Source of the DNA: an uncultured Acidobacteriota bacterium
GTDB lineage: Bacteria > Acidobacteriota > Terriglobia > Terriglobales > Acidobacteriaceae
Reading direction: 5' to 3'
NCBI GenBank assembly: GCA_903832295.1
Contig: CAILAZ010000093.1
Span: 1 to 64,000 of the forward strand
DNA length: 64,000 nt
The notes under the pieces are model-generated. The model was not told the DNA's origin. It saw nothing but the letters and a program-made list of their open reading frames with translations, and did no database searches. How positions within the stretch are numbered: the stretch's first letter is position 1; each line of letters starts with the position of its first letter. Positions 1-64,000 of the stretch are shown here, in pieces. Made by a program: the position numbers and the translations under genes.

Positions 1-24
1 ATCGTTCAGAATTTTCTGAACGAT
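1..24. repeat. 10-bp perfect inverted repeat at window edge
   Basis: Two 10-base arms (1-10 and 15-24) are exact reverse complements around a 4-base ATTT spacer. No T-run follows on the + strand, so a classic terminator for a gene left of the window is not clear. It could also be an operator upstream of the response regulator at 123. The left flank is outside the window. Confidence 0.5.
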
Positions 25-122
25 TGACCACCCTGTCACTCCCCCCGCCTCCGACGATTAACCCGAATGTCCATCGTTGCGGCGCTCGCAAACCTCCCGC
101 TCCATGCGCTACCATCATTGCG

Positions 123-917
123 ATGGCGCGCATTCTGATCGTCGAAGATGAACTTCACCTCGCCCAGGGCCTTTTGTTCAACCTTGAAGCCGAAGGCCAC
201 GAAATCTCCGCGGTTGAAAACGGCGAGGCCGCGCTCCAACTGCTGCTGGAGCGCAACGAACTCTTCGACGCCATCGTGCTCGACGTGATGCTGCCCGGAG
301 CCAATGGATTCGAGGTCGCGGACCAACTGCGCGCGGCGCGCAACTACGTTCCCATCCTCATGCTCACCGCACGCTCACGTCCGGAGGACGTGCTCAAGGG
401 CTTCGCCTCCGGCGCCGATGACTACCTGCCGAAGCCCTTCGAACTCAGCATCCTGATTGCCCGCGTACACGGCCTGCTGCGCCGCACGCAGTGGCAGCGC
501 GAGCAATCCGCGCAGGAGCGAAAGATCACGGAGACCCCCGTGTTTACTGGCTCCGGCGAGGCTGCGCAAGAAAACGAAAGCACCACCGCGCCACTTGCCG
601 CGCCGCCTCCGCACGAGGTCTTCGAGTTCGACGGACGCACCCTGGACTTCCGCACGCTGGAGCTGACTGCGCCCGCCGGCAAGATTCAGCTCACGCTGAT
701 GGAGGCTTCGCTGCTGCGCTACTTCATCGCGCACCGCAATGAGAACGTGAGCCGCAAGCAGATTCTGGAAGAGGTGTGGGGACTGCACGAAGACACCGAC
801 ACGCGCGCCATCGACAACTTCATCGTGCGGCTGCGCCGCTACATCGAAGACTCGCCCGGAACGCCGAAGTACCTGATCACGGTTCGCGGTGTGGGCTATC
901 GCTTCCTGCCGGAGTAG
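123..917 (+). CDS. OmpR/PhoB-family response regulator
   Basis: A 264-residue DNA-binding response regulator. Residues 1-120 form a receiver domain: the acidic pair is in VEDE, the phospho-acceptor is Asp54 in VLDVMLPG, and the conserved Thr and Lys are in LTAR and LPKPF. Residues 165-264 form a winged-helix domain ending in RGVGYRF, typical of OmpR proteins. The linker of about 40 residues is unusually long and rich in Glu and Pro. The start is ATG 123, because the frame upstream to 24 has no receiver-like sequence and MARILIVEDE is the usual N-terminus. There is no Shine-Dalgarno; a TACCAT box lies 7 nt before the ATG, so the mRNA may be leaderless. No histidine kinase is present, so the signal is unknown. 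Its 3' end overlaps the next gene tail to tail. Confidence 0.92.
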   Translation: MARILIVEDELHLAQGLLFNLEAEGHEISAVENGEAALQLLLERNELFDAIVLDVMLPGANGFEVADQLRAARNYVPILMLTARSRPEDVLKGFASGADDYLPKPFELSILIARVHGLLRRTQWQREQSAQERKITETPVFTGSGEAAQENESTTAPLAAPPPHEVFEFDGRTLDFRTLELTAPAGKIQLTLMEASLLRYFIAHRNENVSRKQILEEVWGLHEDTDTRAIDNFIVRLRRYIEDSPGTPKYLITVRGVGYRFLPE

Positions 918-1884
918 CAGCGCGCCATTCGTCGCCCCAGCCTAATCGCTTCAACCTGCGCCAGTCTTCTTTCTTTGAACGTGTTACCGCAGTGTTTGCA
1001 ATCTCGCCTTCCAGGCAGAGCGTGAGTTGCGTATAGCCGCTGAATACGCGGGGATGGCGCACAATGCGCGCGTCGGCGTTCTGCTGAATCTCACTGCGCG
1101 AAAAGGCAATGTAAGAAAACTTTTCATCCTCGTGTCCGAGGGTTGCGTCCTTCAGCCGGCGGTGGTCGGCGGTGCGCTCGACGCGTGCGGGGAAGTGGCA
1201 CCAATCTTCGTTGCGCGCCATGGGACAGGCGAGCGCGTTGGGGCAGGGCGCGGCGAGAGTTGCGCCCTCGGCCAGCAGGCGCGTGCGCACGGCGAGAATG
1301 TTGGCGAAGCCCTGCTTCGTTCCGGGCTCGATGAAGACGAGAAGCTTCGCAGTGCGCGCCCACGCCTTGCGCGTGAACTCGGCGCGCTGCGCTTCGCGAA
1401 GTTCATTCAACGCGTAGGAGCAGACGACGAGGTCCCAACTTCCTTCCGGAATCGCCGTGGTGAGATCGCCCTGTATCCATGCGGCTGCGCGCAGTGCGGG
1501 CTGATCGGCGTGCGCGGCCAGGCGGCGTGCGGCATCGATGAAATGCGGGTCGCGTTCGCAACCGGTGATGGATTGAATCGAGGGAAACTCCTGCACCGCC
1601 GCCCAGAGCGCGGTTCCGGGACCGCTGCCGAGATCGAGCACCGAGCCGATCTCATCGCTGCAAGCCTGGTGCGTCCAGCGCAGCGCTTCGGCAACAGCGG
1701 CAAAGTTTGCGGGCAGGCGCACGGCAAGGTAGGCGGCGCGCTGCTCAGGGCTGGGGAGTGCGGCCGGTGCTGCGCCCCCGCGATAACACTCGCTCAGGCG
1801 GGCGGAGGCGGCGCGCAGCTTGCCTCCATCGCAGGCGGAGAGTTCCTCCTCAATGCTGCGGCGGAGCGGCGTGGGGAGTTGCAT
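877..1884 (-). CDS. Rsm22-family small-subunit rRNA methyltransferase-like protein
   Basis: A 335-residue class I SAM-dependent methyltransferase of the Rsm22 family (the METTL17 relatives that act in small-ribosomal-subunit assembly). The SAM-binding loop is VLDLGSGPG at residues 82-90, followed by an acidic residue in CERD near 110. A Cys cluster at 214, 220 and 229 (CPNALAC, WCHF), with Cys290, matches the iron-sulfur or zinc site of the family. Start ATG 1884 overlaps the TGA of mltG by one base (TGATG), so the two are translationally coupled. The 3' end overlaps the response regulator by 41 bp. Whether the bacterial protein methylates RNA or is an assembly factor is not settled by sequence. 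Confidence 0.85.
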   Translation of the reverse strand: MQLPTPLRRSIEEELSACDGGKLRAASARLSECYRGGAAPAALPSPEQRAAYLAVRLPANFAAVAEALRWTHQACSDEIGSVLDLGSGPGTALWAAVQEFPSIQSITGCERDPHFIDAARRLAAHADQPALRAAAWIQGDLTTAIPEGSWDLVVCSYALNELREAQRAEFTRKAWARTAKLLVFIEPGTKQGFANILAVRTRLLAEGATLAAPCPNALACPMARNEDWCHFPARVERTADHRRLKDATLGHEDEKFSYIAFSRSEIQQNADARIVRHPRVFSGYTQLTLCLEGEIANTAVTRSKKEDWRRLKRLGWGDEWRAATPAGSDSPHREP

Positions 1885-2858
1885 CAGCGGGCCTTCACGG
1901 CTTTGCGGTAGGCGATCACGTTGCGTTCGTGCTCCTCGAAGGAGCCGGAGAAGTGATGGCGTCCGCTGCCGTCGCCGGCGGCCACGAAGAACAGGTACGG
2001 AGTTTGCGCCGGGTGCATGGCGGCGCGCAGCGAAGCCGCGCCGGGATTGGCGATGGGGCCGGGCGGCAGCCCTGCAAATTTGTAAGTGTTGTAGGGCGAG
2101 TCCGATTGAAGATCGCTCTGGTAGATGGTGCCGCGATAATCTCCGCGAAGCAGGGCTGCATAGACCACGGTGGGGTCAGCGGCGAGCGCCATGTTCTTTG
2201 CGAGGCGGTTGGTATAGACGCTGGCGACCTCGGGGCGCTCATCGGCCGCAGCGGTTTCCTTCTCGACAATGGAGGCGAGAGTGACGAGGCGGTGCGCGTC
2301 CTGCGTGAGGCCGAGCAACTGCGCCTGGCGCTGGAACTGGCGGACCATGGCGGCGGCCATGTCGCGCGCGCTCATGGTGCGCGAGAACTGGTAGGTGTCT
2401 GGGAAGAGGTAGCCTTCGAGCGACCGGGCGTGGGGGTCGATGGAATGGACGAGCGCGCCATCCCTGGCGACGGCGAGAAACTCTTCCTTCTTGACCAGGC
2501 CCGCGCCCTGAATGGCGGCTGCGATCTCGAAGATGTTGTAGCCTTCGGGGACGACTACTGTGTGCAGCAGAACGTCGCCGCGCGCAATCCGCTGAAAGAC
2601 CTCAAGTCCACTGGCAGCGCGGGTGAAACGGTACTCGCCAGCCTTGAGCCTTTTCTTTGGCATGGCGTAGTGGATCAGTTGAAAAGCAAACTGGCTGCGG
2701 ATGACTCCGGTGCGCTGAAGTTCAGCGGCGATCGCTTTGGAGGACGACCCGGCAGGGAAGAGCAGCACCTGCGGAACATCCGGAGCCACGGGTATCACCA
2801 GCGCCCAGGCAAACCAGAGAGCAGCTACCAGCAGAAGAATCGCTATGAAGCGGACCAT
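1884..2858 (-). CDS. mltG: endolytic transglycosylase MltG (YceG-like)
   Basis: A 324-residue inner-membrane protein that cuts nascent peptidoglycan glycan strands and so limits their length. A single N-terminal membrane helix (about residues 3-20, AILLLVAALWFAW) is followed by a YceG domain with a LysM-like part and the catalytic Glu in ASIVEKETA. The C-terminal YKFAGLPPGPIANPG segment is a hallmark of the family. Start ATG 2858 places the helix at the N-terminus; the frame runs further upstream but without conserved sequence. A TACACT box lies 7 nt before this ATG and there is no Shine-Dalgarno, so the transcript may be leaderless. It is first in an operon with the Rsm22-like gene. Confidence 0.93.
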   Translation of the reverse strand: MVRFIAILLLVAALWFAWALVIPVAPDVPQVLLFPAGSSSKAIAAELQRTGVIRSQFAFQLIHYAMPKKRLKAGEYRFTRAASGLEVFQRIARGDVLLHTVVVPEGYNIFEIAAAIQGAGLVKKEEFLAVARDGALVHSIDPHARSLEGYLFPDTYQFSRTMSARDMAAAMVRQFQRQAQLLGLTQDAHRLVTLASIVEKETAAADERPEVASVYTNRLAKNMALAADPTVVYAALLRGDYRGTIYQSDLQSDSPYNTYKFAGLPPGPIANPGAASLRAAMHPAQTPYLFFVAAGDGSGRHHFSGSFEEHERNVIAYRKAVKAR

Positions 2859-2935
2859 GATTTCTAGTGTAGATGAGCGGGTGGGAAGAGACCAAAGCGG
2901 AGGGGGCGCATTTGTGGGCAGCCTCTTGCGCATGG

Positions 2936-2964
2936 TTGACAGGTGGTGACAAAGCTCCTAGAGT
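2936..2964 (+). promoter_or_regulatory. sigma-70-type promoter for the cobalamin riboswitch transcript
   Basis: A TTGACA box (2936-2941) and a TAGAGT box (2959-2964) are separated by 17 bases. The predicted start near 2971 gives a leader of about 100 nt before the riboswitch aptamer. This is the best -35/-10 match in the intergenic region between mltG and the receptor gene. Confidence 0.6.
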
Positions 2965-3067
2965 CGATTTATCGGCCTCCGATGCTGCCGTCTCTCGAAG
3001 TAGAAGTGTTTTCTCCTGCCTAGAGTCACGAATCATTCCAGTCGATACTGTTCTTTTCCAATTCAGC

Positions 3068-3244
3068 GTTCGCGCGCCTGAGGCTCTCGCCTTAGGCATG
3101 GGAAGCGGGTGAGAATCCCGCGCTGCCGCGCAACTGTAAGTCGGGGAGACGAGCCGCATAGCCACTGTGCAATTCTGCATGGGAAGGCATGTGGTGGAAG
3201 AGTCCGAGAAGACCACCCCGAGGAGCCAGGAGACCGGCGCGAAC
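3068..3244 (+). ncRNA. cobalamin (B12) riboswitch
   Basis: The segment has the conserved cobalamin aptamer blocks in order: GGGAAGCGGGTGAGAATCCC near 3100, GCGCAACTGTAAG near 3129, GCCACTG near 3161, and the B12 box AGCCAGGAGACCGGC at 3224-3238. The ends pair as P1 (GTTCGCG 3068-3074 with CGCGAAC 3238-3244). It lies directly upstream of a BtuB-like receptor. After P1, a CCCT run near 3254 can pair with the AGGG of the Shine-Dalgarno (3271-3280), suggesting that bound cobalamin blocks translation. That platform is inferred. Confidence 0.95.
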
Positions 3245-3281
3245 ACACCGATAACCCTCTTTCGCGTGTAAGGGAGGAATT

Positions 3282-5471
3282 ATGCGAGCTTTCCGCCTCG
3301 TAGTTTGCAATCTTTTCATACTGATATTTTCCATCTCTGCATTTTCCCTGGACCTGAAGGTCCGTGTTGCCGATCCGTCGTCTGCCGCAGTGAGCGGCGC
3401 GCGGGTGGCTGTTTATGCTTCGGGCTCCGGGCAGTTGCTGGCGCTTGAGCAAAGTGATGCGCAGGGTGTGGTTGCATTTCGAAATCTGAATGCGCCCGCG
3501 GTGCGGGTTGAGGTGCTGGCGGCGGGCTTTGCTCCGCTGACGGTGAATGCGAAAGCGGGCGAGGTGACGGCGCAGTTGAAGCTGGCACCGCAGTCGGAGT
3601 CGGTTGTGGTGTCGGCGGCGCCTACTCCGGTGGAGGCAGGGCTGACGGGGTTGAGCGTGTCGTCGCTGGATTCGGTGGCGCTGGTTGCGATGCAGCCGGT
3701 TGCGGCTTCGGATGCGGTCCGCTTTTTGCCGGGAGTGATTCTGGCGGACTCGGGCAACCGCGGCGGGCAGACTTCGATGTTCGTGCGCGGCGGCGACTCA
3801 CGCTACAACAAGGTGCTGCTGGATGGAGTTCCGGTGGACGATCCGGGCGGGTACTTTGATTTCGGAACAATTTCCATGACCGGAGTGGACCGGCTGGAGT
3901 TGATGCGCGGCTCGGAGAGCGTGCTCTACGGTTCCGACGCGATGAGCAGCGTGCTTCAGGTGAGCACGGCCATCGGGAGGACGAAAACTCCTGAGTTGAA
4001 GTTGGGCAGCGATGGTGGAAACTTCGGCACGGCCCACGGGTACTCGTCACTGGGCGGCGTTGGCGGACGCTTTGACTACAACTTGTTTGGCGACGTTCTC
4101 CACTCGAACGGGCAGGGCGCAAACGACTACTACAACAACGCGACCGAGGGAGCGAATATCGGTTACCAGATTGCTCCGAACGAGTCTCTGCGGCTGCATG
4201 TCAGGCACAACAATTCGCACTCGGGTGTGCCGGGAGAGACAACGTTCCTGGGCAACCGGCTGCTTGCGCCGGACTCGGACGCGAGGGCGCACCAGAACAA
4301 CCTGCTGGCATCGCTGGAGTTCAGTCTTGCGGCCCCGGCGAAGTGGCAGCACCAGTTGACGGTGTACAACTACAACCATCAGCGGCATGACACGGATAGC
4401 GTTGCGGATTCGTGGCGGGCAACTCCGGCATACGGGTTTATCGATTATCCGTATGGAGATGCGGCGGACCTGAATCACTTCGGGGTTCGCTACAGCGGAG
4501 AGTACTGGGAGAGCAGCAAGGCGCGGAGCAACTTCGGCTACGAGTTTGAGGATGAGAACGGCTATGTGGGAGACACCACGGCACCGCCCATGAGCCACGG
4601 TTTGCGGCTGAACCATGCGGTGTACGGCGAGCAGTTTGTGCAGGTGGGAAGGCTGAGCGCGATTGTGGGTGCACGCTTTGTGCACAACGAGAGCTTTGGC
4701 AACCGGGTGGTTCCGCGGGTTTCGCTGACATACAAGGTGTGGGACGGCAACGGAGCTCTGACGGGAACGCGGCTAAAGGGAAGCTACAGCGAGGGGATCA
4801 AGGAACCGCGCTTTGAGGAATCGTTCGGCATTGGCGGGTACTACATCCTGAAGAACACGGCACTGAAGGCAGAGAAGGCGCGCAACCTGGAGGCTGGAGT
4901 GGAGCAGAAATTCGGCTCGCGGGTGTCGGCAACGGCGACGTACTTCAACACGCTGTTCCGCGACCGCATCGACCTCAACTTCAATCCCGTGACGTTCTAC
5001 TCGCAGTACATCAACGTGAATAAGGCGCTGGCACATGGCGCGGAGCTGGATGTGAATGGCAGGTTGAGCCAGGCATTCCAGTTGCAGGGCTCCTACATGT
5101 ACACGTCTTCGCAGGTGCTAAAAGCTCCGCTGAGCAGCAGTCCATTTACCCAGGCGGGGGCACCGCTGCTGCTGCGTCCCAAGCACGCGGGGACACTGCT
5201 GCTGGGCTACACGCGCCCGCGCTACGGGCTGACGCTGGGCGGTTCGTTTATCGGCCGGCGGGAGGATTCAGACTTCTACGGCTACGGCTACACCCATGCC
5301 GCAGGGTATGCGCGAGTGGATGCGGGAGGCTGGTATCAGCTGACGCACCGGGCAACGCTCTATGCCAACGTGGAGAACCTGCTGAACCGTCACTACGAAG
5401 AGGTGCTGGGATATCCGGCAATGTCAGCGAACTTCCGCGCGGGGATGCGCTTCCGGCTGGGCGGAGATTAG
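3282..5471 (+). CDS. TonB-dependent cobalamin receptor, BtuB-like
   Basis: A 729-residue outer-membrane receptor. It has a signal peptide (residues 1-22), a carboxypeptidase-regulatory-like beta-sandwich (about 25-105), a plug domain (about 120-225, with QTSMFVRGGDSRYNKVLLDG and LMRGSESVLYG) and a 22-strand barrel ending in MRFRLGGD. Start ATG 3282 follows AGGGAGG by a few bases. The cobalamin riboswitch directly upstream shows that the substrate is cobalamin or a precursor and that expression falls when B12 is plentiful. No btuCDF or cobalamin synthesis gene follows, so this is a stand-alone transporter unit. A terminator lies at 5491-5520. Confidence 0.92.
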   Translation: MRAFRLVVCNLFILIFSISAFSLDLKVRVADPSSAAVSGARVAVYASGSGQLLALEQSDAQGVVAFRNLNAPAVRVEVLAAGFAPLTVNAKAGEVTAQLKLAPQSESVVVSAAPTPVEAGLTGLSVSSLDSVALVAMQPVAASDAVRFLPGVILADSGNRGGQTSMFVRGGDSRYNKVLLDGVPVDDPGGYFDFGTISMTGVDRLELMRGSESVLYGSDAMSSVLQVSTAIGRTKTPELKLGSDGGNFGTAHGYSSLGGVGGRFDYNLFGDVLHSNGQGANDYYNNATEGANIGYQIAPNESLRLHVRHNNSHSGVPGETTFLGNRLLAPDSDARAHQNNLLASLEFSLAAPAKWQHQLTVYNYNHQRHDTDSVADSWRATPAYGFIDYPYGDAADLNHFGVRYSGEYWESSKARSNFGYEFEDENGYVGDTTAPPMSHGLRLNHAVYGEQFVQVGRLSAIVGARFVHNESFGNRVVPRVSLTYKVWDGNGALTGTRLKGSYSEGIKEPRFEESFGIGGYYILKNTALKAEKARNLEAGVEQKFGSRVSATATYFNTLFRDRIDLNFNPVTFYSQYINVNKALAHGAELDVNGRLSQAFQLQGSYMYTSSQVLKAPLSSSPFTQAGAPLLLRPKHAGTLLLGYTRPRYGLTLGGSFIGRREDSDFYGYGYTHAAGYARVDAGGWYQLTHRATLYANVENLLNRHYEEVLGYPAMSANFRAGMRFRLGGD

Positions 5472-5490
5472 AGCACAGGTTGTACAGGCA

Positions 5491-5520
5491 GAGGCCGGTT
5501 CGCGCCGGCCTTTGCCTTTT
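5491..5520 (+). terminator. rho-independent terminator of the TonB receptor gene
   Basis: A GC-rich stem (GGCCGG 5493-5498 with CCGGCC 5505-5510) is followed by TTTGCCTTTT, about 20 bases after the receptor stop codon. Confidence 0.75.
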
Positions 5521-5566
5521 GGCGTGAAGCTCTCCGCGATATGCTTGAGAGCAGGAGCGAGCAACG

Positions 5567-6073
5567 ATGGAATTCATGGAGCTGTTGCAGGCGCGGCAGT
5601 CAGTACGGCGGTATCGGAATGAGCCGGTGAGCGAGGCGCTGGTGGGCCGGATTCTGGAGGCGGTGCGGACAGCGCCTTCGGCAGGGAACTTTCAGGCTTA
5701 CGAGATTTACGTGGTGGAGGGCAAGGCGCGGATGGAGGCGCTGGCAGAGGCGACCTTCAGCCACGAGTGGATTGCGCAGGCTCCGATGGCGCTGGTGGTG
5801 TGTACGAACGCGGCGCGCTGCGAGTACGACGGCAAGGAGCACTGGGCGCTGCAGGATGCGAGCATCGCGGCGACCCTGGCGCATTTGGCAGTGGTGGAGC
5901 TGGGATTGGCGACCTGCTGGGTGGGAGCGTTCCTCCCGGCCAAGGTTGCGGAAGTGGTGGAGGCCGCAGAGGGACACGTGCCGGTGGCGGTGCTGCCGGT
6001 GGGCTATGCGGACGAGGCTCCGCCGCGAAGCGAACGCCGGAAGCTGGAAGAGTTTGTACACCGCTGCAAATGA
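5567..6073 (+). CDS. nitroreductase-family FMN oxidoreductase
   Basis: A 168-residue cytoplasmic flavoprotein. The N-terminal RQSVRRYRNEPV and the TAPSAGNFQ segment are the FMN-binding signature of the nitroreductase family, and ALQDASIAATLAHLAV is the usual dimer and FMN helix. Such enzymes reduce nitro groups, quinones or enones with NAD(P)H; the substrate here is not predictable. Start ATG 5567 follows GGAG at a suitable distance; ATG 5576 is also possible. The gene follows the B12 receptor, but it is shorter than BluB (the nitroreductase-like DMB synthase), and a terminator separates the two. It is convergent with the aldolase gene, with an 18-bp gap. Confidence 0.87.
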   Translation: MEFMELLQARQSVRRYRNEPVSEALVGRILEAVRTAPSAGNFQAYEIYVVEGKARMEALAEATFSHEWIAQAPMALVVCTNAARCEYDGKEHWALQDASIAATLAHLAVVELGLATCWVGAFLPAKVAEVVEAAEGHVPVAVLPVGYADEAPPRSERRKLEEFVHRCK

Positions 6074-6091
6074 GCGGCGCGGAGTTGCGGA

Positions 6092-6757
6092 CTAGGCGCG
6101 GGTGCGCAGTTCGGAGCGGTGGCTCTGCATGCGCTGGCGCATCTCATGGAGTTTGCTGACCTGCTCGGCGGCGAGGGGGCGCTCGCACCCAAGCTGTTTG
6201 ACGACGAGCGCGATCTTGGCGAAGTGCTCGACGGTTTCCATGTTCATGTAGGCCTGCATGAGGTCGCAGCCGTAGGTGACGACGCCGTGGTTGGCCATGA
6301 GGACGGCATCGTGGCCGGGGATGTAGGGCTCAAGGGCGGCGGAGAGTTCGCTGGTGCCGGGAGTGGCGTAGTGGGCGAGGGGAACCTCGCCGAGCGAGAG
6401 CAGAACTTCACTGATGAGCGCCTGGTCCAGGGCGAGTCCGCAGGCGGCAAAGCCGGTGGCTGTGGGTGGGTGGGCGTGGACGATGGCGTTGATGTCTGGG
6501 CGCATGCGGTAGATGGTCATGTGCATGCCGATTTCGCTGGTGACATCGCGAAAGCCGGAGACCTTGCGGCCGTGCATGTCCACCACGAGCAGGTCCTCGG
6601 TGCACATCATACCCTTGCTCATGCAGGTGGGCGTAATCAGGGCAGAAACCTCATTGAGGCGCACGGAGATGTTGCCGTCGGTGGCGGCGATCAGGCCGCG
6701 GTCGTGCAGCATCCTGCCGAAGCGGAGGATTTCCAGCCGGGATTCGTGGTCGCTCAT
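6092..6757 (-). CDS. class II aldolase/adducin-family protein (L-fuculose-phosphate aldolase-like)
   Basis: A 221-residue zinc enzyme. The HAHP motif (IVHAHPPTATGFA) and a later His in LMANHGVV supply the metal ligands, and DGNISVR near the N-terminus binds substrate phosphate. Members cleave sugar phosphates such as L-fuculose-1-phosphate or L-ribulose-5-phosphate, or act on methylthioribulose-1-phosphate; the exact substrate is not clear and no sugar operon surrounds it. Start ATG 6757 is preferred over the in-frame TTG 6763 because AGGA upstream is better spaced for the ATG. It appears to be monocistronic. Confidence 0.85.
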   Translation of the reverse strand: MSDHESRLEILRFGRMLHDRGLIAATDGNISVRLNEVSALITPTCMSKGMMCTEDLLVVDMHGRKVSGFRDVTSEIGMHMTIYRMRPDINAIVHAHPPTATGFAACGLALDQALISEVLLSLGEVPLAHYATPGTSELSAALEPYIPGHDAVLMANHGVVTYGCDLMQAYMNMETVEHFAKIALVVKQLGCERPLAAEQVSKLHEMRQRMQSHRSELRTRA

Positions 6758-6860
6758 TGCCAATCAATCCTGTAGAAAATTTCCCACTAACCGCATAGTA
6801 CCGTAGCGCAAAGAGGTTCGCCACACTTTCTGTGAGGTTCCGGGCAAGGATTTACGGCCC

Positions 6861-6866
6861 TATAAT
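6861..6866 (+). promoter_or_regulatory. consensus -10 box TATAAT, probable leaderless start of queA
   Basis: A perfect TATAAT ends 7 nt before the GTG start of queA. Transcription from it would begin at or next to the start codon, leaving no room for a Shine-Dalgarno. No strong -35 box is visible. Confidence 0.6.
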
Positions 6867-6873
6867 CAATTGC

Positions 6874-7974
6874 GTGCTAGTTTCCGATTTCGATTTTAAC
6901 CTACCACCTGAACTGATTGCGCAGCACCCTCCCGTGGAGCGTGCCGCGTCGCGGATGCTCCATTTAAGGAGTAACTGCCTTCGGGACACAGTTTTCGGCG
7001 AGCTTCCAGAGCTGCTGAGGCCCTCTGATCTGCTGGTATTCAACGATACTAGGGTGCTTCCGGCGCGGCTCTTTGGCCACCGCAGCGGAAGCCGGGCGCA
7101 GCGGCTGAGCCCGGCAAACCCGGCCTCGCGGGAGTTTCTGCAGGGGCGGGTGGAGGTGCTGCTGACGCGGCGGCTGGCGGGCGAAGAGCAACGCTGGCAG
7201 GCACTGGTGCGGCCGGGAAAGAAGATCATGCCAGGGGAGAGTTTGTACTTTGGCGCGGCGGAGGACGGGCAAGCCCTGCTGGAGGCCGAGGTGCTGGAGC
7301 GGGGCGAGTTTGGGGAGCGCACGCTGAAGTTTCTGCCGGTGCCGGACTTCTTTGCGCGGCTGGAGCGGCTGGGCCATATTCCGCTGCCTCCCTACATTGA
7401 CCGCAAGGATACGGCCGAGGACCGGGAGCGCTACCAGACGGTGTTTGCGCGCGATCCGGGGTCGGTGGCGGCGCCGACGGCGGGGCTGCACTTTACGGAC
7501 GAAATTCTGGGACGGCTGGGGGAAAAGGGAATCGAGACAGCTGCGGTGACTCTCCACGTGGGGCTGGGGACGTTTTCACCGATCCGGGTGGAGGTGGTGG
7601 AGGAACACAGGATCCACACCGAGTGGTACCAGGTTCCGGAAGATACGGCGGAGAAGATTGCGCGGGCCAGGCGCGAGGGGCGGCGGGTGGTGGCCGTAGG
7701 GACGACCACGGTGCGAACGCTGGAGTACGCGGCAGGACAGTATCCGGAGGGGGCGATTCCGGCGCATGAAGGCGAGGCCAATATTTTTATCTACCCGGGA
7801 TACCGCTTCCGGGTGGTGGATGCGATGCTGACGAACTTCCACCTGCCGAAGAGCACGCTGCTGATGCTGGTGGCGGCGTTTGCGGGGCGGGAGCGGGTGC
7901 TAGCGGCGTACGAACACGCGGTCCGCGAGCGCTACCGGTTCTTCAGCTACGGGGACTGCATGCTGGTGGAATAA
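6874..7974 (+). CDS. queA: S-adenosylmethionine:tRNA ribosyltransferase-isomerase
   Basis: A 366-residue cytoplasmic enzyme that moves the ribosyl part of SAM to preQ1 at tRNA position 34, making epoxyqueuosine. Family marks are [13 protein letters not shown] at the N-terminus, [42 protein letters not shown] and the C-terminal [18 protein letters not shown] 6874 is chosen because it gives MLVSDFDF, the standard N-terminus; the open frame upstream is not conserved. An insertion of about 20 residues follows VLPARLFG. There is no Shine-Dalgarno, and TATAAT lies 7 nt upstream. The polA gene follows after 42 bp. Other queuosine genes are absent from the window. Confidence 0.95.
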
Positions 7975-8016
7975 GGCCAGTGGAACGCGCCGCCGGTTTG
8001 GGCTAGGATTCTCCCT

Positions 8017-10803
8017 GTGCCTGCCAAGAAGAAATCCGCCGAAGTGGAAGCCGCAGTAGAGACGAGACCAGCCGTACTTCCTCCCCAGGGCAAGGGGCGC
8101 GTGTTTTTGATCGACGCCTACTCGTTCGTCTTCCGCGCCTACCACGCGATGGCCCGGCAGCGCCCGATGTCCACGCGGACAGGGCTGCCGACGGCCGCTA
8201 CATTCGTATTTGTAAATATGCTGAACAAGCTGCGCAAGGACTTCAGCCCTGAGCTGATTGCGGCGGTGTTTGACATGGGGCCGAGCTTCCGCGAGGCGCA
8301 GGGGGCGGCGATGCCGTCGCTGAAAAAGCGCGACAAGGAGACGGGCGAGATTGTGGAGGTGGCCTACGCGGGATACAAGGCGAACCGGGTGGAGATGCCG
8401 GAGGATTTAAGGCAGCAGATTCCCTACATTCACCGGGCGCTGGAGGTGTACCGGATTCCGATCCTGGGGCGCGAGGGGTTTGAGGCCGACGACGTGATCG
8501 GCACGCTGGCCCGCGAGGGCGCAGAGGCCGGTTACGCGGTGTACGTGGTGAGCAGCGACAAGGACATGATGCAGCTGGTGACCGGGCAGGTGTGCGTGCT
8601 GAACCCGCCGAAGGACAACTTGATCTGCGATCCGGCGAAGGTGGAGGAGCTGCTGGGAGTGAGGCCGGAGCAGGTGGTGGACCTGATGGCCCTGCGCGGC
8701 GATGCGATTGACAATGTGCCGGGCGCGCCGGGGATCGGAGAGAAGGGGTCGGTGGAGCTGATCCAGCAGTTTGGCACGCTGGACGCGCTGCTGGCGCGGG
8801 CGGACGAGGTGCAGAAGAAGACTTACCGCGAGTCCCTGCAACAGAACCTGGAGATGATTCTGCTGAGCAAGGAACTGGTGACGATTGACTGCCACGTGCC
8901 GATTCCGTTTGAGCCGGAGGTGATGCGGGCGCAGGAGCCCGACGTAACGGCGGCGCGCGAACTGTTTGGCGAGCTGGAGTTTACGACCCTGCAGAAGGAG
9001 TTCCTCTCGGCGGGCGAAGCGGTGGGAGAGACGAAGTATGGCGAGCTGACGGCGGAGGCGCTGGCCGAGATGGCAAAGGCTGGGGTGCTGGCGATTGCGC
9101 TGAGCGCGGCGGTGCGGCTGACGGAGGTGGAGTTGAGCGCCGAGGAGGCGCCGGAGGAAGAGGCTCCGGAGCAGGGTTCGCTGGCGCTGGGCGAGGTGAC
9201 GGCGGCGCGCGAGGCGGTGGAGGCGGAGCGGCAGCAGATTGCGCTGGCGGCGGTGGTCTCAGAGAGCTACACGGCGGAGCTGACAGGGGCGCAGGCGGCA
9301 GAGATTGCGAAGCTGCTGGCAGACGGCGGCCTGGGGAAGGCGGTGCACGATGCCAAGTCCACGCTGCACGCGCTGAACAACACCGGGCTGGCACTGGCCG
9401 GGGTGGAGCACGACACGATGCTCTACTCCTACCTGCTGGACCCGACCTACAGCGCGCACACGCTGCCGGAAGTGGCGCTGCGAAGGCTGGGGCTGAAGCT
9501 GACAGGTTCCCTGGCGGAGGCCGCCGACATGACGCTGCGGCTGGCAGAGAAGCTGCGCGCCGAGGTGGAGGCCGAGCCGGAGCTGGCCAGGCTGTACCGC
9601 GAGATCGACCTGCCGCTGTCGGGGGTGCTGCACGGGATGGAGCAGGCCGGAGTGCAACTGGACTGCGAGGTGCTGGCGGAGATGAGCGGCAAGCTGGCGG
9701 GCGACGTGCGCCGGTTGGAGGGCGTGATCCACCAGATGGCGGGGGTGGAGTTCAACGTGAACTCGCCAAAACAGCTGGGCGACGTGCTGTTTAACAGGAT
9801 GGCGCTGCCCAAGCCGTTCAAGTCCGGCAAGGGGAAGACGATTTCAACCGCGCAGGATGTGCTGGAAGGGCTGGCGGGCGAGCATGAGATTGCGCGGCTG
9901 GTGCTGGAGTTCCGGCAGCTGAGCAAGCTTAAATCGACATATATCGATGCGTTGCCGCAGCTGTGCCGCAACGGCAGGCTGCACACGAGCTTCAACCAGG
10001 CGTCGACGGCGACGGGCAGGCTGAGCTCGACGAACCCGAACCTGCAGAATATTCCGATACGGACGGAGCTGGGGCGGGAGATAAGGGCGGCGTTTGTGGC
10101 GGCTCCGGGGAAGCTGCTGGTGGGGGCGGATTACTCGCAGATCGAGCTGCGGCTGCTGGCGCATTACTCGCAGGACCCGCTGCTGCTGGAAGCCTACCGC
10201 ACGGGGAAAGACATCCACACGCTGACGGCGGCAGAGGTGTTCGGCGTGCCTCCGATGCTGATTGACGCGGAGCACCGGCGGCGGGCGAAGGCGGTGAACT
10301 TCGGGATTGTGTATGGGCTGTCGCCGTTTGGGCTGGCGCAGCAGTTGGGCATTGAGCAGAAAGAAGCAAAGCGGTTTATCGAGGCGTACTTTGAGCGCTA
10401 CGCCGGAGTGCGGGGGTTCATTGAAAGCACGCTGGAGCAGGCGCGGCAGGATGGGTTTGTGCGCAACCTGTTCGGGCGCAAGCGGCCGATTCCCGACTTG
10501 CTGAGCAAGAACCCGAACCTGCGCGGTTTTGCGGAGCGGACGGCGGTGAACACTCCGCTGCAGGGGACGGCGGCGGACCTGATCAAGATTGCGATGCTGC
10601 GCCTGGATGAGGCCCTGCGGGGGCATGGGCTGAAGGCGAAGATGCTGCTGCAGGTGCATGACGAACTGGTGCTGGAGTCTCCTGAAGAGGAGTTGGAGGT
10701 TGTGAAGCGGCTGGTGAAAGAGTGCATGGAAGGTGCGCACGCGGTCAGCGTTCCGCTGGAAGTTGAGGTGAGCGTGGGGAAGAACTGGCGGGACATGGAT
10801 TGA
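8017..10803 (+). CDS. polA: DNA polymerase I
   Basis: A 928-residue enzyme for repair and Okazaki-fragment processing. Residues 28-340 form the 5'-nuclease domain (VFLIDAYSFVFRAYHAM, FEADDVIGTLA, DKDMMQLV). Residues 345-560 are a 3'-5' exonuclease-like domain, and the rest is polymerase: motif A VGADYSQIELRL, motif B RRRAKAVNFGIVYG, motif C QVHDELVLE. The first exonuclease motif lacks its Asp/Glu pair (AIALSAA instead of a DTE-type motif), while later Asp residues remain, so proofreading is probably lost, as in the Taq and Bst enzymes. GTG 8017 has no Shine-Dalgarno but has TAGGAT 7 nt upstream. The first 27 residues are a Lys/Ala-rich extension. Confidence 0.96.
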   Translation: MPAKKKSAEVEAAVETRPAVLPPQGKGRVFLIDAYSFVFRAYHAMARQRPMSTRTGLPTAATFVFVNMLNKLRKDFSPELIAAVFDMGPSFREAQGAAMPSLKKRDKETGEIVEVAYAGYKANRVEMPEDLRQQIPYIHRALEVYRIPILGREGFEADDVIGTLAREGAEAGYAVYVVSSDKDMMQLVTGQVCVLNPPKDNLICDPAKVEELLGVRPEQVVDLMALRGDAIDNVPGAPGIGEKGSVELIQQFGTLDALLARADEVQKKTYRESLQQNLEMILLSKELVTIDCHVPIPFEPEVMRAQEPDVTAARELFGELEFTTLQKEFLSAGEAVGETKYGELTAEALAEMAKAGVLAIALSAAVRLTEVELSAEEAPEEEAPEQGSLALGEVTAAREAVEAERQQIALAAVVSESYTAELTGAQAAEIAKLLADGGLGKAVHDAKSTLHALNNTGLALAGVEHDTMLYSYLLDPTYSAHTLPEVALRRLGLKLTGSLAEAADMTLRLAEKLRAEVEAEPELARLYREIDLPLSGVLHGMEQAGVQLDCEVLAEMSGKLAGDVRRLEGVIHQMAGVEFNVNSPKQLGDVLFNRMALPKPFKSGKGKTISTAQDVLEGLAGEHEIARLVLEFRQLSKLKSTYIDALPQLCRNGRLHTSFNQASTATGRLSSTNPNLQNIPIRTELGREIRAAFVAAPGKLLVGADYSQIELRLLAHYSQDPLLLEAYRTGKDIHTLTAAEVFGVPPMLIDAEHRRRAKAVNFGIVYGLSPFGLAQQLGIEQKEAKRFIEAYFERYAGVRGFIESTLEQARQDGFVRNLFGRKRPIPDLLSKNPNLRGFAERTAVNTPLQGTAADLIKIAMLRLDEALRGHGLKAKMLLQVHDELVLESPEEELEVVKRLVKECMEGAHAVSVPLEVEVSVGKNWRDMD

Positions 10804-10814
10804 GTGCGGTGGAA

Positions 10815-10848
10815 GAAAAAAGCCCGCCTCCGAGATGCAAGGGCGGGC
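10815..10848 (-). terminator. rho-independent terminator of the Q/H-rich protein gene
   Basis: On the minus strand GCCCGCC (10848-10842) pairs with GGCGGGC (10828-10822) and a run of T follows (complement of 10815-10821). It lies between the convergent polA and the Q/H-rich gene. Polarity favours the minus gene. Confidence 0.85.
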
Positions 10849-10871
10849 CGGGGAGCTTTGAGAAGGCTCAG

Positions 10872-11693
10872 CTAAAGGGAGATGCTGATGGCGATGCCGG
10901 GACGGCCGGGGAATCGCCGGTCGAAGAGGTAGTAGCCGTTGTCGGTGTACTCCACGTAGACATCATCGGTCTGGTACCAGTCGGCTCCCCAGTATTCCGG
11001 GTAGGGGTCCACGATGCTGAACCAGTAGCCGCCATATTGGAAGCGCGGGAATCCGCCGACCTGCAAGAACGGCAGGCCGAAGATGCGGAAGGAATGCCCG
11101 CTGCCGTAGTGGCTGCTGAAGTAGTAGTCAGGCACGCGGGTGCCCTGATATCCGCCACGCTGCTGCCAGGTGCGGTGCTGCGACTCCCAGTTACTGGCGC
11201 GATGCTGCTGAAAAGCGCCGCGCTGCTGGCCTTCCTGCTCGTGGCGCTGCTGCGGAGTGCGCTGCTGCTGGGCGTGCTGCTCGTGATTCTGGGGCTGGGC
11301 GTGCTGCTGGCCCGGTTGCTGCGCGTGCTGCGCCGCTTGGGGCTTCTGCTGCGGGGCGTGCTGCTGAGCCTGTGCCGGTTGCGCGTGCTGTGCTGGCTGT
11401 GTGTGCTGCGGCTGCTGCTGCCCACGCTGGGGCTGCGCCTGCTGCACATGCTGCGGCTGGGGCGCATGCTGCTGCGGCTGCTGCTGCTGCGCGTGTTGCG
11501 GTTGCTGCTGCTGCGCGTGCTGCGGTTGGGCCGCACGCTGCTGCTGCGGTTGCTGCGCGTGCTGGGGTTGCGCCTGCTGAGCGTGCTGCGGCGCGGCGCG
11601 TTCCTGCTTCTCGCCTCCCTGCTCGTGCTGAGCGAAGGTGGGGACGGCGACGGCGAGGATAAACGACAGAATGGCGGATCCGATCACTTTCAT
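10872..11693 (-). CDS. secreted Gln/His-rich repeat protein
   Basis: A 273-residue exported protein of unknown function. Residues 1-22 are a signal peptide (IGSAILSFILAVAVPTFAQ). Residues 23-168 are almost only Gln, His, Ala and Pro, built from units like AQPQHAQQ. The C-terminal 80 residues are rich in Tyr, Phe and Gly (FQYGGYWFSIVDPYPEYWG), with a folded look. The His-rich part could bind metal ions, and the C-terminal part resembles small periplasmic proteins of soil bacteria. ATG 11693 follows CGGAG and starts the signal peptide; the frame extends upstream without it. The repeat region produces a long artefactual open frame on the other strand. Confidence 0.8.
   Translation of the reverse strand: MKVIGSAILSFILAVAVPTFAQHEQGGEKQERAAPQHAQQAQPQHAQQPQQQRAAQPQHAQQQQPQHAQQQQPQQHAPQPQHVQQAQPQRGQQQPQHTQPAQHAQPAQAQQHAPQQKPQAAQHAQQPGQQHAQPQNHEQHAQQQRTPQQRHEQEGQQRGAFQQHRASNWESQHRTWQQRGGYQGTRVPDYYFSSHYGSGHSFRIFGLPFLQVGGFPRFQYGGYWFSIVDPYPEYWGADWYQTDDVYVEYTDNGYYLFDRRFPGRPGIAISISL
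11190..11627. repeat. low-complexity Gln/His codon repeat
   Basis: About 440 bp of degenerate short repeats (CTGCTG and CGTGCTG units on the + strand) encode the HAQQ/PQHAQQ tract. The units vary, so this is not a simple microsatellite, but slippage or recombination is likely to change its length. Confidence 0.8.
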
Positions 11694-11734
11694 GGTGTTG
11701 CTCCGTTCGGTACTGATGTGGGCGCTGAGTGCGA

Positions 11735-11878
11735 TTACGAGCGCCGTCCGGTGATGAGATTGAAGACCAGGATTACGAGCGCGACTACCAGCAGGAGGTG
11801 GATGAGCCCACCGGCGATGTGAAGGCTGAAGCCAAGCAGCCAGAGAATCAGGAAGATTACGAAGATCGTCCAAAGCAT
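11735..11878 (-). CDS. small lmo0937-type two-helix membrane protein
   Basis: A 47-residue protein, nearly all hydrophobic, with two membrane helices (LWTIFVIFLILWLLGF and IHLLLVVALVILVFNLI) and a basic RR end. It matches the lmo0937/DUF5670 family of tiny membrane proteins common in soil bacteria and often linked to stress responses. ATG 11878 follows GGGAG (complement near 11890); the frame upstream is polar and not conserved. It lies between two exported-protein genes on the same strand, with gaps of 41 and 69 bp. Confidence 0.75.
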   Translation of the reverse strand: MLWTIFVIFLILWLLGFSLHIAGGLIHLLLVVALVILVFNLITGRRS

Positions 11879-11947
11879 TGGGTTCAGCTCCCGGCGGGAC
11901 GAGTACCCGGATGATCTCCGGGCACTTCCGCGCAATGTGAGACGTGA

Positions 11948-12637
11948 TTAGTTTTGAGCTATAGCCTGGGCCTTGGCGCGGCGGACAGCGTTTAAGAACG
12001 CTTCTGCCGAGGCAGGGGGCGCGACCTGGCCAGTGAGCACCGAACGGGTGCTGACGCCACTGCCGTAGATGGCCTCCATGGAATCATCATCGCGGCGGAT
12101 GGAAGCGCCGCTTATGGTGAGTCCGGCAAATGCGCCACGTGCGCGGGAATAGGTCAGGATTTCGGTTTCGAGCTTCCAGTTGGTATCAGCCGATGCATGG
12201 CGGCCCACGGGGCCGGCTGCGGCGGATGCGTCAGCTCCGATCTGGAACTTGCTGGCCAGCAACTGCTGCATTCCTTTTTCATTTTGGATGATCATGACGA
12301 GGTCCACGCCTTCGACACCGATCTGCAAGCCCCAGCTTCCGCCGGTGATGGCGAAAAATGCTGGTGCGCTCCATCCGTCAGCGGTGCGGCAGGTTGCTAC
12401 GCCGCGTCCATTCTCAGCGCCGAAGACAAAGCCGCCCTTGATCATGTGGGGGACGACGGCGACACAGCGGGCATGGTCGAGAATTTCTTCCGGGATGCCG
12501 TTGTCGGGAGCGGCCATGATCTCGTGCAGCACGCGGCCTGCGTTGTCGAGCCGATCGGTGGATGCTTCGCGCTTGGTCTCGGCGAGGCCAAAGCTGGTGA
12601 GACTGACGAGGACGATGCACAGCAGTAGCTTTTTCAA
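11948..12637 (-). CDS. SYLF-domain (Ysc84-type) lipid-binding protein
   Basis: A 229-residue exported protein. Residues 1-19 form a signal peptide (MKKLLLCIVLVSLTSFGLA with the TTG start). The rest is a SYLF domain: GIPEEILDHARCVAVVP, GGFVFGAENGRGV, GGSWGLQIGVEGVDLVMI, FQIGADASAAAGPVGR. Eukaryotic relatives bind phosphoinositides; bacterial ones are periplasmic or envelope proteins of unclear role. TTG 12637 is chosen because AGAGG lies 6 nt upstream and it begins a textbook signal peptide; ATG 12685 would add 16 non-conserved residues before the signal. Confidence 0.85.
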   Translation of the reverse strand: MKKLLLCIVLVSLTSFGLAETKREASTDRLDNAGRVLHEIMAAPDNGIPEEILDHARCVAVVPHMIKGGFVFGAENGRGVATCRTADGWSAPAFFAITGGSWGLQIGVEGVDLVMIIQNEKGMQQLLASKFQIGADASAAAGPVGRHASADTNWKLETEILTYSRARGAFAGLTISGASIRRDDDSMEAIYGSGVSTRSVLTGQVAPPASAEAFLNAVRRAKAQAIAQN

Positions 12638-12935
12638 GGGTTGCCTCTGATTTCTACTCGCTCCGCATGTCTGCTCGGTGCGCATGGGCGGTTCGAAGTA
12701 ATCCCAAGGTAGCGGGTTGGAGGGGAAGAGTCTGAGCAATTGTGCTCACGAGGGGTGCGGGGATCTGTTTGGCCTCACGGGCGCGAGTGAGGCAGCTCAC
12801 AGACAGGGGGCGGATTCGAGCAGATATTGCTTGGTTACCCCGGCTGACTTATGAGCTTTTCGCAGGTTTTTCCCGCACAAACGCAGGCTCATATCTCGGC
12901 ACTATCTCTATTTGCGAATCCTGAAAGGTACCCCT
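12638..12935. other. divergent intergenic region between SYLF gene and amt
   Basis: About 300 bp with the 5' regions of two divergent genes. A GAAAGG Shine-Dalgarno for amt lies at 12923-12928. A sigma-54 (-24/-12) promoter was looked for because of amt, but no GG-N10-GC pair with good context was found. No RNA gene was recognised. Confidence 0.4.
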
Positions 12936-14198
12936 ATGCTGCATATTGATACCGGGAATACCGGCTTTATGCTCTTGTGCACGAGCCTTGTGATGTTGAT
13001 GACGCCTGGCCTGGCGTTTTTCTATGGAGGCCTGGTTGGCCGCAAGAACGTTCTGGCGATTATGATCCAGAGCTTTGTGTCGATGGGCTGGACGACGGTG
13101 ATCTGGTACGCCTACGGCTACTCGCTGTGTTTCAGCGGCGACTGGCACGGAATCACCGGCGACCTGCACTATGCCTTCTTGCGGAACATCACGCTGAATA
13201 CGGCTTCTCCGGCAAATGAGACGATTCCGCTGTTTGTGTTCATCGCCTACCAGATGATGTTTGCCATCATCACCCCGGCGCTGATTTCAGGGGCGTTTAC
13301 GAATCGGGTCACCTTTAAGGCGTACATGATGTTCCTGACGGCGTGGCTGACGTTTGTCTATTTCCCGTTTGTACACATGGTGTGGGGCGGGGGCATGCTG
13401 CAGCAGTGGGGCGTGCTGGATTTTGCGGGCGGCATTGTGGTGCACAACATCGCGGGGATCGCGGCGCTGGCGTCTGTGCTGTACGTGGGCAAACGGCGAG
13501 TGATGGATCGCGGCCCGCACAGCGTTCCGCTGGTGGCGCTGGGAACCGGGTTGCTGTGGTTCGGTTGGTACGGATTCAACGCGGGCAGCGAGTTCCGGGT
13601 GGATTCGGTTACGACGACGGCCTTTTTGAATACGGATGTGGCGGCATCGTTTGCGGCAGTGACCTGGCTGGCGGTGGCATATTTCGCGGAGCGCAAGCAC
13701 AAGCCCTCATTCCTGGGACTGCTGACGGGCGCGGTTGCGGGACTGGCTACGATTACTCCGGCTGCGGGATATGTTTCGCCAAGCACGGCGGTGGTAATTG
13801 GAATCATCTCCGGCGTGGTTTGCTACTACGCGGTGGCGTTGAAGAACAAGTTGCACTGGGACGACGCACTGGATGTGTGGGGCGTGCACGGCGTGGGCGG
13901 ATTCCTGGGAATCATCCTGCTCGGTGTGTTTGCCGACAAGCGCTTTAATCCAGCAGGCGTGGACGGGCTACTGCTGGGCAATCATGTCTTCTTCTACAAA
14001 CAGGTGGCAGCGGTGCTGTTCTCCTCGGTGTGGGCCTTCGTATTCACGCTTGGCATGCTGCGGATCATTGACTGCTTTACGCCGGTGAAGGTAGAAGCCA
14101 ATGACGAGGTTGTGGGTCTGGATGATGCGCTGTTTGGCGAACATGCGTACGAAGACGTGCTGGAGCCGGAAGAAGAGGTAGTGGGAACTGGAGTGTAG
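12936..14198 (+). CDS. amt: ammonium transporter, Amt family
   Basis: A 420-residue inner-membrane channel for ammonium, with 11 predicted helices. Family marks are MTPGLAFFYGGLVGRKNVL at the N-terminus, the twin pore histidines in GGIVVHNIAG and DVWGVHGVGG, and WFGWYGFNAGS. The 30-residue cytoplasmic tail is acidic (EEEVVGTGV end), longer than in a minimal Amt and a possible site of regulation. ATG 12936 is 7 nt after GAAAGG and gives the usual N-terminus without a long signal peptide. No glnK/glnB gene lies next to it, which is unusual, so PII control would be from elsewhere. A strong terminator follows. Confidence 0.95.
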   Translation: MLHIDTGNTGFMLLCTSLVMLMTPGLAFFYGGLVGRKNVLAIMIQSFVSMGWTTVIWYAYGYSLCFSGDWHGITGDLHYAFLRNITLNTASPANETIPLFVFIAYQMMFAIITPALISGAFTNRVTFKAYMMFLTAWLTFVYFPFVHMVWGGGMLQQWGVLDFAGGIVVHNIAGIAALASVLYVGKRRVMDRGPHSVPLVALGTGLLWFGWYGFNAGSEFRVDSVTTTAFLNTDVAASFAAVTWLAVAYFAERKHKPSFLGLLTGAVAGLATITPAAGYVSPSTAVVIGIISGVVCYYAVALKNKLHWDDALDVWGVHGVGGFLGIILLGVFADKRFNPAGVDGLLLGNHVFFYKQVAAVLFSSVWAFVFTLGMLRIIDCFTPVKVEANDEVVGLDDALFGEHAYEDVLEPEEEVVGTGV

Positions 14199-14220
14199 AA
14201 GCTCTGAGAACTGGGCTTGA

Positions 14221-14260
14221 TCATGGCTCAACCCTGTGCAGGGTTGAGCCATGATTGTTT
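14221..14260 (+). terminator. rho-independent terminator of amt
   Basis: A perfect 15-bp stem (14221-14235 with 14240-14254) with a 4-base GTGC loop is followed by TTGTTT. It fills the gap between the convergent amt and the next minus-strand gene. Confidence 0.9.
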
Positions 14261-14262
14261 GC

Positions 14263-14766
14263 TTAGTCGGCGATGGTGCCGATGGTGATGGTGGTAACCA
14301 TGCGGACACAGCGCGCGGGGCGCTTGTCTGTGGGGACGATCAGTTGCAGCGGTGCTTCCTTTTCGTTGAGGGGTTTGCCTTCCATCTTGTCAGCGAGCAG
14401 GACGTTGGCGGTGGCCCCGGTAGCGTCATCGAGTTCGGCGAGTGAGAAGATGGCGCGGTAGCCATCGCTTGCGGTGATAACGACATATTGCAGAAGCAGC
14501 TTGCCCTTGAGTTCCTTCTTAGGGTCGAGAATGCCGGCCTTTTCAAGCACGGACTTCAGCGGGACTCCCTCAAACAGAAACTTCTCCGTGGAGTGGCCAC
14601 GAGGAGCCATGACCGTGGCGCGGGGGAGCTTGGCCCACTCTTCGGCGGTGATGGTAATGGGCGCGGCCACCTTGCCGTCGATTTTGAGGGCAGGCTTGGT
14701 TTGGGCGGCGGCGAAAAGAGAGAGGAAGAGAACGGCGGAGGCCACTGCGGAGGTGCGTCTCATCAT
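14263..14766 (-). CDS. small exported SUOX/molybdopterin-fold protein
   Basis: A 167-residue protein with a signal peptide (residues 1-21, ending FAAAQ) and one small domain like the oxidoreductase molybdopterin-binding fold: TITAEEWAKLPRATV, FEGVPLKSVLEKAG, VVITASDGYRAIFSLAEL, PLQLIVPTDKRPARCVR. In true sulfite-oxidase enzymes a Cys ligates molybdenum at the position before the GVPL segment; here that stretch reads APRGHSTEKFLFEGVPL, with no Cys. It may therefore be a non-catalytic or ligand-binding member. ATG 14766 (or 14763) follows AAGGAA. It stands alone between glmM and the amt terminator. Confidence 0.72.
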   Translation of the reverse strand: MMRRTSAVASAVLFLSLFAAAQTKPALKIDGKVAAPITITAEEWAKLPRATVMAPRGHSTEKFLFEGVPLKSVLEKAGILDPKKELKGKLLLQYVVITASDGYRAIFSLAELDDATGATANVLLADKMEGKPLNEKEAPLQLIVPTDKRPARCVRMVTTITIGTIAD

Positions 14767-14846
14767 AAGTTCCTTTCAGAGCGGGGCGACAGAGAACATG
14801 GTAAGACAAAGAGGCGACGGCCCCAACCGAGTTCACGCGCGGGTCG

Positions 14847-16241
14847 TTAAAGTCCGATGGCAGCCTGCAGAGCGCTGGCGACGGCGTTGACGTGCTTCTG
14901 CATGAGGGCCTCGCTTTCGGCCTCAATCATAACGCGGGCGAGCTTCTCAGTGCCGGAGTAGCGGACGACGACGCGGCCGTTCCCATCAAGCTCGCGCTCG
15001 GCGTCCTGGATGGCGGCGAAGACCGTGGGGAGCTCGTGCATCGGAACCTTTTCGCGAACCTTGACGTTGCGGATGACCTGGGGGAAGACCTTCAGATCTG
15101 CGGTGAGTTCATGCAGGGTTTTTCCGGAGCGGGCAACAACCTCCAGCACGCGCAGGGCGGTGAGGAGGCCATCGCCGGTGGTGGAGTCGCCGTCCATGAA
15201 CAGAATATGGCCCGACTGCTCGCCACCGAGAGTGGCTCCGGTCTTGAGCATCTGCTCGAGGACATACTTGTCACCCACATCAGCGCGGAGCATCGTGATG
15301 CCGCTGGCGCGCAGAGCCTTCTCCAAACCCATGTTGCTCATAGTGGTCGCGACGACGGTCTGGTTTACGAGAACTCCGCGGGATTGCATATCACGGGCGG
15401 CGAGGAGGAGAACGGCGTCCCCATTGACGACGTTGCCCTGGCAATCGCTAAAAAGCGCTCGGTCAGCATCGCCGTCAAGGGTGATGCCGACGTCGAAACG
15501 GCCGGAGCGGGCGGTGATTTCGGCAGCGACACGCGAGGGATGCAGTGCTCCACAACTCTCGTTGATATTGCGGCCTGTAGGCGCGATGTGCAGGGCTTCC
15601 GCGTTGAGGCCGATGCGGGTGAAGAGCTCGGGTGCGATGGCGGACGCGGCGCCATTGGCGCAGTCGATCAGGATGCGCAGTGGCGCAAGGCTGGCGGTGT
15701 CCACGCTGGCGGCGAGCCAGGCTTCGTAGTCGGTTCGCAGTTGCGGGTCACCGGGGAGAATGTCAGCCATGAGATTAGAGGTATCGTGCTGGTGCGAGAC
15801 GAGCTGATCTATGTGTTCAAAGATTTCGGCTTCAATCTCATGCTCGATTTCATCGGCGAGTTTCATGCCGTTGCTGCCGAAGAGCTTGATGCCGTTATCC
15901 TGCCAGGGATTGTGAGAGGCGGAGATGACGACTCCGGCTGCGAAGCCATGAGTTCGGGTGAGGAAGGCGACGCCGGGAGTAGTTAGAACTCCGGCGCTGG
16001 CAAATCCGCAAGCGGCATCGCGTAATCCACGGGCGAGGGCCTCAGCGATCCACCCGCTGGATTCGCGGGTGTCCAGGCCGAGCACGACCTTTGCGTTGGG
16101 AACGCGGCGCACGAGTCGAGCTCCGCAGGCCCGGCCGATGGCATAGACGGTGGCGCGGTCAAGGGGATACTCGCCAGCAACTCCGCGAATGCCGTCGGTT
16201 CCAAATAGCTGCCTTTTGAGTGCCTGGGGGGGAGTTGCCAC
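14847..16241 (-). CDS. glmM: phosphoglucosamine mutase
   Basis: A 464-residue cytoplasmic enzyme that converts glucosamine-6-phosphate to glucosamine-1-phosphate for UDP-GlcNAc, the entry to peptidoglycan. Visible motifs are FGTDGIRGVAG, the active-site Ser109 in ISASHNPWQDNGIK, the metal loop DGDADR, the sugar-binding GGEQSGHILF and the phosphate-binding RYSGTE. The start is GTG 16241, one base after the cdaR stop, which fits coupled translation. It is the last gene of cdaA-cdaR-glmM, the arrangement known from Firmicutes, where GlmM binds and inhibits CdaA. Confidence 0.96.
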   Translation of the reverse strand: MATPPQALKRQLFGTDGIRGVAGEYPLDRATVYAIGRACGARLVRRVPNAKVVLGLDTRESSGWIAEALARGLRDAACGFASAGVLTTPGVAFLTRTHGFAAGVVISASHNPWQDNGIKLFGSNGMKLADEIEHEIEAEIFEHIDQLVSHQHDTSNLMADILPGDPQLRTDYEAWLAASVDTASLAPLRILIDCANGAASAIAPELFTRIGLNAEALHIAPTGRNINESCGALHPSRVAAEITARSGRFDVGITLDGDADRALFSDCQGNVVNGDAVLLLAARDMQSRGVLVNQTVVATTMSNMGLEKALRASGITMLRADVGDKYVLEQMLKTGATLGGEQSGHILFMDGDSTTGDGLLTALRVLEVVARSGKTLHELTADLKVFPQVIRNVKVREKVPMHELPTVFAAIQDAERELDGNGRVVVRYSGTEKLARVMIEAESEALMQKHVNAVASALQAAIGL

Positions 16242-16242
16242 G

Positions 16243-16920
16243 TTAGGGGACTCCAGCTTTCGAAGATGATTTCTGCGTTTTTACGGTGACGTGAATCGGG
16301 CCAGAGCTGGAGACATGGACAAGCGGATCGGGGAGATATGCGGTGGTTTCAAAGCTGGCCTGTCCGGCAACTCCGGTGGCATCCACGGCGTCCGTGATCG
16401 CGACCTCGATCGCATTTACATGGCGTGCGGGGCCGGTGATGGTGATCAGGGCGGGGTCCGAGGTTGTGGACTCCACGCGGTATCCCGGAGGCAGAGTGCC
16501 GACGATGCGCGGCTTGATTGGAACCTGGCGTGTGGCACGCTTGTCAAACACCATCCGCAAACGGCTGGGTGTAACCTGCATCACCTCGACGTCGTGCGGC
16601 ACGCTGATCTCGTTAGAGGAGATGTCATAGGTGTGCTCGCCGGGGGCAGCGTCCAGCAGATCGACTACGACATGGACATTTTCCTGTGCAAGATCGCGAA
16701 GCACACGAGCCGGACCGCGGAGGCGAATCTGCGCCTGGGGCAGCACGTCGGCGGTGTAATCGAGATCCTTGGGTGGCCGCGAGAACTCGACGGGCACGCG
16801 CAGGGAAATCTCCGAAACCGGATCGTGGGCGACGCCAAACCACATAAGGCAGGCGATGATGAGCGACGCCAGTTTCAGGGTGGCGTTGTCACACAGAATA
16901 TGGCGAATACGCGCGATCAC
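16243..16920 (-). CDS. cdaR: YbbR-domain regulator of the diadenylate cyclase
   Basis: A 225-residue protein with one N-terminal membrane helix (about residues 12-28, LKLASLIIACLMWFGVA) and extracytoplasmic YbbR-like repeats (about 35-215; motifs such as VPVEFSRPPKDL, YDISSNEISVP and RATRQVPIKPRIVGTLPPGY). The family controls CdaA activity in bacteria that use c-di-AMP. GTG 16920 overlaps the cdaA stop by four bases (GTGA); starting there puts the membrane helix at the N-terminus. The frame stays open further upstream inside cdaA, but that part is not conserved. Confidence 0.88.
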   Translation of the reverse strand: MIARIRHILCDNATLKLASLIIACLMWFGVAHDPVSEISLRVPVEFSRPPKDLDYTADVLPQAQIRLRGPARVLRDLAQENVHVVVDLLDAAPGEHTYDISSNEISVPHDVEVMQVTPSRLRMVFDKRATRQVPIKPRIVGTLPPGYRVESTTSDPALITITGPARHVNAIEVAITDAVDATGVAGQASFETTAYLPDPLVHVSSSGPIHVTVKTQKSSSKAGVP

Positions 16921-17801
16921 TGGTCTCCCCGCTCTCCGGCGCGCTCTGAACGGTACAAGCGTTCGTCGCCCTGGGTTCGAATCGCTTCCACGGAACTGGA
17001 CATGGGGTGCGAGAGCGCGGACTGCGGAGCGTAACGCATGCACAGCTCTCCGAGGCGCTGACGCAGCCGTTCGGGTGAGATCTCGCGCTCGACCTGTCCG
17101 CCGACGGCGATGCTGATGCCTCCAGTTTCCTCCGATACGATGACGGAGACGGCATCGGTTTCTTCGGTAATTCCGATTCCGGCGCGATGGCGGGTGCCGA
17201 GTTGAGTGGAGAGCAGCGGATTCATGGAAAGCGGCAGGAAACAGGCAGCTGCGGCGACACGGTCCTTCTGCAGGATTACTGCGCCGTCGTGCAGTGGTGC
17301 GCTGGGGCGAAACAGGGTAGCAAGCAAATCGTAGGAGAGATGTGCGTCGAGAGATACGCCGCTCTCGATGTACGTGCGCAATCCTATCTCTCTTTCAATG
17401 ACAACGAGCGCCCCGGTCTGATCCTGCGAAAACGTGCTGGCTGCCATGACGATGTCGTCATAGGCATCCGCCGCGCCATTTTGCGATCCTCGAGTGAGGG
17501 TCAGGTTGCGTCCGAGACGGGCCAGCGCCTGGCGGATTTCAGTCTGAAAGATCACGATGAGGGCAAAGATGCTGTAGGGGAGAATGGTGCCGACAAGCCA
17601 GTCCAAGGTGCGCAGGTTGCTAAGGTGTGCGATGTAGAAGGCGATCACCAGCGCGCCGACTCCGGTGAGCATGGGGACGGCTCTGGTTCCGCGCACTAGC
17701 AGCAGGAACTGGTAGATCAGGAAAGAGACGAGCAGGATGTCCAGAATGGATCCGGTGGTGAGGTGCAGCGGATACCCGGACAATTTCGTCAGCGTCGGCA
17801 T
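16917..17801 (-). CDS. cdaA: membrane diadenylate cyclase (c-di-AMP synthase)
   Basis: A 294-residue inner-membrane enzyme that joins two ATP into cyclic di-AMP. Three helices lie in residues 15-90, followed by the DAC domain with the two catalytic motifs DGA (172-174, LHDGAVIL) and RHR (204-206, GTRHRAGIG). The last 40 residues (after QRLGELCMRYAP) are polar and basic and not part of the domain. It is the first gene of the cdaA-cdaR-glmM operon. A TACAAT box about 65 nt upstream (17867-17872) is a plausible -10 element. It matches the CdaA type rather than DisA or CdaS. Confidence 0.95.
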   Translation of the reverse strand: MPTLTKLSGYPLHLTTGSILDILLVSFLIYQFLLLVRGTRAVPMLTGVGALVIAFYIAHLSNLRTLDWLVGTILPYSIFALIVIFQTEIRQALARLGRNLTLTRGSQNGAADAYDDIVMAASTFSQDQTGALVVIEREIGLRTYIESGVSLDAHLSYDLLATLFRPSAPLHDGAVILQKDRVAAAACFLPLSMNPLLSTQLGTRHRAGIGITEETDAVSVIVSEETGGISIAVGGQVEREISPERLRQRLGELCMRYAPQSALSHPMSSSVEAIRTQGDERLYRSERAGERGDQ

Positions 17802-17866
17802 GGTCTCCTTTCGAGATTGCTAAGCATTCAAGGGGCGGAGAACAACCCGTTCAGCAGTGGACTTTT

Positions 17867-17872
17867 ATTGTA
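17867..17872 (-). promoter_or_regulatory. candidate -10 box for cdaA-cdaR-glmM
   Basis: TACAAT on the minus strand (complement of ATTGTA) lies about 65 nt before the cdaA start. A -35 box is weak (ATGCTT at 17-base spacing), so this is tentative. Confidence 0.35.
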
Positions 17873-17923
17873 AAGCAGGGCAGGGAGAAAAGCATTGCAT
17901 TCAGAGGCTTAAGTGAACTTCCG

Positions 17924-19336
17924 TTACCCCTCCTGCGTGCCCGGACCGGGCTTCAGTGTGGATTCCACGCGGGCTATTACCTCGCCGCGTGAGAGGCGCG
18001 CCCGGATGGGGTCTCCGGGGTTGAGTTGAGTCGAGTCATTTACCAGCACACCGCGCTGATCGAAAATCAGCGAATACCCGCGCTCCAGAATGGCGACCGG
18101 TGAGAGGGCGGCGAGTTTTCCTGATGCCTGCTCCACGCGCGAGCGCTGGCGCAGGAGGCTGCGCTGGATGGAGGACGAGAGCGCTTCCATGCGGGAGAGC
18201 AACTCCTGCTCACGCATGCGGAGTTGCTGCCGCAAGTCGCGCTGGCGCAGGCGGGAGATGCCGAGGTCAAGGCGGCTGGAGGCGCCAGCAAGGCGCGTAC
18301 GCATCAGGCTCGCAAGGCGGAAGCGGAGATCGTCCACGCGTTGTTGCCGGCGGGAGATGGCGTCCTCCATGCGTGCGAAGACGCGGTTCTTTTCCAGTGG
18401 CGTGAGGCGTTGCCTGGCCGAGAGCAACTGGAACTGGGCGGCACGGCGGAGACGCTCGCGCAGAGCGAAGACGGTTTCCTGCAACTCCTGCTGGGAACGG
18501 ATCACAATCTCAGCAGCGGCCGATGGCGTGGGCGCGCGGAGGTCGGCGACAAAATCGCAGATCGTGAAGTCAGTCTCATGTCCCACGGCGGAGATCAGAG
18601 GCAGTGTGCTGGCAGCGACGGCGCGGGCAAGCGATTCGTCATTGAAAGCAGCAAGATCTTCGATACTACCTCCTCCACGGGCGACGACGATCACGTCCAC
18701 TGCGAACTCAGACTGCGGGGCTTGCTGGTTGAAGAAGCGGATACCGGCGGACACCTCGGCGGCGGCGCTCTCTCCCTGCACCTGTGCCGGGAAGATAAGG
18801 ATGTGGAGCGCCTGATGGCGTCGGCGCAGGACGTTGAGGATGTCCTGAATGACCGCCCCGCGTGGCGAGGTGATAACGCCGATACGCCTCGGCAGCACAG
18901 GCAGAGGCTTCTTGCGCTGGGCGGCGAAGAGGCCCTCGGCGGCGAGCTTGGCCTTGAGTTGCTCGAAGGCTACCTGCAGGGCGCCGGCGCCCATCGGCTC
19001 CATGTATTCGGCGAGCAACTGCATCTCGCCCCTAGCCTCGTACATGGTGATGCGCCCTCGAACGATGACCTGCATACCATTCTGCGGACGGAAGCGCAGG
19101 AGCCGCGCCTGGGTGCGGAACATCACGACGCGGAGTTGCGAGTCGCCGTCTTTGAGGGTGAGGTAAATATGGCCGCTATCGGCGGGGCGATGGTTGGAAA
19201 TCTCACCCTCAACCCAGACGTCGGGGAAGCCTTTTTCCAAGTGGGTGCGCACGGTGGTGACGAGCTCATGGACAGCGTAGATGCGCCGCGAAGGTGCTTC
19301 TGCCGAAAACTCGAAGGAGAACTGAGAGTCGCCCAC
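17924..19336 (-). CDS. xseA: exodeoxyribonuclease VII large subunit
   Basis: A 470-residue catalytic subunit of a single-strand DNA exonuclease. The N-terminal OB-fold (residues 18-110, VWVEGEISNHRPADSGHIYLTLKD) is followed by the nuclease core (IGVITSPRGAVIQDILNVL, VVARGGGSIEDLAAFNDE, SAVGHETDFTICDFVADLRAPTPSAAAE split over 240-285), a long Arg-rich coiled coil (290-410) and a C-terminal beta segment (ILERGYSLI). The small subunit xseB is not adjacent and is not in the window. GTG 19336 has a TAAACT box 6 nt upstream and no clear Shine-Dalgarno. The DUF2905 gene lies 43 bp upstream on the same strand. Confidence 0.95.
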   Translation of the reverse strand: MGDSQFSFEFSAEAPSRRIYAVHELVTTVRTHLEKGFPDVWVEGEISNHRPADSGHIYLTLKDGDSQLRVVMFRTQARLLRFRPQNGMQVIVRGRITMYEARGEMQLLAEYMEPMGAGALQVAFEQLKAKLAAEGLFAAQRKKPLPVLPRRIGVITSPRGAVIQDILNVLRRRHQALHILIFPAQVQGESAAAEVSAGIRFFNQQAPQSEFAVDVIVVARGGGSIEDLAAFNDESLARAVAASTLPLISAVGHETDFTICDFVADLRAPTPSAAAEIVIRSQQELQETVFALRERLRRAAQFQLLSARQRLTPLEKNRVFARMEDAISRRQQRVDDLRFRLASLMRTRLAGASSRLDLGISRLRQRDLRQQLRMREQELLSRMEALSSSIQRSLLRQRSRVEQASGKLAALSPVAILERGYSLIFDQRGVLVNDSTQLNPGDPIRARLSRGEVIARVESTLKPGPGTQEG

Positions 19337-19379
19337 AGGAGAAGTTTAGCAGGGCAGGGAAGGAAGTCCAGGGGGAGGG

Positions 19380-19607
19380 CTATCGGCGTAAGCTGCGGAG
19401 AAGCCAGAGGAGGGCGGACAGAATGATGCTGAGCAGGATGCAAGTTGCAAACGGGAAGAATACCTGCGTGTTTCCGCTACGGCTGCGCCAGTGAAGGTCT
19501 CCGGGAAGACGGCCAAAGGTGAGTCCGAGGCGCGAGGAGAGCATCACCGATGCTCCCACGGCGATGAGAACAAGGCCCACTCCGAGCAGTGTTTTGCCCA
19601 ACTCCAT
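19380..19607 (-). CDS. DUF2905-family small membrane protein
   Basis: A 75-residue inner-membrane protein with two helices (residues 5-24 and 50-68) joined by the conserved LTFGRLPGDLHW loop that defines DUF2905, and a basic end (LLRSLRR). The function is unknown. ATG 19607 starts at the typical MELGKTLLGVGL. It precedes xseA by 43 bp and may share its transcript. Confidence 0.85.
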   Translation of the reverse strand: MELGKTLLGVGLVLIAVGASVMLSSRLGLTFGRLPGDLHWRSRSGNTQVFFPFATCILLSIILSALLWLLRSLRR

Positions 19608-19676
19608 TTACAGAGTATTTCAGGCAAAGAAACGCCCCGCAAGGCTAATTGCGGTCTGGAGGAGAACAGCGAATAG

Positions 19677-20942
19677 TCAGTCCAGTTTCTGTGTGCCGGG
19701 CTGAAGAAACCTAGGTAGGCCGGAGGCAAGCCTTCGGGGCAGCCGGACGGGGTTGATGACCTTGTCCTGCTTGGCGAGTTCGGAAGCGTAAGCGGCGTAA
19801 ACAGAGCCGAACACCGAATCCCAAGACGCGCGTTCGGCACGTAGGCGGGCGGCAATGGTCATATCGCGATGCAGTGCCTTGCTGCCGATAAGGCGTAGAA
19901 CAGAAGCGGTGAAATCCTCATCGCTGGCGGAGACCAGGCCGCTACGCTCATGCTCAACGATGAACTTCGGACCACCCTTGTCCGTGACCACTGCCGGGAC
20001 GCCGGAGGCGAGCGCTTCCAGCACCACGTTGCCGAAGGTGTCAGTCTCCGAGTAGAAGGCGAACAGGTCCATGTTAGCGTAAGCGCGGCCGAGTGCGGAG
20101 CCGCGCAAAACGCCGGTCATCTCCGCGTCCGAGATGTGCTGGCGCAACCACTGCTCCTCGCCGCCGTGTCCGACGAAGACAAACTTGACGTGATTGTGGC
20201 CAGCGGCTTTGACCGCTTGCGAGAGGGCGGCGAAGCTGCGGACTCTTTTCTCCGTGGAGAGACGTCCGACGTAGCCGATAACGAATTGCCCGTCATCGCA
20301 GCGGTCTCGCAGCGAGGGATTGAACATTGCCAGATCGACGCCGCGTTCCATCAGGGAGCAAGACTTGTGGATGGCACCTTCCAACTGATCAATGAGTTCC
20401 CGGTTGGGCGCGAAGTGAATCCGACCAAGCTGAAAGTAGAGAGCAGCGAGACGGAAGCTGGCTCGCTCGATGAACTGCAGGAACTTGGTGCGTGAAGGCC
20501 CTTCTATCCAACGCGGCAGGATGCGGTCGGAGCGCCGGGCCGCGTACTCATGGACATTCGTGTGCCAGGACGCGGCGACCGGAATACCGAGATCGTGGGC
20601 GGCGGCGGCGCCCAGCAGCCCGATATCGCTGGGGCCGGTCACGTGGACAATGTCCGGATTGAAATCACGCAGCGCATCGACGACCCGGCGGTAGTAGCGG
20701 AAGAGAGCCAAGTCGAAGCGAAGATCCTTTTCAAGAGCGAACGACACCGGGCCGCGCCTTAGAGACAGACGAGTCACGCTTCCCTCATGGGTGAAAGCAG
20801 TGCGCTCGCCCGCGCAGATCAGCAGCATTGGCGACTCAGTGCGACGGGCATAGGCAACGAAGTTGCGGCAGGTGTTGGCGACTCCGTTTACTTCTTCCAA
20901 CGAGTCGGGAAAGAGTGCAACGCGAATCGAGCGTGCGATCAT
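19677..20942 (-). CDS. GT4-family glycosyltransferase
   Basis: A 421-residue GT-B enzyme. The N-terminal RVALFPDSLEEVNGVANT is the acceptor-side signature seen in SQD2, PimB and MgtA-type enzymes that glycosylate lipids. The donor half has GYVGRLSTEKRV and the E-x7-E motif in SETDTFGNVVLEALASGVP. It probably transfers a sugar from a nucleotide to a lipid or glycan at the cytoplasmic face of the membrane. ATG 20942 overlaps the stop of the upstream PHP gene by four bases (ATGA), so the two are coupled. The frame upstream of this ATG is open but belongs to the overlap with the PHP gene. The precise sugar is unknown. Confidence 0.85.
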   Translation of the reverse strand: MIARSIRVALFPDSLEEVNGVANTCRNFVAYARRTESPMLLICAGERTAFTHEGSVTRLSLRRGPVSFALEKDLRFDLALFRYYRRVVDALRDFNPDIVHVTGPSDIGLLGAAAAHDLGIPVAASWHTNVHEYAARRSDRILPRWIEGPSRTKFLQFIERASFRLAALYFQLGRIHFAPNRELIDQLEGAIHKSCSLMERGVDLAMFNPSLRDRCDDGQFVIGYVGRLSTEKRVRSFAALSQAVKAAGHNHVKFVFVGHGGEEQWLRQHISDAEMTGVLRGSALGRAYANMDLFAFYSETDTFGNVVLEALASGVPAVVTDKGGPKFIVEHERSGLVSASDEDFTASVLRLIGSKALHRDMTIAARLRAERASWDSVFGSVYAAYASELAKQDKVINPVRLPRRLASGLPRFLQPGTQKLD

Positions 20943-22093
20943 CTGACGCCTTCTTCCTGTCCGAAAACATCGGACATGGTGGTCATGGGCTGTCCAAAGC
21001 GAGTGCGCAGTTTGTTTAGCAACTGTGTTGTCTCCGCCAGCCGGGCAAAGTCGAGAATCGTCCGGAGGAAGCCGGGAACGCGCGCCCATAGCGAACTCAG
21101 TGGCTGCATGCTCCCATCGCGTCCCGGATGATAGGTGCGCTGATCCCAATATCGCGCGCCTTCGGAGTGATCGGGGTAATCCCGGATGGCATCAAGAAAA
21201 GTCTGATAGTAGCGGGCGACCATGGAATCGCCGTACTGCGGCATGAAGAGCAACTGGCTCCTGCGATCAACTCTGACTTCCTCTACCCACTCGGAGAAGC
21301 TGGGAGCATTGGTGAGGTTCAGTATTCCGTTCGGTTCGCAGCCGTGGCGGTCGCCGCCGGAGACTACGATTTGTTGCCATTTCGAGGCGAACTGTGCCAC
21401 GCGTCGATTCTCATCCAGGCGGCGGAGGCCATTCAGTTCGAAGGCGTGCAGGCAGCTGTTATTGAGGGCGAGGAAGTCTTCCAGATTCTGTGCAAACTCA
21501 GCAGCGGGATTGGCATAGAGATTCCATAGCGGGTGATTGAATACGATCAGCACGCCGGGCACTGAATGAAGGGAGCGAAGCAGATCGCAGACGCGGGCAG
21601 TGGTGGGCTGCGCGGTGCAGGCGTGCAGATCGTCCATCCACACCTGAGCGCGATCGCCGGGAAGATTGTGCACGCCAAGGTGAAACTTGGAGGTCTGAAA
21701 GGGGACCGTCCATTCCAGCGATACCGGCGCGTCGAGCATGGCAGGAAGCACGCGAAGCAACATGGGAGCCTCGATCGAATCATGGTCGGAAAGAGAGACC
21801 AGTGCGCGCATGTCGAGGTGTTGCTCGATTTGGCTCTTCTCTAACTCATAGGCTCCGCGCGGACAGAGTGGCGGAGTCCAGTAGCTCTTCGCGAGATTCA
21901 GATGCAGCCCCGTATGATTCGCGGCCTCTCTTTGTGAGCGCAGGAACGTGCGCAGTAGCGGATGGGAGTTGAGGAGATTTCCGACGAATTCAAGGCTCTC
22001 CCTGGAGCGATTGGTGTGGCTGTGAATCGATACGCCGGTTTTGAAGTTACGCAACGGCTGATCCCGCTCAAACCACGCTATCCTTGCCTGCAA
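20939..22093 (-). CDS. PHP-domain metal-dependent phosphoesterase-like protein
   Basis: A 384-residue protein with the metal-site motifs of the PHP superfamily in order: HSHTNRS near residue 25, SLSDHDSIEAP near 105, FNHPLWN near 190 and GGDRHG near 250. PHP enzymes hydrolyse phosphoesters using two or three metal ions. The C-terminal 110 residues are not recognised. TTG 22093 is chosen because AGGAGG lies 5-7 nt upstream; an upstream GTG at 22123 lacks such a site. It is coupled to the GT4 gene by a 4-bp overlap, which suggests that it trims or matures a phosphorylated glycolipid or sugar phosphate made by that enzyme. That role is inferred. Confidence 0.75.
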   Translation of the reverse strand: MQARIAWFERDQPLRNFKTGVSIHSHTNRSRESLEFVGNLLNSHPLLRTFLRSQREAANHTGLHLNLAKSYWTPPLCPRGAYELEKSQIEQHLDMRALVSLSDHDSIEAPMLLRVLPAMLDAPVSLEWTVPFQTSKFHLGVHNLPGDRAQVWMDDLHACTAQPTTARVCDLLRSLHSVPGVLIVFNHPLWNLYANPAAEFAQNLEDFLALNNSCLHAFELNGLRRLDENRRVAQFASKWQQIVVSGGDRHGCEPNGILNLTNAPSFSEWVEEVRVDRRSQLLFMPQYGDSMVARYYQTFLDAIRDYPDHSEGARYWDQRTYHPGRDGSMQPLSSLWARVPGFLRTILDFARLAETTQLLNKLRTRFGQPMTTMSDVFGQEEGVR

Positions 22094-22278
22094 TATCCCC
22101 TCCTGATGCGCCAGACCTTGCACGTTCGCAGTATGGAAGAGAGTTGGTGACGTTTTGATTACGGCTGCGAAAATGGAAGATGAAAGTTTCGTGCTGGGCC
22201 GGAGGTATTCACAGAAGTTTGACAGAGTTTAAGCCTGACTTTTACAAACCTGCGCGGCCTCCGACGTATGCTCCACAT

Positions 22279-22896
22279 ATGGATGAGTTCAGAGGTGGCG
22301 ACGTCCCGGTAAAGCCCGTATCTGTTCCCGTGGGGCGCGCACTGATGACACTGGTCCGGAACCCATGGACTCTATTGGTTCGGCGCTGGAACAGTAAGGC
22401 TGCATTGCTGAGCGCAATCTTCCGAGGCTTGATCTTCCTGATCGCTTCCATCAAATCCCATCATGCCGGCCGCCTGGGTGGTGTGCTCGCCGAAGCGCTG
22501 TTTGGTGCGGTGAGCGCCGGTTTCTTCGGAACCCTGACGCAGGCGTTGCGATTCGCCGAACCCCAGTGGGCGGCGGAGTTGCTACTCGCGGGAATTCTCC
22601 CTCTCCTCTTTCAACTCGGAGACCTGTGCTTCCATGCTTCGCTGGGGACGCAGGTATTTCGTATTGGCATGATTGCGTCTGCCGGCTTCACGGTTTTTTC
22701 TTCGCTGTTCAACCTCTACATCATGCGCCGCGGAACCCTGCTGGTAGGAGAGGAAGGTAAGCCACTCAACGAAGATTTGGGTGCACTGCCACGGTTAGCG
22801 CTCCTTTTTGTGATCTCCGGCGTGATGAACGCCATCCGCTTTGCGGTGGATTTCATCTCTCGCGGGATCCCGCGAGACACAACCGCACCGCTCTGA
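22279..22896 (+). CDS. integral membrane protein of unknown function
   Basis: A 205-residue protein with about five hydrophobic segments (ALLSAIFRGLIFLIASI, LFGAVSAGFFGTL, LLLAGILPLLFQLG, MIASAGFTVFSSLFNLYIM, LALLFVISGVMNAI). No family is recognised. An in-frame ATG at 22180 would add 33 residues, but a TTGACA box (22219-22224) lies inside that extension and TATGCT is 6 nt before ATG 22279, so the later start is preferred. It is divergent from the PHP-GT4 pair and is followed 7 bp later by a second GT4 gene, so it probably belongs to the same envelope-sugar system. Confidence 0.65.
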   Translation: MDEFRGGDVPVKPVSVPVGRALMTLVRNPWTLLVRRWNSKAALLSAIFRGLIFLIASIKSHHAGRLGGVLAEALFGAVSAGFFGTLTQALRFAEPQWAAELLLAGILPLLFQLGDLCFHASLGTQVFRIGMIASAGFTVFSSLFNLYIMRRGTLLVGEEGKPLNEDLGALPRLALLFVISGVMNAIRFAVDFISRGIPRDTTAPL

Positions 22897-22903
22897 GGAG
22901 AAA

Positions 22904-24268
22904 ATGAAGACCCTTCACCTCACAAACTCCTGGCATGAAACTTCAGGTGGAATTGCCACCATTTATCGCGCGATGATGCGGGCTGCAGAGCGGCGCGGCC
23001 AACCGATGCGCCTGATTGTGCCTGCCGAGGAAGACCGCACGGAAGCAGTAGGCATGCATGGCGTGATCTATCATCTCAAGGCACGCAAGGCGCCTTTCAA
23101 TTCGAATTACCGCATGCTTCTGCCTTCCTCGTATCTGTATCCGGGCAGTCCGATCCAGCGAATTCTGAAAGACGAAAAGCCTGACCTCATCGAGGTATGC
23201 GATAAATACAACCTGCACTATCTTGCCGCGCTCTCCCGATTGAACCTGATGCAGGAAATCGCAACACGTCCTACCACGGTGGGGCTTACCTGCGAACGGA
23301 TGGATGACAATTTTGCGACCTACCTGGGGCGATCAGGGGCAGGCAGGGCCTTCAGCCGCTGGTACATGAAGTGGATCTACTTCGCCTTCTTCGATCACCA
23401 CATCGTAATCAGCCAACACACTGCGGACGAATTGCGCGCGGCGAGCCAAGGGCATCCGGTCCGCCGTGGCGTATGGCTGCACCACCCCGGAGTGGAGCTA
23501 GGGATCTTTAGCGGTCGGCAACGAGGTTCCGAGGCGCGTGCGAAAGTCTTGCGAAAGATCGAACGTGGTGAAGACTGCAGGCTGCTGGTGTACGCCGGGC
23601 GACTGGCCCCTGAAAAGAACCTTCCACTTCTGATTCAGACCATGCGCGCACTGCGTAAGAGCAACCCGGAGGCCGTGCTGTTGATCGTCGGAGATGGGAT
23701 CGAACGGGCCAACATGGAACGGGAAGCCGCAGACATGAAGGGCGCTGTAAAGTTTCTCGGCCACATTGGCGACCGCAACGAATTGGCGGAGATTCTTGCG
23801 GGAAGCGAGCTCTTTGTGCACTCGAATCCGAAGGAGCCATTTGGAATAGCGCCCCTGGAGGCGATGGCCTCCGGGTTGGTGCTGGTGGCTCCCAACTCCG
23901 GCGGGGTCACCGAATACGCAAGCGATCGCAACGCGATGCTGGTTGATCCCACCCCGGAAGCCTTTGCGGATGCGGTGCGAACGCTGCTCGGCGCGCCTGA
24001 AATCATGGCGGCCAAGTCCCGAGCGGCGCAGCAGACTGCGAGCGAATTCAGCTTGGACAGCATGGCCGACGGTTTTCTCGATCTTTACGAAAAGATTCAC
24101 AGCGCGACGCGCGGCGGACTGCCGTTGAGCGAAGCGGGAATAGCCTTCCACTCCACGGCTCCGGCAGTTGTGGGAAGAACCGTTACCGGGGCTATTGCAG
24201 GACTCTTCAAACGCGGATTCCGCACGTGGGTTCGGTTCCGTTCGCGCGTTGCGGCAGGGAGCTTGTGA
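22904..24268 (+). CDS. GT4-family glycosyltransferase
   Basis: A 454-residue GT-B enzyme. The N-terminus HLTNSWHETSGGIATIYRAM carries the glycine-rich acceptor loop; the donor half has VYAGRLAPEKNLPLLI and the E-x7-E motif in EPFGIAPLEAMASG. Residues 395-454 form a C-terminal extension ending in basic residues (RFRSRVAAGSL) that may contact the membrane. ATG 22904 follows GAGGAG by 3 bases. It lies 7 bp after the membrane protein gene and overlaps the next gene by one base (TGATG), so three genes form one operon. The sugar and acceptor are not known; exopolysaccharide or glycolipid synthesis is plausible. Confidence 0.85.
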   Translation: MKTLHLTNSWHETSGGIATIYRAMMRAAERRGQPMRLIVPAEEDRTEAVGMHGVIYHLKARKAPFNSNYRMLLPSSYLYPGSPIQRILKDEKPDLIEVCDKYNLHYLAALSRLNLMQEIATRPTTVGLTCERMDDNFATYLGRSGAGRAFSRWYMKWIYFAFFDHHIVISQHTADELRAASQGHPVRRGVWLHHPGVELGIFSGRQRGSEARAKVLRKIERGEDCRLLVYAGRLAPEKNLPLLIQTMRALRKSNPEAVLLIVGDGIERANMEREAADMKGAVKFLGHIGDRNELAEILAGSELFVHSNPKEPFGIAPLEAMASGLVLVAPNSGGVTEYASDRNAMLVDPTPEAFADAVRTLLGAPEIMAAKSRAAQQTASEFSLDSMADGFLDLYEKIHSATRGGLPLSEAGIAFHSTAPAVVGRTVTGAIAGLFKRGFRTWVRFRSRVAAGSL

Positions 24269-25008
24269 TGGAAATAAATAGGGGCAAGGGTATCCAAAGA
24301 ACGGCTATGGCAGCGTTGCTGGTGTGTGCAGTTGCTTTCCGCGCAGTTGCCGCAGATCTTCCGCAAGTATCAACCAATGCAATCGCCAATGGGATGAGCG
24401 CGCAGGAGATCGTCGAGCGCCTGATCCGGGCAAATGAACAGCGTGCGGCGGCGCTGAGGGGGTATGAGGGGAAGCGGACCTACCGGCTAACCTATCGCGG
24501 CTTTCCCTCGGACCGGGAGGCCGGGTTGGAAGTGATTGCGCATTTCGAAGCCCCCGAGCGAAAGACCTTCAGCGTGGTTTCTGAGAGTGGTTCGAAGATG
24601 ATGCAATCCAAGGTGCTTGCCAAGTTGCTGGAAGGCGAGAGCGAGGCAGCCCATGCCGAAAACCAGCGCCGGACAGCGCTGACGCCGGAAAATTACCAGT
24701 TCACTCTGCTTGGCTCCAGGCCGAGCGCCTACGGTGGCTGTTACCTGCTGGGAGTGGAGCCCCGGCGCGACAACAAGTTCCTCTATCGCGGGGAAATATG
24801 CGTGAATGCCGTCGACTTTGCAGTGGAATCGATCAGCGGGGAACCGGCGAAGAATCCGTCCTTCTGGACGCGCGAGACTCGAATCGAGCATCGCTACCAG
24901 AAGGTAGGCCAGTTCTGGCTTCCGGCTACGAACCAGACAACTAGTAATGTTCGCCTGGGTGGTACGGCGACGCTGAAGATCGTGTACTCGGGATACGAAA
25001 TGCGCTAG
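24268..25008 (+). CDS. exported LolA/outer-membrane-lipoprotein-sorting-like protein
   Basis: A 246-residue protein with a signal sequence (about residues 1-28, MAALLVCAVAFRAVAA after a short basic start). The body has a LolA-like look: SAQEIVERLIRANEQR near the start, GYEGKRTYRLTYRGF, and a C-terminal FWLPATNQTTSNVRLGGTATLKI strand pattern. Such open half-barrels bind lipids. ATG 24268 overlaps the stop of the glycosyltransferase gene by one base and follows AGGGAG. Its place at the end of a glycosyltransferase operon suggests a role in moving or sensing the lipid-linked product; this is inference. It could be a general periplasmic protein. Confidence 0.62.
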   Translation: MEINRGKGIQRTAMAALLVCAVAFRAVAADLPQVSTNAIANGMSAQEIVERLIRANEQRAAALRGYEGKRTYRLTYRGFPSDREAGLEVIAHFEAPERKTFSVVSESGSKMMQSKVLAKLLEGESEAAHAENQRRTALTPENYQFTLLGSRPSAYGGCYLLGVEPRRDNKFLYRGEICVNAVDFAVESISGEPAKNPSFWTRETRIEHRYQKVGQFWLPATNQTTSNVRLGGTATLKIVYSGYEMR

Positions 25009-25027
25009 ATCGGCACTTTCACGCAAA

Positions 25028-25068
25028 AACGAAGATGGCCGGGGCATATTGCCCCGGCCATCTTCGTT
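25028..25068 (-). terminator. rho-independent terminator between convergent genes
   Basis: A perfect 19-bp stem (25028-25046 with 25050-25068) has a 3-base TAT loop. On the minus strand it runs into TTTTTG, so it ends the outer-membrane barrel operon; the stem may also stop the + operon ending at 25008. Confidence 0.88.
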
Positions 25069-25076
25069 GCTAGGAC

Positions 25077-25724
25077 CTAGAAGTGGTAAACCACCTGGAT
25101 CGAAGGTTCGGCAACATGGGAGCGCATGCCGGTTCCGAAGGTGTCGGTGGAACTGCTGGAGCTGAGTTTGAAGTCCGGGTCAGCGCGGAGCAGGCCGCGG
25201 TACTGGAGACGAACACTCCAATGGGCGGTCATGGTCAGGTCAGTTCCGACGCCGTAGGCGAAAGCGGCTTTCATTGCCGTCGCCGGGGTGCCTCCGGTTG
25301 TGTAGTTATTGTTGGGAGCAAAGCGCACCATGCCGCCACCGAACATTGCGTAGGGTTTCACGCGCTCGTTGGAGGGCAGGCGGAAGATGTAGGTTCCGAT
25401 CATCTCTGCGTTGTTGGTCTGGACGCGGGTAGCGTTCTGGTATGCATTGAAGAACACTTCCGAGTTGCGGTTCAGGGTCAGGGCAAGTCCCACGGCGCTG
25501 TGACGGCCAAAGTCATAACGGACGTCCGCGATCGCGCCGACAGAATTGGTGCTGGACTGGGTCGTCGGATTGTTGGTTCCGTTGGTGAGGCCAGTCTTAT
25601 TGAACGTGGCTGCCGGGAAAATTCCTTCGAAGCCAAGACCCACCGAGAGATTAGAGAGAATGCCCTGTGCGTGTGCCATGCTTCCAAAGGCCAGTACGGT
25701 GACGAGAATGAGTTTGAGTTTCAA
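25077..25724 (-). CDS. outer-membrane beta-barrel protein
   Basis: A 215-residue protein with a signal peptide (residues 1-19, ending SMAHA) and an eight-strand-like barrel pattern: SVGLGFEGIFPAA, VGAIADVRYDFGRH, YAMFGGGMVRFAP, WSVRLQYRGLL, and a C-terminal VVYHF ending in Phe, the BAM recognition signature. It is of the OmpA-barrel or opacity-porin type, with no peptidoglycan-binding domain. ATG 25724 follows GGAGAG. It lies 12 bp after a lipoprotein gene and is the last gene of a three-gene operon, suggesting that it anchors or exposes its partners. The function is unknown. Confidence 0.8.
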   Translation of the reverse strand: MKLKLILVTVLAFGSMAHAQGILSNLSVGLGFEGIFPAATFNKTGLTNGTNNPTTQSSTNSVGAIADVRYDFGRHSAVGLALTLNRNSEVFFNAYQNATRVQTNNAEMIGTYIFRLPSNERVKPYAMFGGGMVRFAPNNNYTTGGTPATAMKAAFAYGVGTDLTMTAHWSVRLQYRGLLRADPDFKLSSSSSTDTFGTGMRSHVAEPSIQVVYHF

Positions 25725-25736
25725 AAGTCTCTCCTT

Positions 25737-28076
25737 TTACTTAGGGACAACGGCGACGAAGCTGGGAATCAGATCCACCGAGGCCGGGATTGTGACTAAC
25801 TTGCTGGTCGGGTCCGTGACCACGTCTTCCGTGCCCGATGCTAAATCAATGCGATGCAGTACTGCCTTTCGGGTGGTGCTGTCATAGGTTCCAATGAACA
25901 GTTTGCGGCCATCGTTCAGCAGTCCACCACTGAGAGGAACGACGGGAGCGGCGGTGCTGAGAGTGACCTCAGTCGAGTTGCCCACATCGTAACCGTGAAT
26001 GACGGACTCAGCATTCGCGCACTGAGGGTCCACTCCAGTAATGAACTCCCGCTGCAGGATGGGAGAAAAACTTGTCTGAGTCGCGCTGCACTGCGATGTG
26101 GACTGCGTGATTGCCGGGGCACTGACGTTCACCGAGGCAGCACAGACAAATCCGGACCCAAGGGGACTTCCATTGGATACCTGCGACGAGGAGGCCACCG
26201 AATAGTCGTACCACTGACTCCCCGAAAGTCCAACGATGTGCGAGATGCCGCTCATGACGGTGGCGGACAACTGGAGAGGACTGCCGTTGAGCGTCTGTAG
26301 TTTCTTATCATCGCAGGTGGAATAGTCTGTGACCACTCCGCTGCTAGCGAAGTAAGACTGGCCATCCGGGGTCCACGCCAGCGCCTTCACAGGCGTTGAA
26401 GTGGTATTGGTAAGCACAAACGTATCAGCGTAGAAGGTGTAGATGCCCTTGTCTCCGGCGATCCAAAAGTTGGAGCCATCCGGCGCAAAGGTTACTGCGT
26501 TAATGTTCTCATTTGGGAAGGTGTAGCGTGCCGCGACCTTGGTTCCAGTTGTATCAATCAGGAACACGAGGCCGTTTGCCGGGTCGGAGAGCAGGACATA
26601 ACGGCTGTCCGGCGAGACTCCGAGCACCTTGCCCGTCACCATGTCTGTGCTCTGTCCACCGGCAACCGGATAATTCTGGATTGACGCCTGGAAGTTTTGC
26701 AGGTTTACGACCATCAAGCCATCGTCGCTCCCCATGTACGCGGTGTTGCCGTTGGGCGCGATCACAAGCGAGTTTGGCAGATTTGCCAACGCCACGGTGT
26801 GGGTCACGGTCAACGACTCACTGTCATACGCGAGCAAGCGGTGCGCCGGTGTAGCCGAAGAGGCGGACGCAGCAGAGTTAGTTACCAGCACCGTGCTTCC
26901 GGTGGTGCCGCCAACACTGACTCCGATGACGTTGCTGTAGATTGGATAGCCGAACCCGGCTTGCTTGCCGGAAACGGTTCCGACAGGAGCGGGCAGGGTG
27001 AAGTCCGGGACCGAGGCATTGCAGGTGGAAGGCTCGCAGGCGGCCATGACACTGAAGCGACCCGAAGTTTCCAGAGTTAGCCTGGAGGTCAGCGGAATCA
27101 CCGAGCTGACCGCGCCGGTGAGAATGTCCGACGAGATGAAGTCGAGCGGAAGCGTGGTCAGGGCATTGCCGTTGGTGTCCAGCAGGGGCAAGGCTTTACC
27201 AGTGCTATCTACCAGGGTTGCAGTCAGGTACTTCTGGTCGCCCTTGTTCAGGGAGTTCAGATCGGCGGTGGAATACGGACCCACCGGAGTGCTGTTGGTG
27301 TAGGGCGAGGATGCCAGCACAATGGCCGCCGGGGGACAGGTTGCAAATCCCATCGGTACGCTGATAGTCCCGTTCAGCTTGGCGTAAACGCTGGTAACGC
27401 CAGGATTGCGGGCGACCACGAAGCCTGTCGTGCTGACCGATGCCACCTTCGTGTCTCCGACGACCCAGGTGTAGTCATTGTCGAAAACATTGCCGATTGT
27501 GTTGCCATTGGCATCCACCGGCGTGGCCACATACTTTACCTGATCATTCTGCGAAATGCACTTGCGCGTGCTTCCCCACTGAGGAGAGGTGAGCGTGATG
27601 CGGGAGGCCCGCTGGTGAACGCTGAGCTGGGTTGTTCCGGTGACGTTGCGATCAGCGTTATAGGCTGTGATCGTTACGTAACCGGTTGGGAGGTCGGGCT
27701 GTCCTGCGTTCGCGTTCGGTTTGCCTGTGGATGGATTGATCGCAGGAATGACCGTTGGCGTGCAAGTCAGATAACGTGTGTCCCATTGTCCAGCGCAAAC
27801 CTCACCGGCGGCGGAGATCGTGACCCGCGCATCGGAGGAATAGAACTTGACAGTCGGCTGAGGCGAGATTGGCCTCGCCGTGCTGTTCAGGTTCGACACG
27901 TCCACGGTTGCCGAGATGGTTGACCAGTCGCCGGCGTTCAGCGTGAGCCGGTCCGGCGACACAACCATCGAATATTCATCGTTTGTGGCAGGTTGGGTGC
28001 TGCTGCTGACCGAACTGCCACAACCTGCCATAAGAGAGGCAAGCCCAATGAGAAGAAGAATTAACCACCGATTCAT
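25737..28076 (-). CDS. surface lipoprotein with Ig-like and beta-propeller domains
   Basis: A 779-residue protein. The lipobox is LMAGC near residue 18. Residues 40-260 contain Big2-like Ig folds (TLNAGDWSTISATVDVSN, KVASVSTTGFVVARNPGV); residues 390-770 contain YVTN/WD40-like propeller blades (NSLVIAPNGNTAYMGSDDG, VSPDSRYVLLSDP, VTFAPDGSNFWIAGDKG, LAWTPDGQSYFASSG). Several Cys pairs in the second half may form disulfides. ATG 28076 is chosen over GTG 28085 because AGGTG lies at a proper distance. It sits 9 bp after the upstream lipoprotein gene and before the barrel gene. It is probably a cell-surface binding or sensing protein; the ligand is unknown. Confidence 0.8.
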   Translation of the reverse strand: MNRWLILLLIGLASLMAGCGSSVSSSTQPATNDEYSMVVSPDRLTLNAGDWSTISATVDVSNLNSTARPISPQPTVKFYSSDARVTISAAGEVCAGQWDTRYLTCTPTVIPAINPSTGKPNANAGQPDLPTGYVTITAYNADRNVTGTTQLSVHQRASRITLTSPQWGSTRKCISQNDQVKYVATPVDANGNTIGNVFDNDYTWVVGDTKVASVSTTGFVVARNPGVTSVYAKLNGTISVPMGFATCPPAAIVLASSPYTNSTPVGPYSTADLNSLNKGDQKYLTATLVDSTGKALPLLDTNGNALTTLPLDFISSDILTGAVSSVIPLTSRLTLETSGRFSVMAACEPSTCNASVPDFTLPAPVGTVSGKQAGFGYPIYSNVIGVSVGGTTGSTVLVTNSAASASSATPAHRLLAYDSESLTVTHTVALANLPNSLVIAPNGNTAYMGSDDGLMVVNLQNFQASIQNYPVAGGQSTDMVTGKVLGVSPDSRYVLLSDPANGLVFLIDTTGTKVAARYTFPNENINAVTFAPDGSNFWIAGDKGIYTFYADTFVLTNTTSTPVKALAWTPDGQSYFASSGVVTDYSTCDDKKLQTLNGSPLQLSATVMSGISHIVGLSGSQWYDYSVASSSQVSNGSPLGSGFVCAASVNVSAPAITQSTSQCSATQTSFSPILQREFITGVDPQCANAESVIHGYDVGNSTEVTLSTAAPVVPLSGGLLNDGRKLFIGTYDSTTRKAVLHRIDLASGTEDVVTDPTSKLVTIPASVDLIPSFVAVVPK

Positions 28077-28085
28077 GCACCGCAC

Positions 28086-29279
28086 CTATCGGATCGTGAT
28101 CCACGTCGGAGCGCTGGTTGCAGTCTCAGCACTTACCGAAGCAGGGTTCTGCGGTCTGAGCTTGCCAGTGTTCTGATCGATTCTGTACTGGAAGATCTTG
28201 CTCGCATTTGTATCCATGACATACAGAGCATTGTTGGAGCCGGACACCGCAGTGAACGCCGGCGTGATGCAGGTACCCGCGCCAAATCCGCAGTCGAAGG
28301 GAGACGCATCGGAGGTTTTGATGCCGTTGACGGTGGTAATCGATCCTAGAACTTCACTGGGCTCGCCCGCAATACCAGTGGTTGACGAGATCTTGAAGGC
28401 CGAGATGTTGTGCGATCCCTGGTTGGCGACGAAGAGATATTTGGAGTCGTTCGTGGTGACGCCGGCAACGGGATTGGTGGGGCAGACGCCGGTGATCGCG
28501 TCTGGATTCTGGCTGAACGGCGAACCTGCCATTGCCAGGGGAATGCTGCTGCCCTGTACGTTGTAACCAAAGATGGCTGCGTTGCACTGCGCTGCGCCCG
28601 CAGGTGTGGTCGCAGTGTGGTCCAGTACATAAAGGTAGCTGCCGTTGGCGGCCAGCACCATATAAGTGGGATTGACGCCGACGGGTAGCGAGCCTGCGAT
28701 GGTGGGAACACCGGAGGAGGTATTCAAAGTCAGGGTTAGTACCGACTGCTGGCTGGGCGAAAGTCCGAAGAGTACGTTACCGCCGGGAACCATGACCAGC
28801 TGCGTGATTGCATAGCCAATCTGATACGAGCTGCCAACCTGCGAGAGAATGCCGGTGGTGTTGTCGATCGAATAGACGGCGAGCTTCTTTGTACTGGGCT
28901 GCGCAACGTAGATGAAGGAACTGCTGGGAGAGATAACCAGCGAGCTTGCGTTGGGCCCCGTAGGATAGCTGTCAATCTTGGTTGTCAGCTCGCCGTTTCC
29001 GGCCCGGGTGTAGGCGTAAATATTGGCGCCGCCCTCATCGAGGAAGTAGGCCCATTTGCCGTTGGCGGTAAACTGAAGCACCTTCGGCGCGGCCGGGGTG
29101 TTCTGTGGTGAAATGCTGGACTTGGTCAGTGTGCCGTCCGTATTGATGGTAAACACGGTGAAGCCGGTTCCCAGGGAATTGCTGACATAGGCCAGCGTTC
29201 CGGAACTGGTAACTCCACCACAGCCAACCGTGATTGCCAAAAGGCAAATTGCGGCCGTATAGCCGATCAAGCGCTTCAT
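28086..29279 (-). CDS. lactonase-like beta-propeller lipoprotein
   Basis: A 397-residue lipoprotein (lipobox LAITVGC near residue 20). The rest is a seven-bladed propeller like the 6-phosphogluconolactonase/YVTN family: LAYVSNSLGTGFTVFTI, LVISPSSSFIYVAQPSTKK, YMVLAANGSYLYVLDH, KYLFVANQGSHNISAFKI, LYVMDTNASKIFQYRID. Surface location and lack of sugar-phosphate genes make a real cytoplasmic lactonase role unlikely. ATG 29279 begins a standard lipoprotein signal (MKRLIGYTAAICLL); the frame upstream is not signal-like. It is first in an operon of two propeller lipoproteins and an outer-membrane barrel. Confidence 0.8.
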   Translation of the reverse strand: MKRLIGYTAAICLLAITVGCGGVTSSGTLAYVSNSLGTGFTVFTINTDGTLTKSSISPQNTPAAPKVLQFTANGKWAYFLDEGGANIYAYTRAGNGELTTKIDSYPTGPNASSLVISPSSSFIYVAQPSTKKLAVYSIDNTTGILSQVGSSYQIGYAITQLVMVPGGNVLFGLSPSQQSVLTLTLNTSSGVPTIAGSLPVGVNPTYMVLAANGSYLYVLDHTATTPAGAAQCNAAIFGYNVQGSSIPLAMAGSPFSQNPDAITGVCPTNPVAGVTTNDSKYLFVANQGSHNISAFKISSTTGIAGEPSEVLGSITTVNGIKTSDASPFDCGFGAGTCITPAFTAVSGSNNALYVMDTNASKIFQYRIDQNTGKLRPQNPASVSAETATSAPTWITIR

Positions 29280-29561
29280 GCAAGCTCCCAGAGCGGAAAG
29301 AGTGTGCCCGCCCATTTTTTCGAAAATCAATCTTATCCAATCATAATTCGGCGAGACCGGAATTCGCCCTTAAGTTAAGCAGCAATTTGGCTAATTTTTC
29401 CTATCTCGGATTGTGAGATTCTACTCCATCCGGAGCTTTTCTGCTCTCTGGGGGAGAATGCAGGGCAGTTGCCTGTGATTCCGGGCTGCTTACGACGACG
29501 GGGATGCCGCCCCGCGCCTTGCTCCTGCGGGGGCGCGAGTTGCAGAATATATGTGAGGTAA

Positions 29562-30215
29562 ATGGCTTTGGATCTGCATCTGGATGCGGTCGAGGCGCGG
29601 GTATTGGGCTCGCTGCTGGAAAAGGACATCACCACCCCGGATTACTATCCGCTGACGCTGAATGCACTGCTGGCCGCATGCAACCAGAAGTCGAATCGCG
29701 ACCCGGTGATGGAACTCGATGAGGAGTCGCTGCGCCAGGCATTACGCTCCCTGGAGGAAAAAGGGCTGGCTGGACTTGCGCGGGCCGAGGGGCGTGTGGC
29801 GCGCTTCGAACACCGTATGGGCGAGGTTCTGAACTTGGGACGGCGAGAAACTGCGCTGCTGTGCACGTTGCTGCTGCGCGGCCCTCAGACACCGGGAGAA
29901 CTGCGCGGTCGCAGTGAGCGCATGCACCGGCTGGAAGACCTTGACGAAGTGCAATTGGTGCTGCAGAAGTTGATCGAGCACGATCCGCCGCTGGTGACGC
30001 TGTTGCCACGTCAGCCCGGCACCAAGGAAGCGCGCTACGTCGATCTGTTTGGCGGGCATGAGGCAGAGGCGGCAACCGAAGCGCAAGCCACCGCAGTGCC
30101 CGCATCGCGCGAGGAACGCGTTAGCACGCTGGAAAGTGAGGTTGCACAGTTGCGCTCGGAGCTGGAATCCCTACGAGAGGCGTTTGCGAACTTCAGTCGC
30201 CAGTTTGAGTCCTGA
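29562..30215 (+). CDS. YceH-family (DUF480) winged-helix protein
   Basis: A 217-residue cytoplasmic protein. It matches YceH: LDAVEARVLGSLLEKDITTPDYYPLTLNALLAACNQK is split over residues 7-43, followed by SNRDPVMELDE and LLLRGPQTPGELRGR, with two winged-helix domains, and a C-terminal coiled coil (residues 180-215, VSTLESEVAQLRSELESLRE). The family is widespread but its DNA or protein partner is unknown. ATG 29562 follows GAGG with a short 4-nt spacing. The aminotransferase gene begins 55 bp downstream on the same strand. Confidence 0.9.
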   Translation: MALDLHLDAVEARVLGSLLEKDITTPDYYPLTLNALLAACNQKSNRDPVMELDEESLRQALRSLEEKGLAGLARAEGRVARFEHRMGEVLNLGRRETALLCTLLLRGPQTPGELRGRSERMHRLEDLDEVQLVLQKLIEHDPPLVTLLPRQPGTKEARYVDLFGGHEAEAATEAQATAVPASREERVSTLESEVAQLRSELESLREAFANFSRQFES

Positions 30216-30270
30216 TGCTTTCGAATCCGGGCAGGTGGGCGTAGCATCGAAAGCTTGGAGCAATTTGAAG

Positions 30271-31419
30271 ATGAGTTCAATCAGCGAGACCCTAGTCACC
30301 GGCGTTAAGACTTCAGTTCATCCCCCGAAACGCCTGCTTTACGGCCCCGGACCCAGCCAGGTATATCCGCGTATCTACCAGGCAATGGCCCAGCCTGTGG
30401 TCGGCCATCTTGATCCGTACTTCTTCCAGGTGTCACAAGGTGTGCAAAAGGGATTGCGCGCGGTGTTTGGCACGGAGAATGAACTGACCATTCCGATCTC
30501 GGCAACTGGCTCGGGTGGGATGGAGACGGCTATCTCCAACTTCATCGAGTCCGGCACGAAGCTCGCGCTTTTTGTCAGCGGCTTTTTTGCGGAACGAATT
30601 GGAGAAATGGCAAAGCGTCACGGCGCAGAGATTGTGCGCCTGGAAAAGCCGTGGGGCGAGAGCTTCAGCGATGAGGAAGCGGCGGAATTCATCCGGCGTG
30701 AGCGTCCGCAGGTGGTGGCCTTTGTGCAGGCAGAGACCTCGACCGGAGTCTTCCAGCAGAGCAAGGCGCTGTGCGATGCGGCCCACGAAGTGGACGCCAT
30801 CGTGATCGCTGACTGTGTGACATCGCTGGGCGCGATGCCTGTGGACGTCGATGCCAATGGGATTGATGTGGCCTACAGTTGTACGCAGAAGGGACTCAGC
30901 GCACCCCCGGGACTAAGCCCGATTACGATTTCACCACGGGCGCAGGTGCGCCTGAAGGAGCGCAAGTCAACCAACCGAAGCTGGTATTTTGACCTTGCGC
31001 TGATCCAGGATTACCTGACGGTCTCGCATCGCTACCACCACACTGCTTCGGCTACACTTTTTTATGCTCTGCATGAAGCGCTGGCGATTGTAGAGGAAGA
31101 GGGGCTGGCTCTGCGCCAGCAGAGGCATCAGAAAGCGCATGTGCGCTTTGTCTCGGGTATTGAACGCCTCGGCCTTGTCATGCACGTGGCCGAAGGGCAC
31201 CGCATCTGGAACCTCAATACACCGCGTATCCCTGAGGGCGTGAACGACGCCAAGGTGCGCGCCTACCTTCTGGAGAAGCACGGCATCGAGATTGCGGGAG
31301 GTTTCGGTCCGCTGGCAGGGAAGATATTCCGTATCGGAGTAATGGGGCCGCTGGCTACAGACGAGGGCGTGGATCGCTTCCTCGCCAAGTTCGACGAGGC
31401 TATGAAGGAAACCGCCTAG
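30271..31419 (+). CDS. alanine-glyoxylate/serine-pyruvate aminotransferase-family enzyme
   Basis: A 382-residue class V PLP-dependent aminotransferase. Marks are LLYGPGPSQVYPRIYQAM, TGSGGMETAISNF, VQAETSTGVFQ, IADCVTSLGAMPVDVD, and the PLP lysine in YSCTQKGLSAPPG. The family removes amino groups from alanine or serine onto glyoxylate or pyruvate, or acts on phosphonates; the nearest guess is glyoxylate detoxification or serine-glyoxylate exchange. ATG 30271 gives the usual N-terminus; the open frame upstream overlaps yceH and is not conserved. A weak upstream GGAG is the only Shine-Dalgarno. The hairpin at 31443-31465 may end its mRNA. Confidence 0.88.
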   Translation: MSSISETLVTGVKTSVHPPKRLLYGPGPSQVYPRIYQAMAQPVVGHLDPYFFQVSQGVQKGLRAVFGTENELTIPISATGSGGMETAISNFIESGTKLALFVSGFFAERIGEMAKRHGAEIVRLEKPWGESFSDEEAAEFIRRERPQVVAFVQAETSTGVFQQSKALCDAAHEVDAIVIADCVTSLGAMPVDVDANGIDVAYSCTQKGLSAPPGLSPITISPRAQVRLKERKSTNRSWYFDLALIQDYLTVSHRYHHTASATLFYALHEALAIVEEEGLALRQQRHQKAHVRFVSGIERLGLVMHVAEGHRIWNLNTPRIPEGVNDAKVRAYLLEKHGIEIAGGFGPLAGKIFRIGVMGPLATDEGVDRFLAKFDEAMKETA

Positions 31420-31442
31420 GACCCGCGCGGATTTAAACAAGG

Positions 31443-31470
31443 AAGGTGCCGCTGGCCGGCACCTTTGCTA
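31443..31470 (+). terminator. possible terminator between convergent genes
   Basis: AAGGTGCC (31443-31450) pairs with GGCACCTT (31458-31465) over a 7-base loop, followed by TGCTATTT. The T-run is interrupted, so efficiency is uncertain. Confidence 0.5.
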
Positions 31471-31487
31471 TTTCAGAAGCTACGACC

Positions 31488-31901
31488 TTACGATTCCATC
31501 TTCCCATCAAGCGGCTTGCGTCCGGAATATCCCTCTTCGGTGCCGTGCCAGTGGGAGATTGTCGGTTCGCCCATCTTCCAGCAGAGCAGCACGATCTCGC
31601 CATCCATCAGACACGGGAAATCGAGCAGTCCGATGTCGAGGTCTTTCACCTGTACTCCGATGGCGTTGATCTCCGAGAGTGTATCCTTTGCCGATTGGAT
31701 CGCCCTTTCGCGCTCCGCTTTCCGGGCGGCACAAGCTCGCATGTCCACCAGGGTTCCGCCGTTGAGGAAAATACGCTGTCCCAGGTCAGCAAACTCCTGA
31801 TCGATCTCTTCAATCAGACCCTTGGATTCAATCGAACGGCGCAAGAGGCTCTCCAGAATGGGGAGCATGGACTGCGCTTCACGTAGGGTAAAGGTTCGCA
31901 T
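31488..31901 (-). CDS. DUF2203-family protein
   Basis: A 137-residue cytoplasmic protein of the uncharacterised DUF2203 family: FTLREAQSMLPILESLL at the N-terminus, then a helical coiled-coil part, then GVQVKDLDIGLLDFP and VLLCWKMGEPTISHWHG, which are diagnostic. The Trp-His cluster may form a binding site. ATG 31901 gives the canonical MRTFTL start. It lies downstream of nadA on the same strand, separated by 105 bp. The role is unknown. Confidence 0.85.
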   Translation of the reverse strand: MRTFTLREAQSMLPILESLLRRSIESKGLIEEIDQEFADLGQRIFLNGGTLVDMRACAARKAERERAIQSAKDTLSEINAIGVQVKDLDIGLLDFPCLMDGEIVLLCWKMGEPTISHWHGTEEGYSGRKPLDGKMES

Positions 31902-32006
31902 AAGAGATCTTCGTGTACATCCATTCTATCCGATTGTGAGCCCGCCGGCAGCAGAGACGAGACCGCGGTTGCCTGACGCGGTCCCCTGTTCTGGATTGCA
32001 GCTTGT

Positions 32007-33125
32007 TTAGCCCCTGATCTGCAACATGCGATCCAGAGCGACCTTTGCCCAGTGCTTTACGGCGGGGCGCACCTTGATCTGGTTTACGACGGTGCCCTCC
32101 ACGAGGTTTTCCAAAGACCATGCAAGATGCTGCGGAGAGATGCGGTACATCGTGGTACAGAGACAGCCAGAATCATTGAGCGTAACCACGGTCTTGTTCG
32201 GATGCTCTTTGGCCAGGCGGTTGACGAGGTGAATTTCGGTCCCGATCGCAAACTTCTCGCCTGCGGGAGCCTCGGCTACCAGGCGCCGCAGTTTGTCCGT
32301 GGAGCCGGTGTCATCGGCTTTCTGGCACACCTCCCAACGACACTCAGGATGCACGATGACATGGATCCCCGGGTGGCGTTCGCGGATGCGGTCCACGTGC
32401 TCGGGCAGGAAGCGCTGATGCACTGAACAGTGGCCCTTCCATAGAATGACACTGGCCTTGCGCAGGCTGTCGGCGGAGAGTCCGCCCTGCAACTGGTACG
32501 GGTCCCACACCACCATCTCATCAAGCGGAATACCCATTGCGTAGCCGGTGTTTCGTCCGAGGTGCTGATCGGGAAGAAAGAAAATCTTCTCGTTCCGGGC
32601 GAATGCCCATTCCATGGCGGCCCTTGCATTGCTGCTGGTGCAGACCGCTCCTCCGCGCTCGCCGACAAACGCCTTGATTGCGGCGGCGGAGTTCATGTAT
32701 GTGAGTGGGGAAATGCCGCTGCCGTGCCCGGTGGTCAGTCCGAGGCGCACGAACTGCTCCCATGCGTCCTCAACTTGCGAGATCTCAGCCATGTCTGCCA
32801 TCGAGCATCCGGCGTTCAGGTCAGGCAGGATGACCACCTGGTCCGGGCGGGCGAGGACGTCGGCGGATTCGGCCATGAAATGCACGCCACAGAAGATGAT
32901 GTAGCGTCCGCTAGCCTGCGAGGCGAGTTCGGAAAGCCGCCAGCTATCGCCCTGGAAATCCGAGAACTGAATAACTTCGTCGCGTTGGTAGTGGTGCCCC
33001 AACACAACACACTGCTCGCCCAAAATCTCGCGCGCGGCGCGGATGCGAGCATCCATGGAGTGATCCGGCAGGACGAGGTAATTGTCCAGGGAGCACAGAG
33101 AGTTCGTACTGATTGCAGTAGCCAA
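32007..33125 (-). CDS. nadA: quinolinate synthase
   Basis: A 372-residue cytoplasmic [4Fe-4S] enzyme that condenses iminoaspartate with dihydroxyacetone phosphate to quinolinate in NAD synthesis. Signatures are VVLGHHYQRDEV, FSDFQGDSW, IFCGVHFMAESADVL and the three cluster-cysteine regions: NAGCSMAD (Cys107), HPECRW and DSGCLC. The start is TTG 33125, which gives a 372-residue protein of normal length; an internal ATG would lose 23 residues. nadB and nadC are not in the window, so the partner oxidase is elsewhere. The gene follows moaA on the same strand after a 221-bp gap. Confidence 0.95.
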   Translation of the reverse strand: MATAISTNSLCSLDNYLVLPDHSMDARIRAAREILGEQCVVLGHHYQRDEVIQFSDFQGDSWRLSELASQASGRYIIFCGVHFMAESADVLARPDQVVILPDLNAGCSMADMAEISQVEDAWEQFVRLGLTTGHGSGISPLTYMNSAAAIKAFVGERGGAVCTSSNARAAMEWAFARNEKIFFLPDQHLGRNTGYAMGIPLDEMVVWDPYQLQGGLSADSLRKASVILWKGHCSVHQRFLPEHVDRIRERHPGIHVIVHPECRWEVCQKADDTGSTDKLRRLVAEAPAGEKFAIGTEIHLVNRLAKEHPNKTVVTLNDSGCLCTTMYRISPQHLAWSLENLVEGTVVNQIKVRPAVKHWAKVALDRMLQIRG

Positions 33126-33346
33126 AGTTTCTTCTGCCTTCAGTTCTCGCCGCCATCATTATGGGACAGCGCGAAAACGGGGATGTTGAAAGCGCTATCT
33201 CCGGCTCCAGCGGGTGCACATACCGTGAAGGTCCCATCCGCGGGGATGTTGAAGCCGTAGGTCTTACTGCCTTTAATGATGCATGAATGGCGCAGAAGGA
33301 GGCAAGCGATTGCTCAAACACCGACGAATCTGCCAGATACAGAACG
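33126..33346 (-). other. nadA-moaA intergenic region with coding-like remnant
   Basis: On the minus strand a frame running to a TGA near 33144 and open for about 57 codons reads like a folded-protein end (GSKTYGFNIPADGTFTVC, then DSAFNIPVFALSHNDGG), with two FNIP units from a direct repeat of CGGGGATGTTGAA. It has no start codon and no Shine-Dalgarno. It looks like the 3' remnant of a lost gene. The family is not recognised. Confidence 0.35.
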
Positions 33347-34336
33347 TCACCCGCCGATATGCACCATGGTTCTTCCCGGCTGCACAAAACCAGGCTCTCC
33401 AATATGGTGCCGCTCTTCCTTATTGGCGACGGCGTGTTCTATGAGGCGCGCCAGTTCTTCGTCGGTACCACCGGCGCGCAGCACTGCAAGGAGGTCGTGC
33501 TCGCGCAGAGAGAATAGGCAGGTACGAATTTTGCCGTCACAGGTGAGGCGTATGCGGGAGCAGGCGCCGCAGAAGGGAAGCGTCACCGGGGCGATTACGC
33601 CGAACTCGCCGAGGCCATCATCGAAGCGGTAGTGGCGCGCAGTGGAACTTGGCTCGTGGGCAACCTCGTGGAAGGGTGCAAAGCGCGCCATCCGCTCCAG
33701 AATTTCAGTGAGTGGAATAACCACGTCGGGCTTCCATACCCGGCCCTCCTCCAGCGGCATGAACTCAATGAAGCGCACGGTTACGCCCTCGTCTCGCGCG
33801 AATCTTCCGAAAGCCTCGACCTGATCTTCATTGAAGCCACGCAATAGGACGCAGTTGACCTTAACCGGGCTGAGTCCTGCCTCGCGTGATGCCCGCAGTC
33901 CGGCGAGCACCGCAGCGTATCCATTCGGAACACGGGTGATGCGGGCGAAGCGCTCCGGGTCCACGGCATCCATGCTTACAGTCACGCGGCTTAGCCCTGC
34001 GTTCTTTAGAGGCCGCGCCAATTCGGCCAGCAGGTGGCCGTTAGTCGTGATTGCCAGCTCCAGCGGCGCGCCTTCAGTAGTGCGCAGTTGGGCAAGTGCG
34101 CGCACCAGGTCAGAGATGTCACGGCGCAGTAGCGGTTCGCCTCCTGTAAGCCGAATCTTGGTGATGCCGAGCGCAACAAAGATGCGAGCCATCCGGAGGT
34201 AGTCTGCAAGCGGAAGCTCGGCAAACTGCGCGCCCTCATTGCCCGTCCGGCAATAAACGCAGCGGTAGTTACAGCGGTCTGTGATCGAGATGCGCAGATC
34301 GCGAATGACGCGGCCGAATTGATCCTGCAATGGCAC
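33347..34336 (-). CDS. moaA: GTP 3',8-cyclase (molybdenum cofactor synthesis)
   Basis: A 329-residue radical-SAM enzyme for the first step of molybdopterin synthesis, converting GTP with MoaC to cPMP. The radical-SAM Cys motif is CNYRCVYC near residue 22; the second 4Fe-4S site is CGACSRIRLTCDGKIRTC near 258; the C-terminus ends in HIGG, with the functional Gly-Gly. TGGEPLLRRD and VSMDAVDPE bind SAM. GTG 34336 follows GGGGA at a good distance. No other moa or moe gene lies nearby. Confidence 0.96.
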   Translation of the reverse strand: MPLQDQFGRVIRDLRISITDRCNYRCVYCRTGNEGAQFAELPLADYLRMARIFVALGITKIRLTGGEPLLRRDISDLVRALAQLRTTEGAPLELAITTNGHLLAELARPLKNAGLSRVTVSMDAVDPERFARITRVPNGYAAVLAGLRASREAGLSPVKVNCVLLRGFNEDQVEAFGRFARDEGVTVRFIEFMPLEEGRVWKPDVVIPLTEILERMARFAPFHEVAHEPSSTARHYRFDDGLGEFGVIAPVTLPFCGACSRIRLTCDGKIRTCLFSLREHDLLAVLRAGGTDEELARLIEHAVANKEERHHIGEPGFVQPGRTMVHIGG

Positions 34337-34388
34337 TGAGGTTCCCCGATGTATAGATGCCTGCTACGTAAGTTCGGCTCAGGAGGGC

Positions 34389-34416
34389 AAAAAACAGGCC
34401 CAGCGGGGCCGGGCCT
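34389..34416 (-). terminator. rho-independent terminator of the etf operon
   Basis: On the minus strand AGGCCC pairs with GGGCCT (34416-34411 and 34401-34396) and a run of T follows (complement of 34389-34394). It lies just after the ETF-QO stop codon. Confidence 0.85.
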
Positions 34417-34424
34417 CTGAAAAG

Positions 34425-36137
34425 CTACATTCCCTCGTAGCTCGGTCCGCCGCCACCCTCGGGCGGCACCCAGGTGATGATCTGGTAGGGGTCCATGATG
34501 TCACAGGTCTTGCAGTGCACGCAGTTGGAGGGGTTCAGGTGGATGCGCCTTCCGTTGGGCGCATCGCTCGCCTCTTCCATTTCATAAACGTTGGCGGGGC
34601 AAAAGAACTGGCAAGGGTTGCCGAACTCCTGAGCGCAGCGCGTGGCGCAGATGTTGGTATCGTGGATGACGAGGTGTGCCGGTTGATCTTCCTCGTGGCG
34701 CGTCCCCGAGTGATACAGATCCGTTAGCTTGTCAAAGGTGAGTTTGCCGTCGCCCTTAGCCCAGCCGAGAAGCTGCTCGCGCTCTCCGCCGTGTCCCATG
34801 ATGTCCCAGAGCGGCAGCATGCGCTCATGCCCGGAATGAGCGGGATAGCGGTCGCGCAGACCGTGTCCGCCGGTCGCCATCAACAGGCCGGTGTTGAGCA
34901 TTCCGCTAAGGAAGCCGTGCTCGAATCCCTGGTGGAAGTTGCGAACAGGGAAGAGCTCCTGCCTGATCCAGCTTGCGTCCACCTTCTGCTGTAGGGTTCC
35001 AAGCTGGCTGGCGCTGCTGTCACCGGAAATCAGCGATTCGAAGGCGGTTTCAGCAGCAAGCATCCCACTCTTGATTGCCAGGTGAATTCCCTTGAGACGC
35101 TGCGAGTTCAGAAATCCTGCGGAGTCGCCTACGATCATCCAGCCATCGCCGCCCAGGGGAGGCATGGACCACCAACCACCGTAGGGCATGGTCTTGGCGC
35201 CGTAGCGGACCATCTTGCCGCCTTCCAGCAGTTTGGCCACGAACGGGTGCTGCTTGAAGGACTGTAGAACGTGTTGGGGATCAGTTCGGGGATCGGGGTA
35301 ATCCAACCCGGTGACGAAGCCAAGTGAGACGGTGTTGTCCTTGCCGCCGTAAATCCACGCCCCGCCGTACTCCCGGGTTGTGAGCGGATAGCCCATGGTG
35401 TAGATGACCTCGCCGGGCTTGACTCTTCCGGCGGGCAACTCCCACAGTTCCTTTACTCCCACGCCGTACGTCATGGGGTTGCGATCCTTGCAAAGCCCAA
35501 GTTTGCCGGTGAGCTGCTTGGTCAGTGATCCGCGAGAGCCTTCGGCAAGGATTGTGATCTTCGACTTCAGATCGTAGCCGGGCTCGAAATTACCCTTGGG
35601 CTGATTGCTCTTGTCCACACCCTTGTCATCGGTGCGCACACCCGCCACGCGCTCGCCATCGTAGAGCAACTCGCTTCCGGCAAAGCCGCTGAAGATGGTG
35701 ATACCAGTCTCCTCAACCTTAGCGCCCAGCCACTTGGCAAAACGGTTGATGCTGATTACGTAGTTGCCGTGATCCTGCATGGGAGGCGGGGTGATGGGAG
35801 CCTTGAATGCGCTCTTGCGCGTCATGTAGTAGAGGCTGTCGCTTGAGACTTCGGCCTCGATTGGAGCTTCGTCACGCCATCCGGGCAGCAGTTCGTTCAT
35901 CGAACGTGGATCGAGCAGCGCACCGGAGAGGCAGTGCTGTCCGATCTCACGGCCTTTCTCCAGAACGTAGATGTTCTCCTTGGAGAGCTCCGCGCCGGGA
36001 TGGGCTGTATTGTGAGCGTCGATCAACTGCGACAGGCGCAACGCACAAGCCATCCCCGCCGGCCCGCCGCCGACAATGACAACGTCGGCCTCCATCTCCG
36101 GGTGGTCGATTCCTTCCATCGGCGTGCGAAAGATCAT
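34425..36137 (-). CDS. electron transfer flavoprotein-ubiquinone oxidoreductase
   Basis: A 570-residue inner-membrane-associated enzyme that passes electrons from ETF to quinone, linking acyl-CoA and amino-acid oxidation to respiration. The FAD-binding site is ADVVIVGGGPAGMACAL near residue 19; ETF-QO motifs include GREIGQHCLSGALLDP, TMPYGGWWSMPPLGGDGW and GDSAGFLNSQRLKGIHLAIKSG (split). The C-terminal [4Fe-4S] site has CQFFCPANVYE and NCVHCKTCDIMDP. ATG 36137 follows AAGGGAG. The gene is last in the order etfB, small membrane gene, etfA, ETF-QO. Confidence 0.97.
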   Translation of the reverse strand: MIFRTPMEGIDHPEMEADVVIVGGGPAGMACALRLSQLIDAHNTAHPGAELSKENIYVLEKGREIGQHCLSGALLDPRSMNELLPGWRDEAPIEAEVSSDSLYYMTRKSAFKAPITPPPMQDHGNYVISINRFAKWLGAKVEETGITIFSGFAGSELLYDGERVAGVRTDDKGVDKSNQPKGNFEPGYDLKSKITILAEGSRGSLTKQLTGKLGLCKDRNPMTYGVGVKELWELPAGRVKPGEVIYTMGYPLTTREYGGAWIYGGKDNTVSLGFVTGLDYPDPRTDPQHVLQSFKQHPFVAKLLEGGKMVRYGAKTMPYGGWWSMPPLGGDGWMIVGDSAGFLNSQRLKGIHLAIKSGMLAAETAFESLISGDSSASQLGTLQQKVDASWIRQELFPVRNFHQGFEHGFLSGMLNTGLLMATGGHGLRDRYPAHSGHERMLPLWDIMGHGGEREQLLGWAKGDGKLTFDKLTDLYHSGTRHEEDQPAHLVIHDTNICATRCAQEFGNPCQFFCPANVYEMEEASDAPNGRRIHLNPSNCVHCKTCDIMDPYQIITWVPPEGGGGPSYEGM

Positions 36138-36180
36138 CAAGTCTCCCTTTGCGGCTTCAAAGTTCTCGTCCTGCCCAGGC

Positions 36181-37158
36181 CTACGCTTTTGCCTTCTTGA
36201 TCTCTTCCGTCAGCGCGGGAACGATCTCGAAGAGGTTTCCTACCACGGCGACATCGGCAATCTCGAAGATTGGGGCCTCGGCATCCTTGTTAATGGCGAT
36301 GATGTTGCGCGAGCCCTTCATACCAACGATGTGCTGGATTGCGCCGCTGATGCCAAGCGCGAGATACAGCTTGGGGCTCACGGTCTGTCCGCTTGACCCC
36401 ACCTGGCGCTCCATGGGCAGCCAGCCCGCGTCGCAGATCGGACGCGAGGCGGCGATTTCGCCTCCCAGGGCGTCGGCCAGCGTTTTGGCCATCTCGATAT
36501 TCTTCTGCTCCTTGATTCCGCGTCCCACTGAGACGATGATTTCCGCCTGCGAGAGATCGACCGCCTGCTTGGCCTCTTGAAATGGAGCTTCCGGTTTTGT
36601 GCGAATTTCGCCAGTGGCGGCGGCTACGAACTCCACTGGGGATTCACCTGCCTCAACCTGGTCGCCACGGTAGGCTCCTGTCTGGAAGCTCGCAAACAGA
36701 GGGCCGTCTGAGGCAACCGACACATCGGCGGAGAACTTGCCCTGGAACATCAACCTTGTGAACTGCAGTTTGCCGCCCTCGAACTTGGCTCCCACGGCGT
36801 CACTCACCAGCACCGCGCCAAACGAGGCTGCCAGCTTGGGGGCGAAGTCGCGCACCTGGTAGGTATGCGGCAGGAGAACCAATCTCGGTTTATTGGCCTC
36901 GATGAATGTCTTGAGTGAGGCCACAAACCCGTCCGGAGTGTACTGCGCCAGGGCAGGGCCTTCAATGGCGTACACCTTCGCAATCGCAGTTTTTGCCACC
37001 TCGGCAGCCACAGCGGCAAGGTTGCTCCCTACGACTGCGGCTTCTACCGTCCATCCGGTTTGCTTTGCCAGCGCCTGTGCGCCCGCAAGGGTCTCAAAGG
37101 AGACCCGGTTCAGTTTGCCTTCTCTCTGTTCCACCACCACCAGAATCGTCTCTGCCAT
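36181..37158 (-). CDS. etfA: electron transfer flavoprotein alpha subunit
   Basis: A 325-residue FAD-binding subunit that pairs with EtfB to accept electrons from acyl-CoA dehydrogenases. Marks are LVLLPHTYQVRDFAPKLAA, VSVGRGIKEQKNIE, GGEIAASRPICDAGWLPMERQVGSSG (split over 230-256) and GISGAIQHIVGMKGSRNIIAINKD (split), the C-terminal FAD-binding signature. ATG 37158 (MAETILVVVEQ) is the conserved start; the longer open frame upstream covers only intergenic DNA and is not conserved. It lies 64 bp downstream of the small membrane gene and 43 bp before ETF-QO. Confidence 0.96.
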   Translation of the reverse strand: MAETILVVVEQREGKLNRVSFETLAGAQALAKQTGWTVEAAVVGSNLAAVAAEVAKTAIAKVYAIEGPALAQYTPDGFVASLKTFIEANKPRLVLLPHTYQVRDFAPKLAASFGAVLVSDAVGAKFEGGKLQFTRLMFQGKFSADVSVASDGPLFASFQTGAYRGDQVEAGESPVEFVAAATGEIRTKPEAPFQEAKQAVDLSQAEIIVSVGRGIKEQKNIEMAKTLADALGGEIAASRPICDAGWLPMERQVGSSGQTVSPKLYLALGISGAIQHIVGMKGSRNIIAINKDAEAPIFEIADVAVVGNLFEIVPALTEEIKKAKA

Positions 37159-37222
37159 CTTTCTCGTCCTCGGTCGCCAGCGATGCTCTCCCGGCGAAGA
37201 TGTACTTGTCCTCAGAATCTTC

Positions 37223-37453
37223 TTACCGCAGTGCGCGCAGTTTACGGTGCCCAACCCACAGGAGCCCCACTCCCACCACTGCAAATGCGCCCGCGAGCAA
37301 TCCCATCAGCGACTGCCCCAGCGGTGCCTCGCCCAAGTGGAAAAAATAGAGCAGCAGCGCTGCAATCAGCAGCATTCCGCCCAAAAATCGCAACGTATTG
37401 ACGGTTTCCCGCGCCTGTTCCCGTCTGTCTGTCTCCGCCATGTCGGACGTCAT
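37223..37453 (-). CDS. small two-helix membrane protein inside the etf operon
   Basis: A 76-residue protein with a polar, Glu/Arg-rich start (ETDRREQARETVNTLR) and two membrane helices (LGGMLLIAALLLYFF and LMGLLAGAFAVVGVGLLWVG), ending in basic residues. No family is recognised. ATG 37453 overlaps the etfB stop by one base (TGATG); an in-frame GTG 37456 is also possible. Tight coupling to etfB suggests that it works with the ETF system, perhaps as a membrane anchor or assembly factor near ETF-QO, but this is inference. Confidence 0.65.
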   Translation of the reverse strand: MTSDMAETDRREQARETVNTLRFLGGMLLIAALLLYFFHLGEAPLGQSLMGLLAGAFAVVGVGLLWVGHRKLRALR

Positions 37454-38223
37454 CACAGGACCCGCATTTCGTCGCGCAGTTTAGCAACCAGCTTCTTCGC
37501 CACGTCCTGTGCGGAACCCTGGATCACTTCGGTCTGTTTCGTTTTCTTTGGAACATAGAGCCGTTCGATGGTTAGCTGATTTGGCCGGAGGGCTGATGCA
37601 ACTTCGTCGAAGCTCACCTTGCGCAGCGGTTTGTTCTTTGCCTGCTTGATTCCAATGAGCGTGGCGTAGCGCAGTTTGTTGATGCCCGACTGAATCGTGA
37701 GCACGGAGGGCAACGGCATATCCACAAACTGGAAGAAGCCGCTCTCTAACTCGCGTTTCACCCGGATGCCGCCATCTTTGCCTTCAATGTGCATGATGAT
37801 GGTGGCGTGAGCCCAGCCTTTTAATTCAGCCAGCAATACGCCGGTCTGTGCGTATCCAAAGTCGTCGGATTGCAATCCCGTGAGGATCAGGTCGAACGCC
37901 TCATCTTTGATCGCTTCAGCAAATGCGCGCGCAATGTTGAAGGCGTCCAGGGTTACAAAACGGTCGTCCTCAAGATGGATGGCGCGGTCGGCGCCCTTGG
38001 CTAGAGCTTCTCGCAGCACCTGTTGCGCGCGTGCTGGACCAGCAGTGATGACCACTACCTCGCCGCCGTTCTTCTCCTTTTGCCGCAGCGCCTCCTCCAG
38101 CGCATACGCGTCGGGCTCGTTCACTTCATAGCCCACATCTTCACGAACCCACGTTGCACTCTCGTTCAGCTTGAGTGGAGCGTCTTTCTGCGGAACCTGC
38201 TTCATGCAAACCAGGATCTTCAC
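37453..38223 (-). CDS. etfB: electron transfer flavoprotein beta subunit
   Basis: A 256-residue AMP-binding subunit of ETF. Marks are MKILVCMKQVPQ at the N-terminus, YEVNEPDAYALEEALRQKE, GGEVVVITAGP, LILTGLQSDDFGYAQTGVLLAE and RVKRELESGFFQFVDMPLPSVLTIQSGIN (split). GTG 38223 gives the canonical start and follows GAGGTG. It is the first gene of etfB-small protein-etfA-ETF-QO. The upstream region 38224-38491 holds a candidate promoter with an inverted repeat. The adjacent acyl-CoA dehydrogenase expected for a full oxidation module is not in the window. Confidence 0.95.
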   Translation of the reverse strand: MKILVCMKQVPQKDAPLKLNESATWVREDVGYEVNEPDAYALEEALRQKEKNGGEVVVITAGPARAQQVLREALAKGADRAIHLEDDRFVTLDAFNIARAFAEAIKDEAFDLILTGLQSDDFGYAQTGVLLAELKGWAHATIIMHIEGKDGGIRVKRELESGFFQFVDMPLPSVLTIQSGINKLRYATLIGIKQAKNKPLRKVSFDEVASALRPNQLTIERLYVPKKTKQTEVIQGSAQDVAKKLVAKLRDEMRVL

Positions 38224-38359
38224 CCGGCACCTCGATCAGATAGAAGTAGTAACCAGCTCAGGGACACGGAACGGCCAATCCGGGTCCATACGGCATAGAG
38301 TTTCCTGGATAGAAGCCACCCCGGCTTCTCCGGCAAAGGCCCGCTGCCAGGATGTGGCG

Positions 38360-38400
38360 GCAGGACCGGAAAGTATATCCCGGTCCTGCAAAAAACTGAA
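38360..38400 (-). promoter_or_regulatory. candidate etf promoter overlapped by a 10-bp inverted repeat
   Basis: On the minus strand TATACT (38377-38372) with a weak TTCAGT (38400-38395) at 17-base spacing forms a possible promoter about 140 nt before etfB. The arms GCAGGACCGG (38360-38369) and CCGGTCCTGC (38380-38389) flank the -10 box, so a repressor or activator could act here. Confidence 0.35.
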
Positions 38401-38491
38401 TGGTGATTCACCGCCGCCGGCCGCAGAATGGCGACACAGCAACAAAATGGGACGCTGGGTGCGTCCCTGGATGTCAACCCGGTCGATCGTT

Positions 38492-38764
38492 TTACAGAAA
38501 AGCTACTGTCTGAATGCCTGCGATCTCAAAGCGCTTGCGGCAGCGGACGTTCTTGCAAGCCAACAGATCGTCTTTGCGCACCATGTAGCTCTGCGCCTTG
38601 GCGAATTTCGCACGATCCCGTTCGTCGGCCCGCGGGGGTAAGGCCTTCTTCTTCATTCGCACGATCCAGCCAATCTCGTACTCACCTTCCTGACGGCAAT
38701 GCGGACAAGTCAGGATGTGCTTCTTGGTCTCTTGCTTCTCGTCGTAATATTCCCGTTCTTCCAT
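38492..38764 (-). CDS. small zinc-ribbon protein
   Basis: A 90-residue protein with two Cys pairs typical of a zinc ribbon: CPHC near residue 20 and CKNVRC near 70, with a basic Lys/Arg-rich segment between them (IVRMKKKALPPRADERDR). Nucleic-acid or protein binding is possible. No family is recognised. ATG 38764 has a perfect TATAAT 8 nt upstream and no Shine-Dalgarno, so a leaderless mRNA is likely. It is not part of the etf operon, from which it is separated by 268 bp. Confidence 0.7.
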   Translation of the reverse strand: MEEREYYDEKQETKKHILTCPHCRQEGEYEIGWIVRMKKKALPPRADERDRAKFAKAQSYMVRKDDLLACKNVRCRKRFEIAGIQTVAFL

Positions 38765-39163
38765 GATGCCCCATTATAAGCGTCTTGCAGGTACACGGAA
38801 GGTGGGAGGTTGATAATTCCTCTCGCTGTAGCGGCAGGTGGGCTGGCAGGTGGGAGCCCCTTCCGGTGCCTTGCTTGAATTCAACGTGTGCCCATAGTGA
38901 TGCATCTCCCTTATTCCATATTTGGTATATGCCTCGCCCGTTCGCTTCCAAAAACGGGATTTCTTTCAAAATGAAAAGTCCCGGCGTCCCGCAAGTCCTT
39001 AATGTGCCAACTCTGGGCAGCGGCTCTCTTTGGAATACTACGTGCAGTACGTAATACGAATTCAGCAACATTTAGGTGCGTTCCGGTGTGGGATGCCAAG
39101 GTCCGGCCTGGTGCTGCTTGAGCTGTTTCATTACTGATTGATTACGTTTAAAGGGGAGCGCGA
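38765..39163. other. 399-bp region between zinc-ribbon gene and Oar-like receptor
   Basis: No gene is seen. Near 38800-38850 there are repeated AGGTGGG units. At 39037-39057 an imperfect palindrome centred on GTGCAGTAC (ACGT boxes on both sides) lies about 110 nt before the receptor start and could be an operator. The receptor's Shine-Dalgarno AAGGGGAG is at 39151-39158. No clear promoter was found. Confidence 0.4.
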
Positions 39164-42100
39164 ATGCAAAACATTATGAAGCTCAGAAGGGGAACACGCC
39201 CTGCGGTTGCCATGATTGTGCTATTGGCTCTGTTGAGCCTCTGCACGATCAGTCTATTCGGCCAGTCGCTTGTTTCGGGCGACTTGGCAGGTACGGTCAA
39301 GGACTCGACGGGCGCGGTTCTGCCCAAGGCTACTGTTGTTCTGAAGGACAAGGGAAACGGCCAAGTTCGGTCAGCAGTCACAAACCAGGCGGGAAACTAC
39401 CGCTTCCCGCTTCTGCAGCCGGGCACCTACGTGGTGACGGTCACTGCTGCGGGTTTCAGCCCAAGCACGAAGTCCGTCACGGTCGCCGTCGGTCAGGCAC
39501 CCGAATTGGATTTTGCCATGAGCGTCGGCGGTACCGTCGCGATCGTGGAAGTCACCGATCAGGCAGCGTTGCTTCAGACCGAGAACGCGAATCAGGCCAC
39601 GTCCTATTCGCAGTCTCAGGTTGACCTCCTGCCCAATGGCGGCGGCGACTTGACGCAAATCGCGCAGTTTGCCCCGGGTTCGGTGATGAGCACCGGCGGT
39701 GGCTACGGCAACTTTACCAGCAATGGTCTGCCGGCCAACACCAACGTTTTCACAGTAAACGGAACCAACAACATGGATCCGTACTTCAATATCAACAACT
39801 CTGGCGCAACGAACCTGACCTTGGGCTCGAGCGAAATTTCAGAAGCAGTCGTCATCGGCAACGCGTTTTCCGCCGAGTACGGCCAACAGGCGGGCGCGCA
39901 GGTCAATTATGTGACCAAGAGCGGCACCAATACCCTCCATGGAACTCTGAAGTGGAACTGGACCGGCCGTTCGCTGAGCGCTCGTGACTATTTCAACACC
40001 AAGGACCAGGCTCAGCCTTTCACCAACAACAACCAGTATGCGGCCACTATCGGCGGTCCGATCAAGAAGGATAAGACCTACTTCTTCGCTAGCACCGAAG
40101 GTCTGCGTTACATCCTCGCCACCAGTGCTCAGACCTATATCCCCAGCACTGACTATCAGAATGCGGTTCTCAACTACATCGGCGCCAATACCCCGGGCCA
40201 GCTGAATGCCTATAAGCAGGCGTTCGGCTACTACAACAACGCCGCGGGAGCATCTACGGCTGTGGTGGATCCCAATGATCCTTGCGATTCGTTCACGCAG
40301 AGCATGATCGGCCTCACGGACGCGCAGGCCGCGAACTGCACCAAGACTTGGCGCAGCACTCCAGGCCAACTCTCCAAGGAGTGGCTGGCTTCCTTCCGCG
40401 TTGACCAGAACCTTGGTCAGAATGATCGCGTGTACCTCCGCTTCCACACGGATCACGGCCTACAGGCCACCTACACGGATTCACTCAGTCCCAATTTCAA
40501 CGCCACGAGTCCGCAGCCTTCTTACGGTGGACAGGCAGAGTTCACTCACGTATTCCATAACGGCTCTACCAACCAGGCGATCTTCAGCTCAGACTTCTAC
40601 TCGGCCTCGTTCCAGCCTGTTGCCAAAGGCATGAGCGACTTCCCATATTCGTTACTCTTCCTAGATATGCCGTGGGCCAATGTGGGCGGCGAGCAGTACA
40701 GCTTCCCTCAAGGCCGTGACGTTCATCAGTATCAATTCCTTGATGACTTCTCGACCCGACTTGGCAATCACACCCTGAAGTTCGGTGTGAACTACCGCAA
40801 GTACGCCATCGACGATTACATCTTCGAAGCGCGTAACAAGTCGGTCATCGCCGAGTTCTACAACGAGAGCTTCGCTGTCGGCAACACATCCTTCTTCCTG
40901 CAGCGCTTCCCGAACAAGCTGAACCAGAACATCGGTATCAACGGTATCGGTGTGTACGCTGAAGACGAATGGAAGATCAGCCCCAAGTGGAAGGTTATCT
41001 ACGGCGTGCGTCTGGAGCACAACTCCAATCCCACGTGCGCGGATGACTGTTTTGCCGATACCATCGCCCCTTGGGGCCAGAGCGCCCACGACTCCACAGT
41101 CGCGTATGACCAATTCATCAAGACTGGCCAGCACAACGCATTCCGGGCCGTGGACAACCTCGTAATCGGACCCCGCTTGGGCATCACTTATTCGCCTCTG
41201 GCGTCGAACAAGACCGTGATTCGTGGCGGTTTCGGCGTATTCTACGATGCTTCCCCTGCTGACCTGGTGGATAACATGGCTCGGAACTTCCCGAACTATG
41301 GCTCCTACAATGATCAGAGCGGCTTCTACTACTGGGATTACTATGGCTGCACCGTGCCCGCGACTCAGTCTTGCGCTGGTTACGTGCCCGTCGGTTGGGC
41401 AAAGGGCGCCGCCATGCCGACCGGTTGGTCTAATGGTTGGAGCGCTCTGGCTGCCACGGATGCCGCATTGAAGAACGGTTTCACTAAGAACCAGACCTAT
41501 GCAACGATCAAAGCGGCGGTTCCCGCGGGCGCCTTCTCTGCTCCTTCGTTGACCTCCATGCCTGGAACCTACAAGACCCCCACGTACCAGAAGTGGAGCC
41601 TTGAACTCCAGCAGGCAATCACCAAGAACGACGCAATTAATATCGCTTACACCGGAAACCGCGGTTCCAACGTTGCCATGCCGAATGGTATGGCCAACGC
41701 CTATACCTCCCGGAACATCGCTCCGTTCCCGACTAGCGCACTTGATCCGCGCCTTGGCGCAGTTACCGTGTACGCCAGCAATGGCTACTCGAACTACAAC
41801 GGCTTGACAACCACCTTCACGCACCGCATGTCTCAGGGTATGCAGTTTGCAGTCAACTACACCTGGAGCAAGGCGTTGGATACCATCTCCAGTTCGGGTG
41901 GCGCGGCTGCTCCCTACGGTGGTGCCAGCATCACGAACGTCCTCAACCCGTCGAACCTGCGTCAGAACTATTCATACGCGGATTATGACGTCCGTCACTA
42001 CATCTCAGCGAATGCTCTGTGGCAGCCGAAGTTTGACAAGTGGCTGCATGCTCCGAAGATCATTGGTGCGGACTGGGATATCTCCAGCACTATGTTCTAC

Positions 42101-42571
42101 AAGTCGGGCATGCCTTTCACCGTCACGAACTCGGGTTCTGCTTACTCGCTTTCGCTCGGAGCTCCCAGCAGCTTGCTTCCGATCTACACAGGCGCGGCTT
42201 ATAGCTGCAGTTCAAGTGCAGTGACAACCGCCTGTCTGGATAGCACGCAGTTCAAGGTTCCGACCACCGCAACAGGCATCTCGCCTGCCACGCGTAACAT
42301 GTTCCGTGGCCCGAAGTACTTCGACATGGATATGGCGATCAACAAGGGTTTCCGCGCTGGCGAAAAGGCGAAGCTCGTTCTGGGTGCGACAGCCTACAAT
42401 TTGCTGAATCACCCGAACTTCGACTTCCCTTGCTCCAACGCAGGAACTTGCGGTGGAAGCTTCGGCAATATCCTGAACGCCCTGAGCGCTCCGACAAGCC
42501 CGTACGGTTCGTTTACTGGCTCATCGGCTTCGGCTCGAATTTTGCAGCTGAATGTAAAAGTCGAGTTTTAA
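39164..42571 (+). CDS. Oar-like TonB-dependent receptor with carboxypeptidase-regulatory domain
   Basis: A 1135-residue outer-membrane protein of a type expanded in Acidobacteria. It has a long signal peptide (to about residue 34, ending LFGQ), a carboxypeptidase-regulatory-like domain (about 36-115, GTVKDSTGAVLPKATVVLKD), a plug (about 130-230, EISEAVVIGNAFSAEYGQQAG) and a large barrel with the FFASTEGLR signature near 310 and the C-terminal end KVEF, with terminal Phe. Family members move large oligosaccharides or peptides, or adhere to surfaces; the substrate is unknown. ATG 39164 is 5 nt after AAGGGGAG. It stands alone with its own terminator. No SusD-like partner is present. Confidence 0.93.
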   Translation: MQNIMKLRRGTRPAVAMIVLLALLSLCTISLFGQSLVSGDLAGTVKDSTGAVLPKATVVLKDKGNGQVRSAVTNQAGNYRFPLLQPGTYVVTVTAAGFSPSTKSVTVAVGQAPELDFAMSVGGTVAIVEVTDQAALLQTENANQATSYSQSQVDLLPNGGGDLTQIAQFAPGSVMSTGGGYGNFTSNGLPANTNVFTVNGTNNMDPYFNINNSGATNLTLGSSEISEAVVIGNAFSAEYGQQAGAQVNYVTKSGTNTLHGTLKWNWTGRSLSARDYFNTKDQAQPFTNNNQYAATIGGPIKKDKTYFFASTEGLRYILATSAQTYIPSTDYQNAVLNYIGANTPGQLNAYKQAFGYYNNAAGASTAVVDPNDPCDSFTQSMIGLTDAQAANCTKTWRSTPGQLSKEWLASFRVDQNLGQNDRVYLRFHTDHGLQATYTDSLSPNFNATSPQPSYGGQAEFTHVFHNGSTNQAIFSSDFYSASFQPVAKGMSDFPYSLLFLDMPWANVGGEQYSFPQGRDVHQYQFLDDFSTRLGNHTLKFGVNYRKYAIDDYIFEARNKSVIAEFYNESFAVGNTSFFLQRFPNKLNQNIGINGIGVYAEDEWKISPKWKVIYGVRLEHNSNPTCADDCFADTIAPWGQSAHDSTVAYDQFIKTGQHNAFRAVDNLVIGPRLGITYSPLASNKTVIRGGFGVFYDASPADLVDNMARNFPNYGSYNDQSGFYYWDYYGCTVPATQSCAGYVPVGWAKGAAMPTGWSNGWSALAATDAALKNGFTKNQTYATIKAAVPAGAFSAPSLTSMPGTYKTPTYQKWSLELQQAITKNDAINIAYTGNRGSNVAMPNGMANAYTSRNIAPFPTSALDPRLGAVTVYASNGYSNYNGLTTTFTHRMSQGMQFAVNYTWSKALDTISSSGGAAAPYGGASITNVLNPSNLRQNYSYADYDVRHYISANALWQPKFDKWLHAPKIIGADWDISSTMFYKSGMPFTVTNSGSAYSLSLGAPSSLLPIYTGAAYSCSSSAVTTACLDSTQFKVPTTATGISPATRNMFRGPKYFDMDMAINKGFRAGEKAKLVLGATAYNLLNHPNFDFPCSNAGTCGGSFGNILNALSAPTSPYGSFTGSSASARILQLNVKVEF

Positions 42572-42614
42572 TTGAATCTTCACACTCTGGTGGCCGGTTT
42601 TCCGGTCGCCACTT

Positions 42615-42644
42615 GGGGGAGCCTTCGGGCTCCCCCTCTTTTGT
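42615..42644 (+). terminator. rho-independent terminator of the Oar-like gene
   Basis: GGGGGAGCC (42615-42623) pairs with GGCTCCCCC (42628-42636) over a TTCG tetraloop, followed by TCTTTTGT. Confidence 0.92.
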
Positions 42645-42716
42645 CTCTAAAAAGCCGCCCCCAAGCGTTCCAGCCGGTCCCTGCGCAGAACTCTCCTCCT
42701 CAAAATCGCATCCAAG

Positions 42717-42745
42717 TTGAAATTGCGCGCCGTAGGCCGTATCGT
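42717..42745 (+). promoter_or_regulatory. promoter for hfq-hflX
   Basis: TTGAAA (42717-42722) and TATCGT (42740-42745) are 17 bases apart. The start near 42752 gives a leader of about 115 nt to the hfq ATG, long enough for autoregulation. Confidence 0.5.
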
Positions 42746-42867
42746 AGTGGCTGTCCGGGAGACGCGATGTTCCCCCAAACCGGACAGGGCTTAACCCGCT
42801 CTCGGTTTTGATTTGAAAGCGGTGCTTCTGGATTTCTGGCTGTTCTATTTGAAGGAGAAAGTGACCG

Positions 42868-43164
42868 ATGGAAAGCAAACCGGCACAGAACATACAAGAT
42901 TCTTTCCTCAACACTGCAAGGAAAGACAAGTCTGTCATCACGATTTACCTGCTGAGCGGAGTCAAACTCTCAGGCCGCATCCGGTCTTTCGAGAAATATT
43001 CTGTTGTGCTCGAGACGAACAACCAGGAGCAGTTGATCTTCAAGCACGCCATTTCCACGGTTGTCATGGCGCGCGCTCCACATCTTGACCGTCCTACTCA
43101 CGCAGCCTCGGCAGTCACCCCGGTCACGCCTGCCTCACCCGTTTCATCCACACCACAGGGGTGA
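42868..43164 (+). CDS. hfq: RNA chaperone Hfq
   Basis: A 98-residue Sm-like protein that forms hexamers and pairs small RNAs with mRNAs. Residues 5-70 are the Sm core ([46 protein letters not shown]). The usual proximal-face motif YKHA is FKHA here. The C-terminal 30 residues are Pro, Ala, Thr and Ser-rich. ATG 42868 follows AAGGAG by 10 nt. hflX follows after 30 bp in the same frame direction, the conserved hfq-hflX order. Confidence 0.96.
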
Positions 43165-43194
43165 GCTATCGCTGAGCATCGTTTACCCGGTCCT

Positions 43195-44676
43195 TTGGAA
43201 GCCGCGGTAGCTGCTGCCGGGCGCCCACGCCTTCCCGGCGAGCGCGAACGCGCCTTCCTTGTCGGAGTCGAATTCCGCAGCCGTCCCCACTCGCGTGCTG
43301 AGAAAGGGACCGACTCCGCGGAGGACCTCGCCGGAAAAGCCGCGCGTATCACGCCACAAGCAGCACAGGCGAAGTCTGCCTCGCGCACGCTGCATCTGGA
43401 TGCAGAAGACCATGCAGTCCCCTTCAACGCTGAGGAGTCTCTCGCCGAACTGCGCGAACTGACCACCAGCGCAGGGGCTGAGGTTGTCGGAGAGATCCTG
43501 CAGCGCCGGGACCGCCCCGACCCAGCAACGCTCATCGGACGCGGCAAGGTGGAGGAGGTTGCCGCCGCCGCCAAGATGGCCGACGCCGGCGTCCTGATTT
43601 TCGATCACGAATTGTCTTCATCGCAGCTCCGCAACCTGGAACGCGAGTTCCACTGCCGGGTTGTGGATAGAACCCAGCTTATTCTCGATATTTTTGCCCG
43701 TCACGCCCGAACCAGTGAAGGCCAACTCCAAGTCGAACTGGCACAACTGGAGTACATGCTGCCCCGGCTGGCCGGCCGCGGCGTGGAAATGTCCCAACTC
43801 GGAGGCGGCATCGGCACCAGAGGACCGGGCGAAACCCAGCTCGAAACCGACCGCCGCAAAATTCATCGTCGAATTAAGCATGTAAAAGAGCAGATCGAGG
43901 ACGTGCGCCGCATCCGTTCACAGCAGCGCCAGCGGCGGGAGAGCATCCCAGTGCCCGTCGTTGCCCTGGTAGGCTACACCAACGCCGGAAAGTCCACGCT
44001 GTTCAATGCGCTTACCCGTGCGGGAGTACTTGAAAGCTCGCGCATGTTCGCTACCCTCGATCCCACGCTGCGCTCCGTGACCCTGCCGTCACGCCGCGAA
44101 ATTCTGCTCTCCGACACGGTAGGCTTTATCCGAAACCTGCCCACCACTCTGGTCTCGGCCTTCCGCGCCACTCTGGAAGAAGTGCAGAGGGCTGCGATTC
44201 TCCTCCAGGTAACCGACGCTACCAGTGCCACGGCCGCTGAGCAGATGGCGCAAGTCGAATCAGTCCTCCGCGAACTGGAGGCCTTTGATAAGCCGCAAAT
44301 CCACGTTCTGAACAAGATTGACCTTTTCAACGAGCCGACGCGGCTCACGCTAAAGGACACCAACGAGAGCGTGCACATTTCCGCTGCCAGTGGTCTCCGG
44401 CTTGAGAATTTACTGTCCGCGATTGACGCACATCTCTCGCACGACCCTATTGTCCGCGCCCGTCTCCGCGTGCCGCAGTCTGAGGGTAAAGCGCTGGCTC
44501 AGATCCAAGCCAGAAGCGTAGTCATTTCCCGCGAGTACGGGGAGAACGAAGCTGTGGAATTCGAAGTGGATGCACCCGAATCCCTGCTCCGTCAGCTCAA
44601 AGAGTTTGTAATCGCGGCCCCTCCCCGCCGTAAGCTCGCACGGACCAAGAAGAGCCCCAACGCTGACTCATTGTGA
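43195..44676 (+). CDS. hflX: ribosome-associated GTPase HflX
   Basis: A 493-residue GTPase that rescues or splits stalled ribosomes. The N-terminal HflX domain carries [11 protein letters not shown] and [17 protein letters not shown], then the linker [17 protein letters not shown], then the G domain: G1 [10 protein letters not shown]3 DTVGFI, G4 NKID. The only standard start is TTG 43195, which has no Shine-Dalgarno; an AGGGGTGAG lies 30 nt further up, just before an in-frame ATC. Translation may be coupled to hfq. The frame upstream of TTG is open back to the hfq stop and the true start is uncertain. Confidence 0.93.
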
Positions 44677-45037
44677 GTCCTTGCCAAGCCTAGGACGGGG
44701 ATGTGAAATTCAGTTTCGATCCAGAGCAGATTCTTCTTGCAATTGAACGCATAAGAAAATTAAATGGGCCTGTGGGTGAGGAGCGGTGACACTTCCTCAG
44801 CCACAGGCCCACTCGATCCGGATTGGATCGGAGGCGATGGCAGCTATAGTAGCGCTATCCTTCCGGTAGTCAAGAAAGATCGAGAGTAGATTCCGTTTTT
44901 CTCCCGTTTTTGTAACCAAAACGGGCCAAATTTTGAGATCATTCAGGCAAACATTGACAGTTCCGCTTTAGGAGTGGTAGCTTCGGGAGTTCCTTTAAAT
45001 CCCTACACTTCTCGGTCGTCGAACTCACGATATTGAA
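44677..45037 (+). other. 361-bp region upstream of the ATP synthase operon
   Basis: No gene is seen. A large hairpin (44765-44782 with 44794-44811, 18 bp with one mismatch) stands near 44790, with no T-run on the + strand; on the minus strand it runs into TTTAATTTTCTT. A TTGACA box at 44954-44959 with a weak TAGCTT 18 bases on could be the operon promoter, giving a leader of about 45 nt. A smaller CGATCC/GGATCG stem follows the large hairpin. Confidence 0.45.
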
Positions 45038-45508
45038 ATGGAACAGACCCTCAGGCAACTAGGTGAATTACTGCTCGGCGCCATCCCCACCGTGGTGCTT
45101 CTTCTGGCCCTTTATGGCTTGTACTACGTAATTTTGCACAAGCCGTTGGAGGCCGTATTGGCCGAGCGCCGCAAGCGGACCCAGGGAGCGGTCGAACAGG
45201 CGCGCGCTGACATCGCCGCCGCCTCGGCCAGAGCCTCTGAGTATGAGACGCGTCTCCGCGATGCACGACTAGCCGTCTTCAAATCGCTCGACAATCGCCG
45301 CAAACAGGCAATCGATGCTCGCGCCGCCGCCGTAGCGCAGGCCCGGGAGCACGCCCAGCAGCAGATTGCGCAGGCGAAGGCCCAGGTTGAGCAGGAAGCC
45401 GCCGTCGCTCGCGTCACTTTGGAGACGGACAGCGACCGCATCGCCACCCAGATCATTCAGGCCATTCTCAACGCCGGCACCTCTCCGGCATCCGTGGGTG
45501 GACGATAA
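45038..45508 (+). CDS. ATP synthase F0 subunit b (b' type)
   Basis: A 156-residue peripheral-stalk protein. Residues 12-34 are the membrane anchor (AIPTVVLLLALYGLYYVI); the rest is a long Ala/Gln/Arg-rich helix (ARADIAAASARASEYETRL) that dimerises with the second b subunit. ATG 45038 is preceded by no clear Shine-Dalgarno. Its stop overlaps the next start (TAATG). Two different b-like genes in a row, as in photosynthetic and some other bacteria, suggest a b/b' heterodimer. Confidence 0.88.
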   Translation: MEQTLRQLGELLLGAIPTVVLLLALYGLYYVILHKPLEAVLAERRKRTQGAVEQARADIAAASARASEYETRLRDARLAVFKSLDNRRKQAIDARAAAVAQAREHAQQQIAQAKAQVEQEAAVARVTLETDSDRIATQIIQAILNAGTSPASVGGR

Positions 45509-46254
45509 TGGCGAAGCCTATCCGTATTTGTCTCATTACTGTATGTCTTCTGCTGGGAACAGGGTTGCTCTTCGCCCAGTCCAGTCCCCAGGTATCCCCT
45601 CCCGCAAGCGTTTCCAGCGCACAACCCGCCGATCTCAAAAGCGCTCCCGAAGAGAGCACAGGGAAGTCCGCGGTGAATGCAAGGGAAGAGCGTGCGCCCG
45701 CGGAAGAGGAAGAGGAGAACATTCAATTCAAGTACTCGCCCATGGTGAGAAAAGTGGCAGGCGCCACGGGACTTTCAAAAGAGGCGATTTACTGGATCTT
45801 CCTCATTATTAACTTCCTCATCCTCGCGGTCGCTCTGGGCTGGGTGGTAAAGAAAGTCATGCCCCACGGCTTCGCTCCGCGCACGGCCGAAATCCAGAAG
45901 GGGATCGAAGACGCCCGCAAGGCCAGCGCAGATGCCAGTGCCCGTCTCGCCGAAATTGAAAACCGCCTGACCAAGTTGGATGCCGAGATTGCCGAGATTC
46001 GCACCGCTGCAGAAGCTGATTTCAGCGTAGAGGAGCAGCGCATCAAGGCTGCCGCCGAGCAGGACGCGAAGAACGTCATCGTCTCCGCCGAGCAGGAAAT
46101 CGCAGCTGCCGCCCGCACCGCACAGCGCGACCTCAAGGCCTTTGTCGCCGAACTTGCCGTCGATTTGGCAGAAAAGAAGATCAGGGTGGACGACGCTACC
46201 GATCAGGCACTGGTTCGCAGCTTTGCGTCCCAACTCGGAAAGGATGGTCAATAA
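45508..46254 (+). CDS. atpF: ATP synthase F0 subunit b with N-terminal extension
   Basis: A 248-residue peripheral-stalk subunit. Unlike common b proteins it begins with a signal-peptide-like segment (residues 1-24, LITVCLLLGTGLLFA), then about 70 polar residues with an acidic run (EEEEE), then the usual membrane helix at about 90-115 (AIYWIFLIINFLILAVALGWV) and the stalk helix. The extension would lie in the periplasm, unless the first segment stays as a second helix. ATG 45508 and the next start at 46254 both overlap the preceding stop (TAATG), so the genes are coupled. Confidence 0.9.
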   Translation: MAKPIRICLITVCLLLGTGLLFAQSSPQVSPPASVSSAQPADLKSAPEESTGKSAVNAREERAPAEEEEENIQFKYSPMVRKVAGATGLSKEAIYWIFLIINFLILAVALGWVVKKVMPHGFAPRTAEIQKGIEDARKASADASARLAEIENRLTKLDAEIAEIRTAAEADFSVEEQRIKAAAEQDAKNVIVSAEQEIAAAARTAQRDLKAFVAELAVDLAEKKIRVDDATDQALVRSFASQLGKDGQ

Positions 46255-46796
46255 TGGCAGCTGTTTCCAGCCGTTACGCCCGCGCCTTCGCCGACGTCAT
46301 CTCCGGAGTCAATCTGGACTCCAACAAGGTCGTCTTGCAGCTCCACTCGCTGGTTGTTGCCTTTCAGGAGAGCCGCGAACTCCGCGAAGTTTGGGAGTCA
46401 CCAGCCATCACGGTAGATCAGAAGCATCGTGTACTGGATGCCCTGGCCGCCAGGGTTGGTGTAACAGACCGCCCGGTGCGCAACTTTATTGCCGTGCTCA
46501 TCGACCAGGATCGCATTGGGTTGCTGCCTGAGATTGCTGACCAGTTGGATCTGGAGCTTAACGCTCGCGCCGGGCGCATCGATGCGCAGATTGTCAGCGC
46601 GCGCGAACTCGCTCCCGAGCAACGAAATACCCTGGTCGCCGAACTCTCCCGTCTCACAGGCAAGGTTGTTCTTCCGCACTATGCAACGGACGAGAAGTTG
46701 CTCGGCGGAGTAAAGGTACGGGTTGGCAGCACGATCTACGACGGTTCCGTCAGTGGACAGTTGCAGCGCATCCGTCAGCAATTAAGCGAGAACTAG
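46254..46796 (+). CDS. atpH: ATP synthase F1 subunit delta
   Basis: A 180-residue subunit that joins F1 to the peripheral stalk. Marks are SSRYARAFADVI at the N-terminus and the C-terminal YATDEKLLGGVKVRVGSTIYDGSVSGQLQ (split over 140-170), with the conserved GG and DGS. ATG 46254 overlaps the atpF stop by one base. A 101-bp gap follows before atpA. Confidence 0.93.
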   Translation: MAAVSSRYARAFADVISGVNLDSNKVVLQLHSLVVAFQESRELREVWESPAITVDQKHRVLDALAARVGVTDRPVRNFIAVLIDQDRIGLLPEIADQLDLELNARAGRIDAQIVSARELAPEQRNTLVAELSRLTGKVVLPHYATDEKLLGGVKVRVGSTIYDGSVSGQLQRIRQQLSEN

Positions 46797-46888
46797 ATTT
46801 TCACGCAGATGCGCCGGAGACTTTTTCGGCAGGCAATTGATTTCGATTTATTCCATACTCTGCCGGTAAGACGGCACACGGTAGCTGA

Positions 46889-48442
<1,554 letters not shown>

Positions 48443-48465
48443 GGCGACAGCCAGAGTGAACGAAT

Positions 48466-49500
<1,035 letters not shown>

Positions 49501-49594
49501 CCCCATCTCCCGCGCGAGCGGGGATGCACGAATTCAGAACCACGGGTTTCTGCTTGTGGGGTTCGCCCCGGGAACCTTGAAACTTTGAAACTAG

Positions 49595-51049
<1,455 letters not shown>

Positions 51050-51106
51050 GCAACTCGGGCACTCCGTGTGGCGACTTATGCCGCGCGGAGTCCCAGGACA
51101 TTCACC

Positions 51107-51511
51107 ATGGCAGATACGATCGAACTCGAAATCGTCACCCCGGAGCGCCTCGTCGTGAAAGACAAGGCGGAAGAGATTCAGATTCCGGGCCGCAACGGCT
51201 ACCTCGGAATCCTCCCCGGCCACGCACCGCTTATCACCGAGCTCGCCGTCGGAGAAATCACCTACGTCAACGCCGGCGTCTCCACCAGCCTTTCCGTTGC
51301 CTGGGGCTTCGCCGAGGTTCTCGCCGACAAGGTCACCATCATCGCGGAAGCCGCAGAGCGAGCCGAAGATATCGATGTCCCCCGCGCTGAAGCCGCCCGC
51401 GAACGTGCACAGGAGCAGCTCAAGAAGGCCGAAGATGCCGCCCAGTTCGACGAGGCCTATCTCGCGATCGCGCGCGCCGATGCCCGCTTGGCCGTCGCCA
51501 AGAAGCAGTAG
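51107..51511 (+). CDS. atpC: ATP synthase F1 subunit epsilon
   Basis: A 134-residue shaft-foot subunit that can inhibit ATP hydrolysis. The N-terminal beta domain ([28 protein letters not shown]) and C-terminal helical part ([15 protein letters not shown]) are both present. ATG 51107 is chosen over an upstream frame start at 51068 because it begins the conserved [10 protein letters not shown] and follows AGGAC. A strong terminator ends the operon at 51537-51565. Genes for subunits a and c are not in the operon. Confidence 0.95.
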
Positions 51512-51536
51512 CTGCCCTACCGCACACCGCTATCCA

Positions 51537-51565
51537 GGCCCCGGGCAGTTCGGGGCCTTTTCTTT
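51537..51565 (+). terminator. rho-independent terminator of the atp operon
   Basis: GGCCCCG (51537-51543) pairs with CGGGGCC (51551-51557) over a 7-base loop, followed by TTTTCTTT. Confidence 0.92.
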
Positions 51566-51677
51566 GGCAGCAATGGTGCTTTTGCCGCACCGCTGCCGCC
51601 GCGAATCCCGCCTCTGGTACACTCAACGGTTCCCCGCGCCATCATTCCGGCGCACCGGCACAAGGAGGCATCACCAT

Positions 51678-52529
51678 ATGACCATTCAAACCATAGGCGT
51701 CGTCGGCGCCGGAACCATGGGCAACGGAATCGCTCACGTCTGCGCCAAGGCCGGATTCAACATCATCCTCGTTGAAGTCGAGCAACGCTTCCTCGACCGG
51801 GGCATAGCCGCCATCACTAAAAACTTGGCCCGTGAAGTGGAAAAAGCCAAGCTCACCGCCGAGCATCGTGACGCCGCGCTCGCGCGCATCCATGGCACGC
51901 TCTCGCGGGATCCTCTAGCCTCCTGCCAGCTTGTCATCGAAGCTGCTAGTGAACGTTTCGAAATCAAGCAGCAGCTCTTTCAGCAACTCGACCAGCTCTG
52001 TCCCCCGGAAACCATCCTCGCCTCCAATACCTCTTCCATCTCCATCACCAAGCTCGCCGGACAAACCAGGCGCCCTGACCGCGTCATCGGCATGCACTTC
52101 TTCAACCCTGTTCCCATCATGAAGCTTGTCGAAGTAATTCGCGGCCTTGCCACCAGTGATGACACCTACGCTGCTGTAAAGGAAGCAGCCGAGCGGCTCG
52201 GCAAAACTCCGGTTGAGGTCAACGACGCTCCCGGCTTCGTCAGCAATCGTGTTCTCATGCCTCTCATCAACGAAGCCATTTACAGCGTGATGGAGGGCGT
52301 TGCCACCCCGGAAGCGGTCGATGAAGTATTCAAACTCGGCATGGCGCATCCCATGGGGCCACTCACCCTGGCCGATTTCATCGGTCTCGATGTCTGTCTT
52401 GACATCATGCGCGTCCTGCAGGAGGGCCTCGGCGATCCCAAGTACCGCCCCTGCCCCCTGCTCATCAAGATGGTCGATGCCGGGTGGCTCGGGCGCAAGT
52501 CCGGACGCGGCTTCTACAAGTACGAATAG
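51678..52529 (+). CDS. 3-hydroxyacyl-CoA (3-hydroxybutyryl-CoA) dehydrogenase
   Basis: A 283-residue NAD-dependent enzyme that interconverts 3-hydroxyacyl-CoA and 3-ketoacyl-CoA. The NAD-binding loop is [12 protein letters not shown] near residue 9; the catalytic His is in GMHFFNP and the catalytic Glu follows in [25 protein letters not shown] is the family signature. The length matches the Hbd/PaaH single-domain form rather than the fused FadB. ATG 51678 is 9 nt after AAGGAGG. It is monocistronic, and it fits the ETF genes at 34-38 kb in fatty-acid or butanoate metabolism. Confidence 0.93.
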
Positions 52530-52545
52530 GCGCTCTTAGCGCAGC

Positions 52546-52572
52546 AAAAAGCGCGGGCTGCGTGCCCGCGCT
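52546..52572 (-). terminator. bidirectional terminator between hydroxyacyl-CoA dehydrogenase and DinB genes
   Basis: AGCGCGGGC (52550-52558) pairs with GCCCGCGCT (52564-52572) and runs into a T-run on the minus strand. It serves the DinB gene and may stop the + gene. Confidence 0.8.
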
Positions 52573-52591
52573 TCGTCATACTGCTCTCTCT

Positions 52592-53065
52592 CTACTTCGT
52601 GGTCTTGTCGTCTGCCGAAGGCCCATAGACACCCGGAACCTTCAGGCCCGCCTGGTGCATCAGCACCATCATCTCTCCCCTGTGGTGCGCCTGATGAGCC
52701 ACAAGCAACCCCAGGATCGCGCCCCGGCGGAAGCTCTGCCCGAACGCTGGCACCTCTTCGCCCAGTTGCTCGTTGCTCCACTTCTCTTGCACTGCATCGG
52801 CCACCAGTTTCGTATTGTGCTCATAGGCGGAGACAATCTCTGCCACCGTTGCCAGCGTCCCGCCCGCTGGTGGAGCGACCAACCCGGCGTGCGCCGGAAT
52901 TCCGAGGATGCTGTTCGTCAGGTGTGCTGCCACCCAGCCCAGTGTGTAGCCTCCAGGCTTCACGCTCTGCGCAAGAGAGTCATCGCTCAGCGCACCAAAG
53001 ACGCGCAACGTTGATTTGCGCTCTCTCGTCCACGTCTCAAGAAAATCTTCTACGGTTCTATACAT
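52592..53065 (-). CDS. DinB-family metalloenzyme-like protein
   Basis: A 157-residue four-helix protein of the DinB superfamily. Metal-ligand positions are His48 (WVAAHLTNSILG), a His in the QAHHRGEMM segment near 128-129, and nearby acidic residues. Members include thiol-dependent transferases such as bacillithiol S-transferases; the substrate is unknown. ATG 53065 is preceded by a TATCGT box 7 nt upstream and a TTGCTG box 17 bases before that, with no Shine-Dalgarno. The longer frame upstream is not conserved. Confidence 0.83.
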   Translation of the reverse strand: MYRTVEDFLETWTRERKSTLRVFGALSDDSLAQSVKPGGYTLGWVAAHLTNSILGIPAHAGLVAPPAGGTLATVAEIVSAYEHNTKLVADAVQEKWSNEQLGEEVPAFGQSFRRGAILGLLVAHQAHHRGEMMVLMHQAGLKVPGVYGPSADDKTTK

Positions 53066-53072
53066 GACAGAA

Positions 53073-53101
53073 ACGATAATCCCCGCTCGCGTTTTCAGCA
53101 A
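53073..53101 (-). promoter_or_regulatory. promoter with leaderless start for the DinB gene
   Basis: TTGCTG (53101-53096) and TATCGT (53078-53073) are 17 bases apart on the minus strand. The -10 box ends 7 nt before ATG 53065, so transcription would begin at or next to the start codon. Confidence 0.5.
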
Positions 53102-53158
53102 GTCAGTTGTTCCGCGCCGCCTGACTGGATAGAATCGCTGCGCAGGACTTTGCCAGCC

Positions 53159-53539
53159 ATGACTATCTCCAGGCCCGAACGCTTTCCGCTCGCCTTCGCC
53201 CTCTTCGCCCTGCTTCTGGGCGCCGGATGCGGCGTCCTTCACGTGCTCGTTGAGACCATGGAGGACCCAGATCCCTTGCTCTCTGCTTTAGCCGTCACCG
53301 TGGTCACAATGCTTCTCGGCCTGCTTCGTCCGGCGCGCCCCTGGCGGTGGGTTCTCTTCGTCGGACTTCCGGTGCCGCTCGCCATCCTTATTGCCAGTTT
53401 CGTCATTCCCACTGCACACTTCACTCGCGCCAGCATTGCAGGTTCCTTTCTCGTCTCCCTGCCCGGTTGCGCCGGCGCATTCGGTGGGTCCATCCTCCGC
53501 CGCAAGCTTTCTGAGATATTTTTCGAAGAGAACTCCTGA
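53159..53539 (+). CDS. small integral membrane protein
   Basis: A 126-residue protein with four hydrophobic segments (FPLAFALFALLLGAGCGVL, LLSALAVTVVTMLLGLL, WVLFVGLPVPLAILIASFVI, AGSFLVSLPGCAGAFGGSIL). No family is recognised. ATG 53159 is preferred over TTG 53150, which would start too close to the AGGA site. It is convergent with the lipoprotein gene and divergent from the DinB gene. Confidence 0.6.
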   Translation: MTISRPERFPLAFALFALLLGAGCGVLHVLVETMEDPDPLLSALAVTVVTMLLGLLRPARPWRWVLFVGLPVPLAILIASFVIPTAHFTRASIAGSFLVSLPGCAGAFGGSILRRKLSEIFFEENS

Positions 53540-53553
53540 CCCCTGTCACGCCA

Positions 53554-53581
53554 GAAAAATGCCCTCGCCGTAGCGAGGGCA
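53554..53581 (-). terminator. rho-independent terminator of the phospholipase-like gene
   Basis: TGCCCTCGC (53560-53568) pairs with GCGAGGGCA (53573-53581) over 4 bases and runs into TTTTTC on the minus strand. Confidence 0.85.
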
Positions 53582-53598
53582 CTCGCGAACGTCAGATA

Positions 53599-55032
53599 CT
53601 ATGGAACCCTGTCGTAGTAGCAAGCTGCCGACGTCGTCTGTGCTGGCGGCGTTCCCGGATTCAGATTCGGGCCGCTCCAATCGAAGAACTCCGTCATATC
53701 CATCTGCGCGGCATCGCGCTTGGTGAGCGAAGGAAGACTGAAACGCGCCTCGATGAACTTCAGCATCGCTGTAAAATCTGCCGGAGTGTTCGACACGTAA
53801 TGCTTCTTCGTAAACGGCGAAATCACGGCCATCGGAACCCGAAGCCCGCTGATCGTAAAGTCTCCCGTCGGATCCCCTGGAGGCAAGTCTATTGGGGCAA
53901 TTCCATCCGGGCTCACGGTCTGCATCGGGGGTACATGGTCATAGAATCCGCCGAACTCGTCGTAGGTCCAGAAGAACACCGAGTCCTTCCAGTTCGGCCC
54001 GTTCATCAACGCAGTCACAAAGCTCTCCACGTAGGCCGAGCCCTGCTGGATGTTCACGTTCGGGTGCTCGTCCAACTCGTCCTGGTTCAGCGCCTCATTG
54101 GTCTCGTAGCCGGACTCGATCAGCGACACCTGGGGCAGTGTTCCCGCCGCCGCGTCGGCCGCAAACGTCTTGGCATCCACAAAATGGTCCAGATGCTTCG
54201 GCGTGAACAGGTAAAACGCATCCATGTAGCTTCCCTTAGAGGGAGCGGATGCATTGTAGTTCGTCACGTAAACCTTCCACGTTACCCCGGCGTCCTGCAG
54301 CAACTCAAAGATCGTCTTCGCCGTCACGTTCCAGATGTTTGTCGTGTTGTTATTCGGATATGCATGCCCCTGTGAAGTCGCTGCCAGCAGGTACATGCGG
54401 TTGATCTGGGTGCGTGCCGGGGCCGCGCTGAACCACCGGTTACTGGTTGCAAACTGCGTGGCCGCCCAGTAATAGAATGGCAGTTCGTTCTCCGTGTAGT
54501 ACCCCATCGCCCTCAAGCCCGCAGGATCCTCGCAGGTTACTCCGCGATTCGCGGCGTCGTGAACACAGAAGCCACCCTGCATCGCCGCTGCCCCGTCCAT
54601 CGGCGGAGTGCCTGTCACCTGTGTAGGATGTGCGAGGTTGATGGTATTGTGCGTTTCCTGCCAGTTGCTGGTCAGGTCTGTCGTGCAAACGCTTGTCATG
54701 TGCACCGGAGAGACATTCGGCGAGCCGTCCCAGGTCTTCAGCGAAACGCCCGACGGAGTTCCGTCAATATCGGCTGCCGCCCCCGCACCCTGCGCTGCCC
54801 GGTATGCCCCTAAATGTCCAAAATAATGATCGAAGCTGCGGTTCTCCTGCATCATGATCACGATGTGATTCACCGATTGCAGGCTTCCTGTGCTTCCGCC
54901 TCCCCCGCCAGTACCTCCTCCGTTTCCTCCCCCCGCTCCACCGTTCGACGCGGGCGATGTCCCTGTTCCTGATCCACAACCTGCCAACCCCAAGAGCCCA
55001 ACTGCCAAAACCAAACCCAAGAACTGCCTCAC
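53599..55032 (-). CDS. phospholipase C/acid phosphatase-family lipoprotein
   Basis: A 477-residue exported protein. The lipobox is GLAGC near residue 19, then a Gly/Ser linker (20-50, GGAGGGNGGGTGGGGGS), then a phosphoesterase domain with the family start NHIVIMMQENRSFDHYFG and metal residues in the FFWTYDEFGGFYDHVPP segment. Bacterial enzymes cleave phosphatidylcholine, sphingomyelin or phosphate esters; substrate choice is not clear. GTG 55032 follows AGGAG. The gene is monocistronic. Many Thr and Asn residues and a Cys-rich region fit a secreted soil enzyme for phosphate supply. Confidence 0.85.
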   Translation of the reverse strand: MRQFLGLVLAVGLLGLAGCGSGTGTSPASNGGAGGGNGGGTGGGGGSTGSLQSVNHIVIMMQENRSFDHYFGHLGAYRAAQGAGAAADIDGTPSGVSLKTWDGSPNVSPVHMTSVCTTDLTSNWQETHNTINLAHPTQVTGTPPMDGAAAMQGGFCVHDAANRGVTCEDPAGLRAMGYYTENELPFYYWAATQFATSNRWFSAAPARTQINRMYLLAATSQGHAYPNNNTTNIWNVTAKTIFELLQDAGVTWKVYVTNYNASAPSKGSYMDAFYLFTPKHLDHFVDAKTFAADAAAGTLPQVSLIESGYETNEALNQDELDEHPNVNIQQGSAYVESFVTALMNGPNWKDSVFFWTYDEFGGFYDHVPPMQTVSPDGIAPIDLPPGDPTGDFTISGLRVPMAVISPFTKKHYVSNTPADFTAMLKFIEARFSLPSLTKRDAAQMDMTEFFDWSGPNLNPGTPPAQTTSAACYYDRVP

Positions 55033-55234
55033 AGACCCACTCCTGAACTGCCCCGTTAGGATGTGGCTCCTCTCCCCTGTGTTGCCCTTTTCTCATTCAC
55101 CGCCCTGGGCGTCGCACGTGAAATCCTCTGTAGCCCTGCTTGAACCTTCAGCTACAACGGATTTCCGATGCTTCTCATCTCATAGTCCGACCCCCGGGAA
55201 ATCCGAACGTTTGCTGCACGACTGGAGAGATGCA

Positions 55235-55450
55235 ATGCCCAAGCTCGATCACTGGATCTTCCTGGCTTTGCTCATCGCATGGATCGCTCTTACTGCATCG
55301 GGTAGGTTCTTGGGCGGAGCCGTGAATCTGTTACCGCTGGCAGCACTTCTGCTTCTCGTTCGCCGTCTCGAACGTGTCCGTTCCCGTCCGGGCAATCAAA
55401 CCGGTGTACAAGAACGCCCGCTTGCTAAAAAGCAAACGGCCGCCCGTTGA
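55235..55450 (+). CDS. small two-helix membrane protein
   Basis: A 71-residue protein with two membrane helices (WIFLALLIAWIALTAS and LLPLAALLLLVRRL) and a basic tail. It resembles the lmo0937-type small proteins in layout but not closely in sequence. ATG 55235 follows GGAGAG. An open frame extends upstream through the phospholipase gene's antisense strand and is not meaningful. It is convergent with the DksA-like gene. Confidence 0.55.
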   Translation: MPKLDHWIFLALLIAWIALTASGRFLGGAVNLLPLAALLLLVRRLERVRSRPGNQTGVQERPLAKKQTAAR

Positions 55451-55457
55451 GGCGGCC
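55425..55457 (-). terminator. terminator of the DksA/TraR-like gene
   Basis: On the minus strand GGCCGCC (55457-55451) pairs with GGCGGCC (55444-55438) and is followed by GTTTGCTTTTT. It overlaps the stop codon of the convergent small gene. Confidence 0.75.
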
Positions 55458-55488
55458 AGTTCGTTCAGCAATTGCCGGCGTGGATACT

Positions 55489-55866
55489 CTAGTTCTCTTG
55501 AGCCTGCTGCTCTAGTTCTCCTCGCTCAATCTTCTCCTGGCAGGAAATGCAGTGCCGAGCCCAGGGAATCGCCTCCAGGCGCCGTTCATTGATCTCATTG
55601 CCGCATTGTTCGCACTCCCCGTAAGTACCCTCCGCAATGCTGGAAAGGGCGTGCTCCACCATTTGAAGAAACTGCCGGTCGTTGTTGCTGCGCGCAAATA
55701 AAAACTCCTTCTGGTACGAGCTCGATGCGCGATCGGCAATGTCCTGGGCTGAGTCGGTCGCCTGTGCCGCGCGTCCGTCTTCCTCGGTTCTGGCAACGCT
55801 ATCCCGCAGACGATGCCTTCTGGTTTCCAGCAGAGTTCTGTAGTGTTCGAGTTTTTGTTTATCCAT
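55489..55866 (-). CDS. DksA/TraR-family zinc-finger protein
   Basis: A 125-residue cytoplasmic protein. The N-terminal coiled coil (residues 3-75) is followed by a C4 zinc finger: CEQCGNEI and HCISCQEKI. The coiled-coil tip, where DksA carries its Asp pair for RNA polymerase control, reads TEEDGRAAQATD here, with acidic residues in place. It probably binds the RNA polymerase secondary channel and tunes transcription. ATG 55866 is the conserved start region. A good promoter (55923-55951) and a terminator are present, so it is a monocistronic unit. Confidence 0.87.
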   Translation of the reverse strand: MDKQKLEHYRTLLETRRHRLRDSVARTEEDGRAAQATDSAQDIADRASSSYQKEFLFARSNNDRQFLQMVEHALSSIAEGTYGECEQCGNEINERRLEAIPWARHCISCQEKIERGELEQQAQEN

Positions 55867-55878
55867 AAGTCCAGCCAA

Positions 55879-56365
55879 ACCTTCAATTCACAGGGCTTTG
55901 CGCCAGTGGTCACAAAGCAGAGATCATATGCGCCGCCGTTGCCCCGGTCAATCATTTGCTGCATCGCAAAATCTCTTCGCGGTCAATTTTGATGCAGCGA
56001 TATCTCCCTTTGATGGAGCCGATCGTGCATTCCCTGACACCAGCAAAAAAGCGACCTTTTTGAGGTCGCTTTCTGAAAGAGGCAAGGGAGGGAGGGATCG
56101 TTTTGGCAGGAAAAAATTAGACGTTGCCCCAGTATGTCGGAGCAGCCGAGAGAAGTTGGTACTTCTTGAGAGGGACTTGCATTTGATTTTGCGGCCTCTT
56201 TGTTGCTAATTAAGATGCACGTTCTGGGCCAGCTGATAAAATTTTTATTCAGAATTCCGCAAACATTTATATCTATCTACAAACACAGTGCTTAGACAAA
56301 TTTCTCTTGGATGTCCTATCCCCAGGAGTGCTGAACAAGTCCATCGTAGTGGAACGGGCGTTCCA
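55879..56365. other. 487-bp region between DksA-like and sigma-54 activator genes
   Basis: It contains the DksA-like promoter and a hairpin at 56050-56070 (AGCGACCT with AGGTCGCT, T-rich loop, A-run before and TTTC after, so possibly bidirectional). The rest (56075-56365) is AT-richer and shows no gene that I can support; a 103-codon + frame at 55898 has no family look and no Shine-Dalgarno. Confidence 0.45.
55923..55951 (-). promoter_or_regulatory. sigma-70 promoter of the DksA/TraR-like gene
   Basis: TTGACC (55951-55946) and TATGAT (55928-55923) are 17 bases apart on the minus strand. The start near 55916 gives a leader of about 50 nt. Confidence 0.6.
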
Positions 56366-57883
56366 CTATTTGGTTCCAACCGTTCTCTTCTGAATAAGAT
56401 TCTGCTCTTCTATCAACTTGAGTTTGTTAAGAAGAGCCTTATAACTTACTTTCAGGATCTTCGCTGCCTGGCGCCGATTCCAGCGAGTCTGGTTAAGGAC
56501 CCGCTCAATCGCCTCGCGCTCCGCTCGCATCGCCGCCTGCCGACCGATTTCCAGCAATGACAGCGACTCCACACCTTCCGCAGCGGGCGCAGCGGTCGCG
56601 ACCTCAGCCAATTCAGTGCTCGCCCCGGCGAAATGGTTCTTTCCTGAGACGCCGTTCCCTTTTGGTTCCCAAACCGGGATCGCCGCCGCACCCGCTGAGG
56701 AAACCACCGGCTTATGTGTCGATAGCTCGCGAATGATCTGTGACTCGTTCCCTACAATGACATAGCGCTTTACCAGATTCTCGAGCTCGCGTATGTTCCC
56801 AGGCCAGGTGTACTCCATCATCCGGCTCACCGCGTAATCGGTAAACGGCGGCGGCTGCTTTCCGTAATATTCGCTGTATTTCCGCAGAAAAAAATCCAGA
56901 AACACAGGAATCTCCTCCTGCCTCTCCCGCAACGGCGGAATGTGGATGCTCACCACGTTTAGCCGGTAGAAAAGGTCCTCGCGGAACATCCCCTCCTCCA
57001 CGGCCCGTTCCAGTTGCTTGTTGGTCGCGGCCAGCACCCGCACATCTACCGCAATGTCCCGCTTGCCGCCCAGCCTTGAGAACTCCCCATCCTGCAGAAC
57101 GTGCAACAGCTTTGCCTGCAAGGCAGGGTGCATCTCGCTGATTTCATCCAGAAAGATTGTGCCTCCGTGTGCCAGGTCGAACTTTCCGAGCTTCTGCCGG
57201 TTTGCGCCCGTGAAGGCACCCGGCTCGTAGCCAAACAGCTCGCTCTCCAGCAGTTCATGCGGAATTGCCGCGCAGTTCACCTTTACAAATGGCTTCTCAT
57301 GCCGCAGTGAGTGAGAAAACACCATGCGCGCAACCACTTCCTTGCCCGTGCCGCTCTCTCCCCTGATCAGCACCGTGGCGTTCGTATCGGCCACCTGCTC
57401 GATGGTGTTCTTCACGTCCTCCATCTTCGGGCTGGTACCAAACAGCATGCTGAAGTCGCTCTGCCTCCGCACCTGGTCGCGGAGCTGCGTTACCTCGTTT
57501 GTCAACCGCTGCCCGTCCAGCAGGCGAGCCATCCGCTGATCCAACGCAGGCAAGTCGATTGGCTTGGAGATGAAATCGTCAGCCCCCAACTTTGAGGCCC
57601 GGAATACCACATCCGGAGAACCGCTGCTGGCCGTCATAATCACGGACACCTCCGGCTTAATCTGCTTCAACCGCTCCAGCGTCTCCATGCCTTCCATGCC
57701 TCGGGCGTCGGCGTCGAGCAGAACCAGAGACGGATCGAAGACCCGGAACATCCGCACCGCCTCCTCGCCCGTCGAAGCCGAGCTTACATCGAAGCTCCGG
57801 CGCATCAGGTGCGCACTCAGGAAGCGGGACTGGGCTCGATCGTCGTCCACGATCAAGATACGTGTTCTCGGAACTGCGTGCAT
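56366..57883 (-). CDS. NtrC-family sigma-54-dependent response regulator
   Basis: A 505-residue regulator. Residues 8-125 form a receiver (RILIVDDDRAQSRFL, phospho-Asp in SLVLLDADARG); 160-400 form the AAA+ domain with Walker A GESGTGKE, the sigma-54 contact GAFTGA (GYEPGAFTGANR) and an R-finger region; 465-500 hold a Fis-type helix-turn-helix (NRRQAAKILKVSYKALLNKL). It activates sigma-54 promoters on phosphorylation. ATG 57883 begins the receiver; an upstream ATG 57982 with AAAAGG would add 33 residues that are not conserved. No histidine kinase gene is adjacent. A 12-bp palindrome at 57942-57953 lies upstream. Confidence 0.94.
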   Translation of the reverse strand: MHAVPRTRILIVDDDRAQSRFLSAHLMRRSFDVSSASTGEEAVRMFRVFDPSLVLLDADARGMEGMETLERLKQIKPEVSVIMTASSGSPDVVFRASKLGADDFISKPIDLPALDQRMARLLDGQRLTNEVTQLRDQVRRQSDFSMLFGTSPKMEDVKNTIEQVADTNATVLIRGESGTGKEVVARMVFSHSLRHEKPFVKVNCAAIPHELLESELFGYEPGAFTGANRQKLGKFDLAHGGTIFLDEISEMHPALQAKLLHVLQDGEFSRLGGKRDIAVDVRVLAATNKQLERAVEEGMFREDLFYRLNVVSIHIPPLRERQEEIPVFLDFFLRKYSEYYGKQPPPFTDYAVSRMMEYTWPGNIRELENLVKRYVIVGNESQIIRELSTHKPVVSSAGAAAIPVWEPKGNGVSGKNHFAGASTELAEVATAAPAAEGVESLSLLEIGRQAAMRAEREAIERVLNQTRWNRRQAAKILKVSYKALLNKLKLIEEQNLIQKRTVGTK

Positions 57884-58199
57884 CTCGGTACCGTCCTCGC
57901 AACGAAGCCACACCCAAATGGTGTCGGATTTCGAACGTCCATACTCTAGAGTAGTCACTCCAGAAAACGGTTGCCTGCCCATGTGCCTTTTCTTGGTCGT
58001 TCAAGTCAAGAAAGTGGCTCGCACGTGCAATCTTTCAGTGGAAATCCTAGTGCAACTTCCTATTATTGGCACCAAAATAATAACCCTATGCATGGAGTTC
58101 CCACCTGAGCCCTTCTGCAGTGCCCGGTCCATGTAATTATTGCGCAGCAGATAAGGCTGGCGCTGGGCCAGCCTCATCTGCTGCTGAACTCGAAAATTG
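57884..58199. other. 316-bp region upstream of the sigma-54 activator
   Basis: A perfect palindrome TACTCTAGAGTA (57942-57953) and an imperfect inverted repeat around 57910 (ACACC and GGTGT) lie upstream of the regulator gene. Around 58146-58180 a hairpin (CAGCAGAT with ATCTGCTG, inner GGCTGG with CCAGCC) follows the GvpL/F gene. No T-run is clear, so termination is only possible. Confidence 0.45.
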
Positions 58200-58940
58200 C
58201 TAGTTGTTGTTGACTACAGTGCGCACTTTGCCGGGGCTCGGCATGAAGTGATAGGGCGGCCAAGGGCCGGTCAGTGAGATTTCCACGTCTTTAAATTGGC
58301 GCAGCGCACTCGAATACCTGTTCTGGTATTTCTCAACCCCCGCCGAGTCGATCAGGTGCGCAATGTCCAGCACAATTCCCGTATCTACCTTCTTGCAGGT
58401 AATTTCTTCCTGCAGCGGGTTGAGTAATTTATTCACCTGGACGGATAGTGCTCGAGCTTTCGATTGCCGCTCGCGATCACGGCTGGCCTGCTCACGCAGT
58501 TTGGTCAGGTACTCGCCTCCTGCCTTGTGAGGCAAAACCGCCAGCACCTCCGCAATTGCCGTACCCTCCCGCACCGTAACCTTGATATGCATCTCGCTCT
58601 TTCCGCGAAGTTTTGCGATCGAGTCGGCAAAGGTCTTCTTATTGTTGCGGATGGCTTGGCGTAGAGCCTCATCAGACTCAAACACCGTTCCAAATTTGAA
58701 GGGCAGCAGCGTTGCCACCTTGAAACACTCGCTCACAATTCGCGCATGCTCCATCGGGGACTGCGTGCTCAGAACTTGTCCATGTTCAATTTCGCTAACA
58801 ATGACCACAAACTCACCGCAGGGAAAACCCCGCACCGCGCTTGCGTTGATGCCTTTAAGAGATTCGATGAGAAACGGGCGGCGAACCCGGCCTTGCTGAA
58901 AGTTCGCCTGTTCGCTAATGCAGTATGCGTACCACGCCAT
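58200..58940 (-). CDS. orphan GvpL/GvpF-family protein
   Basis: A 246-residue protein matching the gas-vesicle GvpL/GvpF family: MAWYAYCISE at the N-terminus, GEFVVIVSEI, and the hallmark LLPFKFGTVFESDEALRQAI near residue 80. No GvpA or other gas-vesicle genes are present, so gas vesicles are unlikely; the family member may have another role here. ATG 58940 follows GGAG. It is divergent from the GGDEF gene and downstream of no operon partner. GvpL/F homologues without gas vesicles occur in soil bacteria. Confidence 0.82.
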   Translation of the reverse strand: MAWYAYCISEQANFQQGRVRRPFLIESLKGINASAVRGFPCGEFVVIVSEIEHGQVLSTQSPMEHARIVSECFKVATLLPFKFGTVFESDEALRQAIRNNKKTFADSIAKLRGKSEMHIKVTVREGTAIAEVLAVLPHKAGGEYLTKLREQASRDRERQSKARALSVQVNKLLNPLQEEITCKKVDTGIVLDIAHLIDSAGVEKYQNRYSSALRQFKDVEISLTGPWPPYHFMPSPGKVRTVVNNN

Positions 58941-59282
58941 CTTCGCTCTCCAACGATTCCCGGCCGCGCCACTCCGGGGATAGGACCAGCTTCAACTGAA
59001 TTGGAACCTTCGGGGGAAATCTACTTGGGGGAGGTGGTCCATTCCATCCTGTCTTCTTGACCTTCGCCTGCTGCCGCCAGGGAACCCTGTACTGCTGCCT
59101 TTGGCGCCTGATAACGGCCAATCTAAAGGAGGTTCTTACCTCCTTAATCCTAAAGCGAAAGGCTGAATTTAGCAACCAGAAGTCGAAAAATAGTCATTGA
59201 GCGGAATCGCCCATCCCGGCAAGGGCGGCACCGGTGGCCGGGCGGGCATCCAACCCGCGACAGGCTTTAAAAGGCCGAAAAC
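58941..59282. other. 342-bp divergent region between GvpL/F and GGDEF genes
   Basis: A perfect inverted repeat AAGGAGGT-TCTT-ACCTCCTT (59126-59145) sits in the middle of the region, and a GC-rich segment around 59205-59265 can fold. The arm contains an AGGAGG sequence, but no start codon follows at a usable distance. Nothing matches a known riboswitch; a c-di-GMP riboswitch was looked for and not found. Confidence 0.45.
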
Positions 59283-60401
59283 ATGGCATCTCAAACCACT
59301 CCGGAACCGGAACCGCTGGAGCGCTTTGCGGTCGAAGTCTTCTCCGAACTGAAGGAGGAAACCATCGGTCGCCGCGCCCGCGAGGTCAACGTGCTTCTCC
59401 GCATGAGCATGCTCGCCGGCTTGGAAATGGAACTTCCATCAACCCTCAACCTTATCTGTGATCTTGCCGGCGAAATCGTCACGTTCTCCCGCGGAGCCGT
59501 CTATTTCTGGGATGAGGATGCCGAAGTCATGCACGTTCGCGTCACCCGTAACCTGCCCGATCCGGACGAGGAGAGTTATACCCGCGCCAACGTTCTCAAC
59601 TACTGGTCCGCGAAACTTGGACGCCCCCTGCTCCTCACGAGGCATTGCCAGCCCCAGGCAGACGTTCTCCTTGCTTATATGGAATCTGCTAGCGTCCTCG
59701 TGGTGCCCCTCTTTGTTCGCAATCGGGTCCTGGGTTCACTCCAACTCTTCGGAGAGCGTACAGACAGCTTCTCGCGCGAAGACGCTCAACTGCTCTGGAT
59801 CCTCTCCCTGGTTGCCGAGAGCATGCTGGCCCGTGACTACTCAAACGAGACGCTGCTCCGCTTCGCTTTCACGGATTTCCTCACCGGACTCAAGACGCGT
59901 GGCTACTTCGAGCAGCAACTCGATCTCGAGCTTGCCCGTGCTGACCGCCGCGGAACCCAGCTTGCAGTCCTCATGATCGATATCGACTACTTCAAGCGCC
60001 TCAATGACACACACGGCCATCATGCCGGGGACGTCGTCCTCCGCGACGTCGCCGCTCTCCTCACCCGCGATCTCCGGGAAGTGGACACTGCCGCCCGATA
60101 CGGTGGCGAGGAGTTCATCCTCCTGCTTCCGGAGACTGACATTCAGGGCGCAAAGCTCGTTGCCCAGCGTCTGCGATCCTCCATAGACCTGGCCAACTTC
60201 TTCACCGGGGCACGCAATTCCTCTGTTGATGAAACCGAACACGTCACCATCAGTGTCGGCGTTGTCATGTTCCCCGCGGAAGCCCGTTTCAAGCGCGACC
60301 TTCTCGAAGCGGCCGACGCAGCGCTCTATGAGGCCAAGGCGCGTGGCCGTAATCGGGTCGTCCTCTACTCTGAAATCAAGACCGAAAAAGAAGCCTCGTA
60401 G
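59283..60401 (+). CDS. GAF-GGDEF diguanylate cyclase
   Basis: A 372-residue signalling enzyme that makes c-di-GMP. Residues 40-190 form a GAF domain (NLICDLAGEIVTFSRGAVYFW) that may sense a ligand; residues 195-365 form the GGDEF domain with the active site GGEEF in DTAARYGGEEFILL and FLTGLKTRGYF. An inhibitory I-site (REVD, 5 residues before GGEEF) suggests product feedback. ATG 59283 follows AAAAGG by 8 nt. Neighbours give no fixed partner. It could affect adhesion or the surface proteins encoded downstream. Confidence 0.92.
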   Translation: MASQTTPEPEPLERFAVEVFSELKEETIGRRAREVNVLLRMSMLAGLEMELPSTLNLICDLAGEIVTFSRGAVYFWDEDAEVMHVRVTRNLPDPDEESYTRANVLNYWSAKLGRPLLLTRHCQPQADVLLAYMESASVLVVPLFVRNRVLGSLQLFGERTDSFSREDAQLLWILSLVAESMLARDYSNETLLRFAFTDFLTGLKTRGYFEQQLDLELARADRRGTQLAVLMIDIDYFKRLNDTHGHHAGDVVLRDVAALLTRDLREVDTAARYGGEEFILLLPETDIQGAKLVAQRLRSSIDLANFFTGARNSSVDETEHVTISVGVVMFPAEARFKRDLLEAADAALYEAKARGRNRVVLYSEIKTEKEAS

Positions 60402-60748
60402 TACTCTGCTCAGAGCACTTAGTACCAAGCCGTTCTGCTGGACACTCGCTTGCAATCCAGATTCTCAGCATGCTCTGAACTGACTTCGAATCAGGAACGT
60501 GCAGCATGCTCTCGCAACTTCGCACCTCAAGGTTTCAGGGCCAAACTTGAGGTTCCAGCCATTTACCCTTAAGCCCAGCATAAGAGCAGTATCTTCCAGC
60601 CACTACGGCGCACAGCCGGGTCCCTTCTCTCCCCGCTTATCGCATTCTGCTGAAACTGTTTGCGCAGTGCGCCACTGCGTCCGCCCGGAGCCGGGTCGAT
60701 TGTTCGCGATCACTCGTGCCTTTCGGGAGACACCCACAAGGAGCAAAT
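60402..60748. other. 347-bp region upstream of the CXXCH/BACON protein gene
   Basis: A direct repeat of CAGCATGCTCT occurs at 60466-60476 and 60502-60512, spaced 36 bp, and a CTCTGCTCAGAG palindrome lies near 60403. No gene, riboswitch or clear promoter was seen. The Shine-Dalgarno AAGGAG of the next gene is at 60738-60743. Confidence 0.4.
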
Positions 60749-62785
60749 ATGAAGAGAGAATTGTTCAGACCGGCGAAATCCCGCTGGGCGCTGGTATGCC
60801 TGCTCGCACTCCTGGCCATCTGCCTGGTTCCCGCAGCCTACGCCTACCCCACAGGTCTCAGTGGATATTCCGGCAAGACGGCTGGCCGGACCTGCAATAG
60901 CTGCCATGACGGAGGCGTAGTTCCCACCGTCGTCCTGACAGGCCCAACCTCCGTGGTTTCCGGTTCCACGAACAAATACACCCTCACCATAAGCGGTGGG
61001 CAGCAGGTCGAGGGAGGGCTGGACGTGGCTGTCACCGCCGGCACCATCGCCGCCTCTGACCCGCTCACCCAGATCATGGCCAGCGAACTCACGCACAACC
61101 AACCGAAATCAGCTGATGCCAGTGGCAACGTTGCCTGGACCTTCAACTGGACTGCTCCCACGGTTACCGCAAACACCAGCGTCACCATGTATGGCGCTGG
61201 ACTTTCCGCTGACGCCAGCGGCGACACCAGCGGCGACTCGGGAAGCACCGCTACGCTCGCCATCGCCGTCACCGCGGCAGCCCCAGCTCCCACCATCACC
61301 GCTACTCCCAGCAGCCTGTCGTTTGCTTATACGATTGGCGGCACCTCACCTGCATCGAAGAGCCTCGCCATCAGCAGCAGCGGGACCGCTGTCAGCTACA
61401 CGATTGCCTCTTCGGCTGCATGGCTGACCGCCAGCGCGGCCAGCGGCACTACCCCCGGCACGCTGAACATCACTGCCAATCCCACCGGCCTTGCAGCCGG
61501 AAGCTACACCGGCAACATCACCGTCACATCCACGGGAGCCTCCAACAGCCCGCAGACCGTGCCGGTAACGTTCGTCGTCAGCCCCGCCGTGGTCCCCAAT
61601 CCGCAACTGACTGCAACTCCCAGCTCTTTGGCATTTGCATATCAGTCGGGCAGCGGAACCCTTGGTTCGCAGACAATCGCGGTCACCAGCAGCGGATCAG
61701 CGATTAGCTACACTGCGGCTGCATCCGGTGGTACGTGGCTCTCTGTCACTCCAGCTTCCGGAACCACTCCCGGCAATCTGGCGGTCTCGGTCAATCCTGG
61801 TACCTTGGCTGCGGGAACCTACAACGGAACGATCACCATTACATCCGCAGGCGCCTCCAATAGTCCGCAAACCGTGCCGGTAACCCTTGTGGTCACCGCC
61901 GCGCCACCGCCGACTACGGGCACGCTCACCGCAACTCCGGCGACTCTGTCCTTCACCTCATCCCGCGGGGACGATCACAGCTCCACCAACCCCGCTCCCC
62001 AGACCGTGAACGTGTCCAGCAGCGCCACCAAGCCGGTCGCATTCACCACTGATGTCGCCGGCATGTGGCTGCATGTCACTCCTGCAGGCGGCACCACTCC
62101 TGCTGCGCTCACCGTTTCGGTGGATGCATCCGGCATGGCCTCTGGCACCTACACCGGTACCATCAAGGTCAACGCTACCGGCATGGATAGCGCTGCCATT
62201 ACCGTGACCTTGGTTGTAGGTTCCGGCGAGGATGGCAACAAGCAAATGTCTGCCCAACCCTTCATCTCAGATACTGGCCGCACAGGAAGCGTCACCGCAA
62301 AATGGGTGCGCGGCGCCGGTGTCCCCGTGAGCAACTCTGTCGATCAGTACAAAACCGGGCTGCTGCTCATCAAGAACAGTGCCTCCACGAGCAAGGCCCT
62401 CGCTGGCGCAACCATCACCGGAGTCTCGGAGATTTCCATTACCGAGCTCGGTTTTGATGTCGCTGAAGGCGGCCACTGCACCGCAAAGTCTCCTCACTTC
62501 GTCATCACCACCTCTGACGATGTGGTCCACAACATTGCGGGCTGCTCTCTGGGTACCGTTCAAGCTGCACCGGCATTGGGATGGAAGCGTCTGCGCTTCA
62601 ACATTGCCAATCCTGCGCAGGCCTTCCCGCCCGTCAACCCCACCTCCACTGTGAAGTCGATTCGCGTCGTGTTGGACGAAGGGCCGGACGCAACCATTAA
62701 CAAGAGCGGAGTCGTTGTTCTCGACAACATCGACATCAACGGCACCCTCATCGGCAAAGGCAATACCACTTCGCACGATGAGTAA
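60749..62785 (+). CDS. choice-of-anchor V protein with CXXCH motif and BACON repeats
   Basis: A 678-residue exported protein. The signal peptide is residues 1-32; then a choice-of-anchor-V-like domain with a CXXCH motif at 49-53 (TCNSCHDGG), which may bind a c-type heme or metal; then three BACON domains (about 190-500), each beginning TATPSSLSFAY or similar with WLTASAASGTTPG; then a 170-residue C-terminal domain (SDTGRTGSVTAKWVRGAG) of unknown family. ATG 60749 follows AAGGAG. It is probably surface-exposed, but the ligand is unknown. Confidence 0.8.
   Translation: MKRELFRPAKSRWALVCLLALLAICLVPAAYAYPTGLSGYSGKTAGRTCNSCHDGGVVPTVVLTGPTSVVSGSTNKYTLTISGGQQVEGGLDVAVTAGTIAASDPLTQIMASELTHNQPKSADASGNVAWTFNWTAPTVTANTSVTMYGAGLSADASGDTSGDSGSTATLAIAVTAAAPAPTITATPSSLSFAYTIGGTSPASKSLAISSSGTAVSYTIASSAAWLTASAASGTTPGTLNITANPTGLAAGSYTGNITVTSTGASNSPQTVPVTFVVSPAVVPNPQLTATPSSLAFAYQSGSGTLGSQTIAVTSSGSAISYTAAASGGTWLSVTPASGTTPGNLAVSVNPGTLAAGTYNGTITITSAGASNSPQTVPVTLVVTAAPPPTTGTLTATPATLSFTSSRGDDHSSTNPAPQTVNVSSSATKPVAFTTDVAGMWLHVTPAGGTTPAALTVSVDASGMASGTYTGTIKVNATGMDSAAITVTLVVGSGEDGNKQMSAQPFISDTGRTGSVTAKWVRGAGVPVSNSVDQYKTGLLLIKNSASTSKALAGATITGVSEISITELGFDVAEGGHCTAKSPHFVITTSDDVVHNIAGCSLGTVQAAPALGWKRLRFNIANPAQAFPPVNPTSTVKSIRVVLDEGPDATINKSGVVVLDNIDINGTLIGKGNTTSHDE
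61300..62220 (+). repeat. three tandem BACON-coding repeats
   Basis: Units start near 61299, 61611 and 61926, about 312 bp apart. The first two are alike in sequence (GASNSPQTVPVT shared), the third has diverged. They encode protein modules and not mobile DNA. Confidence 0.75.
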
Positions 62786-62825
62786 TCCTCACCATCGCCG
62801 GCTAACTGACGGCTGACGCAGGAAA

Positions 62826-62858
62826 ATTGGGGTCGGAGCATCTGCTCCGGCCCCAATT
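62826..62858. terminator. bidirectional terminator after the CXXCH/BACON gene
   Basis: AATTGGGGTCGGAGCA pairs with TGCTCCGGCCCCAATT, with one G-T type mismatch and a 2-base loop. The minus strand runs into TTTTCC; the + strand into CTCG. Either gene may use it. Confidence 0.65.
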
Positions 62859-62880
62859 CTCGAACTGCTCGCTTGTTCGC

Positions 62881-63075
62881 TTACAGATCGTCGCGTGAGA
62901 TACTCAGCTTGCGGAGCCGCGCGTTCAGCGTTGTCCGTTTCATTCCCGGCCGTTCGGCAGCTCTTTCCGTCGTGAAGTCCGCCTGGCGGCCGCCTTCGAT
63001 TCCCGCAGCCAGCCTGTACTCCACACCCCCTGACTTAGATAGCGTCCACAAAAACGAGCGGGAATGAGAGACCAT
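62881..63075 (-). pseudogene. 3' remnant of a sigma-54 activator (Fis-type helix-turn-helix)
   Basis: The last residues GMKRTTLNARLRKLSIS are nearly identical to the Fis-type helix-turn-helix end of FhlA/NtrC-type activators, with an AAERP segment before it. Upstream of that (63000-63075) the sequence does not resemble the AAA+ domain, and there is no start or Shine-Dalgarno. This is the shortest surviving end of a lost regulator gene. The open frame itself is 64 codons long. Confidence 0.65.
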
Positions 63076-63103
63076 TCCCGCCCGTGTGCAATTCCTCGAA
63101 GCC

Positions 63104-64000
63104 CTACTTCTTCTTTCCCGCCTTCTTCTTCGCGGCAGGCTTTGCGGCCGCCTTCTTTGGAGCCGGTTTTGCCGCCGACTTACCGGTGACTTTTGCCACG
63201 GCCTTCACCGGTTTTCCCACGGGCTTCGCCGCAACTCTTGCCGGAGCCGCTTTCCCCGGCGCATTCTTTGCGACCACGGGGGCAGTCTTCGCGGCAACTG
63301 CCTTCACCGGCGCAGCCTTTGCCGATACCACCTTTACCGGGATAGCCTTGGCCGTCACCTTTACCGCCGTCTCCAAGGGTGCCTTTGCCGGAGCTTTTCC
63401 GGGCTTCTCGGCCACCCTCGCTTCGGGCTTGGCCTCCGCGGGTTTCGCAGCATCACTCTCGCTCGCCACCGCCGAAGCTGAGTTCGCCGCCACCGCCTTG
63501 CCCTTCGGGTTCACCACCGTCGGGATGGGAGCCATACCCTCGACTCCCACTGCGCCCAGTTGCCGCAGCAGCACCTGTCGAATCCCGTCCAGCGGAGCCG
63601 GTTTGTTGGTCCAGATTTCAAATTGCCGCGCCGCCTGGTGCACGAACATCTCTGCCCCGCTGATCGTCCCGCAGCCCTTTGCCTGAGCCAGCTTGATCAG
63701 GCGCGTCTCAATCGGGTTATAAACCGAATCGAACACCCACACCGTATTGATCTCGTTCTCCTCCAGTGGAGTGTTCTTGTCCGGACTCAGTCCCACTGGC
63801 GTTGCATTGAAGATCACGTCAAAACTCAACTTGGGCAGTTCACTCCGCTTCACTATCTTCGCCCCGGACTGTTTTGCCAGCGTCTGTGCCCGTGCCGGAG
63901 TCCGGTTCAGGATTGATACATCCGCGCCCTTGTCCCGCAGGCTGAAGACGGCAGCCCGTGCCGCTCCTCCCGCGCCCAGCACCAGTACCCGCGCTCCCTG
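63104..64000 (-). CDS. aroE: shikimate dehydrogenase (3' part, 5' cut by window end) with Lys/Ala/Pro tail
   Basis: The frame runs off the right edge of the window, so only the C-terminal part is seen. It begins in the NADP-binding loop VLGAGGAARAAV, then NRTPARAQTLA, NATPVGLSP, VFDSVYNPIETRL and GAEMFVHQAARQFEIWT, which are AroE signatures for reducing 3-dehydroshikimate to shikimate. From about 63550 to 63104 it continues as a 148-residue tail rich in Lys, Ala, Pro and Val (AKAAPVKAVAAKTAP, KKAAAKPAAKKKAGKKK), like a histone H1 or DNA-binding tail. The upstream part, and any AroD fusion, cannot be seen. Confidence 0.9.
   Translation of the reverse strand, partial: QGARVLVLGAGGAARAAVFSLRDKGADVSILNRTPARAQTLAKQSGAKIVKRSELPKLSFDVIFNATPVGLSPDKNTPLEENEINTVWVFDSVYNPIETRLIKLAQAKGCGTISGAEMFVHQAARQFEIWTNKPAPLDGIRQVLLRQLGAVGVEGMAPIPTVVNPKGKAVAANSASAVASESDAAKPAEAKPEARVAEKPGKAPAKAPLETAVKVTAKAIPVKVVSAKAAPVKAVAAKTAPVVAKNAPGKAAPARVAAKPVGKPVKAVAKVTGKSAAKPAPKKAAAKPAAKKKAGKKK

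Follow-up and report, generated by a model that had tools for sequence, protein, structure and literature searches.

Predicted leaderless genes led by TANNNT boxes in an acidobacterial genome and across the Terriglobia

A sizeable minority of genes, both in the genome of the soil acidobacterium from which the sequence studied here derives (assembly GCA_903832295.1) and in the class Terriglobia, carry a TANNNT box at a short and narrowly defined distance before the start codon. These boxes are very probably -10 elements of the sigma-70 type that give rise to leaderless or near-leaderless mRNAs, a reading that draws on their enrichment, spacing, conservation at orthologous starts and promoter-like base preferences.

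Results

The boxes were originally noticed in a 64-kb window, by which we mean the whole stretch of DNA that was analyzed, where a preliminary description had listed eight TANNNT hexamers lying 6-8 nt before start codons (Table 1; the spacer is the number of nucleotides between box and start codon). All eight can be read in the sequence as claimed, and the accompanying estimate of about one chance case per 45 starts is reproduced by the TANNNT background of 0.0077 per upstream position, which yields 1.04 expected. The starts in question had been chosen by eye, however, and for this reason the evidence from the window is weaker than it appears. A motif-blind caller, using codon statistics only, leaves 4 of the 49 genes called in the window with a box, against 1.1 expected (P = 0.026). 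It agrees with four of the eight starts, places those of queA, the membrane protein gene and the DinB gene further downstream, and does not call the zinc-ribbon gene. With starts read by eye and such partial agreement, the window by itself constitutes moderate evidence only, although the boxed starts of the four remaining genes are backed by their orthologues, as detailed below.

Table 1. TANNNT boxes preceding start codons in the 64-kb window
Gene	Box	Position	Strand	Spacer (nt)	Start codon	Motif-blind caller
Response regulator	TACCAT	110..115	+	7	ATG 123	same start
mltG (YceG family)	TACACT	2866..2871	-	7	ATG 2858	same start
queA	TATAAT	6861..6866	+	7	GTG 6874	
polA	TAGGAT	8004..8009	+	7	GTG 8017	same start
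xseA	TAAACT	19343..19348	-	6	GTG 19336	same start
Membrane protein (without Pfam match)	TATGCT	22267..22272	+	6	ATG 22279	
Small zinc-ribbon protein	TATAAT	38773..38778	-	8	ATG 38764	
DinB family (Pfam DinB)	TATCGT	53073..53078	-	7	ATG 53065	

A much firmer basis is provided by the source genome, of which some 1.1 Mb was sampled in stretches, with genes called without reference to any upstream motif. A count of TANNNT at -6 to -8 against shuffled sequence, which the preliminary description had proposed as a check, reveals a clear enrichment: 58 of 763 genes are boxed at spacers 6-8, compared to 16.1 ± 4.1 in 100 dinucleotide-preserving shuffles, the highest of which reached 29. The enrichment persists when the window is excluded, with 54 of 714 genes boxed in the remaining ~1 Mb against 16.4 expected (P = 7e-14). 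The excess of boxed genes at these spacers amounts to about 5.5%, a figure that is probably a lower bound because wrong starts dilute the count; the start calls are computational, and the caller is imprecise in this genome. The called coding density of the assembly is 0.76, compared to 0.84-0.87 in relatives, and no 16S rRNA gene was found among its 351 contigs. Whole-genome counts of the exact pattern TATAAT-N7-ATG were discarded as evidence, since they are too few (4 in the source genome, against 2 for a reversed-pattern control) and the pattern is non-specific, as illustrated by the control genome of Geothermobacter (10 against 0).

One concern with such a peak is that it might be created by start calling itself, through in-frame TAA or TAG stops or AT-rich non-coding bases upstream of the called starts. 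At spacer 6 a box beginning with TAA or TAG is indeed an in-frame stop that favors starts directly after it, of which xseA is an example. Nevertheless, TAT and TAC account for 19 of the 25 spacer-6 boxes in the source genome, and the peak continues at spacers 7 and 8, where the box is not in frame with the start, with no comparable peak at 3, 9 or 12. Composition is preserved by the dinucleotide shuffles, and genes with a single plausible start are still boxed in 8 of 104 cases at spacers 6-8, where about 2 would be expected. Furthermore, the same pipeline applied to 14 loci of the Desulfuromonadales yields no peak, with 3 boxed genes against ~7.7 expected. The out-of-frame spacers, in conjunction with the orthologue footprints described below, refute an origin in start calling, to which we assign hardly any probability.

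The boxes extend to relatives of the source organism. In 400 kb of Terriglobus roseus DSM 18391, 24 of 292 genes are boxed, compared to 5.9 ± 2.3 in shuffles, an excess of 6.2%, and a steep peak in box spacing is seen across 63 acidobacterial loci around queA. The raw count for these loci (156 boxes at spacers 6-9 among 675 genes) was rejected as evidence, given that queA and polA orthologues recur in it, and it was replaced by a weighting in which each of the 325 gene families of the Terriglobia is counted once. The family-weighted values lie between 0.4 and 1.2 for spacers 0-5 (1.2 at spacer 5) and jump to 18.6 at spacer 6; for spacers 6-9 combined, the excess over background corresponds to 11.9% of the families. 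This sharp lower edge is consistent with leaderless transcription, because a -10 box less than 6 nt away would start transcription inside the start codon.

The base preferences of the box, compiled from 137 boxed genes (one per family), resemble those of a promoter. At position 5, A or C makes up 85% of cases, and A alone accounts for 45% at position 4; a G two bases before the box is found in 48%, against a background of 28%, as in an extended -10 element. Upstream, TTG occurs 17 and 18 nt from the box in 5.8 and 3.6% of cases (against 1.5 and 1.0%), and four or more matches out of six to TTGACA at 16-18 nt are found in 16%, compared to 7% of controls; a -35 signal is present, if weak. A pyrimidine directly precedes the start codon modestly more often than expected (63% against 53%, P = 0.017), as anticipated if the purine that opens ATG or GTG is the first base transcribed. 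TTG starts are rarer among boxed genes (5 of 137 against 76 of 973), without reaching significance (P = 0.08).

These preferences also bear on the possibility that the box is a translation signal, AT-rich and unstructured or bound by S1 as in Bacteroidetes, lying within genes that have ordinary leaders. Such a signal would account for a position fixed relative to the start codon, as is typical of ribosome signals, and for the lack of Shine-Dalgarno sequences in boxed genes. It would not readily explain why the letters match the -10 hexamer (T at 1, A at 2, T at 6, A or C at 5), the G two bases upstream or the weak -35. Likewise, boxes in the source genome are most frequent among divergent genes (10.3%) and scarcer among closely coupled ones (4.6%), and queA lacks a box where it abuts an upstream gene. 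We consequently regard a translation signal as improbable, if somewhat less so than a start-calling origin, and favor -10 elements. The absence of Shine-Dalgarno sequences from all 58 boxed genes of the source genome is largely forced, given that the box occupies the same bases, and this mutual exclusion was set aside as mechanical. When three-letter patterns were ranked without a preset motif, TAnnnT came first for the Terriglobia, second for T. roseus and ninth for the source genome, where Shine-Dalgarno patterns come out on top, and therefore the two modes of initiation coexist in this genome.

The conservation of the boxes at orthologous starts was evaluated by trying several candidate starts and spacers for each orthologue, a procedure with an estimated rate of chance matches of roughly 7-10%. 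For polA, TANNNT is found at spacers 6-9 in 29 of the 34 orthologues having a candidate start, mostly as TAAACT or TAGACT and embedded in upstream DNA that is otherwise dissimilar, and mltG is boxed in 22 of 30 orthologues, including the window copy, across two families of the order. For queA, the homologous start is boxed in 28 of ~62 acidobacterial loci and in only 1 of 17 other loci; in the boxless acidobacterial cases it often overlaps or abuts an upstream reading frame. The membrane protein gene is boxed in all four loci, including the window copy, and the DinB gene in three of three close relatives (the window copy and two orthologues with more than 50% identity), the box being absent from remote homologues. 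The response regulator orthologue in locus L061 keeps its box at spacer 8, and same-genus orthologues of the zinc-ribbon gene have theirs at spacer 9, at spacer 8 and, in one case, as TATAAT ~10 nt from the ATG; outside the genus this box is mostly absent. Conservation is lower for xseA (4 of 12), and unboxed contrast families from the same loci score 0 of 23, 0 of 16 and 1 of 20. Further boxed families in queA-region loci L061-L136 include a recG-like one (9 of 15) and an unnamed family of 37 members (18 boxed). In some relatives, tandem arrays of a diverged 7-bp repeat run up to the -10 box or stop just short of it (L093:2071-2111; L234:2491-2520), the polA arrays being of the form (CCCTGAT)n and those of mltG (AGTCGCT)n; similar arrays were seen by eye in L097, L089, L070, L237 and L240, and exact period-7 repeats show no overall enrichment.

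The orthologues are also informative on whether the boxes, even if they are -10 elements, might often belong to genes whose true starts are located further downstream, and which would then have ordinary leaders. The downstream choices of the motif-blind caller for queA, the membrane protein gene and the DinB gene are in line with this proposal. Against it, queA homology extends to the first residues at the boxed start in the 28 loci, orthologues of polA, mltG and the zinc-ribbon gene also begin at the boxed codon, and a peak only 3-4 nt wide is not what promoters at random distances from the start would produce. The likelihood of generally misplaced starts thus seems minimal, and -10 elements of predicted leaderless mRNAs remain the preferred interpretation. 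The longest queA reading frame begins 14 codons further upstream than the boxed GTG 6874, at GTG 6832 (window 6832-6874); homology favors the boxed codon, and hence automatic annotation may choose the wrong start.

Discussion

In the mechanism we propose, the housekeeping RNA polymerase, of sigma-70 type, would recognize TANNNT as a -10 element and begin transcription some 6-9 nt downstream of it, with the initial nucleotide of the start codon or very shortly ahead of it. Speaking against this, the -35 signal is weak, and for boxes at spacer 9 the predicted transcription start falls a few nucleotides upstream of the codon. The resulting mRNAs would open with the coding sequence itself or after a leader of at most 3 nt and would lack a Shine-Dalgarno site, and their 5'-terminal AUG or GUG would presumably be recognized either by 70S ribosomes or by 30S subunits that already carry initiator tRNA. 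Leaderless initiation would be one of two modes operating in the genome, the other being Shine-Dalgarno initiation. From box position, enrichment, spacing, conservation and base preferences, we infer where transcription starts, that the leader is missing and how ribosomes bind. The suggestion of likely leaderless mRNAs made in the preliminary description is thus upheld in silico, on account of the spacing peak, the positional conservation, the promoter-like bases and the absence of a peak in the control lineage, and leaderlessness itself is still arrived at by inference.

The persistence of box and spacing while the flanking DNA turns over raises the possibility that the leaderless state itself has been selected across the Terriglobia for the housekeeping genes polA, mltG and possibly queA and recG. 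This proposal is tentative and, in our estimation, rather unlikely; if true, selected leaderlessness might serve regulation, for instance by letting translation continue while stress curbs Shine-Dalgarno initiation. Acidobacteriota, an abundant group of soil bacteria, are difficult to cultivate. If perhaps a tenth of their genes are leaderless, taking the box into account should aid the annotation of gene starts, and also promoter finding, because the box would directly mark the start of transcription. For heterologous expression, leaderless genes would need an added ribosome-binding site, and the list of putatively conserved leaderless genes offers material for the study of leaderless translation outside Actinobacteria and Deinococcus.

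The letters of the box (TAnAAT/TAnACT, with a G at -2 before it) are those of the sigma-70 -10 element in its extended form, which it differs from in lying 6-9 nt, rather than tens of nucleotides, before the start codon, and in its weak -35. Leaderless transcripts of mycobacteria (PMC4633059) and Streptomyces likewise have a TANNNT -10 near ATG or GTG and coexist with Shine-Dalgarno genes, but their leaderlessness has been shown by RNA-seq and ribosome profiling, whereas here it is predicted from sequence. Leaderless transcription has been predicted in 21.6% of bacterial species by GeneMarkS-2 work, as cited in PMC9581028, and no experimental transcription-start map for Acidobacteriota was found in the open-access papers searched, which is not proof that none exists. 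The closest precedent is the survey of 953 bacterial genomes by Zheng et al. 2011 (PMC3160421), in which TA-led leaderless genes were predicted in all three Acidobacteria genomes analyzed, with a mean of 13.3% (9.7-19.4), contradicting the initial impression that leaderless genes were undescribed in this phylum. The genes reported here share with TA-led genes a TANNNT core whose first T lies ~12 bp ahead of the start codon (spacer 6; here -12 to -14), the lack of a Shine-Dalgarno sequence (to a large extent mechanical here), their minority status and their significance against dinucleotide shuffles. The excesses obtained here for the source genome and T. roseus are lower than the TA-led shares in that survey, a difference that probably owes something to motif-free start calling and to the restriction to spacers 6-8. 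What differs is the addition of another genome and of orthologue footprints for named genes across the Terriglobia; in the papers searched, we came across no earlier account of predicted leaderlessness being conserved in this class for polA and mltG. The observation is confirmed, and it seems very likely that the proposed mechanism is right, the boxed genes representing a well-supported further instance of TA-led leaderless genes.
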